Shown: in pieces, positions 1 through 64,000 of the stretch | Layout: each line of letters opens with the position of its first letter | Position numbering within the stretch: the stretch's first letter is position 1 | Source: Nitrospira sp. | GTDB taxonomy: Bacteria > Nitrospirota > Nitrospiria > Nitrospirales > Nitrospiraceae | DNA: 64,000 nucleotides | Direction: 5' to 3' | Assembly (NCBI GenBank): GCA_022226955.1 | Contig: CP092079.1 | Coordinates: 672,811 to 736,810 of the forward strand | Program-made: the position numbers and the translations under genes | The notes under the pieces: generated by a model | The model's input: only the letters and a program-made list of their open reading frames with translations | Told to the model about the DNA's origin: nothing | Databases searched by the model: none

Positions 1-94
1 GAAATCTAAGCGGTGGGCGCGCCGCGTCTGCTTGTTGGGGGTCGACCCCGGTTGATAGATGGACAAGAAAGGGCGGCGCGAATTATAACACAGC

Positions 95-124
95 GGGCGG
101 CGATAAAATCCTTTATCGCCGCCC
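95..124 (-). terminator. strong hairpin, likely terminator of the SH3-domain gene
   Basis: A perfect 13-bp stem (95-107 with 112-124) encloses a 4-nt loop, 32 bp beyond the stop codon of the minus-strand gene at 157. It is not followed by a clear U-run in either direction, so its role as a terminator is inferred from position and stem strength. Confidence 0.5.
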
Positions 125-156
125 TCTGTGGAACTCGAAGACCGTGAGTCTGAAGA

Positions 157-879
157 TTACGGTTTCAAGCGCAGACGCTTCTCTGCAACCCATCCTTTGA
201 CGCCATCGTCGCTGCGGACAGAGTAGACCCATCCGTTCGGTTGGAGATCGCCGTCAAGAATGGTTAATCCGGTTCCTGGACGAACCGCCGGACCCGGTTT
301 CGCGCCGGCAGAGTCTTGAGTCAGCGTGATCATGCCGCCAGCGAGCGCAGGGTCGGCGGCAACCGTCACGCGCTGGCTTTCTCCAAACAGCGGAGACAGC
401 GACGCGGATGCGGGCGGAGGAGCCATGGCTACGTCGCTCGGCATGGCAGCGGGAGCCGGTGTCCCTGGTATCGGCGATGCCGGAGCCGGGTCTGCGGGTA
501 TCGGAGTGCTAGCCTGGGGAACTGTCGGAGCTGAAGCTGGTGCTTCTGGCGGCGCGGGTGCTGGTGGTGCCATTGGTGCTGGCCTTGTGGCCATCTGTGG
601 CGCGGGCGTCTCGCCCAGCAACTGATTCATCCAGTCCATCGCCATTTCCGGTTCCATGGCTACATACGCGCCACCGCCGATGAGGGCTAAGAGCAGAACC
701 CAGAAGAGGGGACGACCGCCCGATTTCTTGGGTGATTTCATGGGAGAAGACGAACGGGTGTTCGTCGTTTGTTCCAATTCCTCTTCAGTGAACTCTAAAT
801 CCGGTTCCGGTTGGCGGGCAAACAAGAGATTGGAGAGCACATTGCCTGCGAACGACGGATTCCCTGCAACTGCGACCAT
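157..879 (-). CDS. membrane-anchored protein with C-terminal SH3-like domain
   Basis: 240 residues. The start is the ATG at 879, which has an AGGGAGGTG ribosome site a few bases upstream; an in-frame start at 942 lacks one. An acidic N-terminal segment is followed by one transmembrane helix (about residues 57-75), a long Pro/Ala-rich linker (about 92-165) and a C-terminal bacterial SH3-like domain (about 175-240) ending in a GW-type motif (NGWVYSV...GVKGWVAEKRL). The topology suggests an inner-membrane protein holding an SH3 domain in the periplasm, where such domains often bind peptidoglycan. No enzyme domain is seen. The long low-complexity linker is typical of spanning cell-wall distance. 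Function beyond envelope binding is unknown. Confidence 0.75.
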   Translation of the reverse strand: MVAVAGNPSFAGNVLSNLLFARQPEPDLEFTEEELEQTTNTRSSSPMKSPKKSGGRPLFWVLLLALIGGGAYVAMEPEMAMDWMNQLLGETPAPQMATRPAPMAPPAPAPPEAPASAPTVPQASTPIPADPAPASPIPGTPAPAAMPSDVAMAPPPASASLSPLFGESQRVTVAADPALAGGMITLTQDSAGAKPGPAVRPGTGLTILDGDLQPNGWVYSVRSDDGVKGWVAEKRLRLKP

Positions 880-1093
880 CGGGCACCTCCCTGTAGCGAT
901 CATCGGCACACGATTATATTCTGTGAAAGTACTTATCACCAAGGTCCGATAGAGTCAATTTTGTGGGGAAATTCTACAGGAGCGTTGAGCCTCAGCGTGA
1001 GTTTCGGATTCTTGCCTGCCTCTTGAATCTCACGCGGACCGTTCGGCAGAATGCCGGTCGAGACATACGTGCGAATTGCGAATAGGGTGGCCG

Positions 1094-1507
1094 ATGAAGT
1101 CGTATCGAGAGGAACTGTGGTTTGAGACGAAGACGCGCCGCGCCTATCTCAACATCACCCCGCAGGTCGAAGCGGCCCTCAAGGCGAGCGGGGTGAAGGA
1201 GGGATTGGTGCTAGTCAACGCGATGCATATCACCGCCAGCGTCTATATCAATGACGACGAACCGGGGCTGCTGCAAGACTATGACGACGCGCTTGAACGG
1301 CTTGCGCCGCACGATGCAATGTATCGGCATAATGAAACCGGCGAAGACAACGGCGATGCCCATGTGAAGCGCCAATTGATGGGGCGCGAGGTCGTGGTGG
1401 CGGTGACAGAGGGGCGGCTCGATTTCGGCCCCTGGGAGCAGATTTTTTACGGTGAATTCGATGGCCGGCGAAGAAAGCGTGTGCTGGTAAAAGTGATCGG
1501 TGAATGA
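1094..1507 (+). CDS. YjbQ/UPF0047 family protein
   Basis: 137 residues from the ATG at 1094, preceded by GGGTGG; an in-frame upstream start at 1076 would add six residues. The protein has the family's conserved pattern: N-terminal ITPQVEAAL, then HITASVYIN, the central [20 protein letters not shown] and C-terminal [16 protein letters not shown]. Full length for the YjbQ family, which forms small trimeric proteins with a conserved His/Asp metal site. Some members have been reported to have weak thiamine-phosphate synthase activity, but the physiological role is unsettled. It stands alone, divergent from the SH3 gene. Confidence 0.9.
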
Positions 1508-1652
1508 TGGGGCGGAGGCCTTGTCGTGAGTGCCGATAGTTGGTTCGTAGGAACTGTCTTCGCTCTTGCTCCTGCACAGATTCTTTGGCAACATGGAGCT
1601 CGTGCAAGCTCGGTGAGCAAGAGTCGTTTTCCGGTTATCTGAGGAGTGTTCG

Positions 1653-2666
1653 ATGTTAGCTTGGTCTCGTCCCGATCCGCTCACCCGCGACCTTATTCAT
1701 TTGATCAATGCGCGCCGCCACGATCACGGCGATACGGACGCGGCGATCGATACATTGCAGGCTTTTTTAGAGCAGGGGCGCGAGTCCGATCTGCTCACCG
1801 TCCTGGCGGCGCTCGATGAAGAAATGGCCGAGTGGTTGTTCGACCTGCTGGCGGAAGCCAGCTGCACCTTGGCCCTGGATGAATCGACAGAAGAAAAGCC
1901 GGTCTATGCCACAATGGCGGCGCTGGAGCTTCCCCTGCAAGCCAATCTCACGGCTCCGCTCAAGCTTAAAATCGATCCCATTGCCACAGCGGAGTTGCTC
2001 CACCGGCACTTGCGGTTGTCGGCCAGTACGGTAGTGCGGGTCGAGTCGAGGCTGCTGACCGACGCGACGCTGGAGCCACTCAATCTTCAGATGCTGCACG
2101 ACCATTTGACCTCGGTGGCCGACTCGGAACGGACGCAAGCGGTTGCCGCGCGGCTCTATCCGCCGGTGGAAAATACCGCCTTCTTGCTCTTTGAAATTAT
2201 CGGAGCGTCCGATCCTGGGTTGCCCGACTCCTGGGAGGACCGGCATCGGCGGGCGATCCTTGAAGGGTTAGTCGAGCAATGTCCGGAATTGGCGCTGGCG
2301 CCGGATACCATTGAGGTGCCAGTCTACGCCGCCTACGCGATGTTCGATGCGCAAAACGCGGTGCGCATTCATCATCTGGCCGATGAGACGGCAGCGGTGT
2401 GGCGGGATCTCGATCCCTTAGTGCGGTCGAGGACGGTGGTGCATCTGCATACGCAATGCGGCAACGGTGTTTACATGCCTGTGTGGACCGATCTGTTCGA
2501 TCCAGAACTGCCGGAGGAGCATGGCCCGGTCTGGACGTCTCCCGACGTGTGGGTGTTCACGGCCGATCTGCCGATCGAATGGCCCGGCGAAATGCTGACG
2601 AACCGCCTGCTGGCGGAGGGCTGCACGAGGTTTGAAAACCACATCGTCGAGACGTCGGAGAATTAG
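1653..2666 (+). CDS. conserved protein of unknown function
   Basis: 337 residues; ATG with GAGG-type sequence upstream (GAGGAGTGTTCG). Not recognised. The protein is acidic, Leu- and Asp/Glu-rich, and shows no signal peptide, membrane helix or nucleotide-binding motif. The N-terminal third looks helical (RESDLLTVLAALDEEMAEWLFDLLAE, given here only as the region around residues 43-70). The C-terminal part has several Trp and His residues (DLFDPELPEEHGPVWTSPDV) that could hint at ligand or metal binding, but no family motif was identified. Codon use matches the neighbours and the frame is open throughout, so it is a real gene. Probably cytoplasmic. Confidence 0.75.
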   Translation: MLAWSRPDPLTRDLIHLINARRHDHGDTDAAIDTLQAFLEQGRESDLLTVLAALDEEMAEWLFDLLAEASCTLALDESTEEKPVYATMAALELPLQANLTAPLKLKIDPIATAELLHRHLRLSASTVVRVESRLLTDATLEPLNLQMLHDHLTSVADSERTQAVAARLYPPVENTAFLLFEIIGASDPGLPDSWEDRHRRAILEGLVEQCPELALAPDTIEVPVYAAYAMFDAQNAVRIHHLADETAAVWRDLDPLVRSRTVVHLHTQCGNGVYMPVWTDLFDPELPEEHGPVWTSPDVWVFTADLPIEWPGEMLTNRLLAEGCTRFENHIVETSEN

Positions 2667-2756
2667 TCTCTGTCAAAGGGTTCTCCCTTTCTCACCGTTC
2701 AAAATCTCGCCTTTCGGTGCTTTTCTTCAGATGTTGTCCTATTCTAGGCCTGCATC

Positions 2757-3380
2757 ATGCCGAAACCATCGTCCTCATCGAATCGTCTAACCGCCATTCT
2801 TGCGACCATTGCTGGGCTGGGGCTCGTGTGGGGATTGGTCTGGGCCAATCTTCCCACCAGCGATCAACTCCATGCCTCCGGCGGTCCGCCTCGGGCGGTG
2901 ACGGCAACTCTCCCGACGCCCACATTGGATCTGAGTATCCCAGGGGTGCCGCCGCCGGATGCTCCAGGAGCGCATCGAGTTGTGGTCAACGGGGCGGAGT
3001 TACCTCAACCTGAGCAGGGTGGGGGAGGACTGGAAGTCGCGTCAGATTCTCGATCGAAGCAAATTGCCGAGATGAAGTGCGAGGCCGAATTGCAACAGGC
3101 CTGTCCGGATAGTCTGCAAGGCGAGAGTCGCCGGCATTGCATGGAGCAACGGGCCAAGCATCTTCCGCCTCTCTGTCAGGCGATGGTCCGTCAGCAGCTC
3201 GTGCGGTGGAAGGAACAGTCCGGTCATGCGTTGGCTTGTGCGAACGATGTGAAGCGCTTCTGCCGTGCGGTGCCACCAGGAGAAGGGCAGATGTTGCAGT
3301 GCTTGCAGGGTCATGCGCAGGACGTGTCGGATAAGTGCTACGCGACCTTGCCCAAAGGCGCACTCACCCTCAGAAACTAG
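2757..3380 (+). CDS. membrane-anchored Cys-rich (GLG1-repeat-like) protein
   Basis: 207 residues from ATG 2757. An N-terminal hydrophobic helix (about residues 12-31) acts as signal or anchor. A Pro-rich linker follows, then a cysteine-rich C-terminal half (about 100-207). The spacing there (KCEAELQQACP...HCMEQ...LCQAM, then ALACANDVKRFCRAVPPGEGQMLQCLQGH...KCY) resembles the Cys-rich GLG1 repeat, best known from the eukaryotic Golgi protein and also found in secreted bacterial proteins. About eight cysteines are evenly paired, suggesting a disulfide-stabilised extracytoplasmic domain. Function unknown. Confidence 0.75.
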   Translation: MPKPSSSSNRLTAILATIAGLGLVWGLVWANLPTSDQLHASGGPPRAVTATLPTPTLDLSIPGVPPPDAPGAHRVVVNGAELPQPEQGGGGLEVASDSRSKQIAEMKCEAELQQACPDSLQGESRRHCMEQRAKHLPPLCQAMVRQQLVRWKEQSGHALACANDVKRFCRAVPPGEGQMLQCLQGHAQDVSDKCYATLPKGALTLRN

Positions 3381-3500
3381 CCGTTCCGTCTCAATCGCTC
3401 AGCGATATTATTCCAAGAGTTCAGACTGCTCGAGCCAAGGTCGTGCGAGGTCTTGGTCGGTGACGTGTCGTGGCCTGCCTCGTCGCTGATAGCTTCGATT

Positions 3501-4286
3501 TCAGATCGGCGGTTCCATGGCCTCATGAACAGCCATGATGATGACGGTCGTATTGTCGTCTCCACCGGCATTGTTGGCGAGGGCAACCAATTGCTTAGAG
3601 ACGCTGCGTATGTCGTCGGTTTGCGTGAGGACAGTGAGGAGGGTCGGTGTTCCGACGTATTTGGTCAGGCCATCCGAGCAGAGCAACAGCCGGTCGCCTG
3701 CCTGCAACTCCGCCTCGCCGAGGGTGATATCGACCTCCGGTGCAATTCCCAAGGCGCGCGTTAGGATGTTGCGCTGCGGCGATCGCTCGGCGTCGGCCTC
3801 TGTCATCAGGCCAGCGCGCACCTGTTCGGCTACCCAGGAATGATCGGCGGTCAGGGGATGGATGGCATGGTCTCGAATCAGGTAGAGACGGCTGTCGCCG
3901 ACATGGGCGAACGACATCAGCTGGTCTGTGAGCTGTACCGCGACGACGGTAGTCCCCATTCCGGCCCAGTCCTGATTTCTGCTCCCCTCACGATGAATTG
4001 TGCGATTGGCATCGCGAATCGCGCTGAGAAGACGGTTTCCTGAGAGCGAAACGGTTGGATCGGACTGGCCGATCAAGGGGAATGCAAAGTTCTGCGAGGC
4101 TTCATTAATATGACGATGGATGATTTCGACTGCGAGGCCGCTGGCGATTTCACCGGCTTTGCTGCCGCCCATGCCGTCGCAGACAATGAAGAGCCCTAAG
4201 GTCGTGTCCGTGCAATACCGGTCTTCGTTGCCTGAACGCCTGCGACCGACATCGGAGAGTGCGCTATGGGTGACGGTAAGCGGCAT
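3501..4286 (-). CDS. PP2C-family protein Ser/Thr phosphatase
   Basis: 261 residues. All main PP2C (PPM) motifs are present in order: SDVGRRRSGNEDRY with the metal-binding Asp near the N-terminus, CDGMGGSKAGE, MGTTVVAVQL, AHVGDSRLYLI, LTADHSWV, LLCSDGLTKYV and GGDDNTTVIIM. This is a Stp1-like soluble enzyme that needs Mn or Mg and removes phosphate from Ser/Thr. It lies 6 bp downstream of the Ser/Thr kinase gene on the same strand, the usual kinase/phosphatase pairing, so it probably reverses that kinase's phosphorylation. A second PP2C is at 35017-35766. Confidence 0.93.
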   Translation of the reverse strand: MPLTVTHSALSDVGRRRSGNEDRYCTDTTLGLFIVCDGMGGSKAGEIASGLAVEIIHRHINEASQNFAFPLIGQSDPTVSLSGNRLLSAIRDANRTIHREGSRNQDWAGMGTTVVAVQLTDQLMSFAHVGDSRLYLIRDHAIHPLTADHSWVAEQVRAGLMTEADAERSPQRNILTRALGIAPEVDITLGEAELQAGDRLLLCSDGLTKYVGTPTLLTVLTQTDDIRSVSKQLVALANNAGGDDNTTVIIMAVHEAMEPPI

Positions 4287-4292
4287 CTCAAT

Positions 4293-5693
4293 CTAGACGG
4301 CCTGGCCTTGCAGGCACGCGCGCAGTTCCTGAGCGAACTCAGCCGCCCGCCGGAACCGCAAGGCCGGATCTTTTTCGAGTGCTTGGTTGAGCACCTGTTG
4401 CAGGGCCGGAGGGATGTCCGGGCGGATGACCTTGATGGAGGGATGGGGATTATGGGCAATGGCAAAGAGCAAGGCGGATAAGTTGTCCGCTGTGAATGGG
4501 GGGCGGCCGCTCAGCATTTCAAAGAGGACGACGCCCAGTGAAAAAATATCGGATCGGCCGTCGACTTTTTTCCCGGCAATCTGTTCCGGCGACATATAGG
4601 TGGGCGTGCCGAGCACGATATTGGTTTGCGTCTTCGCCGACGAGGCCATTTTCGCAATGCCAAAATCCATGACTTTCACGGTCGCGCCTTTGGTGATCAT
4701 GATATTGGCCGGCTTAATGTCGCGGTGTACGACGCCTTCTTGGTGGGCATAGTCCAAGGCATCGGCAACAGTGGCAACAATTGGAATCAGTTTGTCGAGA
4801 GGCAGCAGGTTGGGTTTGCGCGACCAGTGTTTGAGCGCGGTGCCTTCCAAGACTTCCATCGCGATGTAGCCGAGGTCCTGCTCTTCGCCCGCATCGTAAA
4901 TCGTCACGATATTGGGGTGTGTGAGCCGGCCGGTCGATTCCGCTTCGCGGAAAAATCTGGCTTTCGCTTCCTGGATCTTGTCCGCATCGTCGTCCTCGTC
5001 CAGGCGCAAGGTTTTAATGGCGACAAATCGTTGAATCGTCGGATCCTTGCCGAGATACACCACTCCCATGGCGCCGCGTCCGAGTTCCTTCAGAACTTTG
5101 TACCGTCCAAGCATGGCTGGTGGCGACTCAGTATCGAGCGAATCCGCGGATGCCGAGTCGGAGAGATCGGATGAATCGGAGTTGTCGTACGCATCATAAT
5201 TGTCGCTGATGCTCTGCGGCGCGCGTTTCCGATGTCGAGCCGGCGCAGGAGCGGTGAAGAAGTGATGGAGCGTATCGATGTTGAGGAGCCAAGCCACGGT
5301 CAGCCAGAGCCCGGCCACCGTCAGGGTGGCGGCATAGGCGAGACTGTATTGCTGGGTTCCGATGCCTTCAATCAGTGTCTGTCCGACGACATGCATAGTT
5401 TTGTCCCCGACAATGAGGACAAGAATTGTGGTCAATGGAAGAATGATCCGACGGAGAAATGTAAACCCTCTCCCATTGTCCGGCATATGACGAAAGGCGT
5501 GAAAGGCCAGCAGCCAGAGCGTGAGGAGGCCGGTACCTTCCACAACGAGACGAATCGTTTGGGCTCCCGTTAGTCCAAGGACAGTTAGGGGAAAGTGTTC
5601 GGCAAACGGCAGTTTGCTCAGGAGCGGCCCTGCGAAGAGGGCCACAAAAGAGACGAGTGCGAACTGAATAAGCCAGCCAGATGCGTGTGTCAT
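4293..5693 (-). CDS. membrane-anchored Ser/Thr protein kinase
   Basis: 466 residues from ATG 5693; a TTG at 5720 would add nine residues, and neither start has a clear ribosome site. The N-terminal 150 residues hold about four hydrophobic helices. An acidic Ser/Asp-rich linker follows, then a eukaryote-like kinase domain (about 197-460): ELGRGAMGVVYLG glycine loop, VAIK with Lys227, HRDIKPANIM with catalytic Asp325, DFG Asp343 and GTPTYMSPEQ. Unusually, the membrane segments precede the kinase domain instead of following it as in PknB, and no PASTA or other sensor domain is present. The PP2C gene follows directly. Confidence 0.93.
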   Translation of the reverse strand: MTHASGWLIQFALVSFVALFAGPLLSKLPFAEHFPLTVLGLTGAQTIRLVVEGTGLLTLWLLAFHAFRHMPDNGRGFTFLRRIILPLTTILVLIVGDKTMHVVGQTLIEGIGTQQYSLAYAATLTVAGLWLTVAWLLNIDTLHHFFTAPAPARHRKRAPQSISDNYDAYDNSDSSDLSDSASADSLDTESPPAMLGRYKVLKELGRGAMGVVYLGKDPTIQRFVAIKTLRLDEDDDADKIQEAKARFFREAESTGRLTHPNIVTIYDAGEEQDLGYIAMEVLEGTALKHWSRKPNLLPLDKLIPIVATVADALDYAHQEGVVHRDIKPANIMITKGATVKVMDFGIAKMASSAKTQTNIVLGTPTYMSPEQIAGKKVDGRSDIFSLGVVLFEMLSGRPPFTADNLSALLFAIAHNPHPSIKVIRPDIPPALQQVLNQALEKDPALRFRRAAEFAQELRACLQGQAV

Positions 5694-5791
5694 GGGTAGG
5701 TGTAGTGAGACGCTGCCCAAAGTCTAACGGATAGGCCCGAAGAGTCAATGAATAGTGGGAATCAGGCAGTCGAGATCAGTTGAGATGCAAG

Positions 5792-6640
5792 TTAGAGTTT
5801 GGCCAGGGCGTCCTTCAGTTTCGGGAGTAGATGATCTGGGACATGCAGCGAGCCCTTCCCGATTCCAACATCGATATCGGGTTTAGTCATCCCGTGAAAG
5901 TCGCTGCCGCCCGTGACTAAGAGACCCAATTGTTTGGCGAGGCTTAAATAGGTGCGAGTCTGTCGAGGGGTATGGGTGCTGTAATGAACTTCGACTCCGT
6001 CCAAGCCCTGCTCTTTCAACTGGCGGGCTAAGTCTGTCAGCGAGCCTTCCGTCGTCTTAACCCAGGTGGGGTGTGCGAGGACGGCCAACCCTCCCGCATC
6101 CTTGATCCAGCTGATCGCTTCGACAGGGGTAGGGAGGTCGCGTGGCACATAGGCGGCTTTGCCGTCGGCGAGGAACCGGTCGAAGGCTTCTTTGGCCGTC
6201 GCCACGACCTTCTTGTCCATCAGGACTCGGGCGATATGCGGACGGCCCACCGAATCGCTCCCCGCGACGGCCCGCACCTCGTCGTAGGTGATGTCGATGC
6301 CCGCGGCTTGCAGCAGTTCGACGATCTTGGGATTGCGGCGGTGCCGGCTTTCCCGCAAGGTCATCAGGCGTGCGTTGAGTTGGGCATCTTCCCATTTGAG
6401 GAAGTAGCCGAGGACATGCAGTTCCGAGGCGCCGTGCCGCGAGCTGATCTCGATGCCGGGGATGATTTCAATGCCGAGCGCTTGCCCCGCTGCGATGGCT
6501 TCAGGAAGGCCGGTCGTGATGTCGTGGTCAGTGATGGCCAGTGCGGAGACGCCTGCTTCATGTGCAAGCCGGACAACCTCCGCGGGAGGCTGGCTGCCGT
6601 CTGAGTGAGTGGTATGCAGATGGAGATCGATACGGCTCAT
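5792..6640 (-). CDS. PHP-domain phosphoesterase (TrpH/RNase AM-like)
   Basis: 282 residues. PHP metal motifs are clear: DLHLHTTHSDG at the N-terminus, TDHDITTG, a middle IEISSRHGASELHVLGYF, VLAHPTW and GSDFHG near the C-terminus. The size and motif order fit the YciV/TrpH subfamily, whose characterised members hydrolyse 3',5'-nucleotide bisphosphates or trim RNA 5' ends. Substrate here is not shown by sequence. The ATG overlaps the stop of the upstream folB-methyltransferase fusion by 4 bp (ATGA), so the two are translationally coupled. Confidence 0.9.
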   Translation of the reverse strand: MSRIDLHLHTTHSDGSQPPAEVVRLAHEAGVSALAITDHDITTGLPEAIAAGQALGIEIIPGIEISSRHGASELHVLGYFLKWEDAQLNARLMTLRESRHRRNPKIVELLQAAGIDITYDEVRAVAGSDSVGRPHIARVLMDKKVVATAKEAFDRFLADGKAAYVPRDLPTPVEAISWIKDAGGLAVLAHPTWVKTTEGSLTDLARQLKEQGLDGVEVHYSTHTPRQTRTYLSLAKQLGLLVTGGSDFHGMTKPDIDVGIGKGSLHVPDHLLPKLKDALAKL

Positions 6641-7578
6641 GAGAGATGCGCCGGTCGCAGAGGTTTTTGGGCTACGAGCTGCGCGGTATAGGTTGAGCGA
6701 GGGCCTTCTACGCCGTCGTGGGCTCCCTCATCGTAGTGCAGGATCTGGAGCGTCGAGGCCATACGCAGCAGTTCATTGTGGGCCAGGCAGAACTCCCATC
6801 GACGCGGGTGTTTGTGATGAGTGTAGTTGTCGATCGTGAAAGTCTCATAGATCAGCACCCCGCCCGGCTTGAGCGCATCGATGAGGAACGGCAAGAGCGG
6901 ACGATGCAGATAAAAGAAGACTAGCACCGCATCGTAGCGCTCATGTCCGAAGCCAGGATCGAATGGCGCGGGCTGCTCCAAATCGATAGCTGTTGTTTTG
7001 ATCGAGAGGAGCCCGAGTTTTGTTGCAGTTGCCGCAAAGTGCGCGAGCGCGGCGCTGTCGCGATCGACCGCGTCGATCTGATATCCCTGCGCCGCGAGGT
7101 GCAAGGCGTGCCGTCCTCCTCCTGCCGCCACATCCAGGGCCAGGCCTTTAGGGAGCCGGTGAAGCTGCTCGACGAGGAATGGGGCGGGTTTCGGCTCGAT
7201 CAGGCTCAACTGCTGCGCCAGCCTGGTTCGTTCGATCCTGATGCCGACAGAACGAGTGACTTGGTTGATGGGAGCGTGCAGCTTGCGCAGCCAGAGGCTC
7301 GCGTGCGCGATGGGAAAATCTGCAAACAGCATGGCGAGAAATCGCTCCGCCATGGTTTCAAGTAAACAGGCTTCTTGTGTCGTGCCGATTTCAACGAGGC
7401 GTTGGGCAATCTTCGCATAGTCGATGGTATCGGCGAGATTGTCCGAATGGCCTGCCGGATCGAGCGACGCCTCCAGTTCCAGATCCACCGCCAGAGGCTG
7501 GGGCTTCGCCCGCTCTTCCGCGGTCACGCCGCAGCGTCCGCGAAACTCTAATCGTTCGATGATGATGTGTGCTGACAT
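6637..7578 (-). CDS. folB: dihydroneopterin aldolase fused to a class I SAM methyltransferase
   Basis: 313 residues in one open frame. Residues 1-115 are a FolB domain: IERLEFRGRCGVTAEER, DTIDYAKI, LLETMAER and a WLRKLHAP segment holding the conserved Lys, in the DHNA aldolase of folate synthesis (7,8-dihydroneopterin to 6-hydroxymethyl-dihydropterin plus glycolaldehyde). Residues about 125-313 are a Rossmann-fold methyltransferase with the SAM loop LDVAAGGGRHALHLA, an acidic VDRD after strand 2, and LKPGGVLIYETF; it resembles the TehB-like group. The fusion is unusual. Its methyl acceptor is unknown and need not be a pterin. It is coupled by ATGA to the PHP gene. Confidence 0.85.
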   Translation of the reverse strand: MSAHIIIERLEFRGRCGVTAEERAKPQPLAVDLELEASLDPAGHSDNLADTIDYAKIAQRLVEIGTTQEACLLETMAERFLAMLFADFPIAHASLWLRKLHAPINQVTRSVGIRIERTRLAQQLSLIEPKPAPFLVEQLHRLPKGLALDVAAGGGRHALHLAAQGYQIDAVDRDSAALAHFAATATKLGLLSIKTTAIDLEQPAPFDPGFGHERYDAVLVFFYLHRPLLPFLIDALKPGGVLIYETFTIDNYTHHKHPRRWEFCLAHNELLRMASTLQILHYDEGAHDGVEGPRSTYTAQLVAQKPLRPAHLS

Positions 7579-7622
7579 GCGGGCATTGTCGGGGATCGGA
7601 TTTCAAAGAGTCAAGGAGGGGT

Positions 7623-7991
7623 GGGTAGGCTTCGGCCGCCTTTCTTGCTCGCTGCCCGCGCACCAGGGATTATTTGTATGTGAAATTGTTGGCGGTGCTC
7701 GGTCAATGCGCGCGGGGAAAGGCAGCCGGAGCCTACCCTTGAGGAGAGGTGGAGGGGAAAGTGAGACTTCGCGCCCCGGTTGGCGTTCTTGCTCGCTGGG
7801 CCCCCGCGATGAAGCGGCGGTCGCTCAATGCGCGCAGTGGAAAGGCAGCCGGAACATACCCTTGGGGAGGAAGGAGGGATACGTCGGAGTAGAGTTGAAG
7901 TTGTATGGCCCAGCTAGCTTTCTTGCTCGCTGGTTCACGCGATGAAACGGCCGTCGCTCAATGGGCATAGTGAAAGCTAGCCGAAGCATGC
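7623..7991. repeat. three tandem degenerate hairpin repeats in a 690-bp gene-free stretch
   Basis: Between 7579 and 8267 no gene is seen. Three related units lie at about 7623-7738, 7771-7861 and 7903-7991, each with the shared core ttcttgctcgct (7642, 7786, 7920) and a right arm like gaaaggcagccggagcctac. In unit 1 the left arm (7623-7644) pairs with the right arm (7717-7738) over about 20 bp. In unit 3 the arms have changed together (agctagctttc with gaaagctagc), so pairing seems conserved. A further core copy is at 10064. This looks like a REP- or MITE-type family. Confidence 0.7.
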
Positions 7992-8146
7992 TTGTAAGAA
8001 GAGAGGAGTGGAATATGACGATTTCGGCATGAATTAAATATCGTAGGTATATATTCTTGAGAAAATTATGAACGAATGCGAACAGCCTTGTCCAATCTTT
8101 GCCAATGCGATGCGTTTATGTTTGCCGGGGAATAACTATGGGTGGG

Positions 8147-8172
8147 TTGAGACCGCATTTCTCCCCTATAAT
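8147..8172 (+). promoter_or_regulatory. weak candidate promoter for the lipoprotein gene
   Basis: A perfect TATAAT (8167-8172) lies about 95 bp before the start of the gene at 8268. The best upstream box is TTGAGA at 8147-8152, but the spacing is only 14 bp, short of the usual 16-18. Position supports a -10 element; the -35 assignment is doubtful. Confidence 0.3.
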
Positions 8173-8267
8173 CTCGTGAAGTAGGTTTCCTATGTGTGGA
8201 GGTCAGGTAAAGGCACCATTTTTGCATTTCGGCCGGAGACACATGAAACATCTGGAAGGAGTCTGTG

Positions 8268-9545
8268 ATGGAGGTTTATCGGGGGTCTCATCGGTGGGCG
8301 ATCCTAGGGCTCATTCTCCTATTGTGCGTAGGCAGTCAGGGTTGCGAGGAGAGTGGAGGAGGTGCGGTTTCAACGGGGCCGGTGGTCGGAACCGGGGCCT
8401 CGATAGAAACATTGAGAACAGATTTTGGCATTTATCCGGAGCCGGCCCTGCCGTCGTTGCCGCAGGCGGGCCGGGAGGCAGTGGATCCTACGTTTCACTC
8501 CGTGATTCTCCGGCTGACCGATGGCGCGGACGGCAACACGGGCACCGTAGTGCAGTATGCGTACTGGCCGGTTTTCAATTCGGATGCGACGCGTATTCAT
8601 GTTGTGGGGACGTATGGCGTGACCAGGAGCGTCTTTTTCACCTTCGATAAAACGCAGCGGCTGGCCGGTAACAAATTAGTGCTGGCGACGCCTCCATCGA
8701 ACGGCTGGTTGATGGAGCGGTCCGATATGATCTGGAGCGGCACGAACCCCGACATCATCTATGGCCACAACGATACCCATCGGTTATGGGCATTCAATGC
8801 CGCAAGCCGGCAGTATCAACTCGTGAAAGACTTCACCAACGATGTCGTTGCTGGTGGCGCGCTCTATCAGATGTCCAAGAGTCTCGACGACGATGTCTTT
8901 GCGTTTACGCTGACAAACTCCTCGGCCCAGTACGTGGGCTATCTCGTGTGGCGGCGCAGTACGGACACCATCCTCTATCGCCAGATGGTGTCGAGTCTCG
9001 ATGAAGTCCAGGTGGATAAGTCCGGCCAGTTCCTGACTGTCGTATTGACAACCGGGGATGTCCAGATCGTGACGCTGGCCACCGGCGCGAGTGAGACGCT
9101 GACCTGGGGCGTCGATGGTTTCTTCCACCATGATTCGGGGCATGGCACGATCTTCACGGGAGGGTTCAATCACGATTATGTCTATCGGTTATTGCAGACG
9201 CCGCATAGCACGGTCAGCTTGATCCCTGGGTATGTCACCTCTAATACGCAGACTGCCCATTACTCGATGCTGGCGGATAACGAAACCTGGGCGCTGGTGA
9301 GCCGGTATTCTAACGCCGGAGGAGGAGTCCAAGCGGCGTTCGATAACGAAATCTTTCAAGTGGCGACGGATGGGAGTCAACGAGTTCGTCGCGTCGCGCA
9401 TCATCGCAGCGTCTATCAATCGTATTATGATGCGCCGATGGCGAATATCAGCCGGGACGGCCGGTTCGTCGCCTTTACCAGCACGTGGGGGCAGCCCGGC
9501 GGACGACGGGATGTCTATATTGCCGAAATACCGCCCGCTCCGTAA
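8268..9545 (+). CDS. lipoprotein, probable beta-propeller-like protein of unknown function
   Basis: 425 residues from ATG 8268, with AAGGAG 8 bp upstream (a GTG lies just before it). A signal peptide ends in a lipobox (VGSQGC, Cys26), so the mature protein should be lipid-anchored. The rest contains repeated beta-strand-like blocks with turns such as FNSDATRIHVVG, DKSGQFLTVVL and NISRDGRFVAFTS, a pattern seen in TolB-type and other propeller proteins. No catalytic motif is evident. It stands alone after the repeat-filled gap, and its next neighbour is convergent. Confidence 0.75.
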   Translation: MEVYRGSHRWAILGLILLLCVGSQGCEESGGGAVSTGPVVGTGASIETLRTDFGIYPEPALPSLPQAGREAVDPTFHSVILRLTDGADGNTGTVVQYAYWPVFNSDATRIHVVGTYGVTRSVFFTFDKTQRLAGNKLVLATPPSNGWLMERSDMIWSGTNPDIIYGHNDTHRLWAFNAASRQYQLVKDFTNDVVAGGALYQMSKSLDDDVFAFTLTNSSAQYVGYLVWRRSTDTILYRQMVSSLDEVQVDKSGQFLTVVLTTGDVQIVTLATGASETLTWGVDGFFHHDSGHGTIFTGGFNHDYVYRLLQTPHSTVSLIPGYVTSNTQTAHYSMLADNETWALVSRYSNAGGGVQAAFDNEIFQVATDGSQRVRRVAHHRSVYQSYYDAPMANISRDGRFVAFTSTWGQPGGRRDVYIAEIPPAP

Positions 9546-9646
9546 TATGCCCTGCCTGTCGCTACGATCACATTCAGCCAAATCGGATAGATGGCCGGGC
9601 GGTGGGTCCTGTAACGCCTCATGTCAGTTTGAAGAATTGTCAGGCG

Positions 9647-10006
9647 CTACCCGAGAAGACTTAGAAACACGGGAATGAGCGAAAGAAATACGACGATGGA
9701 TGCGCCGGTGCCAATAATCCAGGCAAGCGATGCTCTCGCACGACGCGGGATTCGTTGGAAGGCAAGCTGGGCGCTCATGAACCTTGATAGGCCCGCGACA
9801 CCCCAATGAAATGCGTTCCATGCGGAGATGACCGTGATCGCTCCAAGAACCATCCTGAGCAGGGGCTGATTGACCTTAAACGTGGCGGAAGCAAATACCG
9901 AGGTTAGAGTCAGCGCCTCAATCCAGCCGAACCACTCGTGAAACTTGCCGGTGCGGAGCCACCAGAGCGACCAGTGTTCTTCTGGCTGTTTTGCATCGTC
10001 GTTCAT
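9647..10006 (-). CDS. small inner-membrane protein of unknown function
   Basis: 119 residues. Three hydrophobic segments are visible: about 28-42, 48-68 (LLRMVLGAITVISAWNAFHW) and 94-118 at the C-terminus. The N-terminus is acidic and Trp-rich (EEHWSLWWLRTGKFHEWFGW). No family was recognised. It is convergent with the lipoprotein gene and separated from the haemoglobin gene by about 90 bp that include a ttcttgctcgct repeat core. Confidence 0.6.
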   Translation of the reverse strand: MNDDAKQPEEHWSLWWLRTGKFHEWFGWIEALTLTSVFASATFKVNQPLLRMVLGAITVISAWNAFHWGVAGLSRFMSAQLAFQRIPRRARASLAWIIGTGASIVVFLSLIPVFLSLLG

Positions 10007-10093
10007 GCAATTCCCGTTTGTAGTGACCTATTAGGCGATGGCGGTGGAGTCGGCGACATGGCTTTCTTGCTCGCTGCCTGCCGAGTATGGTCG

Positions 10094-10513
10094 TCAGAAC
10101 TCTCCAGCGTTCACTTGCCGGATTCGTTCCGCCGGGACGCTGAGGGCGGTCAGGAGATAGTCTTTCAATTCGGTACTGAATGGCTGGTCAGCCAGAGCTC
10201 GCTGCATGCACAGCAGCCAGGCGTCGCGTTCCTCGTACCCGATCGGAAACCGTTTGTGTACGCCGGGAATGTTGATCGGCCCATAATGCTGCTGAAACAA
10301 CTTCGGGCCACCCAGCCAGCCACTGAGAAAATACGTCAGCTTCTTGCGTGCCTCGCTGAGATCCTTCGGATGCATGCTCCGAATGGTCTTGGCTTCAGGC
10401 AGCGTATCCATGTTGGTATAAAACTCGTTCACCAATTTCGTGAGCCCCTCAAGCCCGCCCGCCGCTTGGTAGGGAGTGATCTCAACGCGATTGTCCTGCT
10501 CGTTGTCCGTCAT
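10094..10513 (-). CDS. group II truncated haemoglobin
   Basis: 139 residues; ATG preceded by GAGGA. The 2-over-2 globin pattern is clear: a GGLEGLTKLVNEFYTNMD helix with Tyr32 at B10, YFLSGWLGGPKLF, the proximal His86 in VHKRFPIG, and RDAWL with Trp99 at G8, which marks group II (trHbO/YjbI). Such proteins bind O2 or NO through haem and are commonly linked to NO or peroxide stress or to oxygen handling. The adjoining VOC gene on the same strand is 52 bp away, but no direct functional link is shown. Confidence 0.92.
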   Translation of the reverse strand: MTDNEQDNRVEITPYQAAGGLEGLTKLVNEFYTNMDTLPEAKTIRSMHPKDLSEARKKLTYFLSGWLGGPKLFQQHYGPINIPGVHKRFPIGYEERDAWLLCMQRALADQPFSTELKDYLLTALSVPAERIRQVNAGEF

Positions 10514-10565
10514 ATCAATCCTCGATAAAGTGCGAGGTCAAGAACCGACCTTCAGCTCATGTTTT

Positions 10566-10934
10566 TCAATCAATGTTTTGACCAATACGCCACAACACAC
10601 CAGACGGATCGTAAAGACAGAAATCCCGCATTTTCCACGGCTGATCTTCTAGGGCGGTGACTCGCGTTCCGTATTTCGCCAGCACGCCACTTGCTTGAAC
10701 GTGATCCCACCATGATTGAACATCCTCGACCAGGATATGCATCATGAAATTTTCTGCGAATGTCTTTGCGCAGAAGTCTTGTAGCAAGAAGCTCACATGG
10801 CCAAAGTGAAAGTAGGCAATGCCCCCACCCTCCGACGCCATGGTGAAACCAAGATCCTTGTAGAACTGTTTTGATAGCGCGAAGTCTTTGGAGGGTACGA
10901 ACGCTTTGATTTCAGTGACGTTGAGATTGGGCAT
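10566..10934 (-). CDS. VOC (glyoxalase/bleomycin resistance) family protein
   Basis: 122 residues, a single VOC module pair of beta-alpha-beta-beta-beta units. Family features are an N-terminal IKAFVPSKDFALSKQFYKDLGF, the middle MMHILVEDVQSWWDHV, and the C-terminal MRDFCLYDPSGVLWRIGQ with a typical metal-ligand position. Substrate cannot be inferred; the family includes isomerases, dioxygenases and antibiotic-binding proteins. It is the last gene before the SIR2-HerA insert and probably shares transcription with the haemoglobin gene. Confidence 0.88.
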   Translation of the reverse strand: MPNLNVTEIKAFVPSKDFALSKQFYKDLGFTMASEGGGIAYFHFGHVSFLLQDFCAKTFAENFMMHILVEDVQSWWDHVQASGVLAKYGTRVTALEDQPWKMRDFCLYDPSGVLWRIGQNID

Positions 10935-11175
10935 GTTTTCTCTCTCAAGGCGCCAAACAAATAAGTCTGTTGCAGATTACCTGTGCAGCGTAGCACGGTG
11001 GTCTCAGTACTCAACCGGAAGGCTAGTGTACGTGCAAATCCAACAGGTACTCAAGGTTTCAGCCTGGTTCACTTATTGGAAGCCCAGAAATGAGGATATT
11101 CAGATTTGCGGTTGGCTTCCAACCGATTCATGTTTCTAGAAACTCAGAATGTCACCATTGCCTGGAGTCCACTGA

Positions 11176-12867
11176 TTATCGCTCTTGGCTTCGCCAGCGC
11201 TTCACGATTGCGTCCACGTCGAGATCGGTTGGACCATCTTTCCAGTTCTTGTAGAAATCAATATCATCGCTGTTGGGTGTGGGGTTCGGTTTTTCGAACT
11301 GAAGGCGTGTGGGTAATGGAACTGCCTCGCCGAGGACGAGGGCTTCGCCACGTCCCAAGCCCGCGAGTACGCTAACTAAGTCGCCTTCACTCTCTGGCAC
11401 TAGGCTGCGCACATATCCCTGATCGTCCGGGTTCGTGATGCGCAGGCAGATAAATGTGCCGCATTGCGCGAGAACCGTCTCGGAGACCTCGTGGGGCCGC
11501 TGACTCACGACGGCAAGACCGACCCCGTACTTGCGTCCTTCCTTCGCGATCCGCTCCATCGACTTACGGGATCCCGCGAACTGGCTCTCGCTCGCGCGCG
11601 GAATGTATGCATGAGCCTCCTCGCACATCAGGAGGATGGGAAACTCGCGGTACTTTGGATTCCAGTAGTTGAACTCGAAGGCCAGGCGACCGATCTGTGC
11701 CGAGACGGTGGGCCGCACGTCGAAGGGGACCGAGGATAGGTCGATAACTGTGACGGCGGCTTTCTGCGAGCCAAGTCCGACGAAATCCCGCAACATTCCA
11801 ACTAGTGAAGCGGAGTTCGTTCGCACCTTCGGTTTCAAGAGAAAGTCGTACCGCACGTCGTTCATGCGGCTTTCAAGGCGGACAAGGAAACGGTCGAAGT
11901 CGCCAAACATATCCCCCTGCTTGGGTCCCTTCGCTCCTTGGACCATTTCAATGTTCTTGGCACGCACGGTGGTCACAAGTTCTTCGAGTGAGAAGAACAC
12001 TGGGGTGTCAACGGTTACTCGGTTGAGATTCAGCGACGTCTTCTCCTTATCGCGGAGTCGTCGAAGCGTGTCACGGAAGAACGCTGTCTGATTGTGTGCC
12101 GCTTGCTCGGTGCGGTCAATCAACAGATCGCAGAGTTCCGCGTACGTCATCAGCCAGTACGGAATTTCCATGTCTCTTGCGTCCACATGACGGACGATTG
12201 TGTCGGCAAAAGCATAGTGACGATTGCCGTCCTCACGCTTCCAACAATATTCCCCGTGCAAGTCCAGGATGATGATGTGGGCACGTGGCATCACAGCGAC
12301 CGCACGCTGGACGAGTGCGGCGACCGTCCAGGACTTTCCAGACCCGGTCTGTCCGAGAATAGCAAAATGTCTCCCGAACAGGTTGGATGGGTCGAGGCAG
12401 ACCTTGAGCGACGGGTGAGTCGCGACCGTTCCCACTGAGAAGCCCTTGGACTGGAAGCGGTTGAACATCTTGGCGATGTCAGCCGAGCCAATAGCATGAA
12501 CCTCCGCCCCTGTGGTCGGATACTGTCCAACGCCCCGATCAAAATGGCCATCAGCCTTGATTGAACCAATCGGGGTCAGGCGCGCGATCCTTTTTGCGAA
12601 GGGGAGTCGCGCGGTATCTTCGCCTGGAGTCTCGATTGTTGGCGTGGCGAGCGCCTCTTGTTCGGTCATCCGAGTGACGATGGCGATGATGTGGACCGCG
12701 TTCTGACGGATTGCGACGTAGGAGCCAAGTTGGCCGACCGCGATGTCTTCATCGCCGATCGTGACGGTGGGAGAGTGTCCCTGTTCGTCTTCGACAAGCG
12801 TCGCCGTGAGTAGACTGCCCTGAACGTCGACAATGTATCCGATCACTGTGTTGGCTGACGTGGACAT
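11176..12867 (-). CDS. herA: HerA-like ATPase of a SIR2-HerA defence module
   Basis: 563 residues. An N-terminal HAS-barrel-like region (about 1-70) precedes a FtsK/HerA-type ATPase: Walker A GQTGSGKS (172-179), Walker B ILLMCEEAHAYIP (411-423) and GRKYGVGLAVVSQRP (444-458), the sensor and arginine-finger region of this class. HerA proteins form hexameric rings. The AAGGAGG ribosome site lies inside the last codons of the SIR2 gene, 3 bp away, so the two are coupled. SIR2-HerA pairs are known anti-phage systems in which the ATPase ring and the NAD-cleaving partner form one large complex. It lacks a partner nuclease of the NurA type, unlike archaeal repair HerA loci. Confidence 0.9.
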   Translation of the reverse strand: MSTSANTVIGYIVDVQGSLLTATLVEDEQGHSPTVTIGDEDIAVGQLGSYVAIRQNAVHIIAIVTRMTEQEALATPTIETPGEDTARLPFAKRIARLTPIGSIKADGHFDRGVGQYPTTGAEVHAIGSADIAKMFNRFQSKGFSVGTVATHPSLKVCLDPSNLFGRHFAILGQTGSGKSWTVAALVQRAVAVMPRAHIIILDLHGEYCWKREDGNRHYAFADTIVRHVDARDMEIPYWLMTYAELCDLLIDRTEQAAHNQTAFFRDTLRRLRDKEKTSLNLNRVTVDTPVFFSLEELVTTVRAKNIEMVQGAKGPKQGDMFGDFDRFLVRLESRMNDVRYDFLLKPKVRTNSASLVGMLRDFVGLGSQKAAVTVIDLSSVPFDVRPTVSAQIGRLAFEFNYWNPKYREFPILLMCEEAHAYIPRASESQFAGSRKSMERIAKEGRKYGVGLAVVSQRPHEVSETVLAQCGTFICLRITNPDDQGYVRSLVPESEGDLVSVLAGLGRGEALVLGEAVPLPTRLQFEKPNPTPNSDDIDFYKNWKDGPTDLDVDAIVKRWRSQER

Positions 12868-12870
12868 CTG

Positions 12871-13899
12871 CTAAACCTCCTTCGCCAGGCGCTCGAAACT
12901 CCAGAGATCGGCATGACCCGCACCGATTTGTCCCTTTAGGGCGCAGCGATTCTCGGTAACGACAATCGCGTTAGTCTTTGCGCTCCATCTAGTCCAGATG
13001 GGATCAGCAAGGGCCTTTGTGAACATTAAGACCGTGAAGTCCGTTCTTGCCAACGCGGAATCGATGATCGTGTTTACATGCTCATCGGCAAAACCATATC
13101 CGATGCAGACAAGCCGGTTCATTGGAGTGGCGTTCTGGCCAAGGCAACCGCGAAACGCAGACCAGAGCGCGGAATACGGCGGGTTCATGGTGTCCGCTGC
13201 CTTTCTCCGCTGAGGTGGGATCATGAGGCGCTTGGCGCTAGCGGGCGGTGCCGCGCTGAACCCGCACCGACGAATCCCGTTTGTCGGACATTCATACCAC
13301 CCCAGAGAACCATGAAGCTTTAACAGATGTATGGGCTTCACAGTCTCTTCGAACTGCTTGCTCCTGTGTGTCCCACGGATGCGTCCAATACGCTCCTCAA
13401 ACACGGCCGGGTCAAAATAGCTGTGCTCGGCCCCTGTGTACCCATCAATCAAGCGCACTCGCACCACCGATGCGGCTCGTTCGATCAACGGATCATAGTT
13501 GAGGCTGAAGACCTTAGTAAGGGGCTCCCCACGCTGAGCAATTCGTTTAACGAACTCCGCGTGAAGATCCAGTGGCGGAGCCATTGATATAAAGATCTCA
13601 GCGATCGCCTTTGTTACCAAGTGGCGATAGGATGTGTCGTTCGCTCCCCCGTCGTCAAGCAAGTCCAAGGCGTGCTCGATACCGTTAGCGCCGCTGTCGA
13701 GTTTATCTTGAATCTCCTTACGCTTCGCCTCGTCGGAGATTCTGCCCTTGATCTTGTCCCATAGCTGAAACGCGAGCGGGTATCCATTGTTGTTGAGGTA
13801 CGACGAGCCCGCGCCGAGTAAGTAGCCTACGCGCTGCGACTTGAGCTGCTGAGCAACCTTCGCCTCAAGTTCAGCTGTGAAGTTCGACGCCGTGGTCAT
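12871..13899 (-). CDS. sir2: SIR2-domain NADase-type effector
   Basis: 342 residues. SIR2 landmarks: VGYLLGAGSSYL (GAGSS 29-33) for NAD binding, FSLNYDPLIE with Asn134, LLKLHGSLGW with His196, and the late VCIGYGFADEHVN (264-276). Asn and His at these positions are the residues needed by defence SIR2 proteins to cleave NAD. It is the first gene of a two-gene operon with the HerA-like ATPase. The pair matches SIR2-HerA (also called Nezha), which causes abortive infection by depleting NAD. No strong ribosome site precedes ATG 13899. Substrate and phage range cannot be read from sequence. Confidence 0.9.
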   Translation of the reverse strand: MTTASNFTAELEAKVAQQLKSQRVGYLLGAGSSYLNNNGYPLAFQLWDKIKGRISDEAKRKEIQDKLDSGANGIEHALDLLDDGGANDTSYRHLVTKAIAEIFISMAPPLDLHAEFVKRIAQRGEPLTKVFSLNYDPLIERAASVVRVRLIDGYTGAEHSYFDPAVFEERIGRIRGTHRSKQFEETVKPIHLLKLHGSLGWYECPTNGIRRCGFSAAPPASAKRLMIPPQRRKAADTMNPPYSALWSAFRGCLGQNATPMNRLVCIGYGFADEHVNTIIDSALARTDFTVLMFTKALADPIWTRWSAKTNAIVVTENRCALKGQIGAGHADLWSFERLAKEV

Positions 13900-14255
13900 T
13901 GGTTCATGCCCAACTATTAAGTGAGCCGTTCACCATTTGGATAAGCGCGTTGTGTAGTTCGCCTCGAATTGTCTCAGTGATCTACGCGCAATATCTGTCC
14001 TTTGTATTCCTCTGTCAAGCTGTCGGCAGTCGGGCAGTGTGTCGAGTATCAAGTCCCCCATGGGTGGGGTTCCATTGCTATTTACATTCACAGAGTGGGG
14101 ATCACATCTGCCTGAGCCATACAGTTTGGTGCGCGTATCTCGGAGCAGGGGATTCCCAGGCGTTTCCTCCGATTCTCTTCTATTGACTCTGTTTTCGACC
14201 GCTTCCTATAATGACCGGTCGGCGCAATGTATAACCAGCTGATTCATTGAGTTAA
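13900..14255. other. gene-free 356-bp spacer between SIR2 and moaC
   Basis: No credible ORF, RNA gene or repeat was seen. It separates divergently transcribed SIR2-HerA and the moa operon, so it should hold promoters for both. Base use looks less G+C-rich than the flanking core genes, consistent with its being part of the acquired insert. A G/C-rich patch at 14131-14170 was considered as a cofactor riboswitch, without support. Confidence 0.5.
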
Positions 14256-14750
14256 ATGGCTGAGTTCACGCACTTTAACGAGTCGGGCCGGGCGCGGATG
14301 GTCGATGTCAGCGCGAAAGACTCGACTGAACGGGTCGGGACTGCGCAGGCAACGGTCTGGATGCTGCCTGCCACGCTGGAGAAGATTCAGCGTGGGAAGA
14401 TCGCCAAGGGCGACGTCCTCGCCGTAGCCCAGGTCGCCGGGGTGATGGGGGCGAAGAAGACCCCGGACCTCATCCCCATGTGTCATCCTCTCCTGATCAC
14501 CAGCGTCGACATCTCCTTCAAAGAAGAATCCCAGCCAAACCAAGCAGGCCTCTGCGCCATCCATATCTTCGCAACGGTCAAGACCACGGGACAGACCGGC
14601 GTGGAGATGGAAGCGATGACGGCGGCCTCCGTGGCGGCGCTCACCATCTATGATATGTGTAAGGCGATCGATCGCGGGATGAGCTTCAGCGATGTGTGTT
14701 TGCTCTCAAAGTCTGGCGGGAAGTCCGGGACGTACACGAGGCCGGACTGA
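14256..14750 (+). CDS. moaC: cyclic pyranopterin monophosphate synthase
   Basis: 164 residues, full length. Conserved MoaC segments: [14 protein letters not shown] at the N-terminus, [19 protein letters not shown] with the active-site [29 protein letters not shown] and the final SGGKSGTY. It converts the 3',8-cyclo intermediate made by MoaA into cyclic pyranopterin monophosphate in molybdenum cofactor synthesis. It heads a moaC-moaD-moaE-moaA run; moaD follows after only 6 bp. Confidence 0.97.
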
Positions 14751-14756
14751 AATATT

Positions 14757-15008
14757 ATGGTCACGATTAAGCTATTCGGCATGACGAAGATGCTAGCTGG
14801 GAATCAGGGTTCTCTCTCTCTGGCATTGACGAATGGGAAGCGGGTGAAAGATTTGGTTGAGCTTCTCGATGGCGGGTATCCGCAGATCGGTGAACTCATC
14901 CATAAGAAGAAGGTTCTGGTGTCGGTCAATCAGGAAATTGCTCACGAGGAAACGGAAATCCGGGACGGCGATGAGATCGCTCTCTTGCCTCCCTTTGCAG
15001 GTGGGTAG
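14757..15008 (+). CDS. moaD: molybdopterin synthase small (sulfur-carrier) subunit
   Basis: 83 residues ending in LPPFAGG. The C-terminal Gly-Gly is the site made into a thiocarboxylate that donates sulfur to cyclic pyranopterin monophosphate. The ubiquitin-like fold is indicated by VTIKLFGMTKMLAG, VLVSVNQEIA and the DGDEIALLPP ending typical of MoaD. It sits between moaC and moaE with gaps of 6 and 2 bp, as expected for stoichiometric synthesis with the MoaE subunit. Confidence 0.95.
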   Translation: MVTIKLFGMTKMLAGNQGSLSLALTNGKRVKDLVELLDGGYPQIGELIHKKKVLVSVNQEIAHEETEIRDGDEIALLPPFAGG

Positions 15009-15010
15009 AT

Positions 15011-15451
15011 ATGGAACCGATAGACGAGAGTCAGCTTGTTCGGGTGCAGCGCGAGAATTTCTCCATCGATCGGGAGCTGGACCGGGTCAAGAGCCGATCG
15101 AAGCGGATCGGGGGGATTGCGACCTTCCTGGGGATCGCCCGGGATCGCTCGAAAGGACGGGATGTCGACAGCATCACCTTTGAACATTACGAAGGAATGG
15201 CGGAGAAGAAGCTGCGCGAGATCCGTGAACGGGGATTGAAAGATTTCGATATTCTGGAGTTGCTGATTATCCATCGCTACGGCGAAATTACCATCGGCGA
15301 AAACATTGTGTTGATTATTGCCGGCGCCGAGCATCGGGCCGAGGCGTTCCGCGCCTGCAAGTGGGCGATTGATGAACTAAAGCAGATCACGCCCATTTGG
15401 AAGCTTGAACATACTCCCGAGGGGGAAGTGTGGGTGGAAGAGCATCCATAG
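15011..15451 (+). CDS. moaE: molybdopterin synthase catalytic subunit
   Basis: 146 residues. MoaE motifs: GGIATFLGIARDRSKG, ITFEHYEGMAEKKL, IIHRYGEITIGENIVLI, HRAEAFRACKWAIDELK and the catalytic Lys segment PIWKLEHTPEGEVWVE. It forms a heterotetramer with MoaD and adds two sulfurs to make molybdopterin. Only 2 bp separate it from moaD. No fusion with other moco genes is present. Confidence 0.96.
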   Translation: MEPIDESQLVRVQRENFSIDRELDRVKSRSKRIGGIATFLGIARDRSKGRDVDSITFEHYEGMAEKKLREIRERGLKDFDILELLIIHRYGEITIGENIVLIIAGAEHRAEAFRACKWAIDELKQITPIWKLEHTPEGEVWVEEHP

Positions 15452-15486
15452 TCTCTCGTGGTGTGTAACAGGGATGAGTAACACGC

Positions 15487-16551
15487 ATGTCCCAATTGCC
15501 TGACAGCTTTTCTCCTTCCAAGGTGTTTGATACGCATGGCCGCCCGCTGGGCAGTCTGCGACTCTCCGTCACGGACCGCTGCAATCTGCGCTGCCAGTAC
15601 TGCATGCCGGAAGAGGACTACGTCTGGCTGCCGCGCGAAGATGTCTTGAGCTTCGAGGAGATGGCGACGCTCGCTGGTTATTTCGCTGACCTCGGTGTCG
15701 ATAAGGTCCGGCTGACCGGTGGCGAACCGCTGTTGCGACGCGATTTGTCCCGTCTGGTTCGCCTGCTACTGCAAGACCGGCGGATTGCTGAAATCGCGCT
15801 CACCACGAACGGCATTCTGCTCGCGGATAATGCGCAGGAGTTATATGAGGCGGGGTTGCATCGTGTCACGGTCAGCTTGGATACGCTGCGTCCTGAGCGC
15901 TTTCGGCAACTGACGAGGCGGGATGAGTTTGCGCGTGTCATTGAAGGGATTGAGTCGGTTGGGCGAGCCGGGTTCACGGGACTGAAGCTCGACACAGTGG
16001 CCATTCGCGGATTTAACGACGATGAGCTGGTCGCGCTGATTGAATTCGCCAAGCACTATCGGGCGGAAGTGCGGTTCATTGAATACATGGATGTCGGCGG
16101 AGCGAACGACTGGGCGATGGCGAAGGTGCTGTCGCAGGCGGCGATCTTGGAAGTCTTGACGCAGCACTATGGTCCGATTGTCCCCTTGCCAGGACGCGGG
16201 ACGGCGCCGGCACAGCGGTTTCTTCTGCCGGATGGAACGACCTTCGGCATCATCGCCTCGACGACGCAGCCGTTCTGTTCGACCTGCGACCGGAGCCGCG
16301 TGACCGCCGATGGTATGTGGTATTTGTGTCTCTATGCGCCGAAGGGAACCGACCTTCGGCAGCCCATGCGAGCTGGCGCCAGCCCTAGCCAGATGCGCGA
16401 GTTGATCGGCGCGGGCTGGCAAGGCCGGCGCGAGCGGGGCGCCGAATCGCGCAAGGCGTTGGAGCAGGTCGGGTTGCGCAATGGCAAGCTGATCGGGATC
16501 GATCAACTCCGTGGCGATCCTCATTTGGAAATGCATGCTCGTGGCGGGTGA
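15487..16551 (+). CDS. moaA: GTP 3',8-cyclase (radical SAM)
   Basis: 354 residues. The radical-SAM cluster RCNLRCQYC gives Cys32, Cys36 and Cys39; VRLTGGEPLLRRD follows. A second cluster is seen in PFCSTCDRSRVTADGMWYLCLYA. The tail ends in the conserved Gly-Gly (MHARGG) needed for GTP cyclisation. It converts GTP to 3',8-cyclo-7,8-dihydro-GTP, the first step of molybdenum cofactor synthesis. It is last in the moa run. No moeA, moaB/mog or modABC genes are in the window. Confidence 0.97.
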   Translation: MSQLPDSFSPSKVFDTHGRPLGSLRLSVTDRCNLRCQYCMPEEDYVWLPREDVLSFEEMATLAGYFADLGVDKVRLTGGEPLLRRDLSRLVRLLLQDRRIAEIALTTNGILLADNAQELYEAGLHRVTVSLDTLRPERFRQLTRRDEFARVIEGIESVGRAGFTGLKLDTVAIRGFNDDELVALIEFAKHYRAEVRFIEYMDVGGANDWAMAKVLSQAAILEVLTQHYGPIVPLPGRGTAPAQRFLLPDGTTFGIIASTTQPFCSTCDRSRVTADGMWYLCLYAPKGTDLRQPMRAGASPSQMRELIGAGWQGRRERGAESRKALEQVGLRNGKLIGIDQLRGDPHLEMHARGG

Positions 16552-16600
16552 TCTTCTCCGGCACAGCTGATGTTTGAGCGCCTCGCCGGTAAACCATCTC

Positions 16601-17308
16601 ATGCTTGAGTCGAACCTTCTCACCTTTCTCACAGTCGGATTTGTACTCGGGCTGCGCCATGCGCTCGATGCCGATCATTTGGCCGCGGTGTCCACCGTCC
16701 TCGCGGAACGTCCCTCCGTGCGAGCCTCCGGCCTGGTGGGACTGTGGTGGGGAGTTGGGCATACGCTGACCCTGATGCTGGTCGGCGCTGCGGTGCTTGT
16801 GTCCGGCGTTCATATTCCTGAATCGGTTGCCCTGATGGCTGAAAGCGGCGTGGGGCTATTGCTTGTTGTCCTCGGCGGCACGCTGGCTCTGAAGCTATTC
16901 CGTGAGCGGTGGCATCTGCATCGTCACGTGCATGACGGCGAGCCGCATGTGCATTTACATAGCCATCGCCGGCGTGAGGATCATGTCCATCCGCATTGGG
17001 CCAGGCAATCGCTCCGCCCGCTCCTGATTGGCATGGCCCATGGCGTAGCCGGGTCGGCCGCGTTGATGTTGGTGATTGTGTCGAGCACGAGCGGTATCAG
17101 CCAGGGGTTGCTCTACATTGCGGTGTTTGGTCTCGGTTCAATCGGCGGGATGCTGATGATCGGGCTAACGTTGAGTGTGCCGGTCATCTATTCACGGGCG
17201 ATCGGCCAGCGGGCATTCTTCGCGGTGCAAGGAGTAGCGAGCCTGGGGAGTGTCGGACTTGGGTTGTGGATGTTGTATCGATTGATTCTCTCTCCGGATG
17301 GCCTCTAG
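16601..17308 (+). CDS. UreH/NiCoT-like nickel or cobalt transporter
   Basis: 235 residues from ATG 16601; a TTG at 16574 would add nine residues. The first helix carries the signature RHALDADHLAAV of nickel/cobalt permeases. About six membrane helices are split by a cytoplasmic loop very rich in His (HLHRHVHDGEPHVHLHSHRR, continuing to HVHPH), a likely metal-binding region. The second half contains IGMAHGVAGSAALMLVIV and FGLGSIGGMLMIG, usual for UreH-type proteins. Expected role is uptake of Ni or Co across the inner membrane. No urease or hydrogenase genes are nearby. Confidence 0.85.
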   Translation: MLESNLLTFLTVGFVLGLRHALDADHLAAVSTVLAERPSVRASGLVGLWWGVGHTLTLMLVGAAVLVSGVHIPESVALMAESGVGLLLVVLGGTLALKLFRERWHLHRHVHDGEPHVHLHSHRRREDHVHPHWARQSLRPLLIGMAHGVAGSAALMLVIVSSTSGISQGLLYIAVFGLGSIGGMLMIGLTLSVPVIYSRAIGQRAFFAVQGVASLGSVGLGLWMLYRLILSPDGL

Positions 17309-17443
17309 TTTCCGTTCCTGCTGAATTGTCTTCCAACGAATTGCGCGTGAATCGTTTCGATGGCTATGGTATTCTGCAATCCCGTGCGATGAGCGCATGG
17401 CACGGATGTTCGGAAGTACTGGTCTGAGCAAGAGGATGCGACT

Positions 17444-18280
17444 ATGGCTTGGTTCAAAAAGCAGAAAACGACGGTCTCTGAAGTGCCGCCGCGGTCCAAA
17501 GTGGCCGAGGGGATGTGGCTCAAGTGCAACCACTGCCGGGAAATTGTCTACCGCAAGGAAGTCGATCGAAATAACAAGGTGTGCCCGAAGTGCGACTACC
17601 ACTTCCCCATCTCTGTGATGGAACGGATTGCGTTGCTTGTCGATCTCGGGACGTTCAAGGAGTGGGATCCGGAGTTGGAAGCGAAGGACCCGCTGAATTT
17701 TCAAGATGCAAAATCCTATAAAGACCGGGTGAAGGCGCAGCAGGAAAAGACTGGGCGCAAAGACGCGTTGATGATCGGGGAAGGGTTGGTCGAGGGGCAG
17801 CCGGTCGTCTTCTGTGTGTTCGACTTCAGCTTTATGGGCGGCAGCATGGGATCGGTTGTTGGGGAAAAGTTTTGCCGGGCGGTGGATCGTGCGCTGGAAA
17901 AGAAGCTCCCTGTGGTCTTAGTGACGGCCTCAGGCGGCGCGCGCATGCAGGAAGGCATCCTCTCCTTGATGCAGATGGCGAAAACGTCGACGGCCGTGGC
18001 GAAGCTGGGTGAAGCCAAGGTGCCGTTTATCTCTATTCTGGCCGATCCAACGTTCGGGGGAGTGACGGCCAGCATCGCGATGTTGGGCGATGTCATCATT
18101 GCCGAGCCGAAGGCCTTGATCGGGTTTGCCGGCCCCCGGGTGATCGAACAGACGATCAAGCAGCAATTGCCCGATCAGTTTCAGCGAGCGGAGTTTCTTC
18201 TCGAACATGGGATGATCGATATGATCGTCGAGCGCAAACAGTTGAAAGAGACACTCAGCACTCTCGTTGCACATTTCTAG
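17444..18280 (+). CDS. accD: acetyl-CoA carboxylase carboxyltransferase subunit beta
   Basis: 278 residues. The N-terminal four-Cys zinc finger is intact (Cys28, Cys31, Cys47, Cys50). The crotonase-like body has [43 protein letters not shown] and [14 protein letters not shown]. With AccA it transfers the carboxyl group from biotin to acetyl-CoA to make malonyl-CoA for fatty acid synthesis. folC follows 28 bp later, a common accD-folC order. Confidence 0.97.
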
Positions 18281-18308
18281 TGCGGTGTATCCCTGCCCGG
18301 CCCAGTTC

Positions 18309-19604
18309 ATGACCTATTCATCTGCGATTGAGTATCTCTACGGGCTTCAGAAGCATGGCATTAAGCTGGGGCTTGAGACCATGCGGACGCTGTTGAGCCG
18401 GCTGGGCCATCCCGAGCGGCGGTTCAAAAGTCTGCACATCGGCGGCACGAACGGCAAAGGATCGACGGCGGCAATGGCAGCGGCCATGTTGCAGGCGGCT
18501 GGCTATCGCGTGGGATTGTACACCTCTCCGCATCTCGTCGATTTTCGTGAACGGATTCGAGTCAATCAGGCCATGATCGCTGAAGAACAGGTAGCGGAGC
18601 TGACTGAGCGGCTTCAGGCGAGTGTGCCGTCCGGTCTGACGCCAACATTCTTCGAGCTGACGACGGCGATGGCGTTCCTCCATTTTGCCGAGTCCGGCGT
18701 CGATGTGGCGGTGTTGGAAGTCGGGTTGGGCGGCCGGTTCGATGCGACGAATGTGGTGGAGCCAGCGGCCTGCGGGATTACCACGATTGCATTGGATCAT
18801 CAGGAACATCTCGGTGCGACCGAAGCAGCGATTGCGTTTGAGAAGGCCGGGATTATCAAGCCCGGTGTCCCGGTCGTGGTGGGCCGCATCGACGGGCCGG
18901 CCTGGGAGGTGATTCGTAAAACAGCGGCGGATCGCGGAGCGCCGCTCGCGCGATTGGGCGAGGACTTTCGTGCTGCCGGGACAGGGCCGAACGAGTTTTC
19001 TTATCGCGGGTATTCCAGGCAGCTCGATGGATTGACCTGCGCGCTCATCGGACGGCATCAACTGGACAACGCGGCATGCGCCATTGCGTTGCTCGATGCG
19101 GTCGAAGGGCGGGGGCTATCGGTTCAGGACGAAGCGGTGCGGCGAGGGCTGAAGTCGGTGCCGTGGGAAGGGCGGTTGGAAGTGGTGGAGCGAGGGCCGG
19201 TGCTCTTGCTTGACGGGGCCCACAACCCGGCTGCGGCCCACGTGCTGGCTGAATATTTGACGGAGTGGCGCGCGATGCGGCCGGAGTCTCGGGTGATTCT
19301 TATCCTGGGCATGATGCGCGACAAGGATCATGCGCGTTTCGTCGAGCCGCTGCACCGGCTAGTTTCTGAAGTTGTGCTGACACAGGTGGATATGGCCCGC
19401 TCGGCGTCGGTGCAGGAATTACGGGAGGCCGTTGGAACCCAGTTTCCCCAGTATCATGCCGCTCCATCCGCAGCGGATGCGCTTGTGTTGGCCAGGGCGC
19501 TGGCGACCGCACAAGATCTCATTTGTGTGACAGGATCGCTCATGCTGGTGGGCGAAGTCAAAGCGTTGGTCCGTGGCTGTGGCTTGTCTCCGCTCAGGGG
19601 TTAG
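18309..19604 (+). CDS. folC: folylpolyglutamate synthase / dihydrofolate synthase
   Basis: 431 residues from ATG 18309; an upstream in-frame start at 18267 would overlap accD. Mur-ligase fold: SLHIGGTNGKGSTAAM with P-loop 45-52, the Omega-loop SPHLVDFRERI, VLEVGLGGRFDATNVV, DGAHNPAA in the C-terminal domain, and TGSLMLVGEV. It adds glutamate to dihydropteroate and to folates using ATP. It lies between accD and lptD, with lptD starting 1 bp after the stop. Confidence 0.96.
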   Translation: MTYSSAIEYLYGLQKHGIKLGLETMRTLLSRLGHPERRFKSLHIGGTNGKGSTAAMAAAMLQAAGYRVGLYTSPHLVDFRERIRVNQAMIAEEQVAELTERLQASVPSGLTPTFFELTTAMAFLHFAESGVDVAVLEVGLGGRFDATNVVEPAACGITTIALDHQEHLGATEAAIAFEKAGIIKPGVPVVVGRIDGPAWEVIRKTAADRGAPLARLGEDFRAAGTGPNEFSYRGYSRQLDGLTCALIGRHQLDNAACAIALLDAVEGRGLSVQDEAVRRGLKSVPWEGRLEVVERGPVLLLDGAHNPAAAHVLAEYLTEWRAMRPESRVILILGMMRDKDHARFVEPLHRLVSEVVLTQVDMARSASVQELREAVGTQFPQYHAAPSAADALVLARALATAQDLICVTGSLMLVGEVKALVRGCGLSPLRG

Positions 19605-19605
19605 C

Positions 19606-22062
19606 ATGGTGCGTAGACGGGCATGGACAGCGGACAGGCTTTGTGTTCTTGTGACCGTTCTGCTCCTGTGTCTTCCCTGTTTTGTCTGGGCGAAATCCAA
19701 GTCTGTTGCTCCAAGCACGCCGGCATCCGGATCTCCTCCCCTCGATGTGACCGCCAATCGAATCGACTATCGTCAAGACCAAGATGTGTACGAGGCGGAT
19801 GGGTCCGTGGTGATCCAGCAAGGCGCTATGCGGCTGACGGCCGACCACGTGACGATCGAAGCCCTCACCGGCCTGGTGCGCGCATCGGGGCATGTGCATT
19901 TAACCGATCCGCAGGCCGATGTGACGACGGAGCGGATGGATTTCAATGTGAATACCGAGGCGGGCGTCATTACGCACGGACAGCTCTATGTGCCACAGTC
20001 CAACACGCTCGTGGGCGGACGCCTGCTTCAGCGGTTTTCCGAATATCACTACCGCGTGAAAGAGGGTGAGTTTACCAATTGCGATGCGCAGGATGGGGAG
20101 ATGCCGGCCTGGCGTTTCAAGTTCAAGGATATGGATTTGAACGTCGGAGACACGCTGGCCTTAAAAGGAGCGTGGTTGTGCGTCGCGGATGTGCCGGTCG
20201 TGCCGTTCCCGACGATCACCTATCCCTTGTCGAACCGGCGGAGCGGATTTCTGGTTCCTCAGGTGGGCTTCGATAGCCGCTTTGGCGTCCATTTTCAGGA
20301 CAGCTTCTACTGGGCGATTAACCCGAGTCAGGATTTGACCATTGCCCCGTCGTACTACAGCAAGCTCGGGTATGGAAGCGACTTTGAGTATCGCTATGTG
20401 ATCGATGAGAAATCCAGGGGGCAGTGGTATGTGAGTTATTTGCAGCAGACCTCGCTGCCGAACGTCACCGGGGTGGATCAGACCAGTAACGATGTGAAGC
20501 GCGCGCGTGCGATGATCGCCGGGGCACACACGCAGCAGTTTACCGACACGCTGTTGTTGCGGGGGAACCTCAATTTTGTCACCGACCCCAATTACCTTCA
20601 GCAGTTGAGTAACTCCGGCGCCCAGCGGGCCTTGCCCAGCAATGAGTCGAACGTGTTGTTGAATCAGCGGTTGCCGTACGGGAATGCGTACATCCTCGGC
20701 CAATACATGCAGCCGCTGCAGTTTGGAGGGAAAGATACCTTTCAGCGTTTGCCGGAGACGGGTTATACCTTGCCGAATGTTCCGCTCTTCAACTCGCCGT
20801 TTTTGTTTGGAATGGAAGGAGACTTCGTCAATTTTTATCGCGAAGAGGGGTTCACGTTAAATCGCGTGAATGTCGTGCCAGGGATTTCTACGGAGGTCAT
20901 TGACTTCGGACATATCGTGGGCGTGACGCCGCAGGCGAAGTTCCGCGAAGTCTACTATACGCGTGGCGTGCAATCCGATGCCTCACTCCATCGAGAGACC
21001 TTCTGGGCGGGAGTCGATGCCACGTCGAAGTTGAGCCGCAGGTTTGGGCTGGGTGGAGGAGGGAGTCTTCTTCACACGATTGAACCGACCGTCATGTATG
21101 AATATGTGCCGGGAACCGACCAGTCGAAGATCGCGCAGATCGATCAAATCGACGACCTGCCGAAGAAGAATCTGCTGACCTATGCGCTGCGCAATCGCTT
21201 ACTAGAGCATGATGGAACGAATACCTTCAACTGGCTCGATCTGACCATCGCGCAGAGTTACCATGCCGGAGCCGTCCAAACGAGAGCCCGCGATTTCGGC
21301 CCGGGCGCGACGCCGGCGCTGGGCTCCCTCACGCAGCCGTTGCAGCCTGCCACCGTCGCGATTCAAGGGAGAAAATTCTCCGACATATGGATGCGGGCTG
21401 TCATCGGCAATACGGCTCCGCAATTCACGCAAGCGCAACTGGCCGATCAGGCGTTCGGGCGGGGAGCCGGAAGCGCCGGGATGCAGCGACCATCGATCAA
21501 TCAGTATTTGACCGTCGATGCCTTTTTCGATCCCTATCGAGGGGAGTTGAGCCAGTGGAATACGGATCTCCGAGTTCAAGAATCGACCAATTGGTATCTC
21601 GAAGTCGGACAGCGGTATTCCAGGGACGGCAATCGCGCGCGGCGGGGCGATATCTGGAATCCCATTTCATTCAATGAAGTGTATGCTCCGACTTCTGAGA
21701 TCCAGTTTGCGACGGCGGGCGGCGGGTTCAGGACTCCCTGGGGATGGACGATTGGCGCGAAAGGGTACTACGATCTCAAGACGAAGAAGAGTCCTGAGTA
21801 TGATGTGGTCGCCTTGTATCAAAACCCATGCAAATGCTGGTCGCTTGGCCTGTTCTATCTTCAGTTTCCGGATCGGGCACAATACAACTTCATGTTGAAC
21901 TTGACCGGTATCGGCTGGACCGAGAATTTTGGAACCCAGGTGATGCGATCAATCTTGAGCCCGCTGTTGTGGGGCGAGCGCGGCTTGCCATGGGCCTCGC
22001 CGACTGGTCCTTACGGACGGTCGCAGTCCGGTGCGTCGACGGGTGGAATTCCTGGGCAATGA
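19606..22062 (+). CDS. lptD: LPS assembly outer-membrane protein
   Basis: 818 residues from ATG 19606. A signal peptide (about 1-32) is followed by an OstA-like beta-jellyroll (PLDVTANRIDYRQDQDVYEADG... MRLTADHVTIEALTGLVRASG) and a large C-terminal beta-barrel with alternating aromatic strands. Cys-Asp (FTNCDAQDGE) and CKCW near the C-terminus may provide the disulfides needed for function. LptD with LptE places lipopolysaccharide in the outer leaflet. Its presence marks an LPS-making diderm. It is 1 bp after folC, so probably co-transcribed. Confidence 0.93.
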   Translation: MVRRRAWTADRLCVLVTVLLLCLPCFVWAKSKSVAPSTPASGSPPLDVTANRIDYRQDQDVYEADGSVVIQQGAMRLTADHVTIEALTGLVRASGHVHLTDPQADVTTERMDFNVNTEAGVITHGQLYVPQSNTLVGGRLLQRFSEYHYRVKEGEFTNCDAQDGEMPAWRFKFKDMDLNVGDTLALKGAWLCVADVPVVPFPTITYPLSNRRSGFLVPQVGFDSRFGVHFQDSFYWAINPSQDLTIAPSYYSKLGYGSDFEYRYVIDEKSRGQWYVSYLQQTSLPNVTGVDQTSNDVKRARAMIAGAHTQQFTDTLLLRGNLNFVTDPNYLQQLSNSGAQRALPSNESNVLLNQRLPYGNAYILGQYMQPLQFGGKDTFQRLPETGYTLPNVPLFNSPFLFGMEGDFVNFYREEGFTLNRVNVVPGISTEVIDFGHIVGVTPQAKFREVYYTRGVQSDASLHRETFWAGVDATSKLSRRFGLGGGGSLLHTIEPTVMYEYVPGTDQSKIAQIDQIDDLPKKNLLTYALRNRLLEHDGTNTFNWLDLTIAQSYHAGAVQTRARDFGPGATPALGSLTQPLQPATVAIQGRKFSDIWMRAVIGNTAPQFTQAQLADQAFGRGAGSAGMQRPSINQYLTVDAFFDPYRGELSQWNTDLRVQESTNWYLEVGQRYSRDGNRARRGDIWNPISFNEVYAPTSEIQFATAGGGFRTPWGWTIGAKGYYDLKTKKSPEYDVVALYQNPCKCWSLGLFYLQFPDRAQYNFMLNLTGIGWTENFGTQVMRSILSPLLWGERGLPWASPTGPYGRSQSGASTGGIPGQ

Positions 22063-22143
22063 GAGAGCCGTTCCTGTGGCGTTCGGTATTCTGATCGCTG
22101 GAGACAGAGGATTGTTTCATGGGTGGAGGCGTCAGGCGCTCAT

Positions 22144-22173
22144 TTGACACCCTAAATAAGGGTGGGGTACGAT
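22144..22173 (+). promoter_or_regulatory. sigma-70-type promoter for trxA
   Basis: A perfect TTGACA (22144-22149) and a TACGAT -10 box (22168-22173) are separated by 18 bp. The start of transcription would fall near 22180, about 44 bp before the trxA start. Position and match are good; it is in the only sizeable gap between lptD and trxA. Confidence 0.6.
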
Positions 22174-22223
22174 GCATTTCTTGATTCTTATCGTCGGCAT
22201 CTTAGCTGAAGGAGGTTCCGGAC

Positions 22224-22571
22224 GTGGCTGGTGATACATTAAAAGTTGAAGATTCCACCTGGGACGCAGAGGTCATGAAGTCGAGTGATCTCGTCATGGT
22301 CGACTTTTGGGCGGTCTGGTGCGGGCCTTGCCAGATGGTGGCGCCGATTGTCGATGAGCTTTCGAAGGAATATGCCGGGAAACTGAAAGTGCTGAAGCTG
22401 AATACCGATGAAAACCCAGAAGTTGCGGGGCGGTATCAAGTGATGAGTATCCCGACCATTCTGTTTTTCAAGAACGGTCAGGTTGTCGAAAAGTTGGTGG
22501 GGGCGCGGCCGAAACGTCAGTTCAAAGAAACGATCGATTCCTTGCTGGCTCAGCACGCGGGGACCGCGTAG
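22224..22571 (+). CDS. trxA: thioredoxin
   Basis: 115 residues, GTG start with GGAGG 8 bp upstream. The active site is WCGPC (Cys33, Cys36) after VMVDFWAVW, and the cis-Pro is in [13 protein letters not shown]. This is a typical cytoplasmic thioredoxin that reduces protein disulfides. It is followed 21 bp later by recN, which may be read through from the trxA promoter. Confidence 0.97.
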
Positions 22572-22592
22572 CGCGTCCGCACGCACGCAGCC

Positions 22593-24272
22593 ATGCTCAC
22601 CGAGCTGCGCATCGTCAATTTCGCCATTCTGGAAGAGCTCAGTCTGCGGTTTGAGCCTGGCTTTACCGTTCTCACCGGAGAAACAGGCGCCGGAAAATCC
22701 CTTCTCATTGATGCCATTGCCCTGCTGGTCGGCGGACGAGCGTCCGCCGACCAGATTCGTTTTGGGACGGAGGAAGCCTCGCTTGAGGCGGCATTTCGCC
22801 TGCCCGATCACCATCCGCTCCAAGCCCGTCTTCGCGATCAAGGAATCCTGGGCACCGCAGATTCAGAATTGATTGTGCGGCGGGTGATTGCCCGATCCGG
22901 GCGCAATCGAGTCTACTTAAACGGAGTCATGAGCTCGCTGCATGTCTTGGAAGAGCTCGGCGGCACGCTCGTCGACCTGCACGGGCAGCACGATCAGCAA
23001 TCGCTGTTGGCCGCGGCGGCACAGCGTAGTGTCGTGGATGCGTTTGGCAATCTTCAGGAGCGCTGTGCCGCTTATCGGCAAGGATATGAGGATTGGAAGG
23101 CGGCTTGCGAGGAGCGCGATCGATTGATTCGTGAATCCCAGAACCGGGTGCAGCGGGAAGAGTTACTGCGGTTCCAATGCGCTGAATTGGATGAAGCGGC
23201 GTTGCGCGAGGGAGAGGATGAAGAGCTGCACAATGAGCGGCGCCGGCTCAGTTCCTCGCAACAGATTGGCGCATTGGCTGCTGAGGCGCTGGAACGGATG
23301 AATGCGGAAGGGCAGGGTATCTTGGCGCAACTGGCACTGACCGAGCGTGCCGTGGGGCAACTGGTTCAGATTGATTCCACGGTCGCGGAGTTGACTCGAT
23401 TGACGGTTGAAGCGAAAGTGGTGTTGAAGGAGATGGCCGGGCAGCTGCGCGACTATGCTGAGCGAGTCGAAGCCGATCCTGCAAGGCTGGGTGTGATTGA
23501 GGATCGTCTGGCGGTCATCCAGAAACTGAAAAAGAAGTTTGGCGGATCGCTGGCGGGAGTGCTGGATGCTCATCGAAAGATCAAGGATGAGTTAGAGCAG
23601 TTGCAAGACTCCGATGGACAGCTGGCTAAGTTGCAGCAACGTGTGCATGAGCAAGCGGCCGGCTTGGCGTTGCTGGCGAGGCAATTGTTTCTGAAGCGCG
23701 GTGAGGAAGCCAAGCGCATGGTTAAAGTGGTGCGCCAGGAGCTTGAGGCGCTGAAAATGGGGCAGACGGTCTTTGAGATTCATGTGACCGCCGATGGCGC
23801 CGAGTCGGAGTTCGGTCCTGACGGGATTGATCAGGTGGAGTTTCGCCTTTCGACGAATGCAGGGGAGCCTGCGAAGCCTCTCTCAAAAGTTGCCTCAGGC
23901 GGGGAGTTGTCCAGAGTGATGCTCGCATTAAAAACAGTACTGGCAGAGCGGGATCGAGTTCCCGTGCTGATTTTCGACGAGATCGATACGGGCGTAGGCG
24001 GGGCGGTGGCTGCCGCGATTGGCAAGCGCCTTCGCGGATTAGGCCGCTATCATCAGGTGTTCTGTATTACCCACTTGCCTCAAGTCGCCGCGCAGGGGCA
24101 GCATCACCTCTGTGTCGAGAAGTCGCAGGAGGGGCATCGAACGGTGACAGCCGTGCGCCCACTGATTGGGCAAGGACGAGAGAACGAAATTGCTAGAATG
24201 TTAGGCGGACTGACCGTGACGAAGAAAGTTCGAGAAACGGCTGCGGAACTTATTGCCGATGCGGGGGAATGA
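22593..24272 (+). CDS. recN: DNA repair SMC-like ATPase
   Basis: 559 residues. Walker A GETGAGKS at 29-36, the VDLHGQHDQQSLL segment, a long central coiled coil (about 150-390), then the C-terminal ABC signature VASGGELSRVMLALK and Walker B VLIFDEIDTGVGG. RecN acts early in recombinational repair of double-strand breaks. Full length for the family. It is convergent with the HD-GYP gene. Confidence 0.96.
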   Translation: MLTELRIVNFAILEELSLRFEPGFTVLTGETGAGKSLLIDAIALLVGGRASADQIRFGTEEASLEAAFRLPDHHPLQARLRDQGILGTADSELIVRRVIARSGRNRVYLNGVMSSLHVLEELGGTLVDLHGQHDQQSLLAAAAQRSVVDAFGNLQERCAAYRQGYEDWKAACEERDRLIRESQNRVQREELLRFQCAELDEAALREGEDEELHNERRRLSSSQQIGALAAEALERMNAEGQGILAQLALTERAVGQLVQIDSTVAELTRLTVEAKVVLKEMAGQLRDYAERVEADPARLGVIEDRLAVIQKLKKKFGGSLAGVLDAHRKIKDELEQLQDSDGQLAKLQQRVHEQAAGLALLARQLFLKRGEEAKRMVKVVRQELEALKMGQTVFEIHVTADGAESEFGPDGIDQVEFRLSTNAGEPAKPLSKVASGGELSRVMLALKTVLAERDRVPVLIFDEIDTGVGGAVAAAIGKRLRGLGRYHQVFCITHLPQVAAQGQHHLCVEKSQEGHRTVTAVRPLIGQGRENEIARMLGGLTVTKKVRETAAELIADAGE

Positions 24273-24293
24273 CGAGTCTAGACAGCGTGTCTT

Positions 24294-25448
24294 CTACAAG
24301 CTGGAGACGCCGGTCGATGTAGTCGCAATGGCCATTGCTGCAAGCGACGCCTTACATTCGGATGCGACCTGGGCAAATTGATCCACCAACATAGGATCGA
24401 AGTACGTGTTGGCCTGAAGCGCGATTTGCTGAATGGCGTGATCAACCGAGAGCGGCGACCGCCCTGGGGCTTCCGCCGTCAGATGATCGAACGTCTGGGC
24501 AATACTGACAATTCTAGCCAGCAGAGGAATTCCTTCTCCTTGAAGCCCATGCGGATACCCCGATCCGTCCCACCGCTCGTGATGATAGGAAATGACCTGG
24601 CCAACCTCGGCTGGATATCCCAGGGGGAGAATCATCCGCGCACCTGTCTCGCAATGCTCTTTTGAAAGGGCGCTTTCTCCAGGCGGGAGGAGCAGCTCCT
24701 CTAAAAAGTGATAGCTGGGAAGGCTGACTTTGCCGATGTCGTGCAGAAAGGCTCCAATAGCCAAAGACTTTTGTTCTTCCAGGGTTAGGCTGAGGCGATT
24801 GGCGAGCAACGTGGCGTAGAAGCTGACGCGGCTGCAATGATTCAGCAATTGCCGGTCTTTGGCTTCCATGAGATCTAAGAGCAGTGGGAGAAGACTGTCT
24901 GATCCTGGCGAGCCATCTTGCTCCTCTCGTTTTCCAATTGAAAAATAGCTGATTCTGAGCGCGTCCCAGGCACGTTGTCCCTCTGCATCGCCGGCCCATA
25001 AAGCAGTCGAATTGTTCAGGACTTTCCGGAGAAGATCCAAGCGTTGTTTTTTCTCAAGGGTTTGGCTGATGAGGGAAATTAGTTCTGTGATATTAAATGG
25101 CTTGAGTAGATAGCCCGCCGCTCCATGCCGAATGCCTTCCATCGCGGATTTGAGGCTTCCATAGCCGGTAATGATGATCACTTCGATATCGGCATGATCC
25201 TGTTTAATATCTTGCAGAAGGTCGATGCCCTGGCGATCAGGGAGTTTCTGATCCAGTGTAATGAGATCGACGGATTCATGCCTCAAGACGTCGAGGGCGG
25301 CCTGTGCGTTATCGGCCGAATGGATGTTAAAAAATGGCCGCAAGATGACTTTGAGCGCATCGCGCGGTCCGGCTTCGTCATCCACGATCAGAACCGTTGG
25401 CTTTGTTTGGGATCCGGGTTGAGAAATTATTGTATTCATAATGCTCAT
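24294..25448 (-). CDS. response regulator with HD-GYP cyclic-di-GMP phosphodiesterase domain
   Basis: 384 residues from ATG 25448, preceded by GGGGG; in-frame starts at 25478 and 25439 also exist. The receiver domain (about 17-130) has the acidic pair IVDDE, phospho-acceptor Asp66 and Lys at YLLKP. After a linker, an HD-GYP domain (about 195-370) shows LHDIGK (His236, Asp237), HCETGARM and HHERWDGSGYPHG (289-301). Such RpfG-type proteins hydrolyse c-di-GMP when phosphorylated. It has its own likely sigma-54 promoter and follows the sigma-54 activator gene on the same strand. Confidence 0.93.
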   Translation of the reverse strand: MSIMNTIISQPGSQTKPTVLIVDDEAGPRDALKVILRPFFNIHSADNAQAALDVLRHESVDLITLDQKLPDRQGIDLLQDIKQDHADIEVIIITGYGSLKSAMEGIRHGAAGYLLKPFNITELISLISQTLEKKQRLDLLRKVLNNSTALWAGDAEGQRAWDALRISYFSIGKREEQDGSPGSDSLLPLLLDLMEAKDRQLLNHCSRVSFYATLLANRLSLTLEEQKSLAIGAFLHDIGKVSLPSYHFLEELLLPPGESALSKEHCETGARMILPLGYPAEVGQVISYHHERWDGSGYPHGLQGEGIPLLARIVSIAQTFDHLTAEAPGRSPLSVDHAIQQIALQANTYFDPMLVDQFAQVASECKASLAAMAIATTSTGVSSL

Positions 25449-25474
25449 GTACCCCCAACTATATAACCTGTCAA

Positions 25475-25488
25475 GCAATACTCGTTCC
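25475..25488 (-). promoter_or_regulatory. candidate sigma-54 (-24/-12) promoter of the HD-GYP gene
   Basis: Read on the minus strand the sequence is GG, ten bases (AACGAGTATT), then GC, within AGGAACGAGTATTGCTT, close to the consensus GGCACG-N4-TTGC. The -12 GC is 27 bp upstream of ATG 25448, leaving room for a short leader that contains the GGGGG ribosome site. A gene for a sigma-54 activator is immediately upstream on the same strand. Confidence 0.6.
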
Positions 25489-25530
25489 TTTTCAGGTGCT
25501 TACTTGGGATGGCAATCCGCAGGGGGGTGT

Positions 25531-25578
25531 CTACGTAGAAAGTCTATATGTAGATTGCTTGAACGTTTGACTACGTAG
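25531..25578. promoter_or_regulatory. paired palindromes, probable enhancer sites for a sigma-54 activator
   Basis: Two copies of the 8-bp palindrome CTACGTAG lie at 25531-25538 and 25571-25578, exactly 40 bp apart, about four helical turns. A related CTATATGTAG lies between them at 25543-25552. They are some 45-100 bp upstream of the candidate -24/-12 promoter, the normal place for activator binding. They sit between the stop of the activator gene and the promoter it may control. Confidence 0.5.
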
Positions 25579-25640
25579 AGGGTGGGTGGGGGAGAGAGGC
25601 GATTGTGTTGAAAATAACGCGGTAGATATAAATGGATGTG

Positions 25641-27056
25641 TTATTCCTGCACAGGTGGCTCTGATTCTTGACTGCTCCCATTGTCCGGTCGACCGATTCC
25701 TAAGGTATCCATTCGGTATTTCAGCATGCGCCGACTGATTCCTAAGAGATTGGCGGCATGGGTCTGGACGTAGTTGGTTCGCTTTAGTGCATCGAGGATA
25801 ATTTCGCGCTCGAATTCCATGACAGCTTTTTCGAGCGACATACGGCCGGCGAGCGTATCGTCGCGGAGTGAGGATGATCGCGAGTCGCTTTTCAGAATAG
25901 TCGGCAAATGCTCTTGGGTGATCTGGGGGCAATTCTGTGACCAGATAAAGGCTTGTTCGATAATATTTTCCATTTCACGGACATTGCCTGGCCAAGGGTA
26001 GCGAGTGAGCATTTCCAGCGCTTCTTTTCCGAATTCGATGTGCGGACGTTTCTCTTCCTCAACTCGCTTGGCCAAGAAATGCTTGGCGAGCAGGGGAATA
26101 TCTTCGCCACGTTCTCGGAGCGGAGGGAGAAACAGCGAAATGACATTGATGCGGTAGTACAGATCTTCTCGGAATTGTCCCTTGCGCACCATCTCTTCAA
26201 GATTTCGGTTAGTCGCGGCAACGATCCGGACATCGACCTTGATCGATTGGACGCCGCCGATCCTCGTAAACTCCCGTTCTTGGAGAACTCTCAAAAGCTT
26301 GGCCTGGGTCATGGCGCTGAGATCGCCGATTTCGTCTAGAAACAAGGTGCCAGTGTTGGCGAGTTCAAACTGGCCGACACGTCTAGCGGTAGCATCCGTA
26401 AAGGAACCTTTTTCATGGCCGAACAGTTCGCTCTCAATGAGCGTCTCCGGAAGGGCCGCGCAATTCAGCGCAATAAAGGGGCGATCGCGTCGGCCGCTGT
26501 TGTAGTGAAGGGCTTTTGCGACGAGCTCTTTTCCGGTTCCGCTTTCGCCGGTAATCAGCACCGTGGTCCGGCTGTCCGCGACTTGCTCGATCTTCGCGTA
26601 GATTTCCTGCATCCCCTGGCTCTTGCCGATGAGGTTGTGGAAGGCATAGCGCTGGACGACTTGCGCCCTGAGCTGTTTCACTTCGCGTTCGAGCGCCTGC
26701 GAACTGAGCGCCCGGTCGACGACAATGCGTAATTCTTCGACGTCGAAGGGTTTGGATAAATAGTCGGCGGCGCCCAGCTTCATCGCATCGACGGCGGTTT
26801 TGACGGATTTCGTGCCTGTGAGCATAATCACTGGAGTTATCCGGCTTTCTGCCCGAAGCGTTTCCAGCACGGCCAATCCGTCGGTGCCCGGGAGAATGAC
26901 ATCGAGCAGAACCAGATCGGGCCCTTCTTTTCTGAAGGTATCAAGGCCTTCCTGCGCATCCGCGGCCTGGAAGATTTCGTAGCTGGGCTCAAGCACCATC
27001 TTCAGCGAAGTTCGGACGCGGGCTTCGTCGTCGATCAAGAGAACGCGTTTTTTCAT
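25641..27056 (-). CDS. sigma-54-dependent response regulator (NtrC family)
   Basis: 471 residues from ATG 27056. The receiver domain has LLIDDEARV and phospho-acceptor Asp52. The AAA+ domain has Walker A GESGTGKE (170-177), Walker B LFLDEIGD (238-245) and RIVAATNRNLEE. A Fis-type helix-turn-helix is at the C-terminus (HAANLLGISRRMLKYRMD). The sigma-54 contact loop reads GSFTDA (217-222) in place of the usual GAFTGA; GAFTDA-type loops occur in some functional members, so activity is not excluded. The histidine kinase gene lies 22 bp upstream. It probably drives the HD-GYP gene. Confidence 0.94.
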   Translation of the reverse strand: MKKRVLLIDDEARVRTSLKMVLEPSYEIFQAADAQEGLDTFRKEGPDLVLLDVILPGTDGLAVLETLRAESRITPVIMLTGTKSVKTAVDAMKLGAADYLSKPFDVEELRIVVDRALSSQALEREVKQLRAQVVQRYAFHNLIGKSQGMQEIYAKIEQVADSRTTVLITGESGTGKELVAKALHYNSGRRDRPFIALNCAALPETLIESELFGHEKGSFTDATARRVGQFELANTGTLFLDEIGDLSAMTQAKLLRVLQEREFTRIGGVQSIKVDVRIVAATNRNLEEMVRKGQFREDLYYRINVISLFLPPLRERGEDIPLLAKHFLAKRVEEEKRPHIEFGKEALEMLTRYPWPGNVREMENIIEQAFIWSQNCPQITQEHLPTILKSDSRSSSLRDDTLAGRMSLEKAVMEFEREIILDALKRTNYVQTHAANLLGISRRMLKYRMDTLGIGRPDNGSSQESEPPVQE

Positions 27057-27078
27057 GGCTGGACTTTCCACCGTACTC

Positions 27079-28341
27079 CTAGTCTATCGGGAGGGCTGGA
27101 AGATTCACGGAAAACATGGTTCCCACCCCCTCGGTGCTCTCGACCTGAATTTCACCGTGATGCTCTTGAATAATCTGATGCACGATCGTCAACCCCAACC
27201 CCGTTCCCGTATGCTCGCCGCTCGTGTGTTTCGTTGTGAAGAACGGGTCGAAGATATGTTCAAGGTTGACCTTGGAAATGCCGGCGCCGGTATCTTCAAT
27301 CTCAATCTGCGTCCACGCGGTCGCTCCCGGTTTTACTAGCCGGTGAGTTCGCACCTTCAGTCGCCCGCCACCATCTCCCATGGCATCGATCGCGTTCAGC
27401 AAGATGTTCAAGAGCACCTGTTTTATTTGTTGACGATCTAACATGACACGAGGAAGCCCGGAGGCCAACTGTTTTTCAATCTTGATCAGTTTGCTGTCTG
27501 CCTTCACTTCGATGAAATAGAGACAGGAAGTGACGATTTCGTTGAGATCCTCATCCGTCAGCTTCGGCTCCATATAACGGGCGTAGTCCAGAATTTCCTG
27601 AATCAGCCGCTCGATTCGGTGCACATCGTCGAGTACGATGCGGCTGAAGTCACGAATAAATTCTGTGTCGTCCTTTCGTTCCGGAGCCAGCTGGATAAAG
27701 GTTTTGATCGACGTGAGCGGATTCCTGATTTCGTGGGCAAATCCGCCGGCGATCGTTTCCAATGAGCGCAGCCGGTCCGTGCGGCGCATCAGCGTTTGAG
27801 ACTGGTGGAGATCGTCGTTCACTAGAATGGAATCCAGAGCGTTGGCCCCGCTCTGAGCCAGAGCGAGCAGGAGGTCCCGTCCGTCGTCATGATCGAGCGG
27901 CTGGTGCGAGAGAAGGCCGAGCAGGGCAAAGGCGATCAATCGGCCTTTGTTAAGCAGCGCAATCGCCAGTGACGAGTGAGCGGCCTGTAAGGCGTCGGCT
28001 AATTCCGGCTTGATCGGCGGGATATCCGCGGTCGAGAGAATAGACTGTTCGTGGGTGAGCGATTGCACAAGCGTGTGAGTCGGGGCAAAAGAGGCGATTG
28101 CAGCCGAGGTATTCTGGCTGCCGACGGTCATCACGCGGTCATATCGATCATGTTCACGATCCAGCAGGTAAAGCGCGCCTTGACAGGAGGAGGTGGCGTT
28201 GCAGAGTTCGACGAGGATGCGTTCGGCAATAACGGTGCGGTCGGTGAGGGTCCCCATATCCTGGGCAAACCTGGTCAGCCGCTGGAGCGGGGTGAATACG
28301 ATGGGTGACGCGGCGGCCTGGCGAAGAGGCGGGGTCGTCAT
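27079..28341 (-). CDS. GAF-domain sensor histidine kinase
   Basis: 420 residues. An N-terminal GAF-like domain spans about 20-180 (CQGALYLLDREHDRYDRV...). The dimerisation domain has GGFAHEIRNPLTSIKTF with phospho-accepting His203. The ATP-binding domain shows NILLNAIDAMGDGG, DTGAGI, IFDPFFTTK and GTGLGLTIVHQI. No membrane helix is seen, so it is soluble and senses a cytoplasmic signal. It is 22 bp upstream of the sigma-54 response regulator, its likely phosphorylation partner. Confidence 0.94.
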   Translation of the reverse strand: MTTPPLRQAAASPIVFTPLQRLTRFAQDMGTLTDRTVIAERILVELCNATSSCQGALYLLDREHDRYDRVMTVGSQNTSAAIASFAPTHTLVQSLTHEQSILSTADIPPIKPELADALQAAHSSLAIALLNKGRLIAFALLGLLSHQPLDHDDGRDLLLALAQSGANALDSILVNDDLHQSQTLMRRTDRLRSLETIAGGFAHEIRNPLTSIKTFIQLAPERKDDTEFIRDFSRIVLDDVHRIERLIQEILDYARYMEPKLTDEDLNEIVTSCLYFIEVKADSKLIKIEKQLASGLPRVMLDRQQIKQVLLNILLNAIDAMGDGGGRLKVRTHRLVKPGATAWTQIEIEDTGAGISKVNLEHIFDPFFTTKHTSGEHTGTGLGLTIVHQIIQEHHGEIQVESTEGVGTMFSVNLPALPID

Positions 28342-28452
28342 ATCGATCCAGAGAGATGGTCGTACTTCCTCTTTTCCCAGGTGCGCGGTTAAGGGATTGG
28401 GGATGAAGAGGATGTTTGGTATCAGGAGGGAGTATACACACCGATTGCCGTT

Positions 28453-31400
28453 TCAGCCAGCGGATTTTCCCTTGCTGGCTGTGGCGAGAAGGAGTTGCCC
28501 ATCTAGGACCGGTACAATTCGAAGCGGAGTTGCTCCGGCATGAGTCAAGAGATCGGACAGTTGCTCGCGGTCAAAGGAGTGCAGTAGTCCGTGGCGAATG
28601 GCTTCATGCAGCCGGCCAAGATAGTGGAGGAAAATTTGAGCGGCCGGAGACAGCTCATCCTGTCCGGCGCGATGCAGCTGTTCACGATAGAGCCCGGCAA
28701 GGTCTGTGTGCGGCTGCAGGCATGTCACGATGAGATGTCCTTCTTGCGTGAGCGTCCTGACGGCCTGTCGCAGAAAGGTGAGCGGAGAGGCGGCAAATGA
28801 CAGGGAGAGATGACTCACGATCCGGTCGGCAGAATCGGGTGTGGTGGGGAGGCGGATATCCCATTCAGCCGTCACCGCGGTTGCCGGAACGGCGGCGGTG
28901 GGGAACATCGATTGCAATTCTTGATACAGCGCTGTGAAGGCCTGTTCCGCGGAGGATATCGTTTCCTGGGAACGGTCGATTCCAAGGTACTGTATGGGGC
29001 GCTGTGGCGCATGCGATGCGTGGAGCTGGTGATACATGCGATTGACGACGAGAGTGTGCGCGAACGCGCCTTCGCCGCATCCGATATCCAGGATGCGCAT
29101 GCCAGGTTCAAGCGGAAGAGCCTGCTGATACAGGTCTTGAAGCAGTCGCACATGGTGATGCAGGGTGTCCAACTGCGGAAGCTGAGCAAGATGTGCGATC
29201 CATAAGGCGTCTCGGGTCGACTGCGAGACATGGTGGCGAATCCGAATGCGCTCACGTTCCAGGAGATATTGTTTGGAAATATCATGGCCGGTCGGCGTAT
29301 GCATGGCCGGCGGCGAGTCCCCGGCGGCGCACACGCGAGCAATCTCTGTAAATAGCGTGTGGAACGATGCAATGAAGCGGGTGTCGAAGGTACGGCCTGT
29401 CACGGATAATGCGCTGGGGATCGAGATTGTGCGTGGCATTGCCCGCAAGGCTCGAAGCGATTTGTCTGGGCTTGGAAAAGGATGCCGCATCGAGGAGTCC
29501 GCTGACGGAGAGTTGAGGATAACCAACGGGATCGTCAGGGCAGACAGATCGGCCACCGTTGTGGCCAGCGTGTCATAGTGGCCGGCGATAGTATTGCCTA
29601 AAAACTGATCGAGGTTGATATTGAGGCCCCACAGATTCCCGCTGCCGCGTCTGAGGCCGTGCCGGTAGTCGGCGAGAAGGTCATGGTGATGCCCGGTCGA
29701 CAGTGCGGTTTGAATATCGAGCACCGGGTTGGCCAGCAAAAGCAGATGAGCTGCAGGATGTTGTGTGACGACTTTCAGGGCGACCCGGGCCGCGACATCT
29801 TCGGCCAAGATGGCGAGCGAGGCCGTGGGCCATGTCGTATGCGCGAATTCGAGAACTGTGCGCAGATCGGCTTGCATGCCTCGGAGTGTGGTCTGAAGGA
29901 CATCGCCATCGCTTTGTCCAATATGGTTGCTATAGTCATAGCGCAGGACACGGAGCCGATTGAGGGCCAAGAATTCCGACAGCGCGACATAGTCGGTCTG
30001 GGTGCCGCCGAAGCCGGGCGAGAGAATCACGATCGGCGTATTGGGGGAGATCTGGTGGCGCGCATGATCGTCGGTGATCGCGATGACTTGGCCGCGCGCG
30101 TTCCGGCATTCTCGTCTGGCGCTGACAATGACGGCACGGCTGGCAATTCCATCCAACTCGATAGAGGAGCCGATGTGCTGCGCCACGACGCGATTGACCT
30201 CGCGTTCGGCGAAGGCTGGCAGTTCATCGAATCGGACGCCGAAGCGTTGCCCCGGTTCAGTGGGGGCCGGACGGAGTTCTGAGGGAACGGTGGTATCCAG
30301 AGCGGTCCACACGATTTGCGCTGGGAGCACGGCATCCGGTGCAGCCGGTTCGTGAGGCGATGCATGCGTCAGATCGTGACTGTGGGGAAAATGTAAGCGG
30401 ATTGTTTCGCCCACATGGCCGGGAAGCGTTTTCGCCTGCAGGCAGGCTCCTCCGCGTGAGAAATTCACCGCCAGCCCAAGTTGCCGAGAGGCAGGATTCT
30501 GTTCGTGAGATTGCTCAATCCGTATTGGAAGCGCGATGCGGACCCGGATGCTTTCCCGGTGGTCGTTTGACAGGCGGTCTGAACCGGTCTGATCCGGGCG
30601 CGTGCTTTCATCCGGTTGGGAGAGCAATGCCTCCAGGCTGATCTCCAGGTTCCGCTTTTGGGCGGCCTCGATGAATGAGCCGAGGACCTTTTGCTCGATC
30701 TCGCTGGACGGAGAAAATTCGAAGGCGAGGACTGAGTGGTTTCCTGCGTCAGTGGATGGTTCGGTCTGTGTGCCACTACGGTCGTGAACCGTGGCGTGAA
30801 GCTCCAGAATTCCTACGATGGTTTTGAACACCAAATAGGCCGATTGCTCCGATAGGTTCGGCAGCGGTCCGGTTAGGGAGACGGTGGCTCCGATCAGGCT
30901 TAAGGTATGAACGATTCCCTCGCGCACCGAAGGACCGACCGTCACTCGCGCTGAGAGGTGGACTGCGGCACGCGTGGCCAGTCTCCGATCCGGGAGCAGT
31001 CTGTCCGAAAGAGGAGGCAGTGGGGTTTCATGAGGAATGGCGCTTGTCGCTGGCAGAGGAAGCTCCGGCTGGCCTAGCAGCGCCTCTGTCGGCGCGTCAG
31101 GGACTCGAGGCTTTTCAGGAATCGGCAGCCATAGGCGGACGGAGAGCGGCTGCCTTGCTGGAGCGAGCCACTCCATGCGGCCCTGTAGCTGGTTGAGGTC
31201 TTTATAGGCCTGGATGAGATCCGGAGAGGCCGGTAGCGAGTCGGTTGTGATCGCCGCTGCCGAATCAGTTTCCTGAATCAAAATCTCGACCTCTCGAAGC
31301 GTTGGTTCGGGAAAGAAGCTGGGCGCCTGATCGATAGAGATTCTAGTGGCCGTGATGGTTTGCGCGAAAATATTCAGGCGGTGCATCGCATGGCGGGCAG

Positions 31401-32610
31401 CCATCTGACGAATCGCCTGGATGACCACAATCTGAATGATTCGCACCCAGATAGTCCGGGAATTGCCAACGTCCAAAATGTCGGTTGTATCGTGGTGCTG
31501 CGCGATGTCGAGATGAGCAATGGGAGTCAGGGCGTCGGTCATGATGTGGCGTAGTGTATCTTCGGCAAGACTGGCATCGACGACAGCCTGAGCCAGCGCG
31601 TCCCTGCATGCCGAGGCTTCCCGCGCATGCGCAGTAAGGGCGTCAAGACGAGTCTCGAGCTGAGCGTCGCGGATGGTTTCCATGAGTCGCTGGGACTGGG
31701 TCAGCACTTCGGAGAGGGGTGTGTGCAGCTCATGCGACAAGTTGCTCAAGCGCTGTGCCATTGTGCGATGACGATCCGATTCGAGCAGTCTCGTTTCAAG
31801 GCGCTGAATGGTTTCGGTTTGTACGAGATGTCCGGTCATGTCCCGGATAAGTCCAAGCGTGCCGGTATAGTGTTGGCGCGCGTCATAGAGTCCCTTGGCA
31901 CTGATTTCCGTCCGCACGCGCGCCTGATCGGAGTCTGTGAGCTGAGGTTTCTTGAGTAGTTCAAGCAAGACACGGCGCGCGGCCCGAGGGCCTGTGCGAC
32001 GGTCATCGATGCGATATTGTGCGCACGTTTGTTGGTCGGCGGGAATCAGTTTGGAAAAAGGGACGCCGGTCAGTTCTTCAGGCTGGTAGCCTAGCAGTGC
32101 GGTGATTCCAGGGCTAATGAAGAGAAACCGCCCGGTGGCATCAATTTCATAAAATATATCTGTGAGTGTGTCCAGCAGATGCGTGTGCCGATCGCGTGTG
32201 CGCACGAACATGGCGCGGAGATGGCGTTGTTCGACAGCACCCTTGGTGTAGAGCACCAATTCGGTCAGAAAGGCGGGTGACTTTTTGAACAGGATAAAGT
32301 TGGCGCCGGCTTGCAGCGCCGTCACGGCGGCAGTCGGATCACTCCGGTCGGTCAGAATCACGATCGCGGTGGTTGGGAGGCGTTCTCTGAAGGTGGCAAC
32401 CAGCGACGGACGGGTCTGGAGCCCGAGCGGCTCATCGATCAGAATCAGGTCCCACTCAGCATGACTCACCCATCGAAGCGCTTCTTCGGACGAATACACC
32501 GATTCGACTCGGCAATCGGGGAAGAAGCTACGGAGGCTTAGCGTCACCAGCTTGATGTCGTCGGCCTGTTCATTGACGACGAGGACCGTAATCGGCTCAT
32601 TCTGTGGCAT
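28453..32610 (-). CDS. giant hybrid: REC-PAS-kinase-like-PilZ-PilZ-hydrolase-like-methyltransferase
   Basis: 1,385 residues from ATG 32610 (GGAAGTGG upstream); the frame is open to a TTG or other start at 32670. Order: receiver domain about 7-120 with Asp59; PAS about 145-262; HisKA-like helix with NLSHELHTPLSEV (His293); a segment to about 500 with no recognisable ATP-binding motifs; weak PilZ about 540-650; canonical PilZ about 684-805 with RESIR (Arg685, Arg689) and NFSRGG (716-721), expected to bind c-di-GMP. Then a LuxD-like alpha/beta-hydrolase region about 840-1095 (SPGFGG, YDYSNHIGQSDGD) where the nucleophile elbow reads AILAEDVAARV, without the usual Ser; and a methyltransferase about 1140-1375 with LDIGCGEGAF. 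Codon use is even, with no sign of frameshift. Probable role: c-di-GMP or phosphorylation input controlling the C-terminal domains. Not recognised as a known family. Confidence 0.85.
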   Translation of the reverse strand: MPQNEPITVLVVNEQADDIKLVTLSLRSFFPDCRVESVYSSEEALRWVSHAEWDLILIDEPLGLQTRPSLVATFRERLPTTAIVILTDRSDPTAAVTALQAGANFILFKKSPAFLTELVLYTKGAVEQRHLRAMFVRTRDRHTHLLDTLTDIFYEIDATGRFLFISPGITALLGYQPEELTGVPFSKLIPADQQTCAQYRIDDRRTGPRAARRVLLELLKKPQLTDSDQARVRTEISAKGLYDARQHYTGTLGLIRDMTGHLVQTETIQRLETRLLESDRHRTMAQRLSNLSHELHTPLSEVLTQSQRLMETIRDAQLETRLDALTAHAREASACRDALAQAVVDASLAEDTLRHIMTDALTPIAHLDIAQHHDTTDILDVGNSRTIWVRIIQIVVIQAIRQMAARHAMHRLNIFAQTITATRISIDQAPSFFPEPTLREVEILIQETDSAAAITTDSLPASPDLIQAYKDLNQLQGRMEWLAPARQPLSVRLWLPIPEKPRVPDAPTEALLGQPELPLPATSAIPHETPLPPLSDRLLPDRRLATRAAVHLSARVTVGPSVREGIVHTLSLIGATVSLTGPLPNLSEQSAYLVFKTIVGILELHATVHDRSGTQTEPSTDAGNHSVLAFEFSPSSEIEQKVLGSFIEAAQKRNLEISLEALLSQPDESTRPDQTGSDRLSNDHRESIRVRIALPIRIEQSHEQNPASRQLGLAVNFSRGGACLQAKTLPGHVGETIRLHFPHSHDLTHASPHEPAAPDAVLPAQIVWTALDTTVPSELRPAPTEPGQRFGVRFDELPAFAEREVNRVVAQHIGSSIELDGIASRAVIVSARRECRNARGQVIAITDDHARHQISPNTPIVILSPGFGGTQTDYVALSEFLALNRLRVLRYDYSNHIGQSDGDVLQTTLRGMQADLRTVLEFAHTTWPTASLAILAEDVAARVALKVVTQHPAAHLLLLANPVLDIQTALSTGHHHDLLADYRHGLRRGSGNLWGLNINLDQFLGNTIAGHYDTLATTVADLSALTIPLVILNSPSADSSMRHPFPSPDKSLRALRAMPRTISIPSALSVTGRTFDTRFIASFHTLFTEIARVCAAGDSPPAMHTPTGHDISKQYLLERERIRIRHHVSQSTRDALWIAHLAQLPQLDTLHHHVRLLQDLYQQALPLEPGMRILDIGCGEGAFAHTLVVNRMYHQLHASHAPQRPIQYLGIDRSQETISSAEQAFTALYQELQSMFPTAAVPATAVTAEWDIRLPTTPDSADRIVSHLSLSFAASPLTFLRQAVRTLTQEGHLIVTCLQPHTDLAGLYREQLHRAGQDELSPAAQIFLHYLGRLHEAIRHGLLHSFDREQLSDLLTHAGATPLRIVPVLDGQLLLATASKGKSAG

Positions 32611-32882
32611 GGACCACTTCCGTGTTGCTGGGAGCGCCGAGTCGGCCCAGTCCCAGAAAAATACGCGCATACAATCCGTTGCATGCGATGGCAGCGGGAT
32701 CTATCCTTTACAGGAGAGTTTTCAAAGCGGCATGCCGCGCCAATTTACCGTCTTGAATACCATATCGAGGAGCCTCACTCACAGCCCCAATCGACATGAG
32801 CGTGAGATTCTTTCGTAGGGGGAGACGACGCAGCGTTCTGAACGGACAATTTTGGACGAGATATGTGACTGCGAAGAGAAGG

Positions 32883-32916
32883 CGCCCGCCGGTTTCGCGT
32901 CTGTGACCGGCGGGCG
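32883..32916 (-). terminator. hairpin terminator candidate after the PHM-like gene
   Basis: An 11-bp G+C-rich stem (32883-32893 with 32906-32916) and a 12-nt loop lie 21 bp past the stop of the minus-strand gene ending at 32938. No strong U-run follows. The rest of the 267-bp gap up to the giant gene's start shows no ORF of note. Confidence 0.55.
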
Positions 32917-32937
32917 TGGGAAGAGAGGGCGGTCCGC

Positions 32938-33936
32938 TTACGGATTCGCCCGTGCGATATTGGCAGTTCGGCAAGCGCCTGGAGTCATATAGAGAAGATA
33001 GTTCCCCATGCCATATTGGAATTCCGTTTTCTGCAGCGGATGATGATGGACCATCACCATGTCGTAGTCGCCCGATTGCAGGACGGAAAATCCTTGGCCG
33101 TCCTTATACACTTGATGAGGCTGGAACTCCCGAAAGGTTCCATCGAGGTCCACATCCGGCACCGTTCGAAGAAGGGTGCGTTTGTTTGCCTTGTCTTCAA
33201 GTGCGATCATCAACAATTCATCGTGGCCATGGGGATAGGCAAATTTCACGCAGCCATCCATCGAGAATTTTAGTGGCTCTGTATGCACTTGGACTCCGGG
33301 GCGGATTTCAATGCCTTCGTCCGTTTGATTGGCGCCGCGTGAGCCAAACTTGCTGTAGCAGACGATATTGACGCCCACCTGATAGACATCCATTTCCTTC
33401 ACCGGCTTAGACTTCGGCGCCATGTACATCGTGAACGACGCCATCACATTTTTCGTCGGAGGGGCCTTGTGATAGAAGGCGACGACCGACATGAGGCGGT
33501 CGCCTTTGGCCAGCTTGACGCCATATCCTTCTGGAAACCGGGCTTCGGTCATTTCCAGACCGGCGCCCGCGAAGAACAGCGGCTCTCCGGGGCAAGAAAC
33601 GCTGGGTTTGGTGTTGTTCATCATCAAGATATGGTGAAGGTAATTTCTGGGGAGTTCCTTGCCTTCTTTGGTAAAGACCGCCGATTTATACCCGACCATG
33701 TACATGTCTTCAGGCAGCTGAAAGTTATGCTTCGGCATTGAGGCAGCCAGGTCGCCGTCATGATCGGTCGGCAGATCGATAGGACCGAAGGTCAGGGTGA
33801 CGGTGTCATCTTTAATGGTAACTGTCGTTGTCGTTTGATTTTTCAGTGTGGGGACGGCGTGATGGTCATGGCCACCGTCGGCAAATGCCGGGGCGCCCAT
33901 CAGCACAGTGAGAGAAGCCACGAGTATCCAATACAT
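32938..33936 (-). CDS. secreted PHM-like copper type II monooxygenase-fold protein
   Basis: 332 residues from ATG 33936, preceded by GGGAG; an upstream in-frame start at 34050 would bury the signal peptide. A clear signal peptide (1-19) leads to a His-rich N-terminus. Candidate copper ligands fall in the same order and similar spacing as in peptidylglycine hydroxylating monooxygenase: His101-His102 (LHHILMMNN), His156, His236-x-His238 (YPHGHDELL) and Met310 (YGMGNYLLYM); the mammalian enzyme has HH, H about 64 later, HxH about 70 later and M about 70 later. Function is unknown. A SnoaL-like gene lies upstream on the same strand. Confidence 0.7.
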   Translation of the reverse strand: MYWILVASLTVLMGAPAFADGGHDHHAVPTLKNQTTTTVTIKDDTVTLTFGPIDLPTDHDGDLAASMPKHNFQLPEDMYMVGYKSAVFTKEGKELPRNYLHHILMMNNTKPSVSCPGEPLFFAGAGLEMTEARFPEGYGVKLAKGDRLMSVVAFYHKAPPTKNVMASFTMYMAPKSKPVKEMDVYQVGVNIVCYSKFGSRGANQTDEGIEIRPGVQVHTEPLKFSMDGCVKFAYPHGHDELLMIALEDKANKRTLLRTVPDVDLDGTFREFQPHQVYKDGQGFSVLQSGDYDMVMVHHHPLQKTEFQYGMGNYLLYMTPGACRTANIARANP

Positions 33937-34013
33937 AATATCTCCCAGAGAAGGTGAAGGTGCCTGTGTGCGAGAGCGTTGGTTTGGGAAGAAAAGAATA
34001 GGCGGTATTCGGA

Positions 34014-34895
34014 TCATTGGATTTGGATAGGCTGCGTGAGCCGTTTCCATTGATAGGTGCCGCCATGTTCACGCGGGGGAATATTTTTATGTGTGCCGAC
34101 CCGGGAATACCACCAGACACCCTTGGCTTGCATGCCATCTTCCGACAAGAGGAGTTCGAATCCGCCCTCGCGGTCGTTGCCGGGTTGTTGCCAGGTGCCT
34201 TGCCAGAGGCGATCGGCGATCTTCGTCGTCGTAAAACGTCCACCATGCTGGGTATAGGGGCCATTGCCGGTTTTATCCAGGGTGGCCTTGTAGCGTTTGT
34301 CGTCCTCGACTTCCAGAATTTCCCATTCACCGCTCAGATCTAAGATCTGGGTGCGGATCATGCCTGGGTCGGCGACGAGTTGTGGCGCTGGGACCGTAGA
34401 CTGTGTATGAGCCACAGCGGGCCAGTTGGCGGCCCGGAGCGATTCGTGCCATGAGATTAACAGCCATTGGCCCTGCCGCTTTTCAAGCACGCCGCTTTCC
34501 CGCAAGGGGATGACCGTATGGTGAACCTCGCCACCTTCGTTGACGAAACGGATATAGTCCAGTTCCATCGTAAACCAGGCCAGGTCGTTTTTTGTCCAGA
34601 CCTTGAGGTCGGCGATGGGCATTTCCAGTTTTTCCACAAAAGCGAATTCGTCGCGAATGTCGCGCTCCAACGCCGGCCATCCCAGGTATTTTCTCCCGCC
34701 GATGGTATAACCCGTGGCGTCGTCGTCGTGCGCCATCAACCGGGACATGCCCTCAAGGTCTCGTGCGGCGTTGGCTTCCACAAGCGCGCGGATTGTGGCT
34801 TCAGGCCCTGCGTTGTCATTGGCGAATCCGAGGACTGGGGCAAACAACAGATATCCTGACAAGACGAAAAAAGAGATCCGAGTCAGATCGGGCAT
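34014..34895 (-). CDS. secreted SnoaL/NTF2-like domain protein
   Basis: 293 residues. A signal peptide (about 1-25, ending FANDNAG) is followed by a DUF4440/SnoaL-like cone fold (about 30-150): ATIRALVEANAARDLEGMSRL, WTKNDLAWFTMELDYI and WLLISWHES. The C-terminal 130 residues (GEWEILEVEDDKRYKATL... RLWQGTWQQPGNDREGGFELLLSE) form a separate beta-rich, lipocalin-like region. It is in the same direction and 77 bp upstream of the PHM-like gene, so the two may act together in the periplasm. Substrate unknown. Confidence 0.8.
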   Translation of the reverse strand: MPDLTRISFFVLSGYLLFAPVLGFANDNAGPEATIRALVEANAARDLEGMSRLMAHDDDATGYTIGGRKYLGWPALERDIRDEFAFVEKLEMPIADLKVWTKNDLAWFTMELDYIRFVNEGGEVHHTVIPLRESGVLEKRQGQWLLISWHESLRAANWPAVAHTQSTVPAPQLVADPGMIRTQILDLSGEWEILEVEDDKRYKATLDKTGNGPYTQHGGRFTTTKIADRLWQGTWQQPGNDREGGFELLLSEDGMQAKGVWWYSRVGTHKNIPPREHGGTYQWKRLTQPIQIQ

Positions 34896-35016
34896 CGGGA
34901 AATCCTCAGTCTATTCAGCGTAGGTGCAAGAAAATGGAGGATCGTCACGGCTGAATTTCTTGTCAGGCTACATGGCTTCGGAGGTCTTGTCAACGAGGGT
35001 TTATGAGGAAAATGGC

Positions 35017-35766
35017 CTAGGGGCGCGCGATCGCGACGACGGTCACATTATCTTCGCCGCCGCGGGCGAGAGCCGTTTCGATCAAGCGGTCGCAGATCCG
35101 GATCGGATCGCTCTGCCCGCGCGCCATGATGTCGGCGATGTCGGCATCGTCCAGCATCTTCGTGAGCCCATCGGAGCAGAGCAACAGGACATCGGATGGC
35201 AGGAGCGGATAGGCGGAATAATCCGGTTCGGCGGAGTGGGTAATGCCGATCGCTCTCATCAGGACATGCCGCTCCGGATGGGTCTTGGCTTCTGCTAGAG
35301 TAACGATCCCTCGGGTGAGATAGTCTTCGATCAGCGTATGGTCGCGGGTCAGGAGTGTGAGGCGGCCGTCTCGAAACAGATACCCGCGGCTGTCGCCCAC
35401 ATGGGCGAGGTGCGCGGTTGGCGTGGCGCCGGGGATGATCAGTAGCGCGACCAGAGTGGTTCCCATCTGAGAGAGCCGGGGCTCCAGCCGTGCGCGGTTA
35501 AGGACGGCCTCGTGCGCCTGGGCGATCATATCTCGAAGGAAATTCTGAGGCGCGCAGGAACCGTTGCGGAGCCGGTCCGCGAACGACTCGGCTTGCGCGG
35601 CGACGGTGGCAATGGCGGATTGAGCCGCCACTTCTCCACCGGCATGCCCACCCATCCCATCGGCCACGGCCCAGAACCCGAGGGAGTCCATAGTGACAAA
35701 GGCGTCTTGATTCATTGCGCGAACGAGACCGATATCGCTCCGTCCGATCCCAATCCATGCACTCAT
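35017..35766 (-). CDS. PP2C-family protein phosphatase
   Basis: 249 residues with the PP2C motifs RSDIGLVRAMNQDAF, VADGMGGHAGGEVA, MGTTLVALLI, AHVGDSRGYLF, LTRDHTLIE, LLCSDGLTKML and GGEDNVTVVAIA. All metal-binding Asp positions are present. It shares the family with the enzyme at 3501-4286 but has no kinase next to it. Its ATG overlaps the stop of the upstream exonuclease-like gene by 4 bp, so they are coupled. Confidence 0.93.
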   Translation of the reverse strand: MSAWIGIGRSDIGLVRAMNQDAFVTMDSLGFWAVADGMGGHAGGEVAAQSAIATVAAQAESFADRLRNGSCAPQNFLRDMIAQAHEAVLNRARLEPRLSQMGTTLVALLIIPGATPTAHLAHVGDSRGYLFRDGRLTLLTRDHTLIEDYLTRGIVTLAEAKTHPERHVLMRAIGITHSAEPDYSAYPLLPSDVLLLCSDGLTKMLDDADIADIMARGQSDPIRICDRLIETALARGGEDNVTVVAIARP

Positions 35767-36569
35767 GCGTGAAGTTCCTGTCGGCTTAGACGAAAGAGTC
35801 TGGCCGTTTCGACCGAGGCTGGGCCAAAGCGTGCGGCAATATCCTGAAACACATATTTTGCCAGCGGAACAAGGTTGGCCGTGTCGGCCGCGTTATAGGC
35901 CAGGAGCAGGTCCCGCGCACCGGCATCGCCCGCGCGCCATTGCATCCAGAGCCGCACGGCATCCCAGCCGTCCAGATTGCGCAGAGCCGAATCCCGTTCG
36001 ATCCCAAGTTCTCGTTCGATTTGCTTGAGTCCCCCGCGCAGGCCCAGCCGTCGTGCGGCGAAACAGAGATCGAAATGCGGCATGGAGAAGGTGAGCTGCG
36101 GAAACTTCGCGCGCAAATACGGAACGTCAAAACCAGTTCCGAAAAAAGTAACCAGCAGCGTGCAGGCATCCAGTTCAGCCTGGAGCCGTTCCGCTGTCAG
36201 GGTTTCTCCACGGACCAGACAGACGGTTTCTCCCCGCCGGTGCAGTCCGACGACGGTCACCTCGCCGTCATGCGGGGAGGTGCCGGTGGTTTCGATGTCC
36301 AGATATAGCGCTTGGGGTTCGCAGTGTTCGAAGAAGCGCCAATGATCGCGGCTGGGCAATCGTGCGGTGAAATAGTCGAGCTGTCCTGAATCGAAGGCCG
36401 ATTGAGCCCGGAGGAGTTCCTGGTCGTACCACTGTTTGCGAGAAATGGAGACGCCGGAAATTCCAGGCTGGCGTAGGAAGTCGTTCCACGTAAGCAGGCC
36501 CTCGTGCCAGAGGCGCCGTTCTGTCGCGGGGCCGATACCTTGGAGGATCACAAAAGTTGACGGTAACAT
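35763..36569 (-). CDS. DEDD-type exonuclease-like protein with helix-hairpin-helix
   Basis: 268 residues. The N-terminus carries a helix-hairpin-helix-like ILQGIGPATERRLWHEG, a nucleic-acid-binding element. The RNase H-like exonuclease core shows ALYLDIETTG (Asp91, Glu93), VTFFGTGFDVPYL (Asp148) and a late YNAADTANLVPL (Asp). This matches the YprB/DnaQ-like group of 3'-5' exonucleases. Specific substrate is unknown. It overlaps the PP2C gene by 4 bp. Confidence 0.87.
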   Translation of the reverse strand: MLPSTFVILQGIGPATERRLWHEGLLTWNDFLRQPGISGVSISRKQWYDQELLRAQSAFDSGQLDYFTARLPSRDHWRFFEHCEPQALYLDIETTGTSPHDGEVTVVGLHRRGETVCLVRGETLTAERLQAELDACTLLVTFFGTGFDVPYLRAKFPQLTFSMPHFDLCFAARRLGLRGGLKQIERELGIERDSALRNLDGWDAVRLWMQWRAGDAGARDLLLAYNAADTANLVPLAKYVFQDIAARFGPASVETARLFRLSRQELHA

Positions 36570-36709
36570 TCGGCGGCATTTTAGCAGGAGGGCGAAAGCC
36601 AGGGCTACTCCGTTGCCTTGATTTCACCCGTGGAGACCGGGTAGAGTCCGACATCGAATTTGTCGGCCGATAGCATACGATTATCCATACCAAACCCAGT
36701 TAATACAGC

Positions 36710-37093
36710 ATGACAGATCCAGCAAAACGTATTCGCATTATTGTGGGCGGGGTGCAACTTGAAGCCGAGCTGAAGGGGTCGAAGACCGCCGGAGAGGTGT
36801 ACGCTGCCTTGCCGGTTGATGCGCCGATCAACACGTGGGGCGAGGAGTTTTACTTCAAGCTGGCGGGGGTCAAAGATTACCGGGAAACCGCGACCAATCA
36901 AGTGAAAGTCGGCGATGTCGCCTATTGGGGCGCTGGCCAGGTGCTGGCGATTTTCTTCGGCCGGACGCCGATGAGCATGGGGCCGGATCCGGTGCCGGCG
37001 GATCGTGTGAACGTGATCGGGAAAATTGTGGGCGATGCCACGCAGTTGCGCCGGGTCATGGAAGCGCCGACCATCCGCGTCGAGCGAGTGTAA
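36710..37093 (+). CDS. cyclophilin-like fold protein
   Basis: 127 residues. IRIIVGGVQLEAELKGSKTAGEVYAALP, INTWGEEFYFKLA, VKVGDVAYWGAGQVLAIFFGRTPMS and RVNVIGKIVGD are typical of the bacterial cyclophilin-like domain family (TM1367-like), which shares the cyclophilin fold but is not shown to be an isomerase. Starts a run of four genes on the + strand, with 3 bp to the first DUF507 gene. Divergent from the exonuclease gene. Confidence 0.85.
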   Translation: MTDPAKRIRIIVGGVQLEAELKGSKTAGEVYAALPVDAPINTWGEEFYFKLAGVKDYRETATNQVKVGDVAYWGAGQVLAIFFGRTPMSMGPDPVPADRVNVIGKIVGDATQLRRVMEAPTIRVERV

Positions 37094-37096
37094 GCT

Positions 37097-37378
37097 ATGC
37101 GCCTCTCGAAGGACCGGGTTCACCACATGGCCGAGTCAGTCGTTGCGCATCTCCAGCAGGATGGCCAGGTGGAGGTCACGGGCGATCGCAAGGCATTCGT
37201 CGAATCGTTGGCGCAGGCCATCACTGCGGAATTGTCGATCGAAGATGCGCTGAACGCAGAGGTGCGGCAAATGCTCAAGGCCTATGAAAAGCAAATCGAA
37301 CAGGGGCAGGTCGATTATCAACGCATGTTCACCATGATCAAAACGAAATTGGTGCGCGAACGCGGCCTCATTTTGTGA
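37097..37378 (+). CDS. DUF507 family protein, copy 1
   Basis: 93 residues, helical. MRLSKDRVHHMAESVVAHLQQ, EVTGDRKAFVESLAQAITAELSIEDALNAEVRQML and a C-terminal DYQRMFTMIKTKLVRERG match DUF507. Function is unknown; the family is small, cytoplasmic and common in Nitrospirota, Aquificota and Deltaproteobacteria. A second member follows 25 bp downstream, and paired copies are usual for this family, which suggests a heteromer. Confidence 0.9.
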   Translation: MRLSKDRVHHMAESVVAHLQQDGQVEVTGDRKAFVESLAQAITAELSIEDALNAEVRQMLKAYEKQIEQGQVDYQRMFTMIKTKLVRERGLIL

Positions 37379-37403
37379 TGCTTGGTTTTGATGAGTTGCC
37401 ACG

Positions 37404-37679
37404 ATGTTGAGTGAAGATAAAGTCAGCCATCTGTCCCACGTCATTCTGCAAGCGGTGAAGAAGAGCCCGCTGGTCAGTCAGAAGGGCGACGATGCCCGCA
37501 TGTTGAAGGCTATCAAGCGGGTGCTGGCGGCCGAGCTGGTACAGGAAGAGGGAGTCGATCGGAAAGTGCGTGCGAAGCTGGCCTCCTATTCTCGCGGCAT
37601 CGTCGAGGGGAGTTCCGAATGGGACGTGCTCTACCGGAAGACCTTCGAAGAGGAAATGCGGAAGCATGGAAAGGGCTAG
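37404..37679 (+). CDS. DUF507 family protein, copy 2
   Basis: 91 residues. MLSEDKVSHLSHVILQAVKK, ARMLKAIKRVLAAELVQEEGVDRKVRAKL and the ending DVLYRKTFEEEMRKHGKG align along the whole length with copy 1 but have diverged strongly. The start is taken at ATG 37404. The next gene begins 4 bp after the stop. Confidence 0.9.
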   Translation: MLSEDKVSHLSHVILQAVKKSPLVSQKGDDARMLKAIKRVLAAELVQEEGVDRKVRAKLASYSRGIVEGSSEWDVLYRKTFEEEMRKHGKG

Positions 37680-37683
37680 CGGC

Positions 37684-38133
37684 ATGCAGCGTGGCGTCAG
37701 GAAGCTTCTAACGATGGTCTGTGCGGTGTTCGTGCTGGTGGGAATGGGGGCCTGCGTATCGAAGTCGAAGGCGCGTGTGCTCACACCGCTGGCATTGGAG
37801 ACCGGTGTGCCTCCGAGAGCCATTGCTTTGAATGAGCAGGGAATCCAAGCCTACCAGGCGCGCGAGTATGAAGCCGCGCGAACGTATTTTTCCCAAACCG
37901 TAGACGCCGCTGCGCAGTCAGGTCCCGCGCATTATAATTATGCCTTGGCTCTCAATAAGCTGGGGGAAACGGACGCGGCACGAAAACAGTTTGTCGAAGC
38001 GGCAAATCTTGCTCCAGGGGATAAGGTCATCTGGGATTCTCCGGTGCTCTCGCCCTTCGGAAATCCTGAAATGGAAGAAAAGAAACTCGCTGCCCCTCAT
38101 AACCCTAACCGGCGTAGCATGGGCGGGCGATAG
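37684..38133 (+). CDS. TPR lipoprotein
   Basis: 149 residues from ATG 37684; an ATG at 37669 overlapping the upstream gene is also in frame. A lipoprotein signal (VFVLVGMGAC, Cys about 24) precedes two TPR-like helices pairs: ALNEQGIQAYQAREYEAARTYFSQ and AHYNYALALNKLGETDAARKQF. Likely an outer-membrane-anchored scaffold. Directly downstream of the DUF507 pair, upstream of the peroxiredoxin gene. Confidence 0.82.
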   Translation: MQRGVRKLLTMVCAVFVLVGMGACVSKSKARVLTPLALETGVPPRAIALNEQGIQAYQAREYEAARTYFSQTVDAAAQSGPAHYNYALALNKLGETDAARKQFVEAANLAPGDKVIWDSPVLSPFGNPEMEEKKLAAPHNPNRRSMGGR

Positions 38134-38184
38134 TCAGAGGCGCGCAGGCGGCGGGCAACACGAAGTCGATCAGGAGAGAGAGCG

Positions 38185-38652
38185 ATGAGCAAGGAATTGA
38201 CTGTTGGGATGAAAGCGCCGGACTTCTCGTTGCCGGACCAGGATGGAAAAACGGTGACGTTGAAAAGCCTGAAGGATAAGCAGGTGGTGTTGTATTTTTA
38301 TCCGAAAGACGATACGTCGGGATGCACCAAAGAGTCCTGCGGGTTTCGCGATGCGATGGCATCGATCAAGAAGGCGGACGCGGTCGTGATCGGGGTAAGT
38401 TTCGACGGCCAGGCTTCCCACCAAAAGTTTATCGCCAAATATGCCCTGCCATTTACGTTGCTGAGCGATCTGGAAAAGTCGACGGCCACGGCCTACGATG
38501 TCTACAAAGAAAAGAGCATGTACGGAAGGAAATACATGGGCATCGAACGGAGCACGTTCGTGATCGATGCCGAGGGCAAGCTGAAGGCGATCTTTCGGAA
38601 AGTCAAAGTCGATGGCCACGTCGACGAAGTGCTGGCCGCCTTGCGCGCCTAA
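38185..38652 (+). CDS. bcp: thioredoxin-dependent peroxiredoxin (BCP/PrxQ type)
   Basis: 155 residues; AGGAG-type site before the ATG. VVLYFYPKDDTSGCTKESCGFRD contains peroxidatic Cys47 and resolving Cys52 five residues later, the atypical 2-Cys pattern of BCP. GVSFDGQASHQKFIAKYALPFTLLSD and ERSTFVIDAEGKL complete the fold. It reduces peroxides with electrons from thioredoxin, available from trxA at 22224. Confidence 0.95.
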   Translation: MSKELTVGMKAPDFSLPDQDGKTVTLKSLKDKQVVLYFYPKDDTSGCTKESCGFRDAMASIKKADAVVIGVSFDGQASHQKFIAKYALPFTLLSDLEKSTATAYDVYKEKSMYGRKYMGIERSTFVIDAEGKLKAIFRKVKVDGHVDEVLAALRA

Positions 38653-38678
38653 CGCCTGTGCGTGAGGGGATGCGCCAC

Positions 38679-39533
38679 ATGTTCCGCCACGCCGGTTTCT
38701 TTTTCCTCGCCATTGCGCTCAGCCCTCTGAGTCCTGCCAATTCGGCAGGCACCGCTCCGGCAACGCTGCTGGTCAACGACAGTTTGGGATCGCCCAATCA
38801 GACGGTCATGGTTGAAGCGCGGCTGATGTCGCGGGGGGCATCGCCCTCTGTTGGGCTGGGCGGCGAACCGCTCGAATTGCTCGTCTATGGAAAAGTGGTG
38901 ACGACTGCGGTGACTAGCGAAGATGGGACGGCGCGGTTGCCGTTTATTCCAAAGGCGCAAGGCATCGTTCCGGTGCAGGTGCGTGTCGGCGAGAGTGGCC
39001 GTGTGGCGCCGGCCGAAGGGCTGGGGCATCTGGCAATTTGGGAGCGGCGGAATCCGATCTTGGCGGTGGAGTTGGCTGCGCTCATGGAGGCGCCATCGTC
39101 GAAGAATCCCGTATCGGGCGCGCACAGCAAGGCTGAGCCCGATGGAACGCCAATGCCCGATGCCGCCGATGAACTTGGGAAACTCACTCAGTTTTACTAT
39201 CGGGTGATGTATGTCGTGCCGGCGGCCTCCTTCGGCGGCGATCGGTTCCAGGCCAGCGAGTCCTCGCGGCAATGGCTGAAGCTGCACAAGTTTCCCGCCG
39301 GGTATGTTTTGGCGGTGCCGGCTGGCGAGCAGCCGTTCAGCACTGCCATCGATGCCTTGCATGCGGACGGATGGAAAACCGTCAAGACCGGCATCGGCCG
39401 GACGAAAGCCTTTGCCGAAGCTTTTCTTCAACGGCGGTTAGATGCGGTGATGGTGCCGGAGCCGGCGAAAGGGGAGGCGCCACGCAAAGCCAAGGTGGCG
39501 AAGGAGTGGAAGGACATACGGAAGAAGTTATAG
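38679..39533 (+). CDS. exported protein of unknown function
   Basis: 284 residues from ATG 38679, with GAGGGG 9 bp upstream. The in-frame open frame extends back into the peroxiredoxin gene but that part is a shadow. A signal peptide (about 1-22, ending SPANSAG) leads to an Ig-like beta-rich domain (about 28-130: VMVEARLMSRG, LELLVYGKVVTTAVTSEDGTARLPF). The C-terminal part (about 165-284) is helical and basic at the end. No known family was recognised. Confidence 0.75.
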   Translation: MFRHAGFFFLAIALSPLSPANSAGTAPATLLVNDSLGSPNQTVMVEARLMSRGASPSVGLGGEPLELLVYGKVVTTAVTSEDGTARLPFIPKAQGIVPVQVRVGESGRVAPAEGLGHLAIWERRNPILAVELAALMEAPSSKNPVSGAHSKAEPDGTPMPDAADELGKLTQFYYRVMYVVPAASFGGDRFQASESSRQWLKLHKFPAGYVLAVPAGEQPFSTAIDALHADGWKTVKTGIGRTKAFAEAFLQRRLDAVMVPEPAKGEAPRKAKVAKEWKDIRKKL

Positions 39534-39638
39534 ACGAAGTTATAAGCGGGTGAGCGGCGGTTCATCTCCTTCCGTTCGATGGTTTCTTTCCATTAATATA
39601 GCGTTCGGACTATTTGATGACGTTCGAGGCCTGACTCC

Positions 39639-41003
39639 ATGCGCGCGAAGACCAGTTTTTCCTGCCAGTCCTGCGGGTATCAATCCCCGCGGTGGATCGG
39701 GCGCTGCCCCGATTGCGGCGGCTGGAACACCATGAAGGAAGAGCGGCAGGCGCCGGCCGGCAAGGGGCGTCCGGTGGCCATGAAGAAGATGGCGCAGGCC
39801 AAGGCGACGCCGATTGCCGAGATTGAAGTCGTGGGGGAAGATCGCCGGCTGACGCGGATCGGCGAGTTCGACCGGGTCTTGGGCGGAGGCGTGATTCCCG
39901 GCGCGGTCATTTTGATCGGCGGCGATCCCGGCATCGGCAAGACGACATTGCTGTTGCAGGCCTTGCCGCGGCTGGCGTCTAAAGACGCGCCGGTGTTGTA
40001 TGTGTCGGGAGAAGAGTCGCCACGCCAGATCAAGATGCGTGGGCAGCGGCTCAGTGTCGAGCATCCAAATCTCTTGATCTTGGCGGAAACCTCGCTGGAG
40101 CAGATTCTCAAAGCCGTGCAGGAGATTCAGCCGGCCGCGCTCGTCGTCGATTCCATTCAAACGGTCTACACGGAACAAATTACGTCGGCGCCCGGCAGTA
40201 TCAGCCAGGTACAGGAAGTCGCCGGACAGCTCATGTCGTTCGCAAAGCGAGCGGGCGTGCCGGTCTTTATCATCGGACATGTGACGAAAGAAGGCGCCAT
40301 CGCCGGTCCTCGGCTACTCGAACACATCGTCGATACGGTGCTGTATTTTGAAGGCGACAAAGGACACAGCTATCGCATTTTGCGCGCGGTCAAAAATCGC
40401 TTCGGCTCGACCAACGAGATCGGCGTGTTTGAAATGAAGGACGGTGGGCTTGAAGAAGTGGCCAATCCTTCCGAATTGTTCCTGGCCGAGCGGCCGCAAC
40501 ACAGCACCGGGTCAGTCGTGGTGTCGAGCCTGGAAGGCACGAGGCCGATCCTGGTCGAGCTGCAAGCGCTCGTGTCGTCCACCAGCTATGCGATGCCGAA
40601 ACGTGTGGCGAACGGCGTGGAGTTGAGCCGGGTGTCCCTTCTGCTGGCGGTGATGGAGAAGCGGTTGGGGATGCATCTCTCCGGGCAGGATGTCTATGTG
40701 AATGTCGTTGGTGGCATGCATATCGATGAACCGGCAATCGATCTTGGGATTGTCGCGGCGGTGACGTCCAGCCTCCGTGAAGTCGCCATCGAGCCGGGGT
40801 TATTGGTCTTGGGAGAGGTCGGCCTTGGCGGAGAGGTGCGGGCTGTGAATCAGGCGGAGTTACGAATCCGCGAAGCGGCCAAAATGGGATTCAAACGTTG
40901 TCTCTTGCCGGAACGGAACTTGGCCAAAGTCGATCCGATCGACGGGATTGAGCTGATCGGCATTAATGAAGTGGGAGAGGCGCTCGATGCCGTATTTGCG
41001 TAG
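39639..41003 (+). CDS. radA: DNA repair protein RadA
   Basis: 454 residues. N-terminal four-Cys zinc motif (CQSCGYQSPRWIGRCPDCGGW), Walker A GGDPGIGKTT, the RadA KNRFG motif (KNRFGSTNEIGVF) and the C-terminal Lon-protease-like domain (VNVVGGMHIDEPAIDLGIVAA). RadA is a RecA-like helicase that processes recombination intermediates. The stop is followed at once by a 124-bp palindromic repeat. Confidence 0.97.
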   Translation: MRAKTSFSCQSCGYQSPRWIGRCPDCGGWNTMKEERQAPAGKGRPVAMKKMAQAKATPIAEIEVVGEDRRLTRIGEFDRVLGGGVIPGAVILIGGDPGIGKTTLLLQALPRLASKDAPVLYVSGEESPRQIKMRGQRLSVEHPNLLILAETSLEQILKAVQEIQPAALVVDSIQTVYTEQITSAPGSISQVQEVAGQLMSFAKRAGVPVFIIGHVTKEGAIAGPRLLEHIVDTVLYFEGDKGHSYRILRAVKNRFGSTNEIGVFEMKDGGLEEVANPSELFLAERPQHSTGSVVVSSLEGTRPILVELQALVSSTSYAMPKRVANGVELSRVSLLLAVMEKRLGMHLSGQDVYVNVVGGMHIDEPAIDLGIVAAVTSSLREVAIEPGLLVLGEVGLGGEVRAVNQAELRIREAAKMGFKRCLLPERNLAKVDPIDGIELIGINEVGEALDAVFA

Positions 41004-41127
41004 CAGGATGCTGAAACCGTCCGCCAGCATCATTCTCGCATCGTTCAGATCCTCAACGTACCCCAGAGGGTACGACTCGGCCCTTCACTCGCTGCGGCCT
41101 TGCTGGGCGAACTGTTTGAGCATCCTG
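41004..41127. repeat. palindromic REP-like element, copy A
   Basis: 124 bp bounded by inverted ends (caggatgct at 41004, agcatcctg at 41119-41127). The body contains ccgccagcat...ctcgctgcggccttgctgg, shared with copy B at 44416. It begins 1 bp after the radA stop and its right end reaches into the start region of the next gene. Probably a mobile-type repeat that also acts as a transcriptional hairpin. Confidence 0.75.
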
Positions 41128-41994
41128 TCGAGCGCCCTGTCAGTTACGCGCCAGGCCTCACTCGTTATGCTGCTCTGTTTCCTGGTTGCCGGCTGTGCGA
41201 CGACACCGGCGCCGGAGGAAACTGCAGGGCTGAAGCAGGCGACGGCGGAAGAACTGACGGCGCTGCTGCGCCAACGCGAAGCGGCGATTCGCACGATGAA
41301 GGGCCTCTTCAGCGCGAAGGTGCGCGGCGGCGTGATTCCAATTTCCACACGCGTCGAAGGCGCTGTCTACTATCGCCGTCCGGGCAATCTGCGGCTGCGC
41401 GGATTTACGCCGGTCGGCGGCGAGCTGTTTGAATTTGTCCAGGCCGACGACCTGTATACGCTGCGCTTGCCGACGATGGGCCGGGTCTTGAGCGGCCGCC
41501 AGGCGGATATGGGTGAGATGGGCAAGCTGGCCAGGCCGTTCGAGCTCAGCCTGTGGGCCATGGGCGGCGTGCTGGGCACTGGCGCCATCGGGAAAGACGA
41601 GACAGTAAAGCTGGTTGAAGAGGGTCTGCGGTATCGCTTGGATGTGTCCGGCCCGCGACTCGGCGCAATCTCGACCGACCGGCCTCTGCTTCGGCGGATG
41701 TGGTTCGACCGCCGCACGTTGCTGGTTGTGCAGGAGGAGCGGTTGAACGGCGACGGAGAAATAGATGCCTCGATTCAGTATGAGGATTTTCGCGCCATCG
41801 GTGAGCCGTCGCTTCCGGCAAACGGCGGGAGCGATTCTCGATTGTTGCGCCCGTTTAAGATTATTCTGGAAGATGGGCGGGGGCAGGGCAGTGTGCAGGT
41901 CACCTTCCATGAAATTATGTCCAATCAAGAATTAAAGAGCGAAGAGCTGGGGCGAGTGTCGCGTCAGCCGTCGCCGCCGGAGCCGGCATCGTGA
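41116..41994 (+). CDS. LolB/DUF4292-like outer-membrane lipoprotein
   Basis: 292 residues from a TTG at 41116; ATG 41167 is 17 codons further in and no ribosome site supports either. The frame is open upstream through repeat A to 40966, which is not believed. A lipobox (VAGCATTP) follows a hydrophobic stretch. The body (REAAIRTMKGLFSAKVRGG, VYYRRPGNLRLRGFTPVG, ELFEFVQADDLYTLRLPT) fits the DUF4292/LolB-like beta-half-barrel that carries lipids or lipoproteins to the outer membrane. The stop overlaps the tsaB GTG start. Confidence 0.75.
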   Translation: MSILSSALSVTRQASLVMLLCFLVAGCATTPAPEETAGLKQATAEELTALLRQREAAIRTMKGLFSAKVRGGVIPISTRVEGAVYYRRPGNLRLRGFTPVGGELFEFVQADDLYTLRLPTMGRVLSGRQADMGEMGKLARPFELSLWAMGGVLGTGAIGKDETVKLVEEGLRYRLDVSGPRLGAISTDRPLLRRMWFDRRTLLVVQEERLNGDGEIDASIQYEDFRAIGEPSLPANGGSDSRLLRPFKIILEDGRGQGSVQVTFHEIMSNQELKSEELGRVSRQPSPPEPAS

Positions 41995-42782
41995 AGGTGC
42001 TGGCTGTCGAAACGGCGACCTCCTGGCAGAGCGTCGCACTTCTCGACGGCGATAGGGTGTTGGCGCGGGAAGATCGAGAGGCCACCGGCGCGCATGGCGC
42101 GTTCTTGTTGCCTGCCATCGGCCGGCTCTTAGCCGCTGCCGGACTCACGCTCAAGCAGTTAGACGGGCTAGCCTGCTCGATTGGACCGGGTTCGTTTACC
42201 GGCCTGCGAGTGGGAGCGGCGACGCTGCTGGGATTGCGAGCCGCCACCGATCTCCCGCTGGTCTTGGTCCCGACGTTGGAGGCCATGGCTTGGACGCTCA
42301 AAGAAACGGCCGGACCGATCTGCCCCGTGCTTTTCAGCCGCAAAGATGAAATCTATTGGGCGGTATTTCGTTGGGTGGGCGACGGCCGTATTGAGCGGCT
42401 CGTTCCTGAACATGTCGGGTCTCCGCAGGCGCTGGCACAGACACTCACTGGTTCGGTCACCATGTTCGGTGAAGGATGGACGCTGATGGAGCCGGCTATT
42501 CGAGCCGCTCTCGGCCCGGACATCGCGATCATGTCGGTTCCTGGCGATGCCGTGCGACCCTCGGCCGTCGCCGTGGGCCAGGCCGGCATCGAACGGTTGC
42601 GCCTGGGTGAGATTGCCGGTGAGCAGATCGCGCCGTTGTACGTTCAGCGAACCGAAGCGGAAATCCGCTATGAGCAATCGGGCGGCGTCTCGCCGGTGGC
42701 CCGTCGGCAGGCCCGTGTTGCTACCAAAACCGCTGCCAGAGCGGCACGGCGTCCGCGAGCGGCGGGCAAGGAGCCTCGGTAG
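41991..42782 (+). CDS. tsaB: tRNA threonylcarbamoyladenosine biosynthesis protein TsaB
   Basis: 263 residues; GTG start overlapping the previous stop (GTGA). ASKHA-fold motifs VLAVETATSWQSVALL, GAHGAFLLPAIGRLL and CSIGPGSFTGLRVGAATLLGL are typical. TsaB is the scaffold partner of TsaD in making t6A37 of tRNAs that read ANN codons. The C-terminal 40 residues are a basic, Ala/Arg-rich tail beyond the usual fold. rimI follows 3 bp later, a common pairing. Confidence 0.93.
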   Translation: MKVLAVETATSWQSVALLDGDRVLAREDREATGAHGAFLLPAIGRLLAAAGLTLKQLDGLACSIGPGSFTGLRVGAATLLGLRAATDLPLVLVPTLEAMAWTLKETAGPICPVLFSRKDEIYWAVFRWVGDGRIERLVPEHVGSPQALAQTLTGSVTMFGEGWTLMEPAIRAALGPDIAIMSVPGDAVRPSAVAVGQAGIERLRLGEIAGEQIAPLYVQRTEAEIRYEQSGGVSPVARRQARVATKTAARAARRPRAAGKEPR

Positions 42783-42785
42783 CGC

Positions 42786-43325
42786 ATGGAGAACGCGATT
42801 CAGATTGTTCCCGCTAGGCTGGCCGATTTGCCTGATTTGCTGCGCCTGGAAGAGGCTTGCTTCTCGGCCCCCTGGACGCGCAAAATGTTGGAAGCTGAGC
42901 TGACCGGTAACCAATTCGCACACTTTCTGGTGGCGCGTGAGCAGCCGAAGAGCGCGGCCGCGGATGGGCCGATTGTTGGGTCGTTGTGTTTTTGGATCGT
43001 ATTTGAAGAAGTGCGCCTCATGAATCTTGCCGTGGCAGAACCGATGCGCCGTCGTGGAATTGGCGCGGCCTTGGTGGATGCCGCCTTGCGCGCCGGGATG
43101 ACGGAGACCGCCACTCGGGCAGTGCTGGAAGTCCGGGCGTCCAACCAGGCGGCGCTCGCGCTGTACCGGCGTTTTGGATTCACGCAGGTGTCGATCCGGC
43201 CCGCGTATTATTCCAATCCGGTCGAAGATGCGGTGCTCATGGAGATGGAGCCGATTGCGATCTCAGCCGGATCTTGGCGCAGGGATGCGCCTGTCAACGA
43301 GGGAGGCTCAGTTCCCGCTCACTAA
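42786..43325 (+). CDS. rimI: ribosomal-protein-alanine N-acetyltransferase-like GNAT enzyme
   Basis: 179 residues. GNAT fold: LLRLEEACFSAPWTRKMLEAEL, the beta-hairpin VGSLCFWIVFEEVRLMNLAV, the acetyl-CoA loop RRRGIGAALVDAALR, and ALALYRRFGFTQVSIRPAYYSNPVEDAVLME. In the RimI family the enzyme acetylates the N-terminal Ala of ribosomal protein S18 and sometimes other proteins. The tail is about 20 residues longer than usual. Confidence 0.92.
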   Translation: MENAIQIVPARLADLPDLLRLEEACFSAPWTRKMLEAELTGNQFAHFLVAREQPKSAAADGPIVGSLCFWIVFEEVRLMNLAVAEPMRRRGIGAALVDAALRAGMTETATRAVLEVRASNQAALALYRRFGFTQVSIRPAYYSNPVEDAVLMEMEPIAISAGSWRRDAPVNEGGSVPAH

Positions 43326-43344
43326 CCCGATCAGGAGGTGCGGT

Positions 43345-43575
43345 ATGCAGACTGACGAGGGATTTGCGGACCAGCTTCGACAGACCAGCCGGGAGTTCAA
43401 ATCGCTTGAAGAAACCCATCACCGGCTCGACGGTGAGCTGAACGAATTGCAACGGCGCCATGTGCTGACGCCCCAGGAAGAAGTTGTGAAGAAGCATCTG
43501 CAAAAAGAAAAGCTAGTCATGAAAGACAAGATGGCAGAGTTGATCCGCCACTATCGCGAGCAAGGAACCGCCTAA
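43345..43575 (+). CDS. YdcH/DUF465 family small protein
   Basis: 76 residues from ATG 43345 with a near-perfect AGGAGG site 6 bp upstream. A single helical hairpin: SREFKSLEETHHRLDGELNELQRR, then LTPQEEVVKKHLQKEKLVMKDKMAELIRHYR, typical of the DUF465 family, of unknown function. A long upstream in-frame extension overlaps rimI and is not credible. Followed by a strong hairpin. Confidence 0.85.
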   Translation: MQTDEGFADQLRQTSREFKSLEETHHRLDGELNELQRRHVLTPQEEVVKKHLQKEKLVMKDKMAELIRHYREQGTA

Positions 43576-43594
43576 GCCGAGCACGAAGGAATGT

Positions 43595-43623
43595 CCCGGC
43601 CGCCGGTCGCTCCGGCGGCCGGG
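43595..43623 (+). terminator. strong hairpin between the DUF465 gene and tatC
   Basis: A perfect 12-bp G+C-only stem (43595-43606 with 43612-43623) with a 5-nt loop lies 20 bp after the DUF465 stop and 14 bp before the tatC start. It lacks a U-run, so it may weaken read-through or attenuate, not fully terminate. Confidence 0.6.
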
Positions 43624-43636
43624 TGCCCACACCTCT

Positions 43637-44416
43637 ATGGCCCAGTTTATCAACCCGCTTGCCGCTCATATCAGTACCGTCAAGCGGCGATTGATTGTGA
43701 TCGGAGCCACCCTGCTGGTGGCGCTGCTCGTGACCTTTTCGTTTTCCGCCGATATGGTCGCCTGGTTGAACCGGCCCTTTCCCAATCAGCTGGTATTTTA
43801 TGGACCGACCGAAGCGCTGTTTGCGTCCATCAAAGTCTCGTTTCTGTCCGCGGTGATCGTCAGCCTGCCGGTGATCTTCTATCAGTTCTGGAAGTTCGTC
43901 GAGCCGGCCTTATTGCAGAAAGAGCAGCGCTGGGCCATTCCATTGTTTCTGCTGGCCGGGGGGTTGTTCATTCTAGGATTGGTTTTTTGCAACCTGGTCA
44001 TTCTGCCGCTGGTCATCGACTTTTTCGTCAGCTTCGGCATGGATCGGGATATTACGCCGCAATTGAGCGTGGGGACCTACATCGACTTCAATGTGAAGTT
44101 CCTGCTGATTTTCGGCTGCGCCTTCGAATTGCCCCTGGCGCTCACCTTGCTGGCTCTCGCTGGTGTCGTCACGTCCAAGCAGTTGGCGCAATATCGCAAG
44201 CATGCGATCATGGCAGCTCTGATCATTTCGGCGATTGTCACTCCGGACGCCACGCTCTTTACCATGCTCTTGATGGCGGTGCCGATGATGGTGTTGTATG
44301 AGATTGGTATTTGGGGCGCTCGGATCTTCGGGCGTGGGAAAGACGGCCCCGGCGGCATCGATCTTCCGCTGGATCCGGATCTGCCGATCGGGACCGCCGG
44401 CACGCGGATGCGCTAG
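43637..44416 (+). CDS. tatC: twin-arginine translocase subunit TatC
   Basis: 259 residues. TatC features: N-terminal cytoplasmic AQFINPLAAHISTVKRRLIV, six membrane helices, the periplasmic FYGPTEALFASIKVSFLSAVIVSLPVIFYQFWKFVEPALL (given as the region about 55-95) and the conserved Glu in the ELPLALTLLALAG region. TatC recognises the twin-arginine signal and with TatA exports folded proteins, such as molybdoenzymes. No tatA is next to it in this window. A palindromic repeat follows the stop. Confidence 0.95.
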   Translation: MAQFINPLAAHISTVKRRLIVIGATLLVALLVTFSFSADMVAWLNRPFPNQLVFYGPTEALFASIKVSFLSAVIVSLPVIFYQFWKFVEPALLQKEQRWAIPLFLLAGGLFILGLVFCNLVILPLVIDFFVSFGMDRDITPQLSVGTYIDFNVKFLLIFGCAFELPLALTLLALAGVVTSKQLAQYRKHAIMAALIISAIVTPDATLFTMLLMAVPMMVLYEIGIWGARIFGRGKDGPGGIDLPLDPDLPIGTAGTRMR

Positions 44417-44540
44417 CAGGCTGTTGAGAAAGTCCGCCAGCGGCGTTCTCGCTTCGCGCCGAGGTTCAACGTACCGCCTGCGTACGCTTCGCCTCGGCGC
44501 TCGCTGCGGCCTTGCTGGACGGCCTTTCTGAACAGCCTGC
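44416..44540. repeat. palindromic REP-like element, copy B
   Basis: 125 bp with inverted ends (gcaggctgtt at 44416, aacagcctgc at 44531-44540) and an internal cgccgagg/cctcggcg stem around cgtaccgcctgcgtacg. It starts exactly at the last base of the tatC stop. The body is very similar to copy A, and its left end matches the partial copy at 45713. Confidence 0.8.
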
Positions 44541-44600
44541 AAGCATTCAGGCTCCGGTACATTGCTAGTGTGAAGGTGTGATGAGTGATGGGAGAGGGAC

Positions 44601-45710
44601 GTGGGAATAAGAATAGGGTGTGAGCACTGGCTCCGTAGGTCACATCTGACGCGGTACGCATCACTGATGCTGTTGTTTGTCTGGCTGGGTCTGTTTCCGG
44701 CGGCGGCGCAGACTCCGCCGGTGGGCGGTTCGCCGCATGGACAGGCGCCCGACACCGACGCCTTCGGACCGAACGGCCCTTTCGGGCAAACCATCGCGAG
44801 TGTGCAGGCGCTGACATTATCCGGCAAAGATACGATCTATGCGGGCTCGTTCGGCAACGGCATCTTTCGCAGCAGCGACCGGGGCGGCACTTGGGCCAGC
44901 GTCGGCGCCGGTGTCAGCGATCCGTTCATTCTCGCCCTGGCGACCGGGCGCGACGGAGCCATTTACGCGGGAACATTCCGCGGCGGCGTGTTCCGGTCCA
45001 AAGACGAAGGCAAATCCTGGCAGCCGGTCAATGAAGGATTGAAGCGGCTGGAGATCAAGGCTCTGCTGGTGACCGATGAAGGGCTATACGCCGGGACATC
45101 TGGCGGAGCCTACCGCTTGAATGCCTCGGGCGATAAATGGACCATCGTCACCGCCGGGTTGGACGATGTGCTGGTCCATGCACTGGCGCGGACGGCCGAT
45201 GGCACCCTCTTCGCGGGCACTTCTGGAAAGGGCATTCTCCGGTTCAAGCAAAACGCCACCGGATGGATCCGTACGCAGCAAGGTCTCAAAGACCATGAGG
45301 GCATGATCGAGAACTTTATTCGAGTCCTGGCCATCGACCGTGAGCAGGGGATCTATGCCGGCACCTTCGACGGCGGCGTCTTCCGCAGCACGGACGGCGG
45401 ATCCAGCTGGAAGGCGATCAGCCGCGCCCTGCCCAACGATTCTATTCGCGGCATTGTCACGACCGGCGAGGGGCTGATTGTGGCGACAGGCAACGGCATC
45501 TTCAAGACGGTCGATAAAGGGCGGCAGTGGACGCCATTGAATAAAGGGCTGACGAACCTTGCGATCCAAGTTCTGATCGGAGGCGGGGCGGGGCCGCTGT
45601 ACGCCGGGACGAGCTCCGGGGTGTTCCGCAGCGACGATGGGCAGAACTGGACGGTTGTAAACAAGGGGCTGGATATTGGGTTAGCGCCGCCTCCGTTCCG
45701 TTTCCGATAA
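44601..45710 (+). CDS. exported Ycf48/BNR-like beta-propeller protein
   Basis: 369 residues; GTG 44601 preceded by GGAGAGGGAC. A signal peptide ends near AAAQTPP (about residue 37). Seven similar blocks follow, with the unit form (D/G)GxIYAGTFxGGVFRSxDxGxSWxxV, for example TIYAGSFGNGIFRSSDRGGTW and GIYAGTFDGGVFRSTDGGSSW, the Asp-box/Ycf48 repeat that folds as a propeller. Ycf48 is a photosystem assembly factor in cyanobacteria; here, with no photosynthesis genes, the role is more likely assembly or binding in the periplasm. Confidence 0.87.
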   Translation: MGIRIGCEHWLRRSHLTRYASLMLLFVWLGLFPAAAQTPPVGGSPHGQAPDTDAFGPNGPFGQTIASVQALTLSGKDTIYAGSFGNGIFRSSDRGGTWASVGAGVSDPFILALATGRDGAIYAGTFRGGVFRSKDEGKSWQPVNEGLKRLEIKALLVTDEGLYAGTSGGAYRLNASGDKWTIVTAGLDDVLVHALARTADGTLFAGTSGKGILRFKQNATGWIRTQQGLKDHEGMIENFIRVLAIDREQGIYAGTFDGGVFRSTDGGSSWKAISRALPNDSIRGIVTTGEGLIVATGNGIFKTVDKGRQWTPLNKGLTNLAIQVLIGGGAGPLYAGTSSGVFRSDDGQNWTVVNKGLDIGLAPPPFRFR

Positions 45711-45712
45711 TG

Positions 45713-45757
45713 GCAGGCTGTTGATAAAGACCGCCAGCGGATATTCTTAACAATCTG
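45713..45757. repeat. palindromic REP-like element, truncated copy C
   Basis: The left half of the copy-B element (gcaggctgttgataaagacc followed by gccagcgg) begins 3 bp after the stop at 45710. The rest of the element has been lost. It is the third example placed directly behind a stop codon in a 5-kb stretch. Confidence 0.65.
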
Positions 45758-45811
45758 AAAACATTCATTCAGTCGTTTCTTACTAACGTGGTAACCGGAA
45801 AGGATCTTGAT

Positions 45812-46321
45812 ATGGCAGACGCAGACAGTGCAACGAAGGCGACGATCAGCGTGACGAGCAAAGGGCAGGCCTTGGGCGATATTGTGTTGAATTTTTTCCC
45901 CGATGTGGCGCCGGGCCATGTGAAGAACTTTATCGACCTGGCGAAGAAGGGCTTTTATAACGGCACGACCTTCCATCGCGTCATTCCCGGGTTTATGATT
46001 CAGGGCGGTGATCCCAACAGCAAGAGCCCGGACCGGTCGACGCACGGCATGGGCGGCCCCGGCCATAAGGTGAAGGCGGAGTTCAACAGCAAGCCGCATA
46101 AGCGCGGCATTGTGTCGATGGCCCGGTCGAACGATCCGGACAGCGCCGGCTCGCAATTCTTTATTTGCGTGGCCGATGCCAACTTTTTGGACTGGCAGTA
46201 CACGGTGTTCGGCGAAGTCGTGAGTGGAATGGATGTGGCGGATGCCATTGTTGGCATGAAGCGCGACGGGAACGACAATCCCTTTGAACGGGTCGAGATG
46301 ACGGTCACGATTGCGGAGTAA
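45812..46321 (+). CDS. peptidyl-prolyl cis-trans isomerase (cyclophilin type)
   Basis: 169 residues from ATG 45812; an upstream in-frame GTG at 45788 is less likely. Cyclophilin motifs: GDIVLNFFPDVAPGHVKNFIDLAKKGFYNGTTFHRVIPGFMIQGG (region about 24-70), GTTFHRVIPGFMIQGGDP with the catalytic Arg, SMARSNDPDSAGSQFFIC and TVFGEVVSGMDVAD. No signal peptide, so cytoplasmic. It speeds proline isomerisation in folding. Confidence 0.95.
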   Translation: MADADSATKATISVTSKGQALGDIVLNFFPDVAPGHVKNFIDLAKKGFYNGTTFHRVIPGFMIQGGDPNSKSPDRSTHGMGGPGHKVKAEFNSKPHKRGIVSMARSNDPDSAGSQFFICVADANFLDWQYTVFGEVVSGMDVADAIVGMKRDGNDNPFERVEMTVTIAE

Positions 46322-46339
46322 TGCGCTGAGAGTTGAGTT

Positions 46340-47095
46340 ATGAGTGCTGAGTGGATTGGTCGGAGCAAGCGCGGCTGGCTGTCGAGGTCTGTCCTCTGCC
46401 TCGCACTCGGCTTGCCGCTCGCAGGACTGCTCCTCCTGACCGGCTGCGCGATTCCACAAGTGCCGTCGCGGACGATTTACGAAGATCCCGTCAACTATGT
46501 GCGGCTTGAGGAAGAGTCGAACTATCTGCCGGAGTGGCCGCCGAGTCATCACAGCCATCCGGCGGAGTTAGAGCCCGAGACCCTTCGCCTGTTGCTGCAA
46601 GGGCTGGTGATTCAAGAGCACCGGATCTGGCTGCAACGGTGGCTGATGGGAGAGGCGCCGTACCAGGCGGCCTTTCAGGATCGGGAGATTGCGCTGCTCT
46701 CGACGCAACTGGCAGAGGCGCTGGCGCAGGCCGGGCCTAATGAGCGGGTGACATTTTATCTCAGCGAACCGCAAGCCTCGACCAAGCGGCTCGTGACCTC
46801 GGGCGGTTTATATATGAAGGGGACGGAGCTGCATTTGATCCTGGGCAACTGGCAGATCGTCTACGGCATTCCGACGTATGGCATGATCTACGACCGGCGC
46901 TATCCGATGCGGCCGACGGCGGCGAAGGGGTTCGACTTATTCTTCCAGCCGCACGAAGCGATGCGGCGCACGGAGAATAGCTGGATCGATAGTGTGCTGG
47001 CGAACGGGGCGGATGAAGTCGTCGTCGACCTCAACAAACTGCCGCAGCCTCCGGCGGTGTCCGCGACAACCTCTGGCAGCCAGCCGGAGAACTGA
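46340..47095 (+). CDS. lipoprotein of unknown function
   Basis: 251 residues. The signal peptide ends in a lipobox (LLLLTGCAIPQ, Cys about 36). The mature part is acidic with an ordered region around residues 75-220 (LQGLVIQEHRIWLQRWLMG, RVTFYLSEPQASTKRLVTSGGLYM, HLILGNWQIVYGIP). No family recognised. It follows the cyclophilin gene on the same strand and is convergent with the efflux operon. Confidence 0.75.
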   Translation: MSAEWIGRSKRGWLSRSVLCLALGLPLAGLLLLTGCAIPQVPSRTIYEDPVNYVRLEEESNYLPEWPPSHHSHPAELEPETLRLLLQGLVIQEHRIWLQRWLMGEAPYQAAFQDREIALLSTQLAEALAQAGPNERVTFYLSEPQASTKRLVTSGGLYMKGTELHLILGNWQIVYGIPTYGMIYDRRYPMRPTAAKGFDLFFQPHEAMRRTENSWIDSVLANGADEVVVDLNKLPQPPAVSATTSGSQPEN

Positions 47096-47124
47096 TCCGA
47101 CCGGTAGACCTTTTCAACCTTCTG

Positions 47125-48483
47125 TCATCGGATGGTCGGATCGAGTTGCAGTTGCGCGCTGCCGCCGGCCGCGTAGGCCAGCGTCACGTCGGCGATTTTG
47201 TAATCGTACTGCGCCTCGGCCAGCTTCGTTTGTGCCGTGGTCAACCCTACCTCGGATTGCGTGACTTCCACAATGGTGCCGAGGCCAAGTTTGTATCGCT
47301 GTTTGGCCAAGCTCAGCGCCTCCTGTGCCGTTTTCACCAGTTCCTCCGCCAGCTTGATCTGCTGCGCAAACGTCACGGTGTCGAGATAGGCGTTGGTGAC
47401 CTGCTGGGTGAGCGCCTGTTCGATGTTGGTGCTTTGGGCTTGAGCCACGGCCTGTTGAGCGGCGGCTTCCTTCACCTGATTTTCGATCAAGCCGCCGGTA
47501 AAGAGCGGCATAGAAACCATGCCGCCAGCCGTCCACCAGCCGCCGGTTGCCACATTGCGATTGGGATCGAAGGTGTCGTAGTAGCCGCCGCTCGCAATCG
47601 CGGAGACCGTCGGCAGGTACTGGCTCTTCATCGCCCGCTTCTTCGCCTCGGCCGAGGCCGTCTGCTCCTTGGCCCGCTTGAGTTCAGGGTGGCTTAAGCT
47701 ATCCGAGATCAAATCGCCCAACGCGCGCGGAGTTTTCACATCCGTCGCGACGTCCTCCAATGTGTAGTCTTCCGATCCCGCGATGCCCATCGTGCGATTG
47801 AGGTCGGCGAAACTGGACTTCAAATCGTTGCGGCTCCGCACCAGCAGCGATTCCGCATTCACCAGCTCCACCTTCACGAGATCCAGATCCAGCTTGGATT
47901 TGAGTTGCTGGCGATAGAGTGTGTCGATCTGGCCGGTAATGATCCCGCGTTCCCGCACGGTTTCTTCTGCGATGCGGACCAGCGTCTGGCGTTTGAGACT
48001 GTTCAAGTAACTGCGTTGAATCGATACGATCACGAGCGCGCGCCGAGCGTTGACGTCCTGTTCTTGCGCCCGCTCGCCGTATTGGGACGATTCCACCAGA
48101 TTCTTGGTGAAGCCGAAATCGTAGATGCGCTGGCTGGCCAAGACGCCGGCGGTATAGGCGCTCAAGTTGGGTTGGAGCAGGCCGCCGCCGACCAGAAAGC
48201 GAGGATTGATGCGTCCGGATCCGGCGCTGCCATCGGCATTTGCAAAAACTTGCGGGTAGTAAAGCGACTTGGCCTGGTCTGTCCTTGCGCTGGACGCGGC
48301 GAGGCCGGCATTAGCTTCCTGCAGGATCGGATGGTTCTGGAGGCCTGCTTCAATTGCCTGCTGCATGCCGAGAAAGCGTCCCTTTGCCGCAGCGTCGCTG
48401 GTCTCAGCCGGTTGAGCCTGTGTCGGCAAAGGGAGCGCTAGCATCAGAGTGAAAATAAGTGCGGTTGATCGCATGGTCATCAT
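47125..48483 (-). CDS. tolC: TolC-family outer-membrane efflux protein
   Basis: 452 residues from ATG 48483, with AAGGAG 8 bp upstream; the frame extends back to 48669 but that overlaps the adaptor gene. A signal peptide (about 1-22) leads to two internally repeated halves of helical hairpins, as in TolC (EAGLQNHPILQEANAGLAASSARTDQAKSLYYP in the first, LSHPELKRAKEQTASAEAKKRAMKSQYLPTVSA in the second; region positions about 40-75 and 245-280). It is the outer-membrane duct of the efflux pump. Its start overlaps the adaptor stop by 4 bp (ATGA). Confidence 0.92.
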   Translation of the reverse strand: MMTMRSTALIFTLMLALPLPTQAQPAETSDAAAKGRFLGMQQAIEAGLQNHPILQEANAGLAASSARTDQAKSLYYPQVFANADGSAGSGRINPRFLVGGGLLQPNLSAYTAGVLASQRIYDFGFTKNLVESSQYGERAQEQDVNARRALVIVSIQRSYLNSLKRQTLVRIAEETVRERGIITGQIDTLYRQQLKSKLDLDLVKVELVNAESLLVRSRNDLKSSFADLNRTMGIAGSEDYTLEDVATDVKTPRALGDLISDSLSHPELKRAKEQTASAEAKKRAMKSQYLPTVSAIASGGYYDTFDPNRNVATGGWWTAGGMVSMPLFTGGLIENQVKEAAAQQAVAQAQSTNIEQALTQQVTNAYLDTVTFAQQIKLAEELVKTAQEALSLAKQRYKLGLGTIVEVTQSEVGLTTAQTKLAEAQYDYKIADVTLAYAAGGSAQLQLDPTIR

Positions 48484-49700
48484 GGTTTGGCTCCTTCGTA
48501 GGACACAGGCGGCTGGCCCGCCGATCGACGCTCGAATTTCTGTTGCGCGGGTTTGCTGTCTGGCAATTTGAAGGGGGAGGTCTGCACGGGCGATCCTTCC
48601 AGCAGCCGTCGCTTGCCGACCACCACCACCTCTTCCGAGCCGTCGAGTCCGTTGGTAATTTCTATCCATTTGCCGTTGGCGATGCCGGTCTGCACCGCGA
48701 CCGACTTCGCCTTGCCTTCTGCAATGACGAAGACGGATTTGCCTTTCTGCCCGCCGATCACCGCTTGCGGGGGCAGAACCAAGGCGGTGGGGATCTCGCG
48801 CAAATCTAGCGCCAGCTCCGCATAGGTGCCGGGGCGGAGCGCATGGTCGGGGTTCGGCAGATCGAGCTCCACCAGCAAGCTTCTCGTGGAAGGATCGAGC
48901 GCGAGCGTGGAGCGGGTAATCGTGCCGGTAAAGGCGCGGTCCGGCAGTTCCTTCAAGAGCACCCTCGCCTGGGTCTTGCCCGGCGCGATCCAGGCCGATT
49001 CGTCCTGCGGCACATTGGCATAGACGCGCACCGTATCCAGATCCATGACCGTGAATAGGGGGATGGCATTCGTCGCGGACGCAGTTGCGATCTGAATGAG
49101 CGCGCCGGGATCGGCAAAGCGGGCGGTGACGACGCCGTCATAGGGCGCGCGCACTTTGGTGTAGTCGCGCATCGCGGCGCGTTGTTGCATGAGATTCTTG
49201 GCGCCCTCGAAGGCCGCTTCGGCCACATCGACGTCTTGCTTGGCGATCACATCCGGCGATTCGCGCAGAACTTTGTCCAACCGCTCGAAGGTGATTTTCT
49301 TGATTTTATAATCGGCGGCGGCTTGCTGATACTGTTCTTCGATTTCCGGCGCGTCGATCACCGCGACGACTTGATGTTTCTTCACGCGATCGCCCTTGTC
49401 CGGGCCGATCCACTTCAGATAGCCCGAGACCTTTGCGTAGAGTGTCGTTTGATAGAGCGGCGAGATATTTGCGGGCAGTGTGACGGTATAGACCAGCGGC
49501 TGTCTGATTGGCTTTGTGACTTGGACATCGACTGGGTGTGTAGGGTCGATATCGACGGCGGCGCTGCCGTTCTCGCCGGTTGTCTCCTGGCCGTTCGCCA
49601 CTTGGGCGGCTGGAGGCTCCGAATGCGAGGGAGATTCCTGCTGGCATCCGGCCGCGGCGATGAGCAGCGCGAGCAGCGCACTGGTGAACGATCTGAACAT
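48480..49700 (-). CDS. RND efflux membrane-fusion adaptor lipoprotein
   Basis: 406 residues. A signal peptide with lipobox (LLIAAAGCQQ, Cys about 19) anchors it. HlyD/AcrA pattern: PLVYTVTLPANISPLYQTTLYAKVSGYLKWIGPDKGD (region about 70-110, lipoyl domain), a coiled-coil hairpin, then AAMRDYTKVRAPYDGVVTARFADPGALIQI and a C-terminal VIGGQKGKSVFVIAEGKAKSVAVQTG. It links the inner-membrane pump to TolC. Ends overlap with both neighbours' control regions, so a single operon is likely. Confidence 0.94.
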   Translation of the reverse strand: MFRSFTSALLALLIAAAGCQQESPSHSEPPAAQVANGQETTGENGSAAVDIDPTHPVDVQVTKPIRQPLVYTVTLPANISPLYQTTLYAKVSGYLKWIGPDKGDRVKKHQVVAVIDAPEIEEQYQQAAADYKIKKITFERLDKVLRESPDVIAKQDVDVAEAAFEGAKNLMQQRAAMRDYTKVRAPYDGVVTARFADPGALIQIATASATNAIPLFTVMDLDTVRVYANVPQDESAWIAPGKTQARVLLKELPDRAFTGTITRSTLALDPSTRSLLVELDLPNPDHALRPGTYAELALDLREIPTALVLPPQAVIGGQKGKSVFVIAEGKAKSVAVQTGIANGKWIEITNGLDGSEEVVVVGKRRLLEGSPVQTSPFKLPDSKPAQQKFERRSAGQPPVSYEGAKP

Positions 49701-49702
49701 GT

Positions 49703-52700
49703 CTAGCTCTCCTCCGCTGTGTCAGGTTCGGTCTGCGGCGCGATCATCTGTGGCCGCCGTCCCAGCACCAGCGCATGCATGACGGGCACGACAAGCAGGG
49801 TCATCACGGTGGAGACCGCGAGCCCTCCGACCACCGCGCGGGCCAGGGGCACCATGGTTTCATTGCCTTCACCGAAGCCGAGGGCCAGAGGCAGCAGGCC
49901 GAGAATCGTCGCCAGCGCCGTCATGAGGATCGGCCGGATGCGGCGGGTGCCCGCTTCGAGCACGGCCCGTTCGGCCGATGCGCCGTTGTCGGCCATCCGG
50001 TTGGCGAAGTCCACAAGCAAAATGCTGTTCGAGACGACGATGCCCATCATCATCAGCGTGCCGATCATCGACTCCACGTTCACCGAGGTATCGGTCAGGT
50101 GCAGCATGAGCACGGTGCCGATCCAGCCGAGCGGCACGGCCACCAAAATAATCAGCGGGTCGATGAACGAACGGAAGAGGCCGACCATCACAAGGTAGAT
50201 CAGCAGCACCGCCAGCGGCAGCGCGAGCGCGAAATTACTGATGGCCGAGCGCATGTTGGCCACTTCGCCCTTGAGCTGGATCGTCACGTCTTTCGGCAGG
50301 GGAACGGCGGCGAGGGCGCGTTCGATGTCTTGAGCGACGCGGCCCAGGTCGTTGCCGACCGGTGTGACGAGTACGTTGATTAAGCGCGAGAGGTCGTAGT
50401 GATCCACGGAATCCGGCCCGGTCTTCATGTTCAAAGAGGCCACGTCGCGGAGCAGCACGGGCGGGCCGCGCCGCTCGTCCGCGGCGTAGAAGCCGTTCGC
50501 AAGATCCAGGTTGCGGCCGGCGAAGGGCGTGTTTTGCAACGCGACGACCGATCCGCCGCTGCCAGCGGTCGTGAGCGAGGAGGTGGGATTCAGCGGTGTG
50601 CGCGCCCCGATAATGGGAATATTCAACAGATCTTCCACGCTGGTGAGCGATTGCTCCGGGTATTGCGCGAGCAGGTAGTAGCCGTTGGCGGTTTTGGGAT
50701 CGAGCCAGTAGTTGGGGCTCAATGCGATATTCGAACTGATCCCAGTGATTACATCCACGACCACGCGGTCTTGCGTGATGCCATAGTAGGCGGCTTTGGT
50801 TCGGTCCACGTCGATGTGCAGCTCCGGATAGCTCTTTCCTTGCTTGATGCGCACATCCACCGTATTGGGCACCTGGGCGACTTTCTGCTGGATGGCTTCC
50901 GCGACCGGGCGGATGACGTCGAGCGACGGGCCTTTCACCTGAATATCGATCGGCGCCCGCAGGCCGAAGTTCAGCACGTCGCTGATGATGCCCCCGGTTT
51001 GAAACGACACTTCCACGCCGGGCAGGGTGGCGCGCAACTTTTCCCGCATCCTGTTGACGTACTCCTCCGTCGTGCCCTCATGGCCGGTCACCAGGTTCAC
51101 CAGCACAAAGGCGGTGTGATTGCCGGTGTTCGGCGCGAAGCGGGCGGCGTCGCCGAAGTAGAGGCCGGTGTTGGAGATGACTTCTTCCAAGTCCTGCTTC
51201 GGGATCGTTTCCTGCACCAGCTGTTCGATCTGGGCGACGATGGCCGTGGTCTTTTCGATGCGCGAGCCTTCCGGCGCGCTCACGAGCATGGTGAAATTAC
51301 CTGCATCGACTTTGGGGAAGAACTCGCTGTGGAGGCGCGGAACGAGCAAGGCGCCAGTGCCGACGAGCGCCAGCAGCGCGAGGATCATCACTACGGCTTT
51401 GAAGCGCACGCCCGCGCGGAGCAATGGTTCGTAGACCGCCAGCACAAAGCGGAACCAGTCCTTCCGGTCGGCCTCTTCCTGCGAGCCGTTTCCATGTCCC
51501 CGGTGGTAGAGACGCGAGAGGATCACCGGCGTGACGGTCATCGACACGGCGTAGTCCGCCAGCATGGCGAAGGCGACGGTCATGGCCAGCGGGACGAAGA
51601 GGTATTTGATGATGCCAGAGAAGAACATGATCGGCAGGTAGACGATCAGAATGCAGATCGTGGCCACGAGAATGGGCAGGGTCAGTTCGATGGCGCTGTC
51701 TTCCGCCGCCCTGCGGCCGTCCTTGCCCATTTCCAGATGGCGGTGCAGGTTCTCTTGCACGACGATGTTGTTGTCCAGCAGCGTGCCGATCACCAGTGCC
51801 AATCCGCCGAGCGTCATGATGTTCACCGATTGGCCGGTCAGGTAGAGCGCGACCAGCGCGGCGGTGAGCGAGAGGGGAATGGCGAGCGCGACGACGAGCG
51901 CGGCTTTGACGCTGCGAAGAAAGAGAAAAATCATGAGGCCGGCCAGGCCGGCGCCGAGCAGCCCTTCCTTCTGGAGATTGGCAATGGCCTGCCGGATGTA
52001 GAGGGATTGATCGTAGAGAAACTTCACCGTCGTGCCGGCGGGGATTTCGGTCAGCGACGGCAGCTTCGCGCGGATGCCGTCCGTTACTTCGAGCGTGTTA
52101 GCGCCTTCCTGCCGGGTGATGGGGATGTAGGTCGCTTCGCGGCCGTTCACTCGCACGATGGAGGTTTGGATCGCCGCGCTGTCCGCCGCCGTGCCGATGT
52201 CGCGCACGAGGATCGGCGTGCCGTTCACCACCTTGATGGGGATGTCGTTGATCTTCTCCACCGCGTTGATGAGGCTGTTGGAGTAGACGTAGTAGTCGAG
52301 ATCGCCGAGCTTGATGTCGCCGGCCGGGACGATTGCGCTTTGCGCATTGATCGCCTTCACGACATCCGAGGGCGAGAGGCCGCGCGCGAGCATGCGCGAT
52401 TGATCCAGGAAGACGGTAATCTGCCGGACCTTGCCGCCCAACGGCGGGCCGAAGGAGATGCCGGGGATTGTGGCGATCTGCTGGCGCACCGTGAAATAGG
52501 CCAGGTCGCGGATTTCTTTCGGGCCGAGGGTGTCGCTGCTAATCGAGAGCAGGCCGACCGGAAGGCTCGACACTCCGAACTTAAACACCGAGGGTGGGTA
52601 GACGCCGGGTGGAAGCAGCCGGATGATGCTGTAGGCGAGGCTCGTCAGCTCCGATTGCGCCGAGTCGATACTGTATTCCGGCTGAAAGAAGACTTTGATG

Positions 52701-52966
52701 TAACTCATTCCGGCGAGGGATTGCGATTCGATGTGCTCGACGTAGCTGGCCTCGACGAAACGCTGCTCCATCTTGAGCGTGATCGCGCCTTCCATCTCGC
52801 TAGGGCTCATGCCGCGATAGAACGTGGTGACGAGAATCGAGGGGATCTTAATTTCAGGGAAGATGTCCACGCGCATCTTCTGGTACGACACGCCGCCCAG
52901 CACGAGCGCGATCATGCAGACGGCAAAGACCGCGTAGGGATTTTTCAGCGCGGCGCGGGTCAGCAT
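49703..52966 (-). CDS. RND efflux transporter permease
   Basis: 1,087 residues, full length for the RND superfamily. The first helix leads into the FPEIKIPSILVTTFYRGMSPSEMEG segment typical of hydrophobe/amphiphile pumps, and helix 4 region contains GLALVIGTLLDNNIVVQENLHRH with charged residues used for proton relay. Twelve membrane helices and two large periplasmic loops are apparent. Substrate cannot be inferred. It is 2 bp from the adaptor gene, and the preceding regulator gene overlaps its start by 7 bp. Antisense ORFs across it are shadows. Confidence 0.95.
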   Translation of the reverse strand: MLTRAALKNPYAVFAVCMIALVLGGVSYQKMRVDIFPEIKIPSILVTTFYRGMSPSEMEGAITLKMEQRFVEASYVEHIESQSLAGMSYIKVFFQPEYSIDSAQSELTSLAYSIIRLLPPGVYPPSVFKFGVSSLPVGLLSISSDTLGPKEIRDLAYFTVRQQIATIPGISFGPPLGGKVRQITVFLDQSRMLARGLSPSDVVKAINAQSAIVPAGDIKLGDLDYYVYSNSLINAVEKINDIPIKVVNGTPILVRDIGTAADSAAIQTSIVRVNGREATYIPITRQEGANTLEVTDGIRAKLPSLTEIPAGTTVKFLYDQSLYIRQAIANLQKEGLLGAGLAGLMIFLFLRSVKAALVVALAIPLSLTAALVALYLTGQSVNIMTLGGLALVIGTLLDNNIVVQENLHRHLEMGKDGRRAAEDSAIELTLPILVATICILIVYLPIMFFSGIIKYLFVPLAMTVAFAMLADYAVSMTVTPVILSRLYHRGHGNGSQEEADRKDWFRFVLAVYEPLLRAGVRFKAVVMILALLALVGTGALLVPRLHSEFFPKVDAGNFTMLVSAPEGSRIEKTTAIVAQIEQLVQETIPKQDLEEVISNTGLYFGDAARFAPNTGNHTAFVLVNLVTGHEGTTEEYVNRMREKLRATLPGVEVSFQTGGIISDVLNFGLRAPIDIQVKGPSLDVIRPVAEAIQQKVAQVPNTVDVRIKQGKSYPELHIDVDRTKAAYYGITQDRVVVDVITGISSNIALSPNYWLDPKTANGYYLLAQYPEQSLTSVEDLLNIPIIGARTPLNPTSSLTTAGSGGSVVALQNTPFAGRNLDLANGFYAADERRGPPVLLRDVASLNMKTGPDSVDHYDLSRLINVLVTPVGNDLGRVAQDIERALAAVPLPKDVTIQLKGEVANMRSAISNFALALPLAVLLIYLVMVGLFRSFIDPLIILVAVPLGWIGTVLMLHLTDTSVNVESMIGTLMMMGIVVSNSILLVDFANRMADNGASAERAVLEAGTRRIRPILMTALATILGLLPLALGFGEGNETMVPLARAVVGGLAVSTVMTLLVVPVMHALVLGRRPQMIAPQTEPDTAEES

Positions 52967-53391
52967 GGCGCTCCGATCGTATGAGGCGCGCGGTTTCTAT
53001 TGAGCCAGTATCGGCAGATGTCGGCGGTGCATTGAACGAGCTCGGCGAAGGTGCCGGGCTTGACGACATAGCCGTTCGCGCCGCAGGCATAAGCGAGAGA
53101 AAGGTCTGCTGCATCGTCGGAGGTGGTGAAGACGACCACGGGGATCGCCGCGAAACGGGTATTAGCTCGCAGGCGTTTCAGAAACTCATCGCCCCGCTGC
53201 TTGCCAAGACGCCAATCCAGCAGAATACACGAGGGTAGATTGGCAGCGTCGCTCAAAAAGTGAAGCGCAGCGTCCGCGTCCTGCTCAGCAAAGAGAGTGG
53301 CATCGATGTCGGTCTGAGCCAGCGCCAAACGAAACAGCTCCCGTTCGCCGGGGCTGTCGTCGATCAACAAAATGGAGTGATGCGGCATCAT
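52960..53391 (-). CDS. single-domain response regulator at head of the efflux operon
   Basis: 143 residues, one receiver domain: ILLIDDSPGERELF, phospho-acceptor Asp59 in CILLDWRLG, VVFTTSDD and YVVKPGTFAEL with the conserved Lys. The fold is of the Rcp1 type, without an output domain. Its 3' end overlaps the RND gene start by 7 bp, so it is translated with the pump. A kinase partner is not adjacent. It probably passes a phosphorylation signal by protein contact. Confidence 0.92.
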   Translation of the reverse strand: MMPHHSILLIDDSPGERELFRLALAQTDIDATLFAEQDADAALHFLSDAANLPSCILLDWRLGKQRGDEFLKRLRANTRFAAIPVVVFTTSDDAADLSLAYACGANGYVVKPGTFAELVQCTADICRYWLNRNRAPHTIGAPC

Positions 53392-53616
53392 TATAGACAG
53401 AGGTATCAGCAGGGATTGTGCCGGGAAAGGATGGAGTGAGATGGAATTGAATAATTTTAGCCGAAACAGCTAGTTGCGAATGAAACCTCATTCGATTGGC
53501 TAGTGCAGGTCTATGCGGGAATGAAGGATGATTCTGGAGAAATTCCAGAGGGCAGGGGATTTTCTCCAGAGTAAGAGATTAGCGGGTTCTGTGGAGGCGC
53601 ACTGCCATTCCAATTA

Positions 53617-53633
53617 TTTACGCATAGCGTAAA
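53617..53633. promoter_or_regulatory. perfect inverted repeat, probable HigA operator
   Basis: TTTACGC, three bases, GCGTAAA: a perfect 7-bp palindrome (53617-53623 and 53627-53633), 60 bp before the antitoxin start. Antitoxins of this family repress their own promoter through such palindromes. The rest of the 300-bp gap from 53392 holds no gene; a looser 9-bp inverted repeat is at 53533-53541 and 53562-53570. Confidence 0.55.
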
Positions 53634-53653
53634 ACCATATACAGGGTTCCCAT

Positions 53654-53680
53654 GATGTCGAGATCACCGATTATCACTGA
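53654..53680 (+). pseudogene. higB: vestige of a HigB toxin C-terminus
   Basis: In the frame read from 53654 the last eight codons before TGA encode DVEITDYH, the hallmark end of HigB/GraT toxins (GraT ends NVEIVDYH). Upstream the frame meets a TAA at 53630, so no toxin gene remains. The relic is followed 13 bp later by the antitoxin ATG, the normal higB-higA spacing. Confidence 0.6.
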
Positions 53681-53693
53681 AGGAGACATTGTC

Positions 53694-54014
53694 ATGATAA
53701 AAAACGGCATGCGCTCGGTGCATCCAGGAGAAATTCTGTTGAAGGAGTTTATGAAACCGTCAGTTCCTCCCATCAATGCCCATAGACTCGCGAAAGCGAT
53801 CGACGTGCCGGCGAACCGGATTACGGCGATTCTCAAAGGGCAGCGAGGCATCACGGGCAATACAGCTGTGCGTCTGGCGGCGTTTCTGAATGCCACCGCT
53901 GAGTTCTGGATGGATCTGCAAAAGACGTATGAGCTGCGTCTTGCCGAGCGAGCGTTGCCTGATAAGGTCAGGAAGCATATCGAGCAACGTAGGGAGGCAT
54001 TTGTTTCGGCGTAA
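53694..54014 (+). CDS. higA: HigA/GraA-family antitoxin, orphan
   Basis: 106 residues from ATG 53694, with AAGGAG 8 bp upstream; an earlier in-frame ATG at 53652 would overlap the toxin relic. XRE-type helix-turn-helix: SVHPGEILLKEFMKP, HRLAKAIDVPANRITAILKGQRGITGNTAVRLAAFL and WMDLQKTYELRLAE, the standard HigA sequence. It binds DNA and would neutralise HigB, but no intact HigB remains. It may now act as a transcriptional regulator or anti-toxin against related systems. Confidence 0.9.
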   Translation: MIKNGMRSVHPGEILLKEFMKPSVPPINAHRLAKAIDVPANRITAILKGQRGITGNTAVRLAAFLNATAEFWMDLQKTYELRLAERALPDKVRKHIEQRREAFVSA

Positions 54015-54323
54015 GGTGGGGGTATTGGGATGGGTGAGTCAAAGACGATTATAGAGACTCCCTAAAACCTTTGTGCGGAGTAGGCAGTCTTTATTTCTTT
54101 CTCACGAGCTTGGTGGATGCGAGCGCTCTGGAATGGACTTGATGTTGCGGGCGCGGAGATGCCGCAGTGGCTCTCAAATAAAGACTCCCGACCCCTTTGT
54201 TTCACCCGACCCCTTTGTTTCACCGTGGTTTTTGAGTTATTGCGTATCGCTATTGAGTGTGATTGGCCAGCACGATTGCAGGTGATCGCCGAAAATGGAA
54301 GGTTGAATTGGAGAGGACATGGG
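54015..54323. other. gene-free stretch with an 18-bp tandem repeat
   Basis: No credible gene. Two exact tandem copies of an 18-bp unit (cccgacccctttgtttca) are at 54187-54204 and 54205-54222. The unit resembles ends of repeats found next to REP-associated transposases, but no transposase is present. The stretch lies between converging antitoxin and protease genes. Confidence 0.5.
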
Positions 54324-56501
54324 TTAATTGTTTCTTCTCTGTGTCTGTACGAGTTGGGCTTCTTGAGCGAGGAGTGTCGCGCGAAGTGTATTTGAGAGAT
54401 CTTCCTGTAATAGGGTAGTAAGTATGCTCTGAGTGATGGTGGCCGGGATAGTCTCCTGCGGTTGGCAATCTGGTCCTAAGAGAGGCGTGAGGAGACGTGC
54501 GATGGCATCGGACCGATGGATGACTTGTTCCAGTTCTGTTTGCAGCATGGTGGTGATGGAGCGTTGCAGTTGGTCGGTGAGAACGTTTTCCAGATTGAGG
54601 GGCGAAAATTGAGCCTTCAGGACGGTTTTGACAAGATCCCATGAGTTGAAGAGGTCATAGACCCATAGGATACCAATGGTGGAGCGCTCACGCTTGGCAA
54701 CTTTTTCGAGTGCTCGCGCTTTGTTGTAGCTCAGGGCATGGTTGGCCTGAAGCACGCCTTCCCCCATGGTTTCGCAGGAGTAGTCTGAGACGGTACGTTT
54801 GGCTGATTTCATGAGCGCTTGGTAGACCGCTTCAGACTTTTCCCAGCTGCGCCACTCTGTTGATGTGAATTCTGTTTGATGGTATTGGAGCCACAGCGCG
54901 GCGGCGCCTGCGACTTGTGGCGTGGAAAAGGACGTGCCTTCCCCACCCATCTGGATGGCGTTGGGATTGTGCTGATCTGAGACAGAGGTTGTGATGTTTG
55001 GCGCGTAGGCGACGACGGTGTGCCCAGTCATTTCACGAGCGGGACCATAGGAGCCACGCATGGACCACGTGAACCAGTCCCAGAGCCTCCACAGGCACCA
55101 ATAGCAGGGATCTTTACCGTAGGTAGTGCCGTCCGCAGTGACTCCAGCCACGCCCATCACGCGGTTGAAACGAGCAGGAAAGGCAATCGTATGCGGGGTG
55201 AGGCTGAAGTTGGGCGGCGCGGCGAAAAAATCTCCGGTCGCCGCAAAGATCGGTACGCCTTTGTCGTAGGCCACATTGACGGTTTCGCGCAAGGCTACGG
55301 ACGGGAAGCCGCCATGGCTGAGCGAAATAAGATCAACCTGTTGCTTCGTGGCCGTGGCAATGGCAGCGGCCATTTCGGTGGGAAAGAAATGGACAGGGAG
55401 CGCGGTGGAAATTCGAAAGGAGATTACGTGCAGGTCTGGATTCGCACTGATCGTGCGCGATGTGCCGTTGATGAAGGCGTCTTGACCAGCCAAGACCGAG
55501 AGCGTGCGGGAGCCATGCGTATTGCCTTCGGGAACATTCACATGCTCGTCGTCGAGTCTGCAGCCTTCGAGAATGGTTGGTTCGCTGCCCGTAGTGAGCA
55601 CCTCGCGTGAACGGCAGTCGTAGCTATCGGAGAATTGTTGATGTTTCGGCACCAGGCGGTCACCTTTAAAATAGCCGGTGTCTAAATGGGCGGCGGTCAC
55701 GACATAGTCTGTCTGGATATGGTCAGAGTCTGAGGTGGCAGGCTGGTGCTGACGGACATTCGTCAACGCACTGTCTAATTGTGTGTAGGCATCGCCACGA
55801 TGCCAGGCGATGAGGTCGTTGCCTTGAGTCTCAGGTGGGGAAGGCCAGATGGGTGAGATGGATTCTTGGATGGTGGTGTTCGCGCTAGAGGATGCCTGAA
55901 CCGATGGGTTCTGATGCGTCATTAAGTGGTCATCTTGCGTGATGCGCTGTTCCGTCTTCTTCACGTAAACTTCATCATAGCTGCCTAATTCCGGCTCAAC
56001 GGCGTAGAGTGTGGGCATTGTCGATGTGGTGCGTGCAGTGGTGTGGTGGCAGAGCAGTTCTTCATAGGCCGTATCCCACGGATGCGTATGAGGCTGTGCG
56101 CACGAGGAGGAGCTTGTCGTGTCCTGTATGGTCTTCATCGAGGTGGACCGTATAACCCGTCGTGTCCAAACCAACGTGGGCTTTGGACCGTTCTTTTTTA
56201 TGGCTGGGAGTTGGAGCCTGGTAGGATCAATGAGTGAAGAGTCGGTGATCTGCGTGCGAAAGAGTTCGTGGGACGGAGTTGTTGCGCCAGGCAGGGCCAT
56301 TGTGGTGGTGTCAGCAGCGGTGGAAAGCTCCGCGTACAGAAAGGAGTCCGTATGCTTGCTAGTGGTGGGCGCAGTGCCTGGTCGACCTTGATAGAGCATG
56401 GTCTGTGTGCAGCCCGATAGGATAGTGGCCAGCAGGGGCAATACCAGTGTGCCTCGAAAGAACTTTATCTGTGGTTGTTTCATAGTCGTTCTTCTCTTCA
56501 T
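54324..56501 (-). CDS. subtilisin-like (S8) protease lipoprotein
   Basis: 725 residues. The ATG at 56501 overlaps the upstream stop by 4 bp; a Met at residue 7 is an alternative. A lipobox (ILSGCTQ, Cys31) anchors it. The first 260 residues are an unassigned Ser/Thr-rich region. The S8 domain (about 264-600) has the triad Asp274 (AHLDTGY), His329 (NTHGSRTL) and Ser524 (GTSFSTPQVAG). The oxyanion Asn position reads Asp424 (ATGD). The last 125 residues are helical. It is the third gene in an overlapping operon. The exported, anchored protease could process a cell-surface or invading protein; target unknown. Confidence 0.88.
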   Translation of the reverse strand: MKRRTTMKQPQIKFFRGTLVLPLLATILSGCTQTMLYQGRPGTAPTTSKHTDSFLYAELSTAADTTTMALPGATTPSHELFRTQITDSSLIDPTRLQLPAIKKNGPKPTLVWTRRVIRSTSMKTIQDTTSSSSCAQPHTHPWDTAYEELLCHHTTARTTSTMPTLYAVEPELGSYDEVYVKKTEQRITQDDHLMTHQNPSVQASSSANTTIQESISPIWPSPPETQGNDLIAWHRGDAYTQLDSALTNVRQHQPATSDSDHIQTDYVVTAAHLDTGYFKGDRLVPKHQQFSDSYDCRSREVLTTGSEPTILEGCRLDDEHVNVPEGNTHGSRTLSVLAGQDAFINGTSRTISANPDLHVISFRISTALPVHFFPTEMAAAIATATKQQVDLISLSHGGFPSVALRETVNVAYDKGVPIFAATGDFFAAPPNFSLTPHTIAFPARFNRVMGVAGVTADGTTYGKDPCYWCLWRLWDWFTWSMRGSYGPAREMTGHTVVAYAPNITTSVSDQHNPNAIQMGGEGTSFSTPQVAGAAALWLQYHQTEFTSTEWRSWEKSEAVYQALMKSAKRTVSDYSCETMGEGVLQANHALSYNKARALEKVAKRERSTIGILWVYDLFNSWDLVKTVLKAQFSPLNLENVLTDQLQRSITTMLQTELEQVIHRSDAIARLLTPLLGPDCQPQETIPATITQSILTTLLQEDLSNTLRATLLAQEAQLVQTQRRNN

Positions 56502-57160
56502 TTTTTTGGCGCGAGAGATTCGAAGAGTTTAGCGAATTTGTTGACGGTGTAAGGGGCGAAGAGGGTGAGGCCGGCGAGGAGATAGTCGGTGACGTCTTTT
56601 AATGTGGGCGGGATGGCGCCAGTGGCTGCGAAGCTATAGAGTGCCACGGTGCCAAAGCCGATAAAAATAAAGAGCAGAGCGAGGCTGCCCATGAAGGCAA
56701 TCAATCGACTGGTACTGGCATGAAGTGCTGTGACCATGGGTAGTGTATTAGTTGCAGGGAGTGCGACGGCAGGTGAAGTGGCCGCAGGAAGTGCAGGTCC
56801 TGCACCAGAGGTTGGGGCGGAGAGCTCGGCTTCTTCTGAGAGGGCATCGGCGAGAGACCACTTTGTGTCGTGCAGCGTACTAATGGTTTTGACGGTGGCG
56901 AGTAGGAGTCCAAGAAAGAGAGCTGCCGGGGCGCCATAGATAAACCAGGCACTGGGGGTAACCCATTGTGGTGCGGGCAGCGGTGTAGTGGCGGTGATGG
57001 GCGAAATGTTTTGAGCGGATGGCGAGGCTAGAGGTGTCTGGCCCTGGCCAGACTGCTGCGCCGTGGATGCCGAAGATAAGTCGGTGGCGCCTCCTACGGC
57101 GGGGAATGCTCCAAGCAGGAGAACAATACATAGGCTGAGGTGACGTGAGATCTCGGTCAT
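56498..57160 (-). CDS. membrane protein of unknown function in the protease operon
   Basis: 220 residues. A signal-like N-terminus (about 1-25, GAFPAVGGATD) is followed by a Ser/Gln/Pro-rich stretch and two clear membrane helices (about 70-91 and 150-175), with a weaker third near 190-205. The segment between the helices (about 95-140) is Ala/Pro/Thr-rich. It overlaps the genes on both sides by 4 bp (ATGA). No family recognised. Its position suggests a membrane partner for the protease. Confidence 0.75.
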   Translation of the reverse strand: MTEISRHLSLCIVLLLGAFPAVGGATDLSSASTAQQSGQGQTPLASPSAQNISPITATTPLPAPQWVTPSAWFIYGAPAALFLGLLLATVKTISTLHDTKWSLADALSEEAELSAPTSGAGPALPAATSPAVALPATNTLPMVTALHASTSRLIAFMGSLALLFIFIGFGTVALYSFAATGAIPPTLKDVTDYLLAGLTLFAPYTVNKFAKLFESLAPKK

Positions 57161-57570
57161 GGCAAAGTCCTTTCGGGTGGTTGTAGTGCACGCATCTGAT
57201 CGTGCCGATCTTCGAGGTAATTGACTGCCATGTCAGCGCTGAGCCAGTCGAATGAGACAACGCAGTCTTTCCACCCGGCTATCGTCAGGTCGACCTTCAA
57301 TTGCCGATGTCGCTGCATGACGATCTCTTGAGAGTTGTTGTATCCGTGGACGAAGATGAGTATGCCGCCACGGTCTTGCCGTGTTCGTTCGTCCTTTCCC
57401 CAGGTGGATTCTTTGCGCAAACGCTTAACCCAGGCATCTTGTTTCTTTGTGGCATGCGTGGGGGAGGGAAGGGCGTTTTCGGGTACTTGCAGGAAGAGCG
57501 TCGGGCTCGGTTCTGCGATAAATTTGTTTTTCTCTACAGCTCGCGCACAGAGAACAAAATCTTCATTCAT
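57157..57570 (-). CDS. truncated DUF900-like alpha/beta-hydrolase
   Basis: 137 residues from ATG 57570, with GAGG upstream; a start at 57621 is also in frame. Residues about 75-125 match the N-terminal part of DUF900-type hydrolases (GGILIFVHGYNNSQEIVMQR, then VVSFDWLSADMAVNYLEDR), but the protein stops before the nucleophile, Asp and His that such enzymes need. Other frames downstream do not continue the domain. It is either a non-catalytic binding protein or a truncation kept because of tight coupling. First gene of the operon; stop overlaps the next ATG. Confidence 0.65.
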   Translation of the reverse strand: MNEDFVLCARAVEKNKFIAEPSPTLFLQVPENALPSPTHATKKQDAWVKRLRKESTWGKDERTRQDRGGILIFVHGYNNSQEIVMQRHRQLKVDLTIAGWKDCVVSFDWLSADMAVNYLEDRHDQMRALQPPERTLP

Positions 57571-57607
57571 AAAAACCTCGTTGTGAACTAATGCTTTGGG
57601 AAGCGAG

Positions 57608-58076
57608 GCGGACGGTACCACGAGGCTTAACGCAATACGAGCCCCTCATTCGATCAGTGATATAAAGACCTAGTAGTAGATACATAAGTACATGTCCGAT
57701 AGGCTGATATCCTTCTTATCTTTCTGCCACCTGATGAGTCGAATTGGCCTTTCCTCATAGGCAGGATGTTGTCAATTTGCCAGGCTTGTACAATCCGACA
57801 GCTCAGAGACGCTACCCGTGTTGACTGGTGAGTAGCCACCCACTGTCGTTTTGCTATCAATCGATGGATTCGGGAGGTGTGTGTGGCGCAGGCGCTTGTT
57901 CTGCAACTAGATGACAAAGTTATCGATCGCTTGAAGAAGCGGACGAAGAAGCATGGCTGGTCTCTGCAATCTGAAGTGCAAACCATTCTGGAGGATGCAG
58001 TGCCGGACTACGAGGGGGCTTGGAAACGGATCGAGGGATTGCGGAAGCGATTGAGGAAATCAGGACGGACGTTCAG
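57608..58076. repeat. 469-bp direct repeat, left copy
   Basis: This segment aligns end to end with 59609-60077, both 469 bp, with scattered substitutions. It contains the promoter region (TTGACT, 17 bp, then TGTCGT, weaker than the right copy) and most of the antitoxin gene. Homology stops abruptly at gttcag in both. It fills most of the otherwise gene-free stretch 57571-57882. Confidence 0.85.
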
Positions 58077-58149
58077 CGTCCGTGACCTTCCTTCATTCGT
58101 TATATTCTCTGCACCAGACCTCAATCACGACCTGCGCCTCCTGTATTGA
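57883..58149 (+). pseudogene. antitoxin remnant, toxin lost
   Basis: 88 residues from GTG 57883 with GGGAGG upstream. Residues 1-65 match the antitoxin at 59884 closely (LKKRTKKHGWSLQSEVQTILEDAVPDYEGAWKRIEG, region about 15-50). After GRTFS the sequence diverges into an unrelated 23-residue tail and no VapC follows. The ribbon-helix-helix DNA-binding part remains, so the product may still bind operators of the intact copy. Confidence 0.7.
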
Positions 58150-58154
58150 GAGCG

Positions 58155-59099
58155 TTACGCGCGATAGGCTTGGCCGGGGCTTGAGGGGCGCGCGTTAGGT
58201 GAAAGAGTAAATACCCGTTTCTCAAGATGTATACGAACAGACGGCCACGTTGCCGTAGTTTTATACAGTTCAAGAATTTCTTGGCATCGACGTATTGCGC
58301 GCTGCACTTCAGGCATAGCCTGGAGCCCTCCTGAATCTACTTGGTCATCTTTGGCGTGCTTGGAGGAATCCTGGTGAATATACGAATGGAATTCGACAAT
58401 GTGTCCAGCCTGATTGCGCTCAACATGGCCCTTGGCAAAGGAGTCCTGGACGATATGAAGGAGTGCTCCCATAGCGCGTTGCCGAACATTCCCTTTCTGG
58501 CCAACGAGCAACAATGCTCGAATGGAAAGAGGAGAGTCGGGGAACCAATCGTCGATGTGTCCTGCATTCATGTGGCTGAGAGAAGCTGTTTCTGAAACCG
58601 TTCCGATTGCCACTTCATAAAAGAATTCCGCCCAGCGGAGAAGATTGTCGCGAGTGATGACCGCAGATTCTCCATTGCGGGAAGCCATGGCGTGTAAACA
58701 TTGCAGGTCGCCAAAATGAGAGCGGGCTAGAAGCGGAGCGGTAGGCCCAAAGATGGTTCCTTGGATGGCTTCGTGCTGATGTGTTTTAAAGTTGGAAAGA
58801 AATTTGATGCCGTTCGACCAGTTGTCGGTTTCCGTATCGTTGTGATCGAAAAAGAATCCTTCCGGATCGTCATTCCAAAAGATGCCGCGAATATATTCCC
58901 ATGTGGCAGGATCGTTAAACCGAGTTCCTTGCGCGGCAAGCTCGGCCTCGATCAATGCGGCGTGTGTGATGGACTCATGGACAGGGTCTCCGATATTCCA
59001 GGGTCCTTCGACTTGAAGTCGATATGTGGGTCGCTTCAGTGCGTCGAGTTGTTCCAAGCGCGTCTGGAGGCCGTGAGGAATATTGATGTCGATAGACAT
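58155..59099 (-). CDS. zinc-dependent phospholipase C / P1 nuclease-like protein
   Basis: 314 residues from ATG 59099 with AGGAG 6 bp upstream; an upstream in-frame start at 59162 is less likely. The pattern of His and Asp fits the zinc PLC/P1 nuclease superfamily: VHESITHAALIEAEL (His41, His46), ARSHFGDLQCLHAM (His128, His136), GALLHIVQDSFAKGHVER (His215, Asp219, His225) and IVEFHSYIHQDSSKHAKDD (His238, His242). The LHxxQDSFxxGH motif is the strongest. No signal peptide is seen, which is unusual for a secreted PLC and suggests an intracellular or otherwise exported enzyme. It lies between the 469-bp direct repeats. Confidence 0.7.
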   Translation of the reverse strand: MSIDINIPHGLQTRLEQLDALKRPTYRLQVEGPWNIGDPVHESITHAALIEAELAAQGTRFNDPATWEYIRGIFWNDDPEGFFFDHNDTETDNWSNGIKFLSNFKTHQHEAIQGTIFGPTAPLLARSHFGDLQCLHAMASRNGESAVITRDNLLRWAEFFYEVAIGTVSETASLSHMNAGHIDDWFPDSPLSIRALLLVGQKGNVRQRAMGALLHIVQDSFAKGHVERNQAGHIVEFHSYIHQDSSKHAKDDQVDSGGLQAMPEVQRAIRRCQEILELYKTTATWPSVRIHLEKRVFTLSPNARPSSPGQAYRA

Positions 59100-59247
59100 A
59101 ATAGGCTCCTGCGGTTGAATGTTCTTCAAGCTCCTTGCTGAGAGAAGATGGTTCTCTTGCAATCCAAGGCAAGACCGAATCTCAGCAGTTTTGACAGTTG
59201 GACTCAGTCACCTGACCGTCACATTCGATGTTTTTATAGGGTGAGCT

Positions 59248-59427
59248 CTAGGCTCTAAGTTCCGATTGGTTGCTCTCCCGTTGTGATTGATCCGTCGTCA
59301 TGGGCATAGACCGGACTTTCATTAAAGATGGCGGCGAGAGCTGCAGGCTATTCACCAGTTTCACCCGATAGCCAGCTCCCTTTTGTGGATGCCAGCCGAG
59401 CATAAACCTCTCTACGATGGACGGCAT
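59248..59427 (-). CDS. small ORF of 59 codons upstream of the phospholipase-like gene
   Basis: 59 residues from ATG 59427, preceded by AAGGAG with 8-bp spacing. The product starts MPSIVERFMLGWHPQKGAGY and is basic in the first half and polar in the second (MTTDQSQRESNQSELRA). No family recognised. It points in the same direction as the phospholipase-like gene, whose start is 148 bp downstream, so it could be a partner or leader peptide. Evidence is the ribosome site, position and an open frame only. Confidence 0.45.
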   Translation of the reverse strand: MPSIVERFMLGWHPQKGAGYRVKLVNSLQLSPPSLMKVRSMPMTTDQSQRESNQSELRA

Positions 59428-59608
59428 TGAGCGTTCTCCTTTTGATATTGCGGTGACATGTGCCTGCGATTAATTACGATCGCGTGTTTACTGGATTGTC
59501 GCCAAATGCGGGGTCGCAGCTGAGTCGGTCACGGTGATAGTATCTGCTCTGTACTGCTGCTCGTCTTGTAGTGCTCCACCACATTAATGGTTCCGCCAAA
59601 AGTCGGGG

Positions 59609-60077
59609 GCGGACGGTACCACGAGGCTTGACGCAGTACGAGCCCCTCATTCGGTCAGTGATAGAAGGCCTTAGCAGTAGGTGCGTAAGGACATGTCCGA
59701 TAGGCAGGTATCGTTGGTGCCTTTCTTCTAGCTGGTTAGTCGAATCGCTCCTTCTTTCTTAGCTAGGATGTCGCCAATGTGCCAGGCTTGTACAATACGA
59801 CAGCTCAGAGGCTTTCCCCGTGTTGACCGTCGAGCAGTCGTCTGCTATCGTTCTGCTATCAATTGGCAGACCTGGGGGTGTGTATGGCGCAGGTGCTTGT
59901 GCGGCAACTGGATGGCAAAATTGTCGAGCGTTTGAAGAAGCGGGCGAAGGAGCATGGCCGGTCTCTGCAGTCAGAAGTGAAGACCATTCTGGAAGATGCT
60001 GTGCCGGACTACGAGGGAGCTTGGAAACGGATCGAGGGATTGCGGAAGCGATTGGGAAAGTCCGGACGGACGTTCAG
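59609..60077. repeat. 469-bp direct repeat, right copy
   Basis: Matches 57608-58076. This copy keeps the promoter, the antitoxin gene and continues into an intact VapC, so it is likely the original. The 1.5 kb between the copies (58077-59608) contains the phospholipase-like gene and the 59-codon ORF. Confidence 0.85.
59823..59851 (+). promoter_or_regulatory. promoter of the antitoxin-vapC module
   Basis: TTGACC (59823-59828), 17 bp, then TATCGT (59846-59851). The start of transcription would be near 59858, about 26 bp before ATG 59884. The left repeat copy has TTGACT and TGTCGT at the same places. Confidence 0.55.
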
Positions 60078-60117
60078 TGATAGTGCTGCGTTGATCCGCG
60101 AGGATCGTGGCCGGTGA
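59884..60117 (+). CDS. FitA/VapB-type ribbon-helix-helix antitoxin
   Basis: 77 residues from ATG 59884 with GGGGGTG upstream. The N-terminal part (MAQVLVRQLDGKIVERLKKRAKEHGRSLQSEVKTIL, region 1-36) is the FitA ribbon-helix-helix; the C-terminal tail (about 45-77) binds the toxin. The gene overlaps the VapC start by 4 bp (GTGA), the usual toxin-antitoxin coupling. It should repress its own promoter. Confidence 0.92.
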   Translation: MAQVLVRQLDGKIVERLKKRAKEHGRSLQSEVKTILEDAVPDYEGAWKRIEGLRKRLGKSGRTFSDSAALIREDRGR

Positions 60118-60545
60118 ACCGGTATGTCGTTGACGCGAGCGTAGCGATCAAGTGGTTCCTTCCTGAGATTCACTCAGAGGCGGCGCTTCGGTTGTGTCTT
60201 CCGCGCTACCGGTTGCACGTACCCGCGTTGATGCGGCTGGAACTGGGCAATGTGCTGGCCAAAAGGATTCGTCGTGGGGAGCTCACTCGTGCCGAAGGTC
60301 AGGCGGCGCTGAACGAGCTGGCGCATCTTCCGCTTCAGCGGCATGCCGATGATCGGCTCTTTCCTGCGGCCTATCAACTCGCATTGGATACGCAACGAAG
60401 TTTGTACGATTGCCTCTATCTTGCCTTGGCTGAAGCGATTGACGGCGTGATGGTCACAGCAGATCGTAAGTTCTATTCCTCGCTGACGAGTGGGGCCTAC
60501 GGTCGCCGTGTCTTGTGGGTTGAAGACCTTCCTCAGTTAACGTGA
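60114..60545 (+). CDS. vapC: VapC-family PIN-domain toxin
   Basis: 143 residues, GTG start. PIN-domain acidic residues are all present: Asp7 (VVDASVAIKWF), Glu43 (MRLELGN), Asp99 (SLYDCLYLALAE) and Asp117 (VTADRKF). Such toxins are Mg-dependent RNases that cut tRNA or rRNA. It is coupled to the antitoxin by the GTGA overlap. Next on the + strand is an unrelated secreted-protein gene, after a 251-bp gap with no gene. Confidence 0.94.
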   Translation: MNRYVVDASVAIKWFLPEIHSEAALRLCLPRYRLHVPALMRLELGNVLAKRIRRGELTRAEGQAALNELAHLPLQRHADDRLFPAAYQLALDTQRSLYDCLYLALAEAIDGVMVTADRKFYSSLTSGAYGRRVLWVEDLPQLT

Positions 60546-60796
60546 TTTGTCGATCTACTAGATACTTCATGGGCCGCCGTGCCTTTCTTATTCGACCTAT
60601 TGGTCTTGTGTGACTTTTCTCTTTCAATCCTTCCGTGCGCTTTTCTTTCTCACCGAAGGGAGTATTGCCTTGGAATTGAGGCGATCCCGTTTGAGTGACA
60701 ATGAAGGGTTGGGTTTGAGCCCCCATCTCGTGTACTGTTGCCTTTTTGTTAGCTTGCTCAGAGGGCAAGCTCGTTTGATTTCTTGGAGGTAGGGCG

Positions 60797-61873
60797 ATGC
60801 GTTTTATTGCGACAGGATTTTCGATGGTGCTTAGTGTCGCGCTGACGGCAGCGACGGTGTGTGCCGATACGACGGCGCCGCGGGAGTATGCGCTCGGCCA
60901 GCATGGCAGTCTGCATCTGACGGTGCCGGTTTCTTGGAAAGACAACGTGACGCAGCCGCTAAACGGTCTTTCGCCGACGATTGCCTTCGTTCCTGAACGC
61001 GGCACGGCGTTTCGCGCATTGCTGACGCCGATCTGGTCGGACCGCTCCGGTGCGGTGCTCCCGGTTGCGTCGGACATCAGGAAGAAGGTGGAGCAGGCGG
61101 CGGCGCAGGCTAAGACGCAGGCGCTCGAACCAGATGTCGTCGTGCAGGAGATGACTGGTGCGACGGGCCTCGGCTACTACTATGCGGTGACGGATCGGGC
61201 TGCGAAGCCGGGCGAATTCAAACGGATGAAACAGGGGATGTTGCGGGTCGGGGATTTGCTGGTGTCATTCACGATTCTGTTTCAGGATGCGTCGGATCCG
61301 GCCGTCCAGCAGGCGACGGCGATGTTGGAAGGAGCGTCTCATAGGACGGGTGCGCAAGGCGCGCCGGCGTCTGCCGTTCGTTCCGATGCGCTTCAGATCA
61401 CCTCAACGGATCAAGCCCATGTGCTCACGGTTCCGGCGAGCCGGCTGGTGATGCGCCTTCCTCTTGGCGGGTTGTCACTCACGAATAGCGCGATTGGAGG
61501 CTCGACGAATAATCCGCGCTACTTTCATTTCCGCGACGATGCCAAGCAGGTGATCATTTCAGGATGGTTCGAGTCGGACCAAGCCTTCCCCGGTCTTCAG
61601 AAAATCTGGGAGGATGAGGTGGCGGTGTCCAAGAAGAATGGGCTGCCCGATGCGCAGCGCGTGACGTTCGGCCGGCTGGGCAACTGGGAGACGATTGCCT
61701 ACGAGCGCGCGGTTCCGGCCGTTACGGATTCTCATCTGCACGCGCACTGGGTGCAGGCGGGAACCTGGATCGATTTGCACGCGTCGTTGACGACGAACGG
61801 GTCGAGTCAAGATGCGAGAGCGAAACTGGAAGCGCTGCTTCGCACGATCGTTGTGAAACAAAAGACTCCATAA
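60797..61873 (+). CDS. secreted protein of unknown function
   Basis: 358 residues; ATG preceded by GGAGG. A signal peptide (about 1-23, VCADTTA) leads to two similar halves with a beta-alpha layout: HLTVPVSWKDNVTQPLNGLSPTIAFVPERG (about 36-65) and LTVPASRLVMRLPLGGLSL (about 210-230), each ending in a helix pair. No catalytic motif or known family was recognised. It is convergent with the TPR gene. Confidence 0.72.
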   Translation: MRFIATGFSMVLSVALTAATVCADTTAPREYALGQHGSLHLTVPVSWKDNVTQPLNGLSPTIAFVPERGTAFRALLTPIWSDRSGAVLPVASDIRKKVEQAAAQAKTQALEPDVVVQEMTGATGLGYYYAVTDRAAKPGEFKRMKQGMLRVGDLLVSFTILFQDASDPAVQQATAMLEGASHRTGAQGAPASAVRSDALQITSTDQAHVLTVPASRLVMRLPLGGLSLTNSAIGGSTNNPRYFHFRDDAKQVIISGWFESDQAFPGLQKIWEDEVAVSKKNGLPDAQRVTFGRLGNWETIAYERAVPAVTDSHLHAHWVQAGTWIDLHASLTTNGSSQDARAKLEALLRTIVVKQKTP

Positions 61874-61908
61874 CGCGTAATCCCCCAACCGAATGCATCG
61901 ATGCGGTG

Positions 61909-61963
61909 ACGGTTTCCAATGTGAGGGGACTAGCCTATGACCGACGGCCTTGGGGGAAACCGT
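61909..61963. terminator. weak inverted repeat between convergent genes
   Basis: A 9-bp inverted repeat (acggtttcc at 61909-61917, ggaaaccgt at 61955-61963) lies in the 112-bp gap between convergent genes. The loop is long (37 nt). It could end transcription from both sides. Confidence 0.3.
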
Positions 61964-61985
61964 TCGATGCGCGCGGGCAGTGCCC

Positions 61986-62942
61986 TTACTGCGACATCTG
62001 CAAGGCGTAGAGTTCTCGCAGGGAGACTTCGATCTGCATGCGGCGGTCGGACTGTTCCGGAGTCAGCGGGAGGTGCGCCAGGGCCTGGCGATACTCGCGC
62101 TCCGCTTCCGCTGTGCGCCCGGCCCGGTGTAAGAGCGCGGCGTACTCGGCGTGCAGCGCGGGGTCGTCTTGATGGAGGGCCATTGCCTGGGCATACTCGG
62201 CGAGGGCTGCGTCGATATTTCCTTGTGCCAGCAGTACCATCGCGAGATTGCGGCGGGCCATCAGATGGTCGGGCGCGGCGAGCAAGGCGGCGTGGTATTC
62301 AGCGGCGGCGCGCTGAAGCTCCTGCTTGTCGTGCCAAATGTTGCCAAGATTGGTGTGGGCGCCAGCATGAGACGGGTTCTCCGCTAGCACGAGTTCAAAA
62401 TGACGCTGGGCTTGATCCGCCCGTCCAACTTTCTTCAGCACGAGTCCGAGGTTGTATCGAGCGGCCTGATGATGTGGATCGGTGCGAAGAATTGCACTGA
62501 AGGATTGAATCGCCTGGCTCGGGTCGCCTTGCCGCGCATAGAGCAGACCGAGTCGAAAATTAGCGTCGATATGTGTCGACGCCAACCTAGAGACCGTCTC
62601 AAACTGTGCGATGGCCTGTTGAAGATGGTGCTGTTCTTCAAAAGCAATCCCGAGTTGATAGTGCGCTTCGACGAGGTCGGGGGCCAAGGCGACGGAGCGT
62701 TCTAAGACTGCAACGGCTGCGTCGGGGTTCTGCTGGTTTAGGAGTGCGGTGCCTTGGCGCAGGAGTGCATTCGCAGAATTGGTGTCAGGTTGGCTGTCTT
62801 TCTGCAGCTCCTGCTGCGCCGATTCAGTGGTCGGGGATGCGAGTGGGGCGGCGCGAGCAATCCAGCCGTTCGGAACCCCCAGGACGGCAAGTGCCAGGAG
62901 TGCGGCGATTACAGAACGAAATGGCTGAGATCCGTCTGGCAT
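61986..62942 (-). CDS. periplasmic TPR-repeat protein
   Basis: 318 residues from ATG 62942; in-frame starts at 62966 and 62993 would overlap the next gene. A signal peptide (about 1-29) is followed by about seven TPR units (NALLRQGTALLNQQNPDAAVAVLERSV, VEAHYQLGIAFEEQHHLQQAIAQFETVSR, and similar, from about residue 55). TPR arrays mediate protein contacts. It is 28 bp downstream of the OmpA-like gene. Confidence 0.85.
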   Translation of the reverse strand: MPDGSQPFRSVIAALLALAVLGVPNGWIARAAPLASPTTESAQQELQKDSQPDTNSANALLRQGTALLNQQNPDAAVAVLERSVALAPDLVEAHYQLGIAFEEQHHLQQAIAQFETVSRLASTHIDANFRLGLLYARQGDPSQAIQSFSAILRTDPHHQAARYNLGLVLKKVGRADQAQRHFELVLAENPSHAGAHTNLGNIWHDKQELQRAAAEYHAALLAAPDHLMARRNLAMVLLAQGNIDAALAEYAQAMALHQDDPALHAEYAALLHRAGRTAEAEREYRQALAHLPLTPEQSDRRMQIEVSLRELYALQMSQ

Positions 62943-62970
62943 GACGGCCTGTTCTCCCGCGATCATTTGC

Positions 62971-63762
62971 TTACCGGTTTTCTTTCGGCGCAATCAGGAT
63001 TTCGACGCGGCGGTTTTTTCTGCGGCCCTCTTCGGAGTCGTTTGACAAGAGGGGCTGATTCTCACCGAACCATTGGAGTGTCAGCCATGACAGCGGGACT
63101 CCGCTCTGCGCCAATATGGACGCGGCATTCGAGGCTCTGGCTTGTGACAGCGCCTGATTATCCTGAAAACGCTGACGGAGCCGATCACGAATCGGTTTGT
63201 CGTCGGTATGTCCTTGAATGGCAATCTGGATATTCGCTTCGTCTTTGAGAATTGCGCCGAGCCGTCCGAGGACGGCGATGCCGTCTTCGCTGATGCGATC
63301 GTCTCCGGATGCGAAGAGCACCTGATCGGAGAACCGGACTCGAATGTACTCGGCGGTCGATGTCTCAGTGGTTGAGGTCTTGTTGATCGAGGTCTCGTTG
63401 AGAGAGGCCTCGGCTGTTTTCGAGGTCTGGTCGGTGGCGGGCATGGCGGAGGATGTGACCGGCGGGGCGTCGTCCATGCGAGCCTGGGCGGCCGACGGTG
63501 GGCGGACATCGTGTTTGGCGATGTGTGACCCGGCCGGCGATGGTGACGCCGCGCCGGCTTTTCTGCGCTCTACGACGATGGAACCATTTTGAATTTCCGG
63601 TTTGAGCCGCTCGTAGATGTCGTCCCACATAGTGCGGAATTGAACTTCTTGACTGGTCGGAGCAGGCGCGGCGACGGGCTGCGGCGGAGAGCTACAGCTC
63701 GTGAGCAGGACGCCGAGGAGGAAGAGCGTTGATGAGAATCGTGCGCTGTTGTGGATATCCAT
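62971..63762 (-). CDS. OmpA/MotB-domain lipoprotein
   Basis: 263 residues from ATG 63762 with GGAG upstream. A lipobox (LLTSC, Cys23) and a linker with a Thr/Ser repeat (about 120-140, encoded by a degenerate DNA repeat) precede an OmpA-like domain (about 150-260): VRFSDQVLFASGDDRISEDG, IQIAIQGHTDDKP, LSQARASNAASILAQSGV and RRKNRRVEILI. It would anchor peptidoglycan to a membrane. Probably in an operon with the TPR gene. Confidence 0.9.
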   Translation of the reverse strand: MDIHNSARFSSTLFLLGVLLTSCSSPPQPVAAPAPTSQEVQFRTMWDDIYERLKPEIQNGSIVVERRKAGAASPSPAGSHIAKHDVRPPSAAQARMDDAPPVTSSAMPATDQTSKTAEASLNETSINKTSTTETSTAEYIRVRFSDQVLFASGDDRISEDGIAVLGRLGAILKDEANIQIAIQGHTDDKPIRDRLRQRFQDNQALSQARASNAASILAQSGVPLSWLTLQWFGENQPLLSNDSEEGRRKNRRVEILIAPKENR

Positions 63763-63893
63763 TGCGGCAGACTCCATTCCGTAGGGTCAAACGTCTATCC
63801 GGTCAGGAATGTCGAGCCTGCCGGAGTATGGATTATGCGGAATAGATTTCAGCCGGCACAATAGTACCTTCGTATGGGGCGCTGGCCGTCCGC

Positions 63894-64000
63894 TCAAAAC
63901 TCTCCCGCCTGCACCACATCTTCCAGACTGTTGATGTCGAGCCAGTGGCCGACAGTGTAGAGAACGCGAATCGGCTGCTTCCGCTTGAGTAATTCTTGAA
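63894..64000 (-). CDS. C-terminal end of a sugar-phosphate nucleotidyltransferase-like protein (partial)
   Basis: Only the last 35 codons lie in the window. They read ...KQPIRVLYTVGHWLDINSL then EDVVQAGEF and stop at 63894. The HWLDINSLEDV ending is typical of nucleotidyltransferases joined to or near phosphoenolpyruvate mutase-type proteins. The assignment rests on this short tail. Confidence 0.5.
   Translation of the reverse strand, partial: QELLKRKQPIRVLYTVGHWLDINSLEDVVQAGEF

Follow-up and report, generated by a model that had tools for sequence, protein, structure and literature searches.

In the window analysed here, a stretch of 64,000 nucleotides from Nitrospira sp., a single gene encodes a protein (hereafter the giant) composed, in order, of receiver, PAS, degenerate histidine kinase, PilZ, PilZ, LuxD-type hydrolase and class I methyltransferase domains (Table 1). 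We put at about one half the probability that it is a cytoplasmic pseudoenzyme regulator, which would respond to c-di-GMP and modulate the adjacent cascade of kinase, NtrC-type regulator and HD-GYP protein. Comparison of loci indicates that its hydrolase–methyltransferase pair is an older enzyme, of which an intact sister form exists, and that the neighbouring kinase changed alongside. The giant would then allow the passage from fused enzyme to regulatory pseudoenzyme, with a dead kinase alongside, to be traced inside a single bacterial phylum; the intact ancestor-like form persists and, in one genus, does so within the same cell as the dead form.

Table 1 Coordinates of the giant, its domains and the neighbouring cascade within the window
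Feature	Coordinates	Strand	Basis or remark
Giant protein gene, 1,385 aa	28453..32610	minus	Full-length homologues; ATG at 32610; mechanical ORF to 32670
Receiver domain	32278..32586	minus	Pfam and motif table
PAS domain	31837..32181	minus	Pfam and fold match
Degenerate histidine kinase (DHp and CA fold)	31111..31818	minus	hhalign, Foldseek, motif table
PilZ domain 1	30631..30996	minus	Pfam and motif table
PilZ domain 2	30181..30561	minus	Pfam and motif table
LuxD-type acyl thioesterase/transferase fold without Ser-Asp-His triad	29296..30135	minus	Asp938 at 29797-29799
Class I SAM methyltransferase domain	28528..29157	minus	DxGxGxG and acidic ribose residue kept here
Soluble GAF-HisKA-HATPase histidine kinase	27079..28341	minus	Motifs intact; neighbour
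NtrC-type sigma-54 response regulator	25641..27071	minus	
Receiver and HD-GYP c-di-GMP phosphodiesterase	24294..25478	minus	HHERWDGSGYP present

Domain architecture and catalytic residues

The minus strand is open throughout the gene, and a plus-strand reading was ruled out by stop codons all along the plus strand. Homologues share the ATG at 32610 ('MPQSEP') as their start, which coincides with the end coordinate given by the first-pass annotation of this DNA. Pfam searches matched receiver (2e-10), PAS (1e-6), HisKA (weak, 5e-3), PilZ (3e-11, two stretches), Acyl_transf_2/LuxD (4e-14, also Hydrolase_4) and methyltransferase (5e-10, several methyltransferase models). Together with fold and profile matches and with full-length homologues of the same order in several genomes, these results bear out the seven domains that the annotation had placed in one 4.2-kb frame and mark the giant as one conserved protein. 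Its statement that no described family has this domain order agrees with our literature search, which lay mostly outside subscription journals and found no published description of the architecture. Phage protein families gave weak generic matches only, and the sigma-54 promoter pattern occurred at a frequency no higher than chance.

Within the sensor half, the receiver keeps its phospho-acceptor Asp59, Thr and Lys, and its Mg2+-binding acidic pair reads Asn-Glu. The AlphaFold model of the N-terminal half (pLDDT 64, pTM 0.28) is weaker than that of the C-terminal half; its PAS-DHp-CA stretch matches histidine kinases in Foldseek at this low pTM. Profile comparison by hhalign relates the kinase-like region to the neighbouring kinases with 97.8% probability. 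Despite this fold and profile homology, the N, G1 and G2 ATP-site motifs are absent, as had been noted for the stretch after the His box, and a conserved phospho-acceptor motif is missing as well: the giant has a His in its box (SHELHTPL), relatives carry SKTL, SRQL or STHL, and the box is thus not conserved in the family. PilZ2 has complete RxxxR and NxSxxG motifs, in agreement with the first reading of the sequence. PilZ1 keeps RxxxR and has T-L-S-x-x-G as its second motif, with T replacing D/N; in many relatives this motif is [DN]xSxxG. Among the motifs tabulated, those of PilZ are the best preserved, and by these residues the PilZ domains are of the c-di-GMP type.

The C-terminal half was modelled with a pLDDT of 76. 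Foldseek ranks the Vibrio myristoyl-ACP thioesterase 1tht first among PDB matches to it (E 5e-14, target TM-score 0.76), ahead of further hydrolases and of class I methyltransferases. The loss of the nucleophile Ser noted in the first-pass annotation is borne out: in the HMM alignment to 1tht, Asp938 of the giant faces Ser114, the Ser of AASL, and in the core alignment the three triad positions hold Asp, Ser and Val in place of Ser-Asp-His. The catalytic Asp and His are therefore gone along with the Ser. LuxD/myristoyl-ACP thioesterase (1tht, PF02273) remains the closest solved relative in both sequence and fold, and the intact sister forms share its Ser-Asp-His. The giant differs from it in its fully lost triad and in the fusion of the hydrolase to methyltransferase and sensor domains; NCBIfam LuxD matches the hydrolase at 54 bits against a cut-off of 420 bits.

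Two states of the hydrolase–methyltransferase core

Judged by its aligned residues, the hydrolase–methyltransferase core forms a family of the Nitrospirota that exists in two states, one short and intact, the other long and dead. Short forms of 547-1,187 aa (1,641 aa when kinase-fused) keep both the Ser-Asp-His triad and the SAM motif. Long forms typically have Asp for Ser and lack the other two triad residues. Among the fetched loci, 40 are intact and 73 dead; for this count we merged two tables and removed duplicate contigs as well as locus L174, which is too distant for safe alignment. The Ser of the dead loci is replaced by Asp (67), Gly (3) or Asn (3). Outside six early-branching loci the Asp is found in 67/67, and the other triad positions drift.

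The neighbouring kinase follows the state of the core. Where a kinase lies in reach, a 7TM-GAF histidine kinase adjoins all 37 intact loci, and a soluble GAF kinase of ~420 aa adjoins 67 of 68 dead ones. The exception, L039 (f2), has Asn for Ser, retains the Asp and His, and is still adjoined by a 7TM kinase; for three dead forms that branch early (L046, L172, L173), no kinase gene lies at the locus. L046:7349-11656, which belongs to the long forms, has Gly at the nucleophile position, an intact SAM motif and a pseudo-kinase, and is a possible intermediate. L168:7883-12808, counted among the 37 intact loci, encodes a single 1,641-aa protein of PilZ-PilZ-hydrolase-methyltransferase and 7TM-GAF histidine kinase, a fusion that argues for the core and this kinase acting together.

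In a careful tree, from which the long-branch rows L172, L173 and L174 were left out and near-copies thinned, a single branch separates all dead rows from the others (support 94/96, recovered in 94% of 200 bootstrap trees), which suggests that the triad was lost in essentially a single event rather than many times independently. In a quick tree of all rows the dead ones, 42 without L174, likewise group together. Loss of the triad and loss of the 7TM part share one stretch of the tree with no independent repeats, so their correlation may be historical. Both forms occur in genus g12, where 20 genomes have two core matches and the fetched copies were read as intact and dead, several on closed chromosomes. 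A search of the window's own closed genome for a second intact core found only methyltransferase-like fragments elsewhere.

In a scan of named genomes with a single peptide pattern, full-core matches were confined to Nitrospirae. Beyond Nitrospirota, sampled genomes yielded no relatives in the phylum of a Syntrophales bin (0/297) or in 20 genomes from assorted other groups; two of 398 genomes of the Rhizobium phylum matched, both single-domain in 310-aa frames of about LuxD size.

Conservation of the methyltransferase bears on what the giant still does. The first-pass annotation had taken this domain for the single active enzyme of the C-terminal half. The giant and its nearest relatives do keep the SAM motif DIGCGEG and the acidic GIDR intact, and a working methyltransferase here is possible; this conservation does not extend across the dead form. 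All five scored SAM-site residues are kept in 40/40 triad-intact loci and in 13/73 dead loci, the giant included, and in sister genera the GxGxG motif contains R, H, S or T, or the acidic residue is replaced by G, E or R, with architecture and synteny unchanged. A c-di-GMP-controlled methyltransferase, in which the N-terminal half and the dead hydrolase would serve as sensor and substrate-binding parts, would fit the intact motifs and a methyltransferase dN/dS of 0.15. Given how many triad-less relatives have dispensed with the SAM site at the same conserved locus, we consider it unlikely.

Synteny, selection and the proposed regulatory role

Of 34 other genomes of the genus, 13 have full-length homologues, at 43-83% identity, and such homologues occur throughout the family. 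Same-genus loci share one order: upstream, a SnoaL-domain gene and one that matches nothing in Pfam, then the giant, the GAF kinase, the NtrC regulator, the HD-GYP regulator and recN. This single syntenic place and the many homologues rule out an assembly fusion or a frame artefact, and the identity range, with a dN/dS of about 0.15 in the closest clade, excludes chance. The upstream pair is conserved in most loci. Its genes, at 32938-34050 and 34014-34895, encode a protein of 370 aa that matches no Pfam model and one with a SnoaL_3 domain, and neither showed any relation in sequence to the cascade.

Selection was estimated in two clades. In the close clade of six sequences, the whole-gene dN/dS of about 0.15 resolves into receiver 0.07, hydrolase 0.11, PilZ2 0.12, methyltransferase 0.15, pseudo-CA 0.22 and linker 0.65. 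The second clade gave 0.28 for the whole gene and higher values per domain (0.2-0.4). On these substitution rates, the dead hydrolase domain is under strong purifying selection.

Part of the genus lacks the giant. In all 12 same-genus loci checked that are without it, the flanking sequences meet and leave no trace of the gene, and the kinase, NtrC regulator and HD-GYP regulator stay, which indicates that the cascade does not need it; the NtrC regulator is present in 31/34 same-genus genomes. In two further genomes (G002 and G001) the giant is broken in frame. At the G001 locus (L038) it lies in about seven frames between intact flanking genes, representing either a pseudogene or local assembly errors. 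These broken frames and the clean absence from about half of same-genus genomes are what a decaying relic without present function would leave. Such decay is improbable, however, for a gene that tens of genomes from several genera carry unbroken, at a length of about 1,385-1,435 aa, with whole-gene dN/dS of 0.15-0.28 and its PilZ and receiver residues kept. Changed chemistry, in which Asp938 would be the nucleophile, like the Asp of haloalkane dehalogenases or epoxide hydrolases, would account for the invariant Asp at the nucleophile elbow of the later dead loci and for the strong constraint on the domain, but it is highly improbable, as Asp-nucleophile enzymes require a His and neither a conserved His nor a second acid occupies the catalytic positions.

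Our preferred reading, a pseudoenzyme regulator, would begin with a two-domain enzyme, a methyltransferase joined to a LuxD-like acyl thioesterase/transferase, whose gene lay next to that of a 7TM-GAF sensor kinase. This ancestral enzyme would have gained the N-terminal receiver, PAS, PilZ and kinase module; hydrolase catalysis would then have been lost, once on the tree used, and the neighbouring kinase would have lost its membrane sensor. In the resulting protein, the PilZ domains most likely bind c-di-GMP, and the old enzyme folds most likely bind a small ligand such as an acyl chain, acyl-ACP or SAM. Control would run, as we infer it, from the giant to the adjacent soluble kinase, whose activity it would set, perhaps by direct contact through the dead DHp-CA module. 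The NtrC-type regulator and the HD-GYP phosphodiesterase, whose genes come next, are presumably driven by this kinase, in which case c-di-GMP would feed back on itself.

This regulatory role is supported by the shared gene order of giant, kinase, NtrC regulator and HD-GYP regulator in the full-length same-genus loci, the match between kinase type and triad state, the placing of the dead rows beyond one branch of the careful tree, the LuxD fold with its lost Ser, the hydrolase dN/dS of 0.11 and the fixed Asp, as well as by a pseudo-kinase homologous to the neighbouring kinases, the kept PilZ motifs and the co-occurrence of intact and dead copies in g12. Against it we count the 12/12 clean absences, the unrepeated joint loss of triad and 7TM sensor, the L039 exception and the higher dN/dS of the second clade.

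Among known systems, those of the RpfC-RpfG type link a kinase with a receiver-HD-GYP regulator, a pairing also present at the giant's locus. They differ in that the locus has an NtrC regulator, no RpfF-like synthase was seen there, and the dead-enzyme giant is without counterpart. The NtrC regulator itself is PrsR-like (443 bits, below the 502-bit cut-off of TIGR02915), and the L039 7TM-GAF kinase aligns over its full length to PrsK, the PEP-CTERM/exosortase kinase (165 bits, below the 300-bit cut-off of TIGR02916).

The intact form and a proposed stepwise growth of the core

At the loci of the deepest intact forms, L177 and L178, a FabF-type beta-ketoacyl-ACP synthase gene adjoins the core and a 7TM kinase follows it; L177 also has an HD-GYP regulator. 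A synthase, the fused thioesterase-methyltransferase and a 7TM kinase stand in series at both loci, which makes them candidates for a complete signal-synthesis and sensing operon. Between giant and kinase, L039:7161-8756 encodes a fusion of a PilZ domain with a FabH-like beta-ketoacyl-ACP synthase III. A beta-ketoacyl synthase beside the core was found in only 3/69 fetched loci scanned; as a general partner it is thus ruled out, and we treat it as supportive.

A LuxD-like thioesterase, a methyltransferase and an adjoining synthase point to a product of acyl origin. That this product is a signal, as in PhcB/PhcS, is suggested by the 7TM kinase encoded next to the core. In Ralstonia, PhcB-PhcS-PhcR constitute a fatty acid methyl ester quorum-sensing system (PMC8578825, PMC11960443). 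By this functional analogy, which makes no claim of homology, a methyltransferase-made lipid signal is sensed by a histidine kinase, and the intact short form may be an undescribed lipid-signal synthase. The Nitrospirota methyltransferase differs from PhcB in its fusion to a thioesterase-like domain and in having NtrC and HD-GYP neighbours, not PhcA; the window's giant, moreover, is without a hydrolase active site. More tentatively, and with considerable doubt, we envisage an undescribed Nitrospirota system in which the intact form makes a diffusible acyl signal (e.g. a methyl ester), the 7TM-GAF kinase senses it, and the Nitrospira-lineage copy became a c-di-GMP-tied intracellular receptor through loss of catalysis. 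Nitrospira and its relatives are major nitrite oxidisers. If the intact form does make a lipid signal, it would open a candidate route of cell-cell signalling among them, linked to c-di-GMP and, through it, perhaps to the formation of biofilms.

The architectures suggest that the core grew stepwise by successive N-terminal additions. It stands bare in L177, follows a degenerate N-terminal PilZ-like part in f3, and follows two PilZ domains in L167-L169, with a separate receiver-PAS-PilZ gene just upstream of the core gene in L169. The arrangement receiver-PAS-PilZ-PilZ-core occurs with an intact triad in L170 and with the Ser lost in f2. The Nitrospira form has these parts plus the pseudo-kinase, and its triad is wholly lost.
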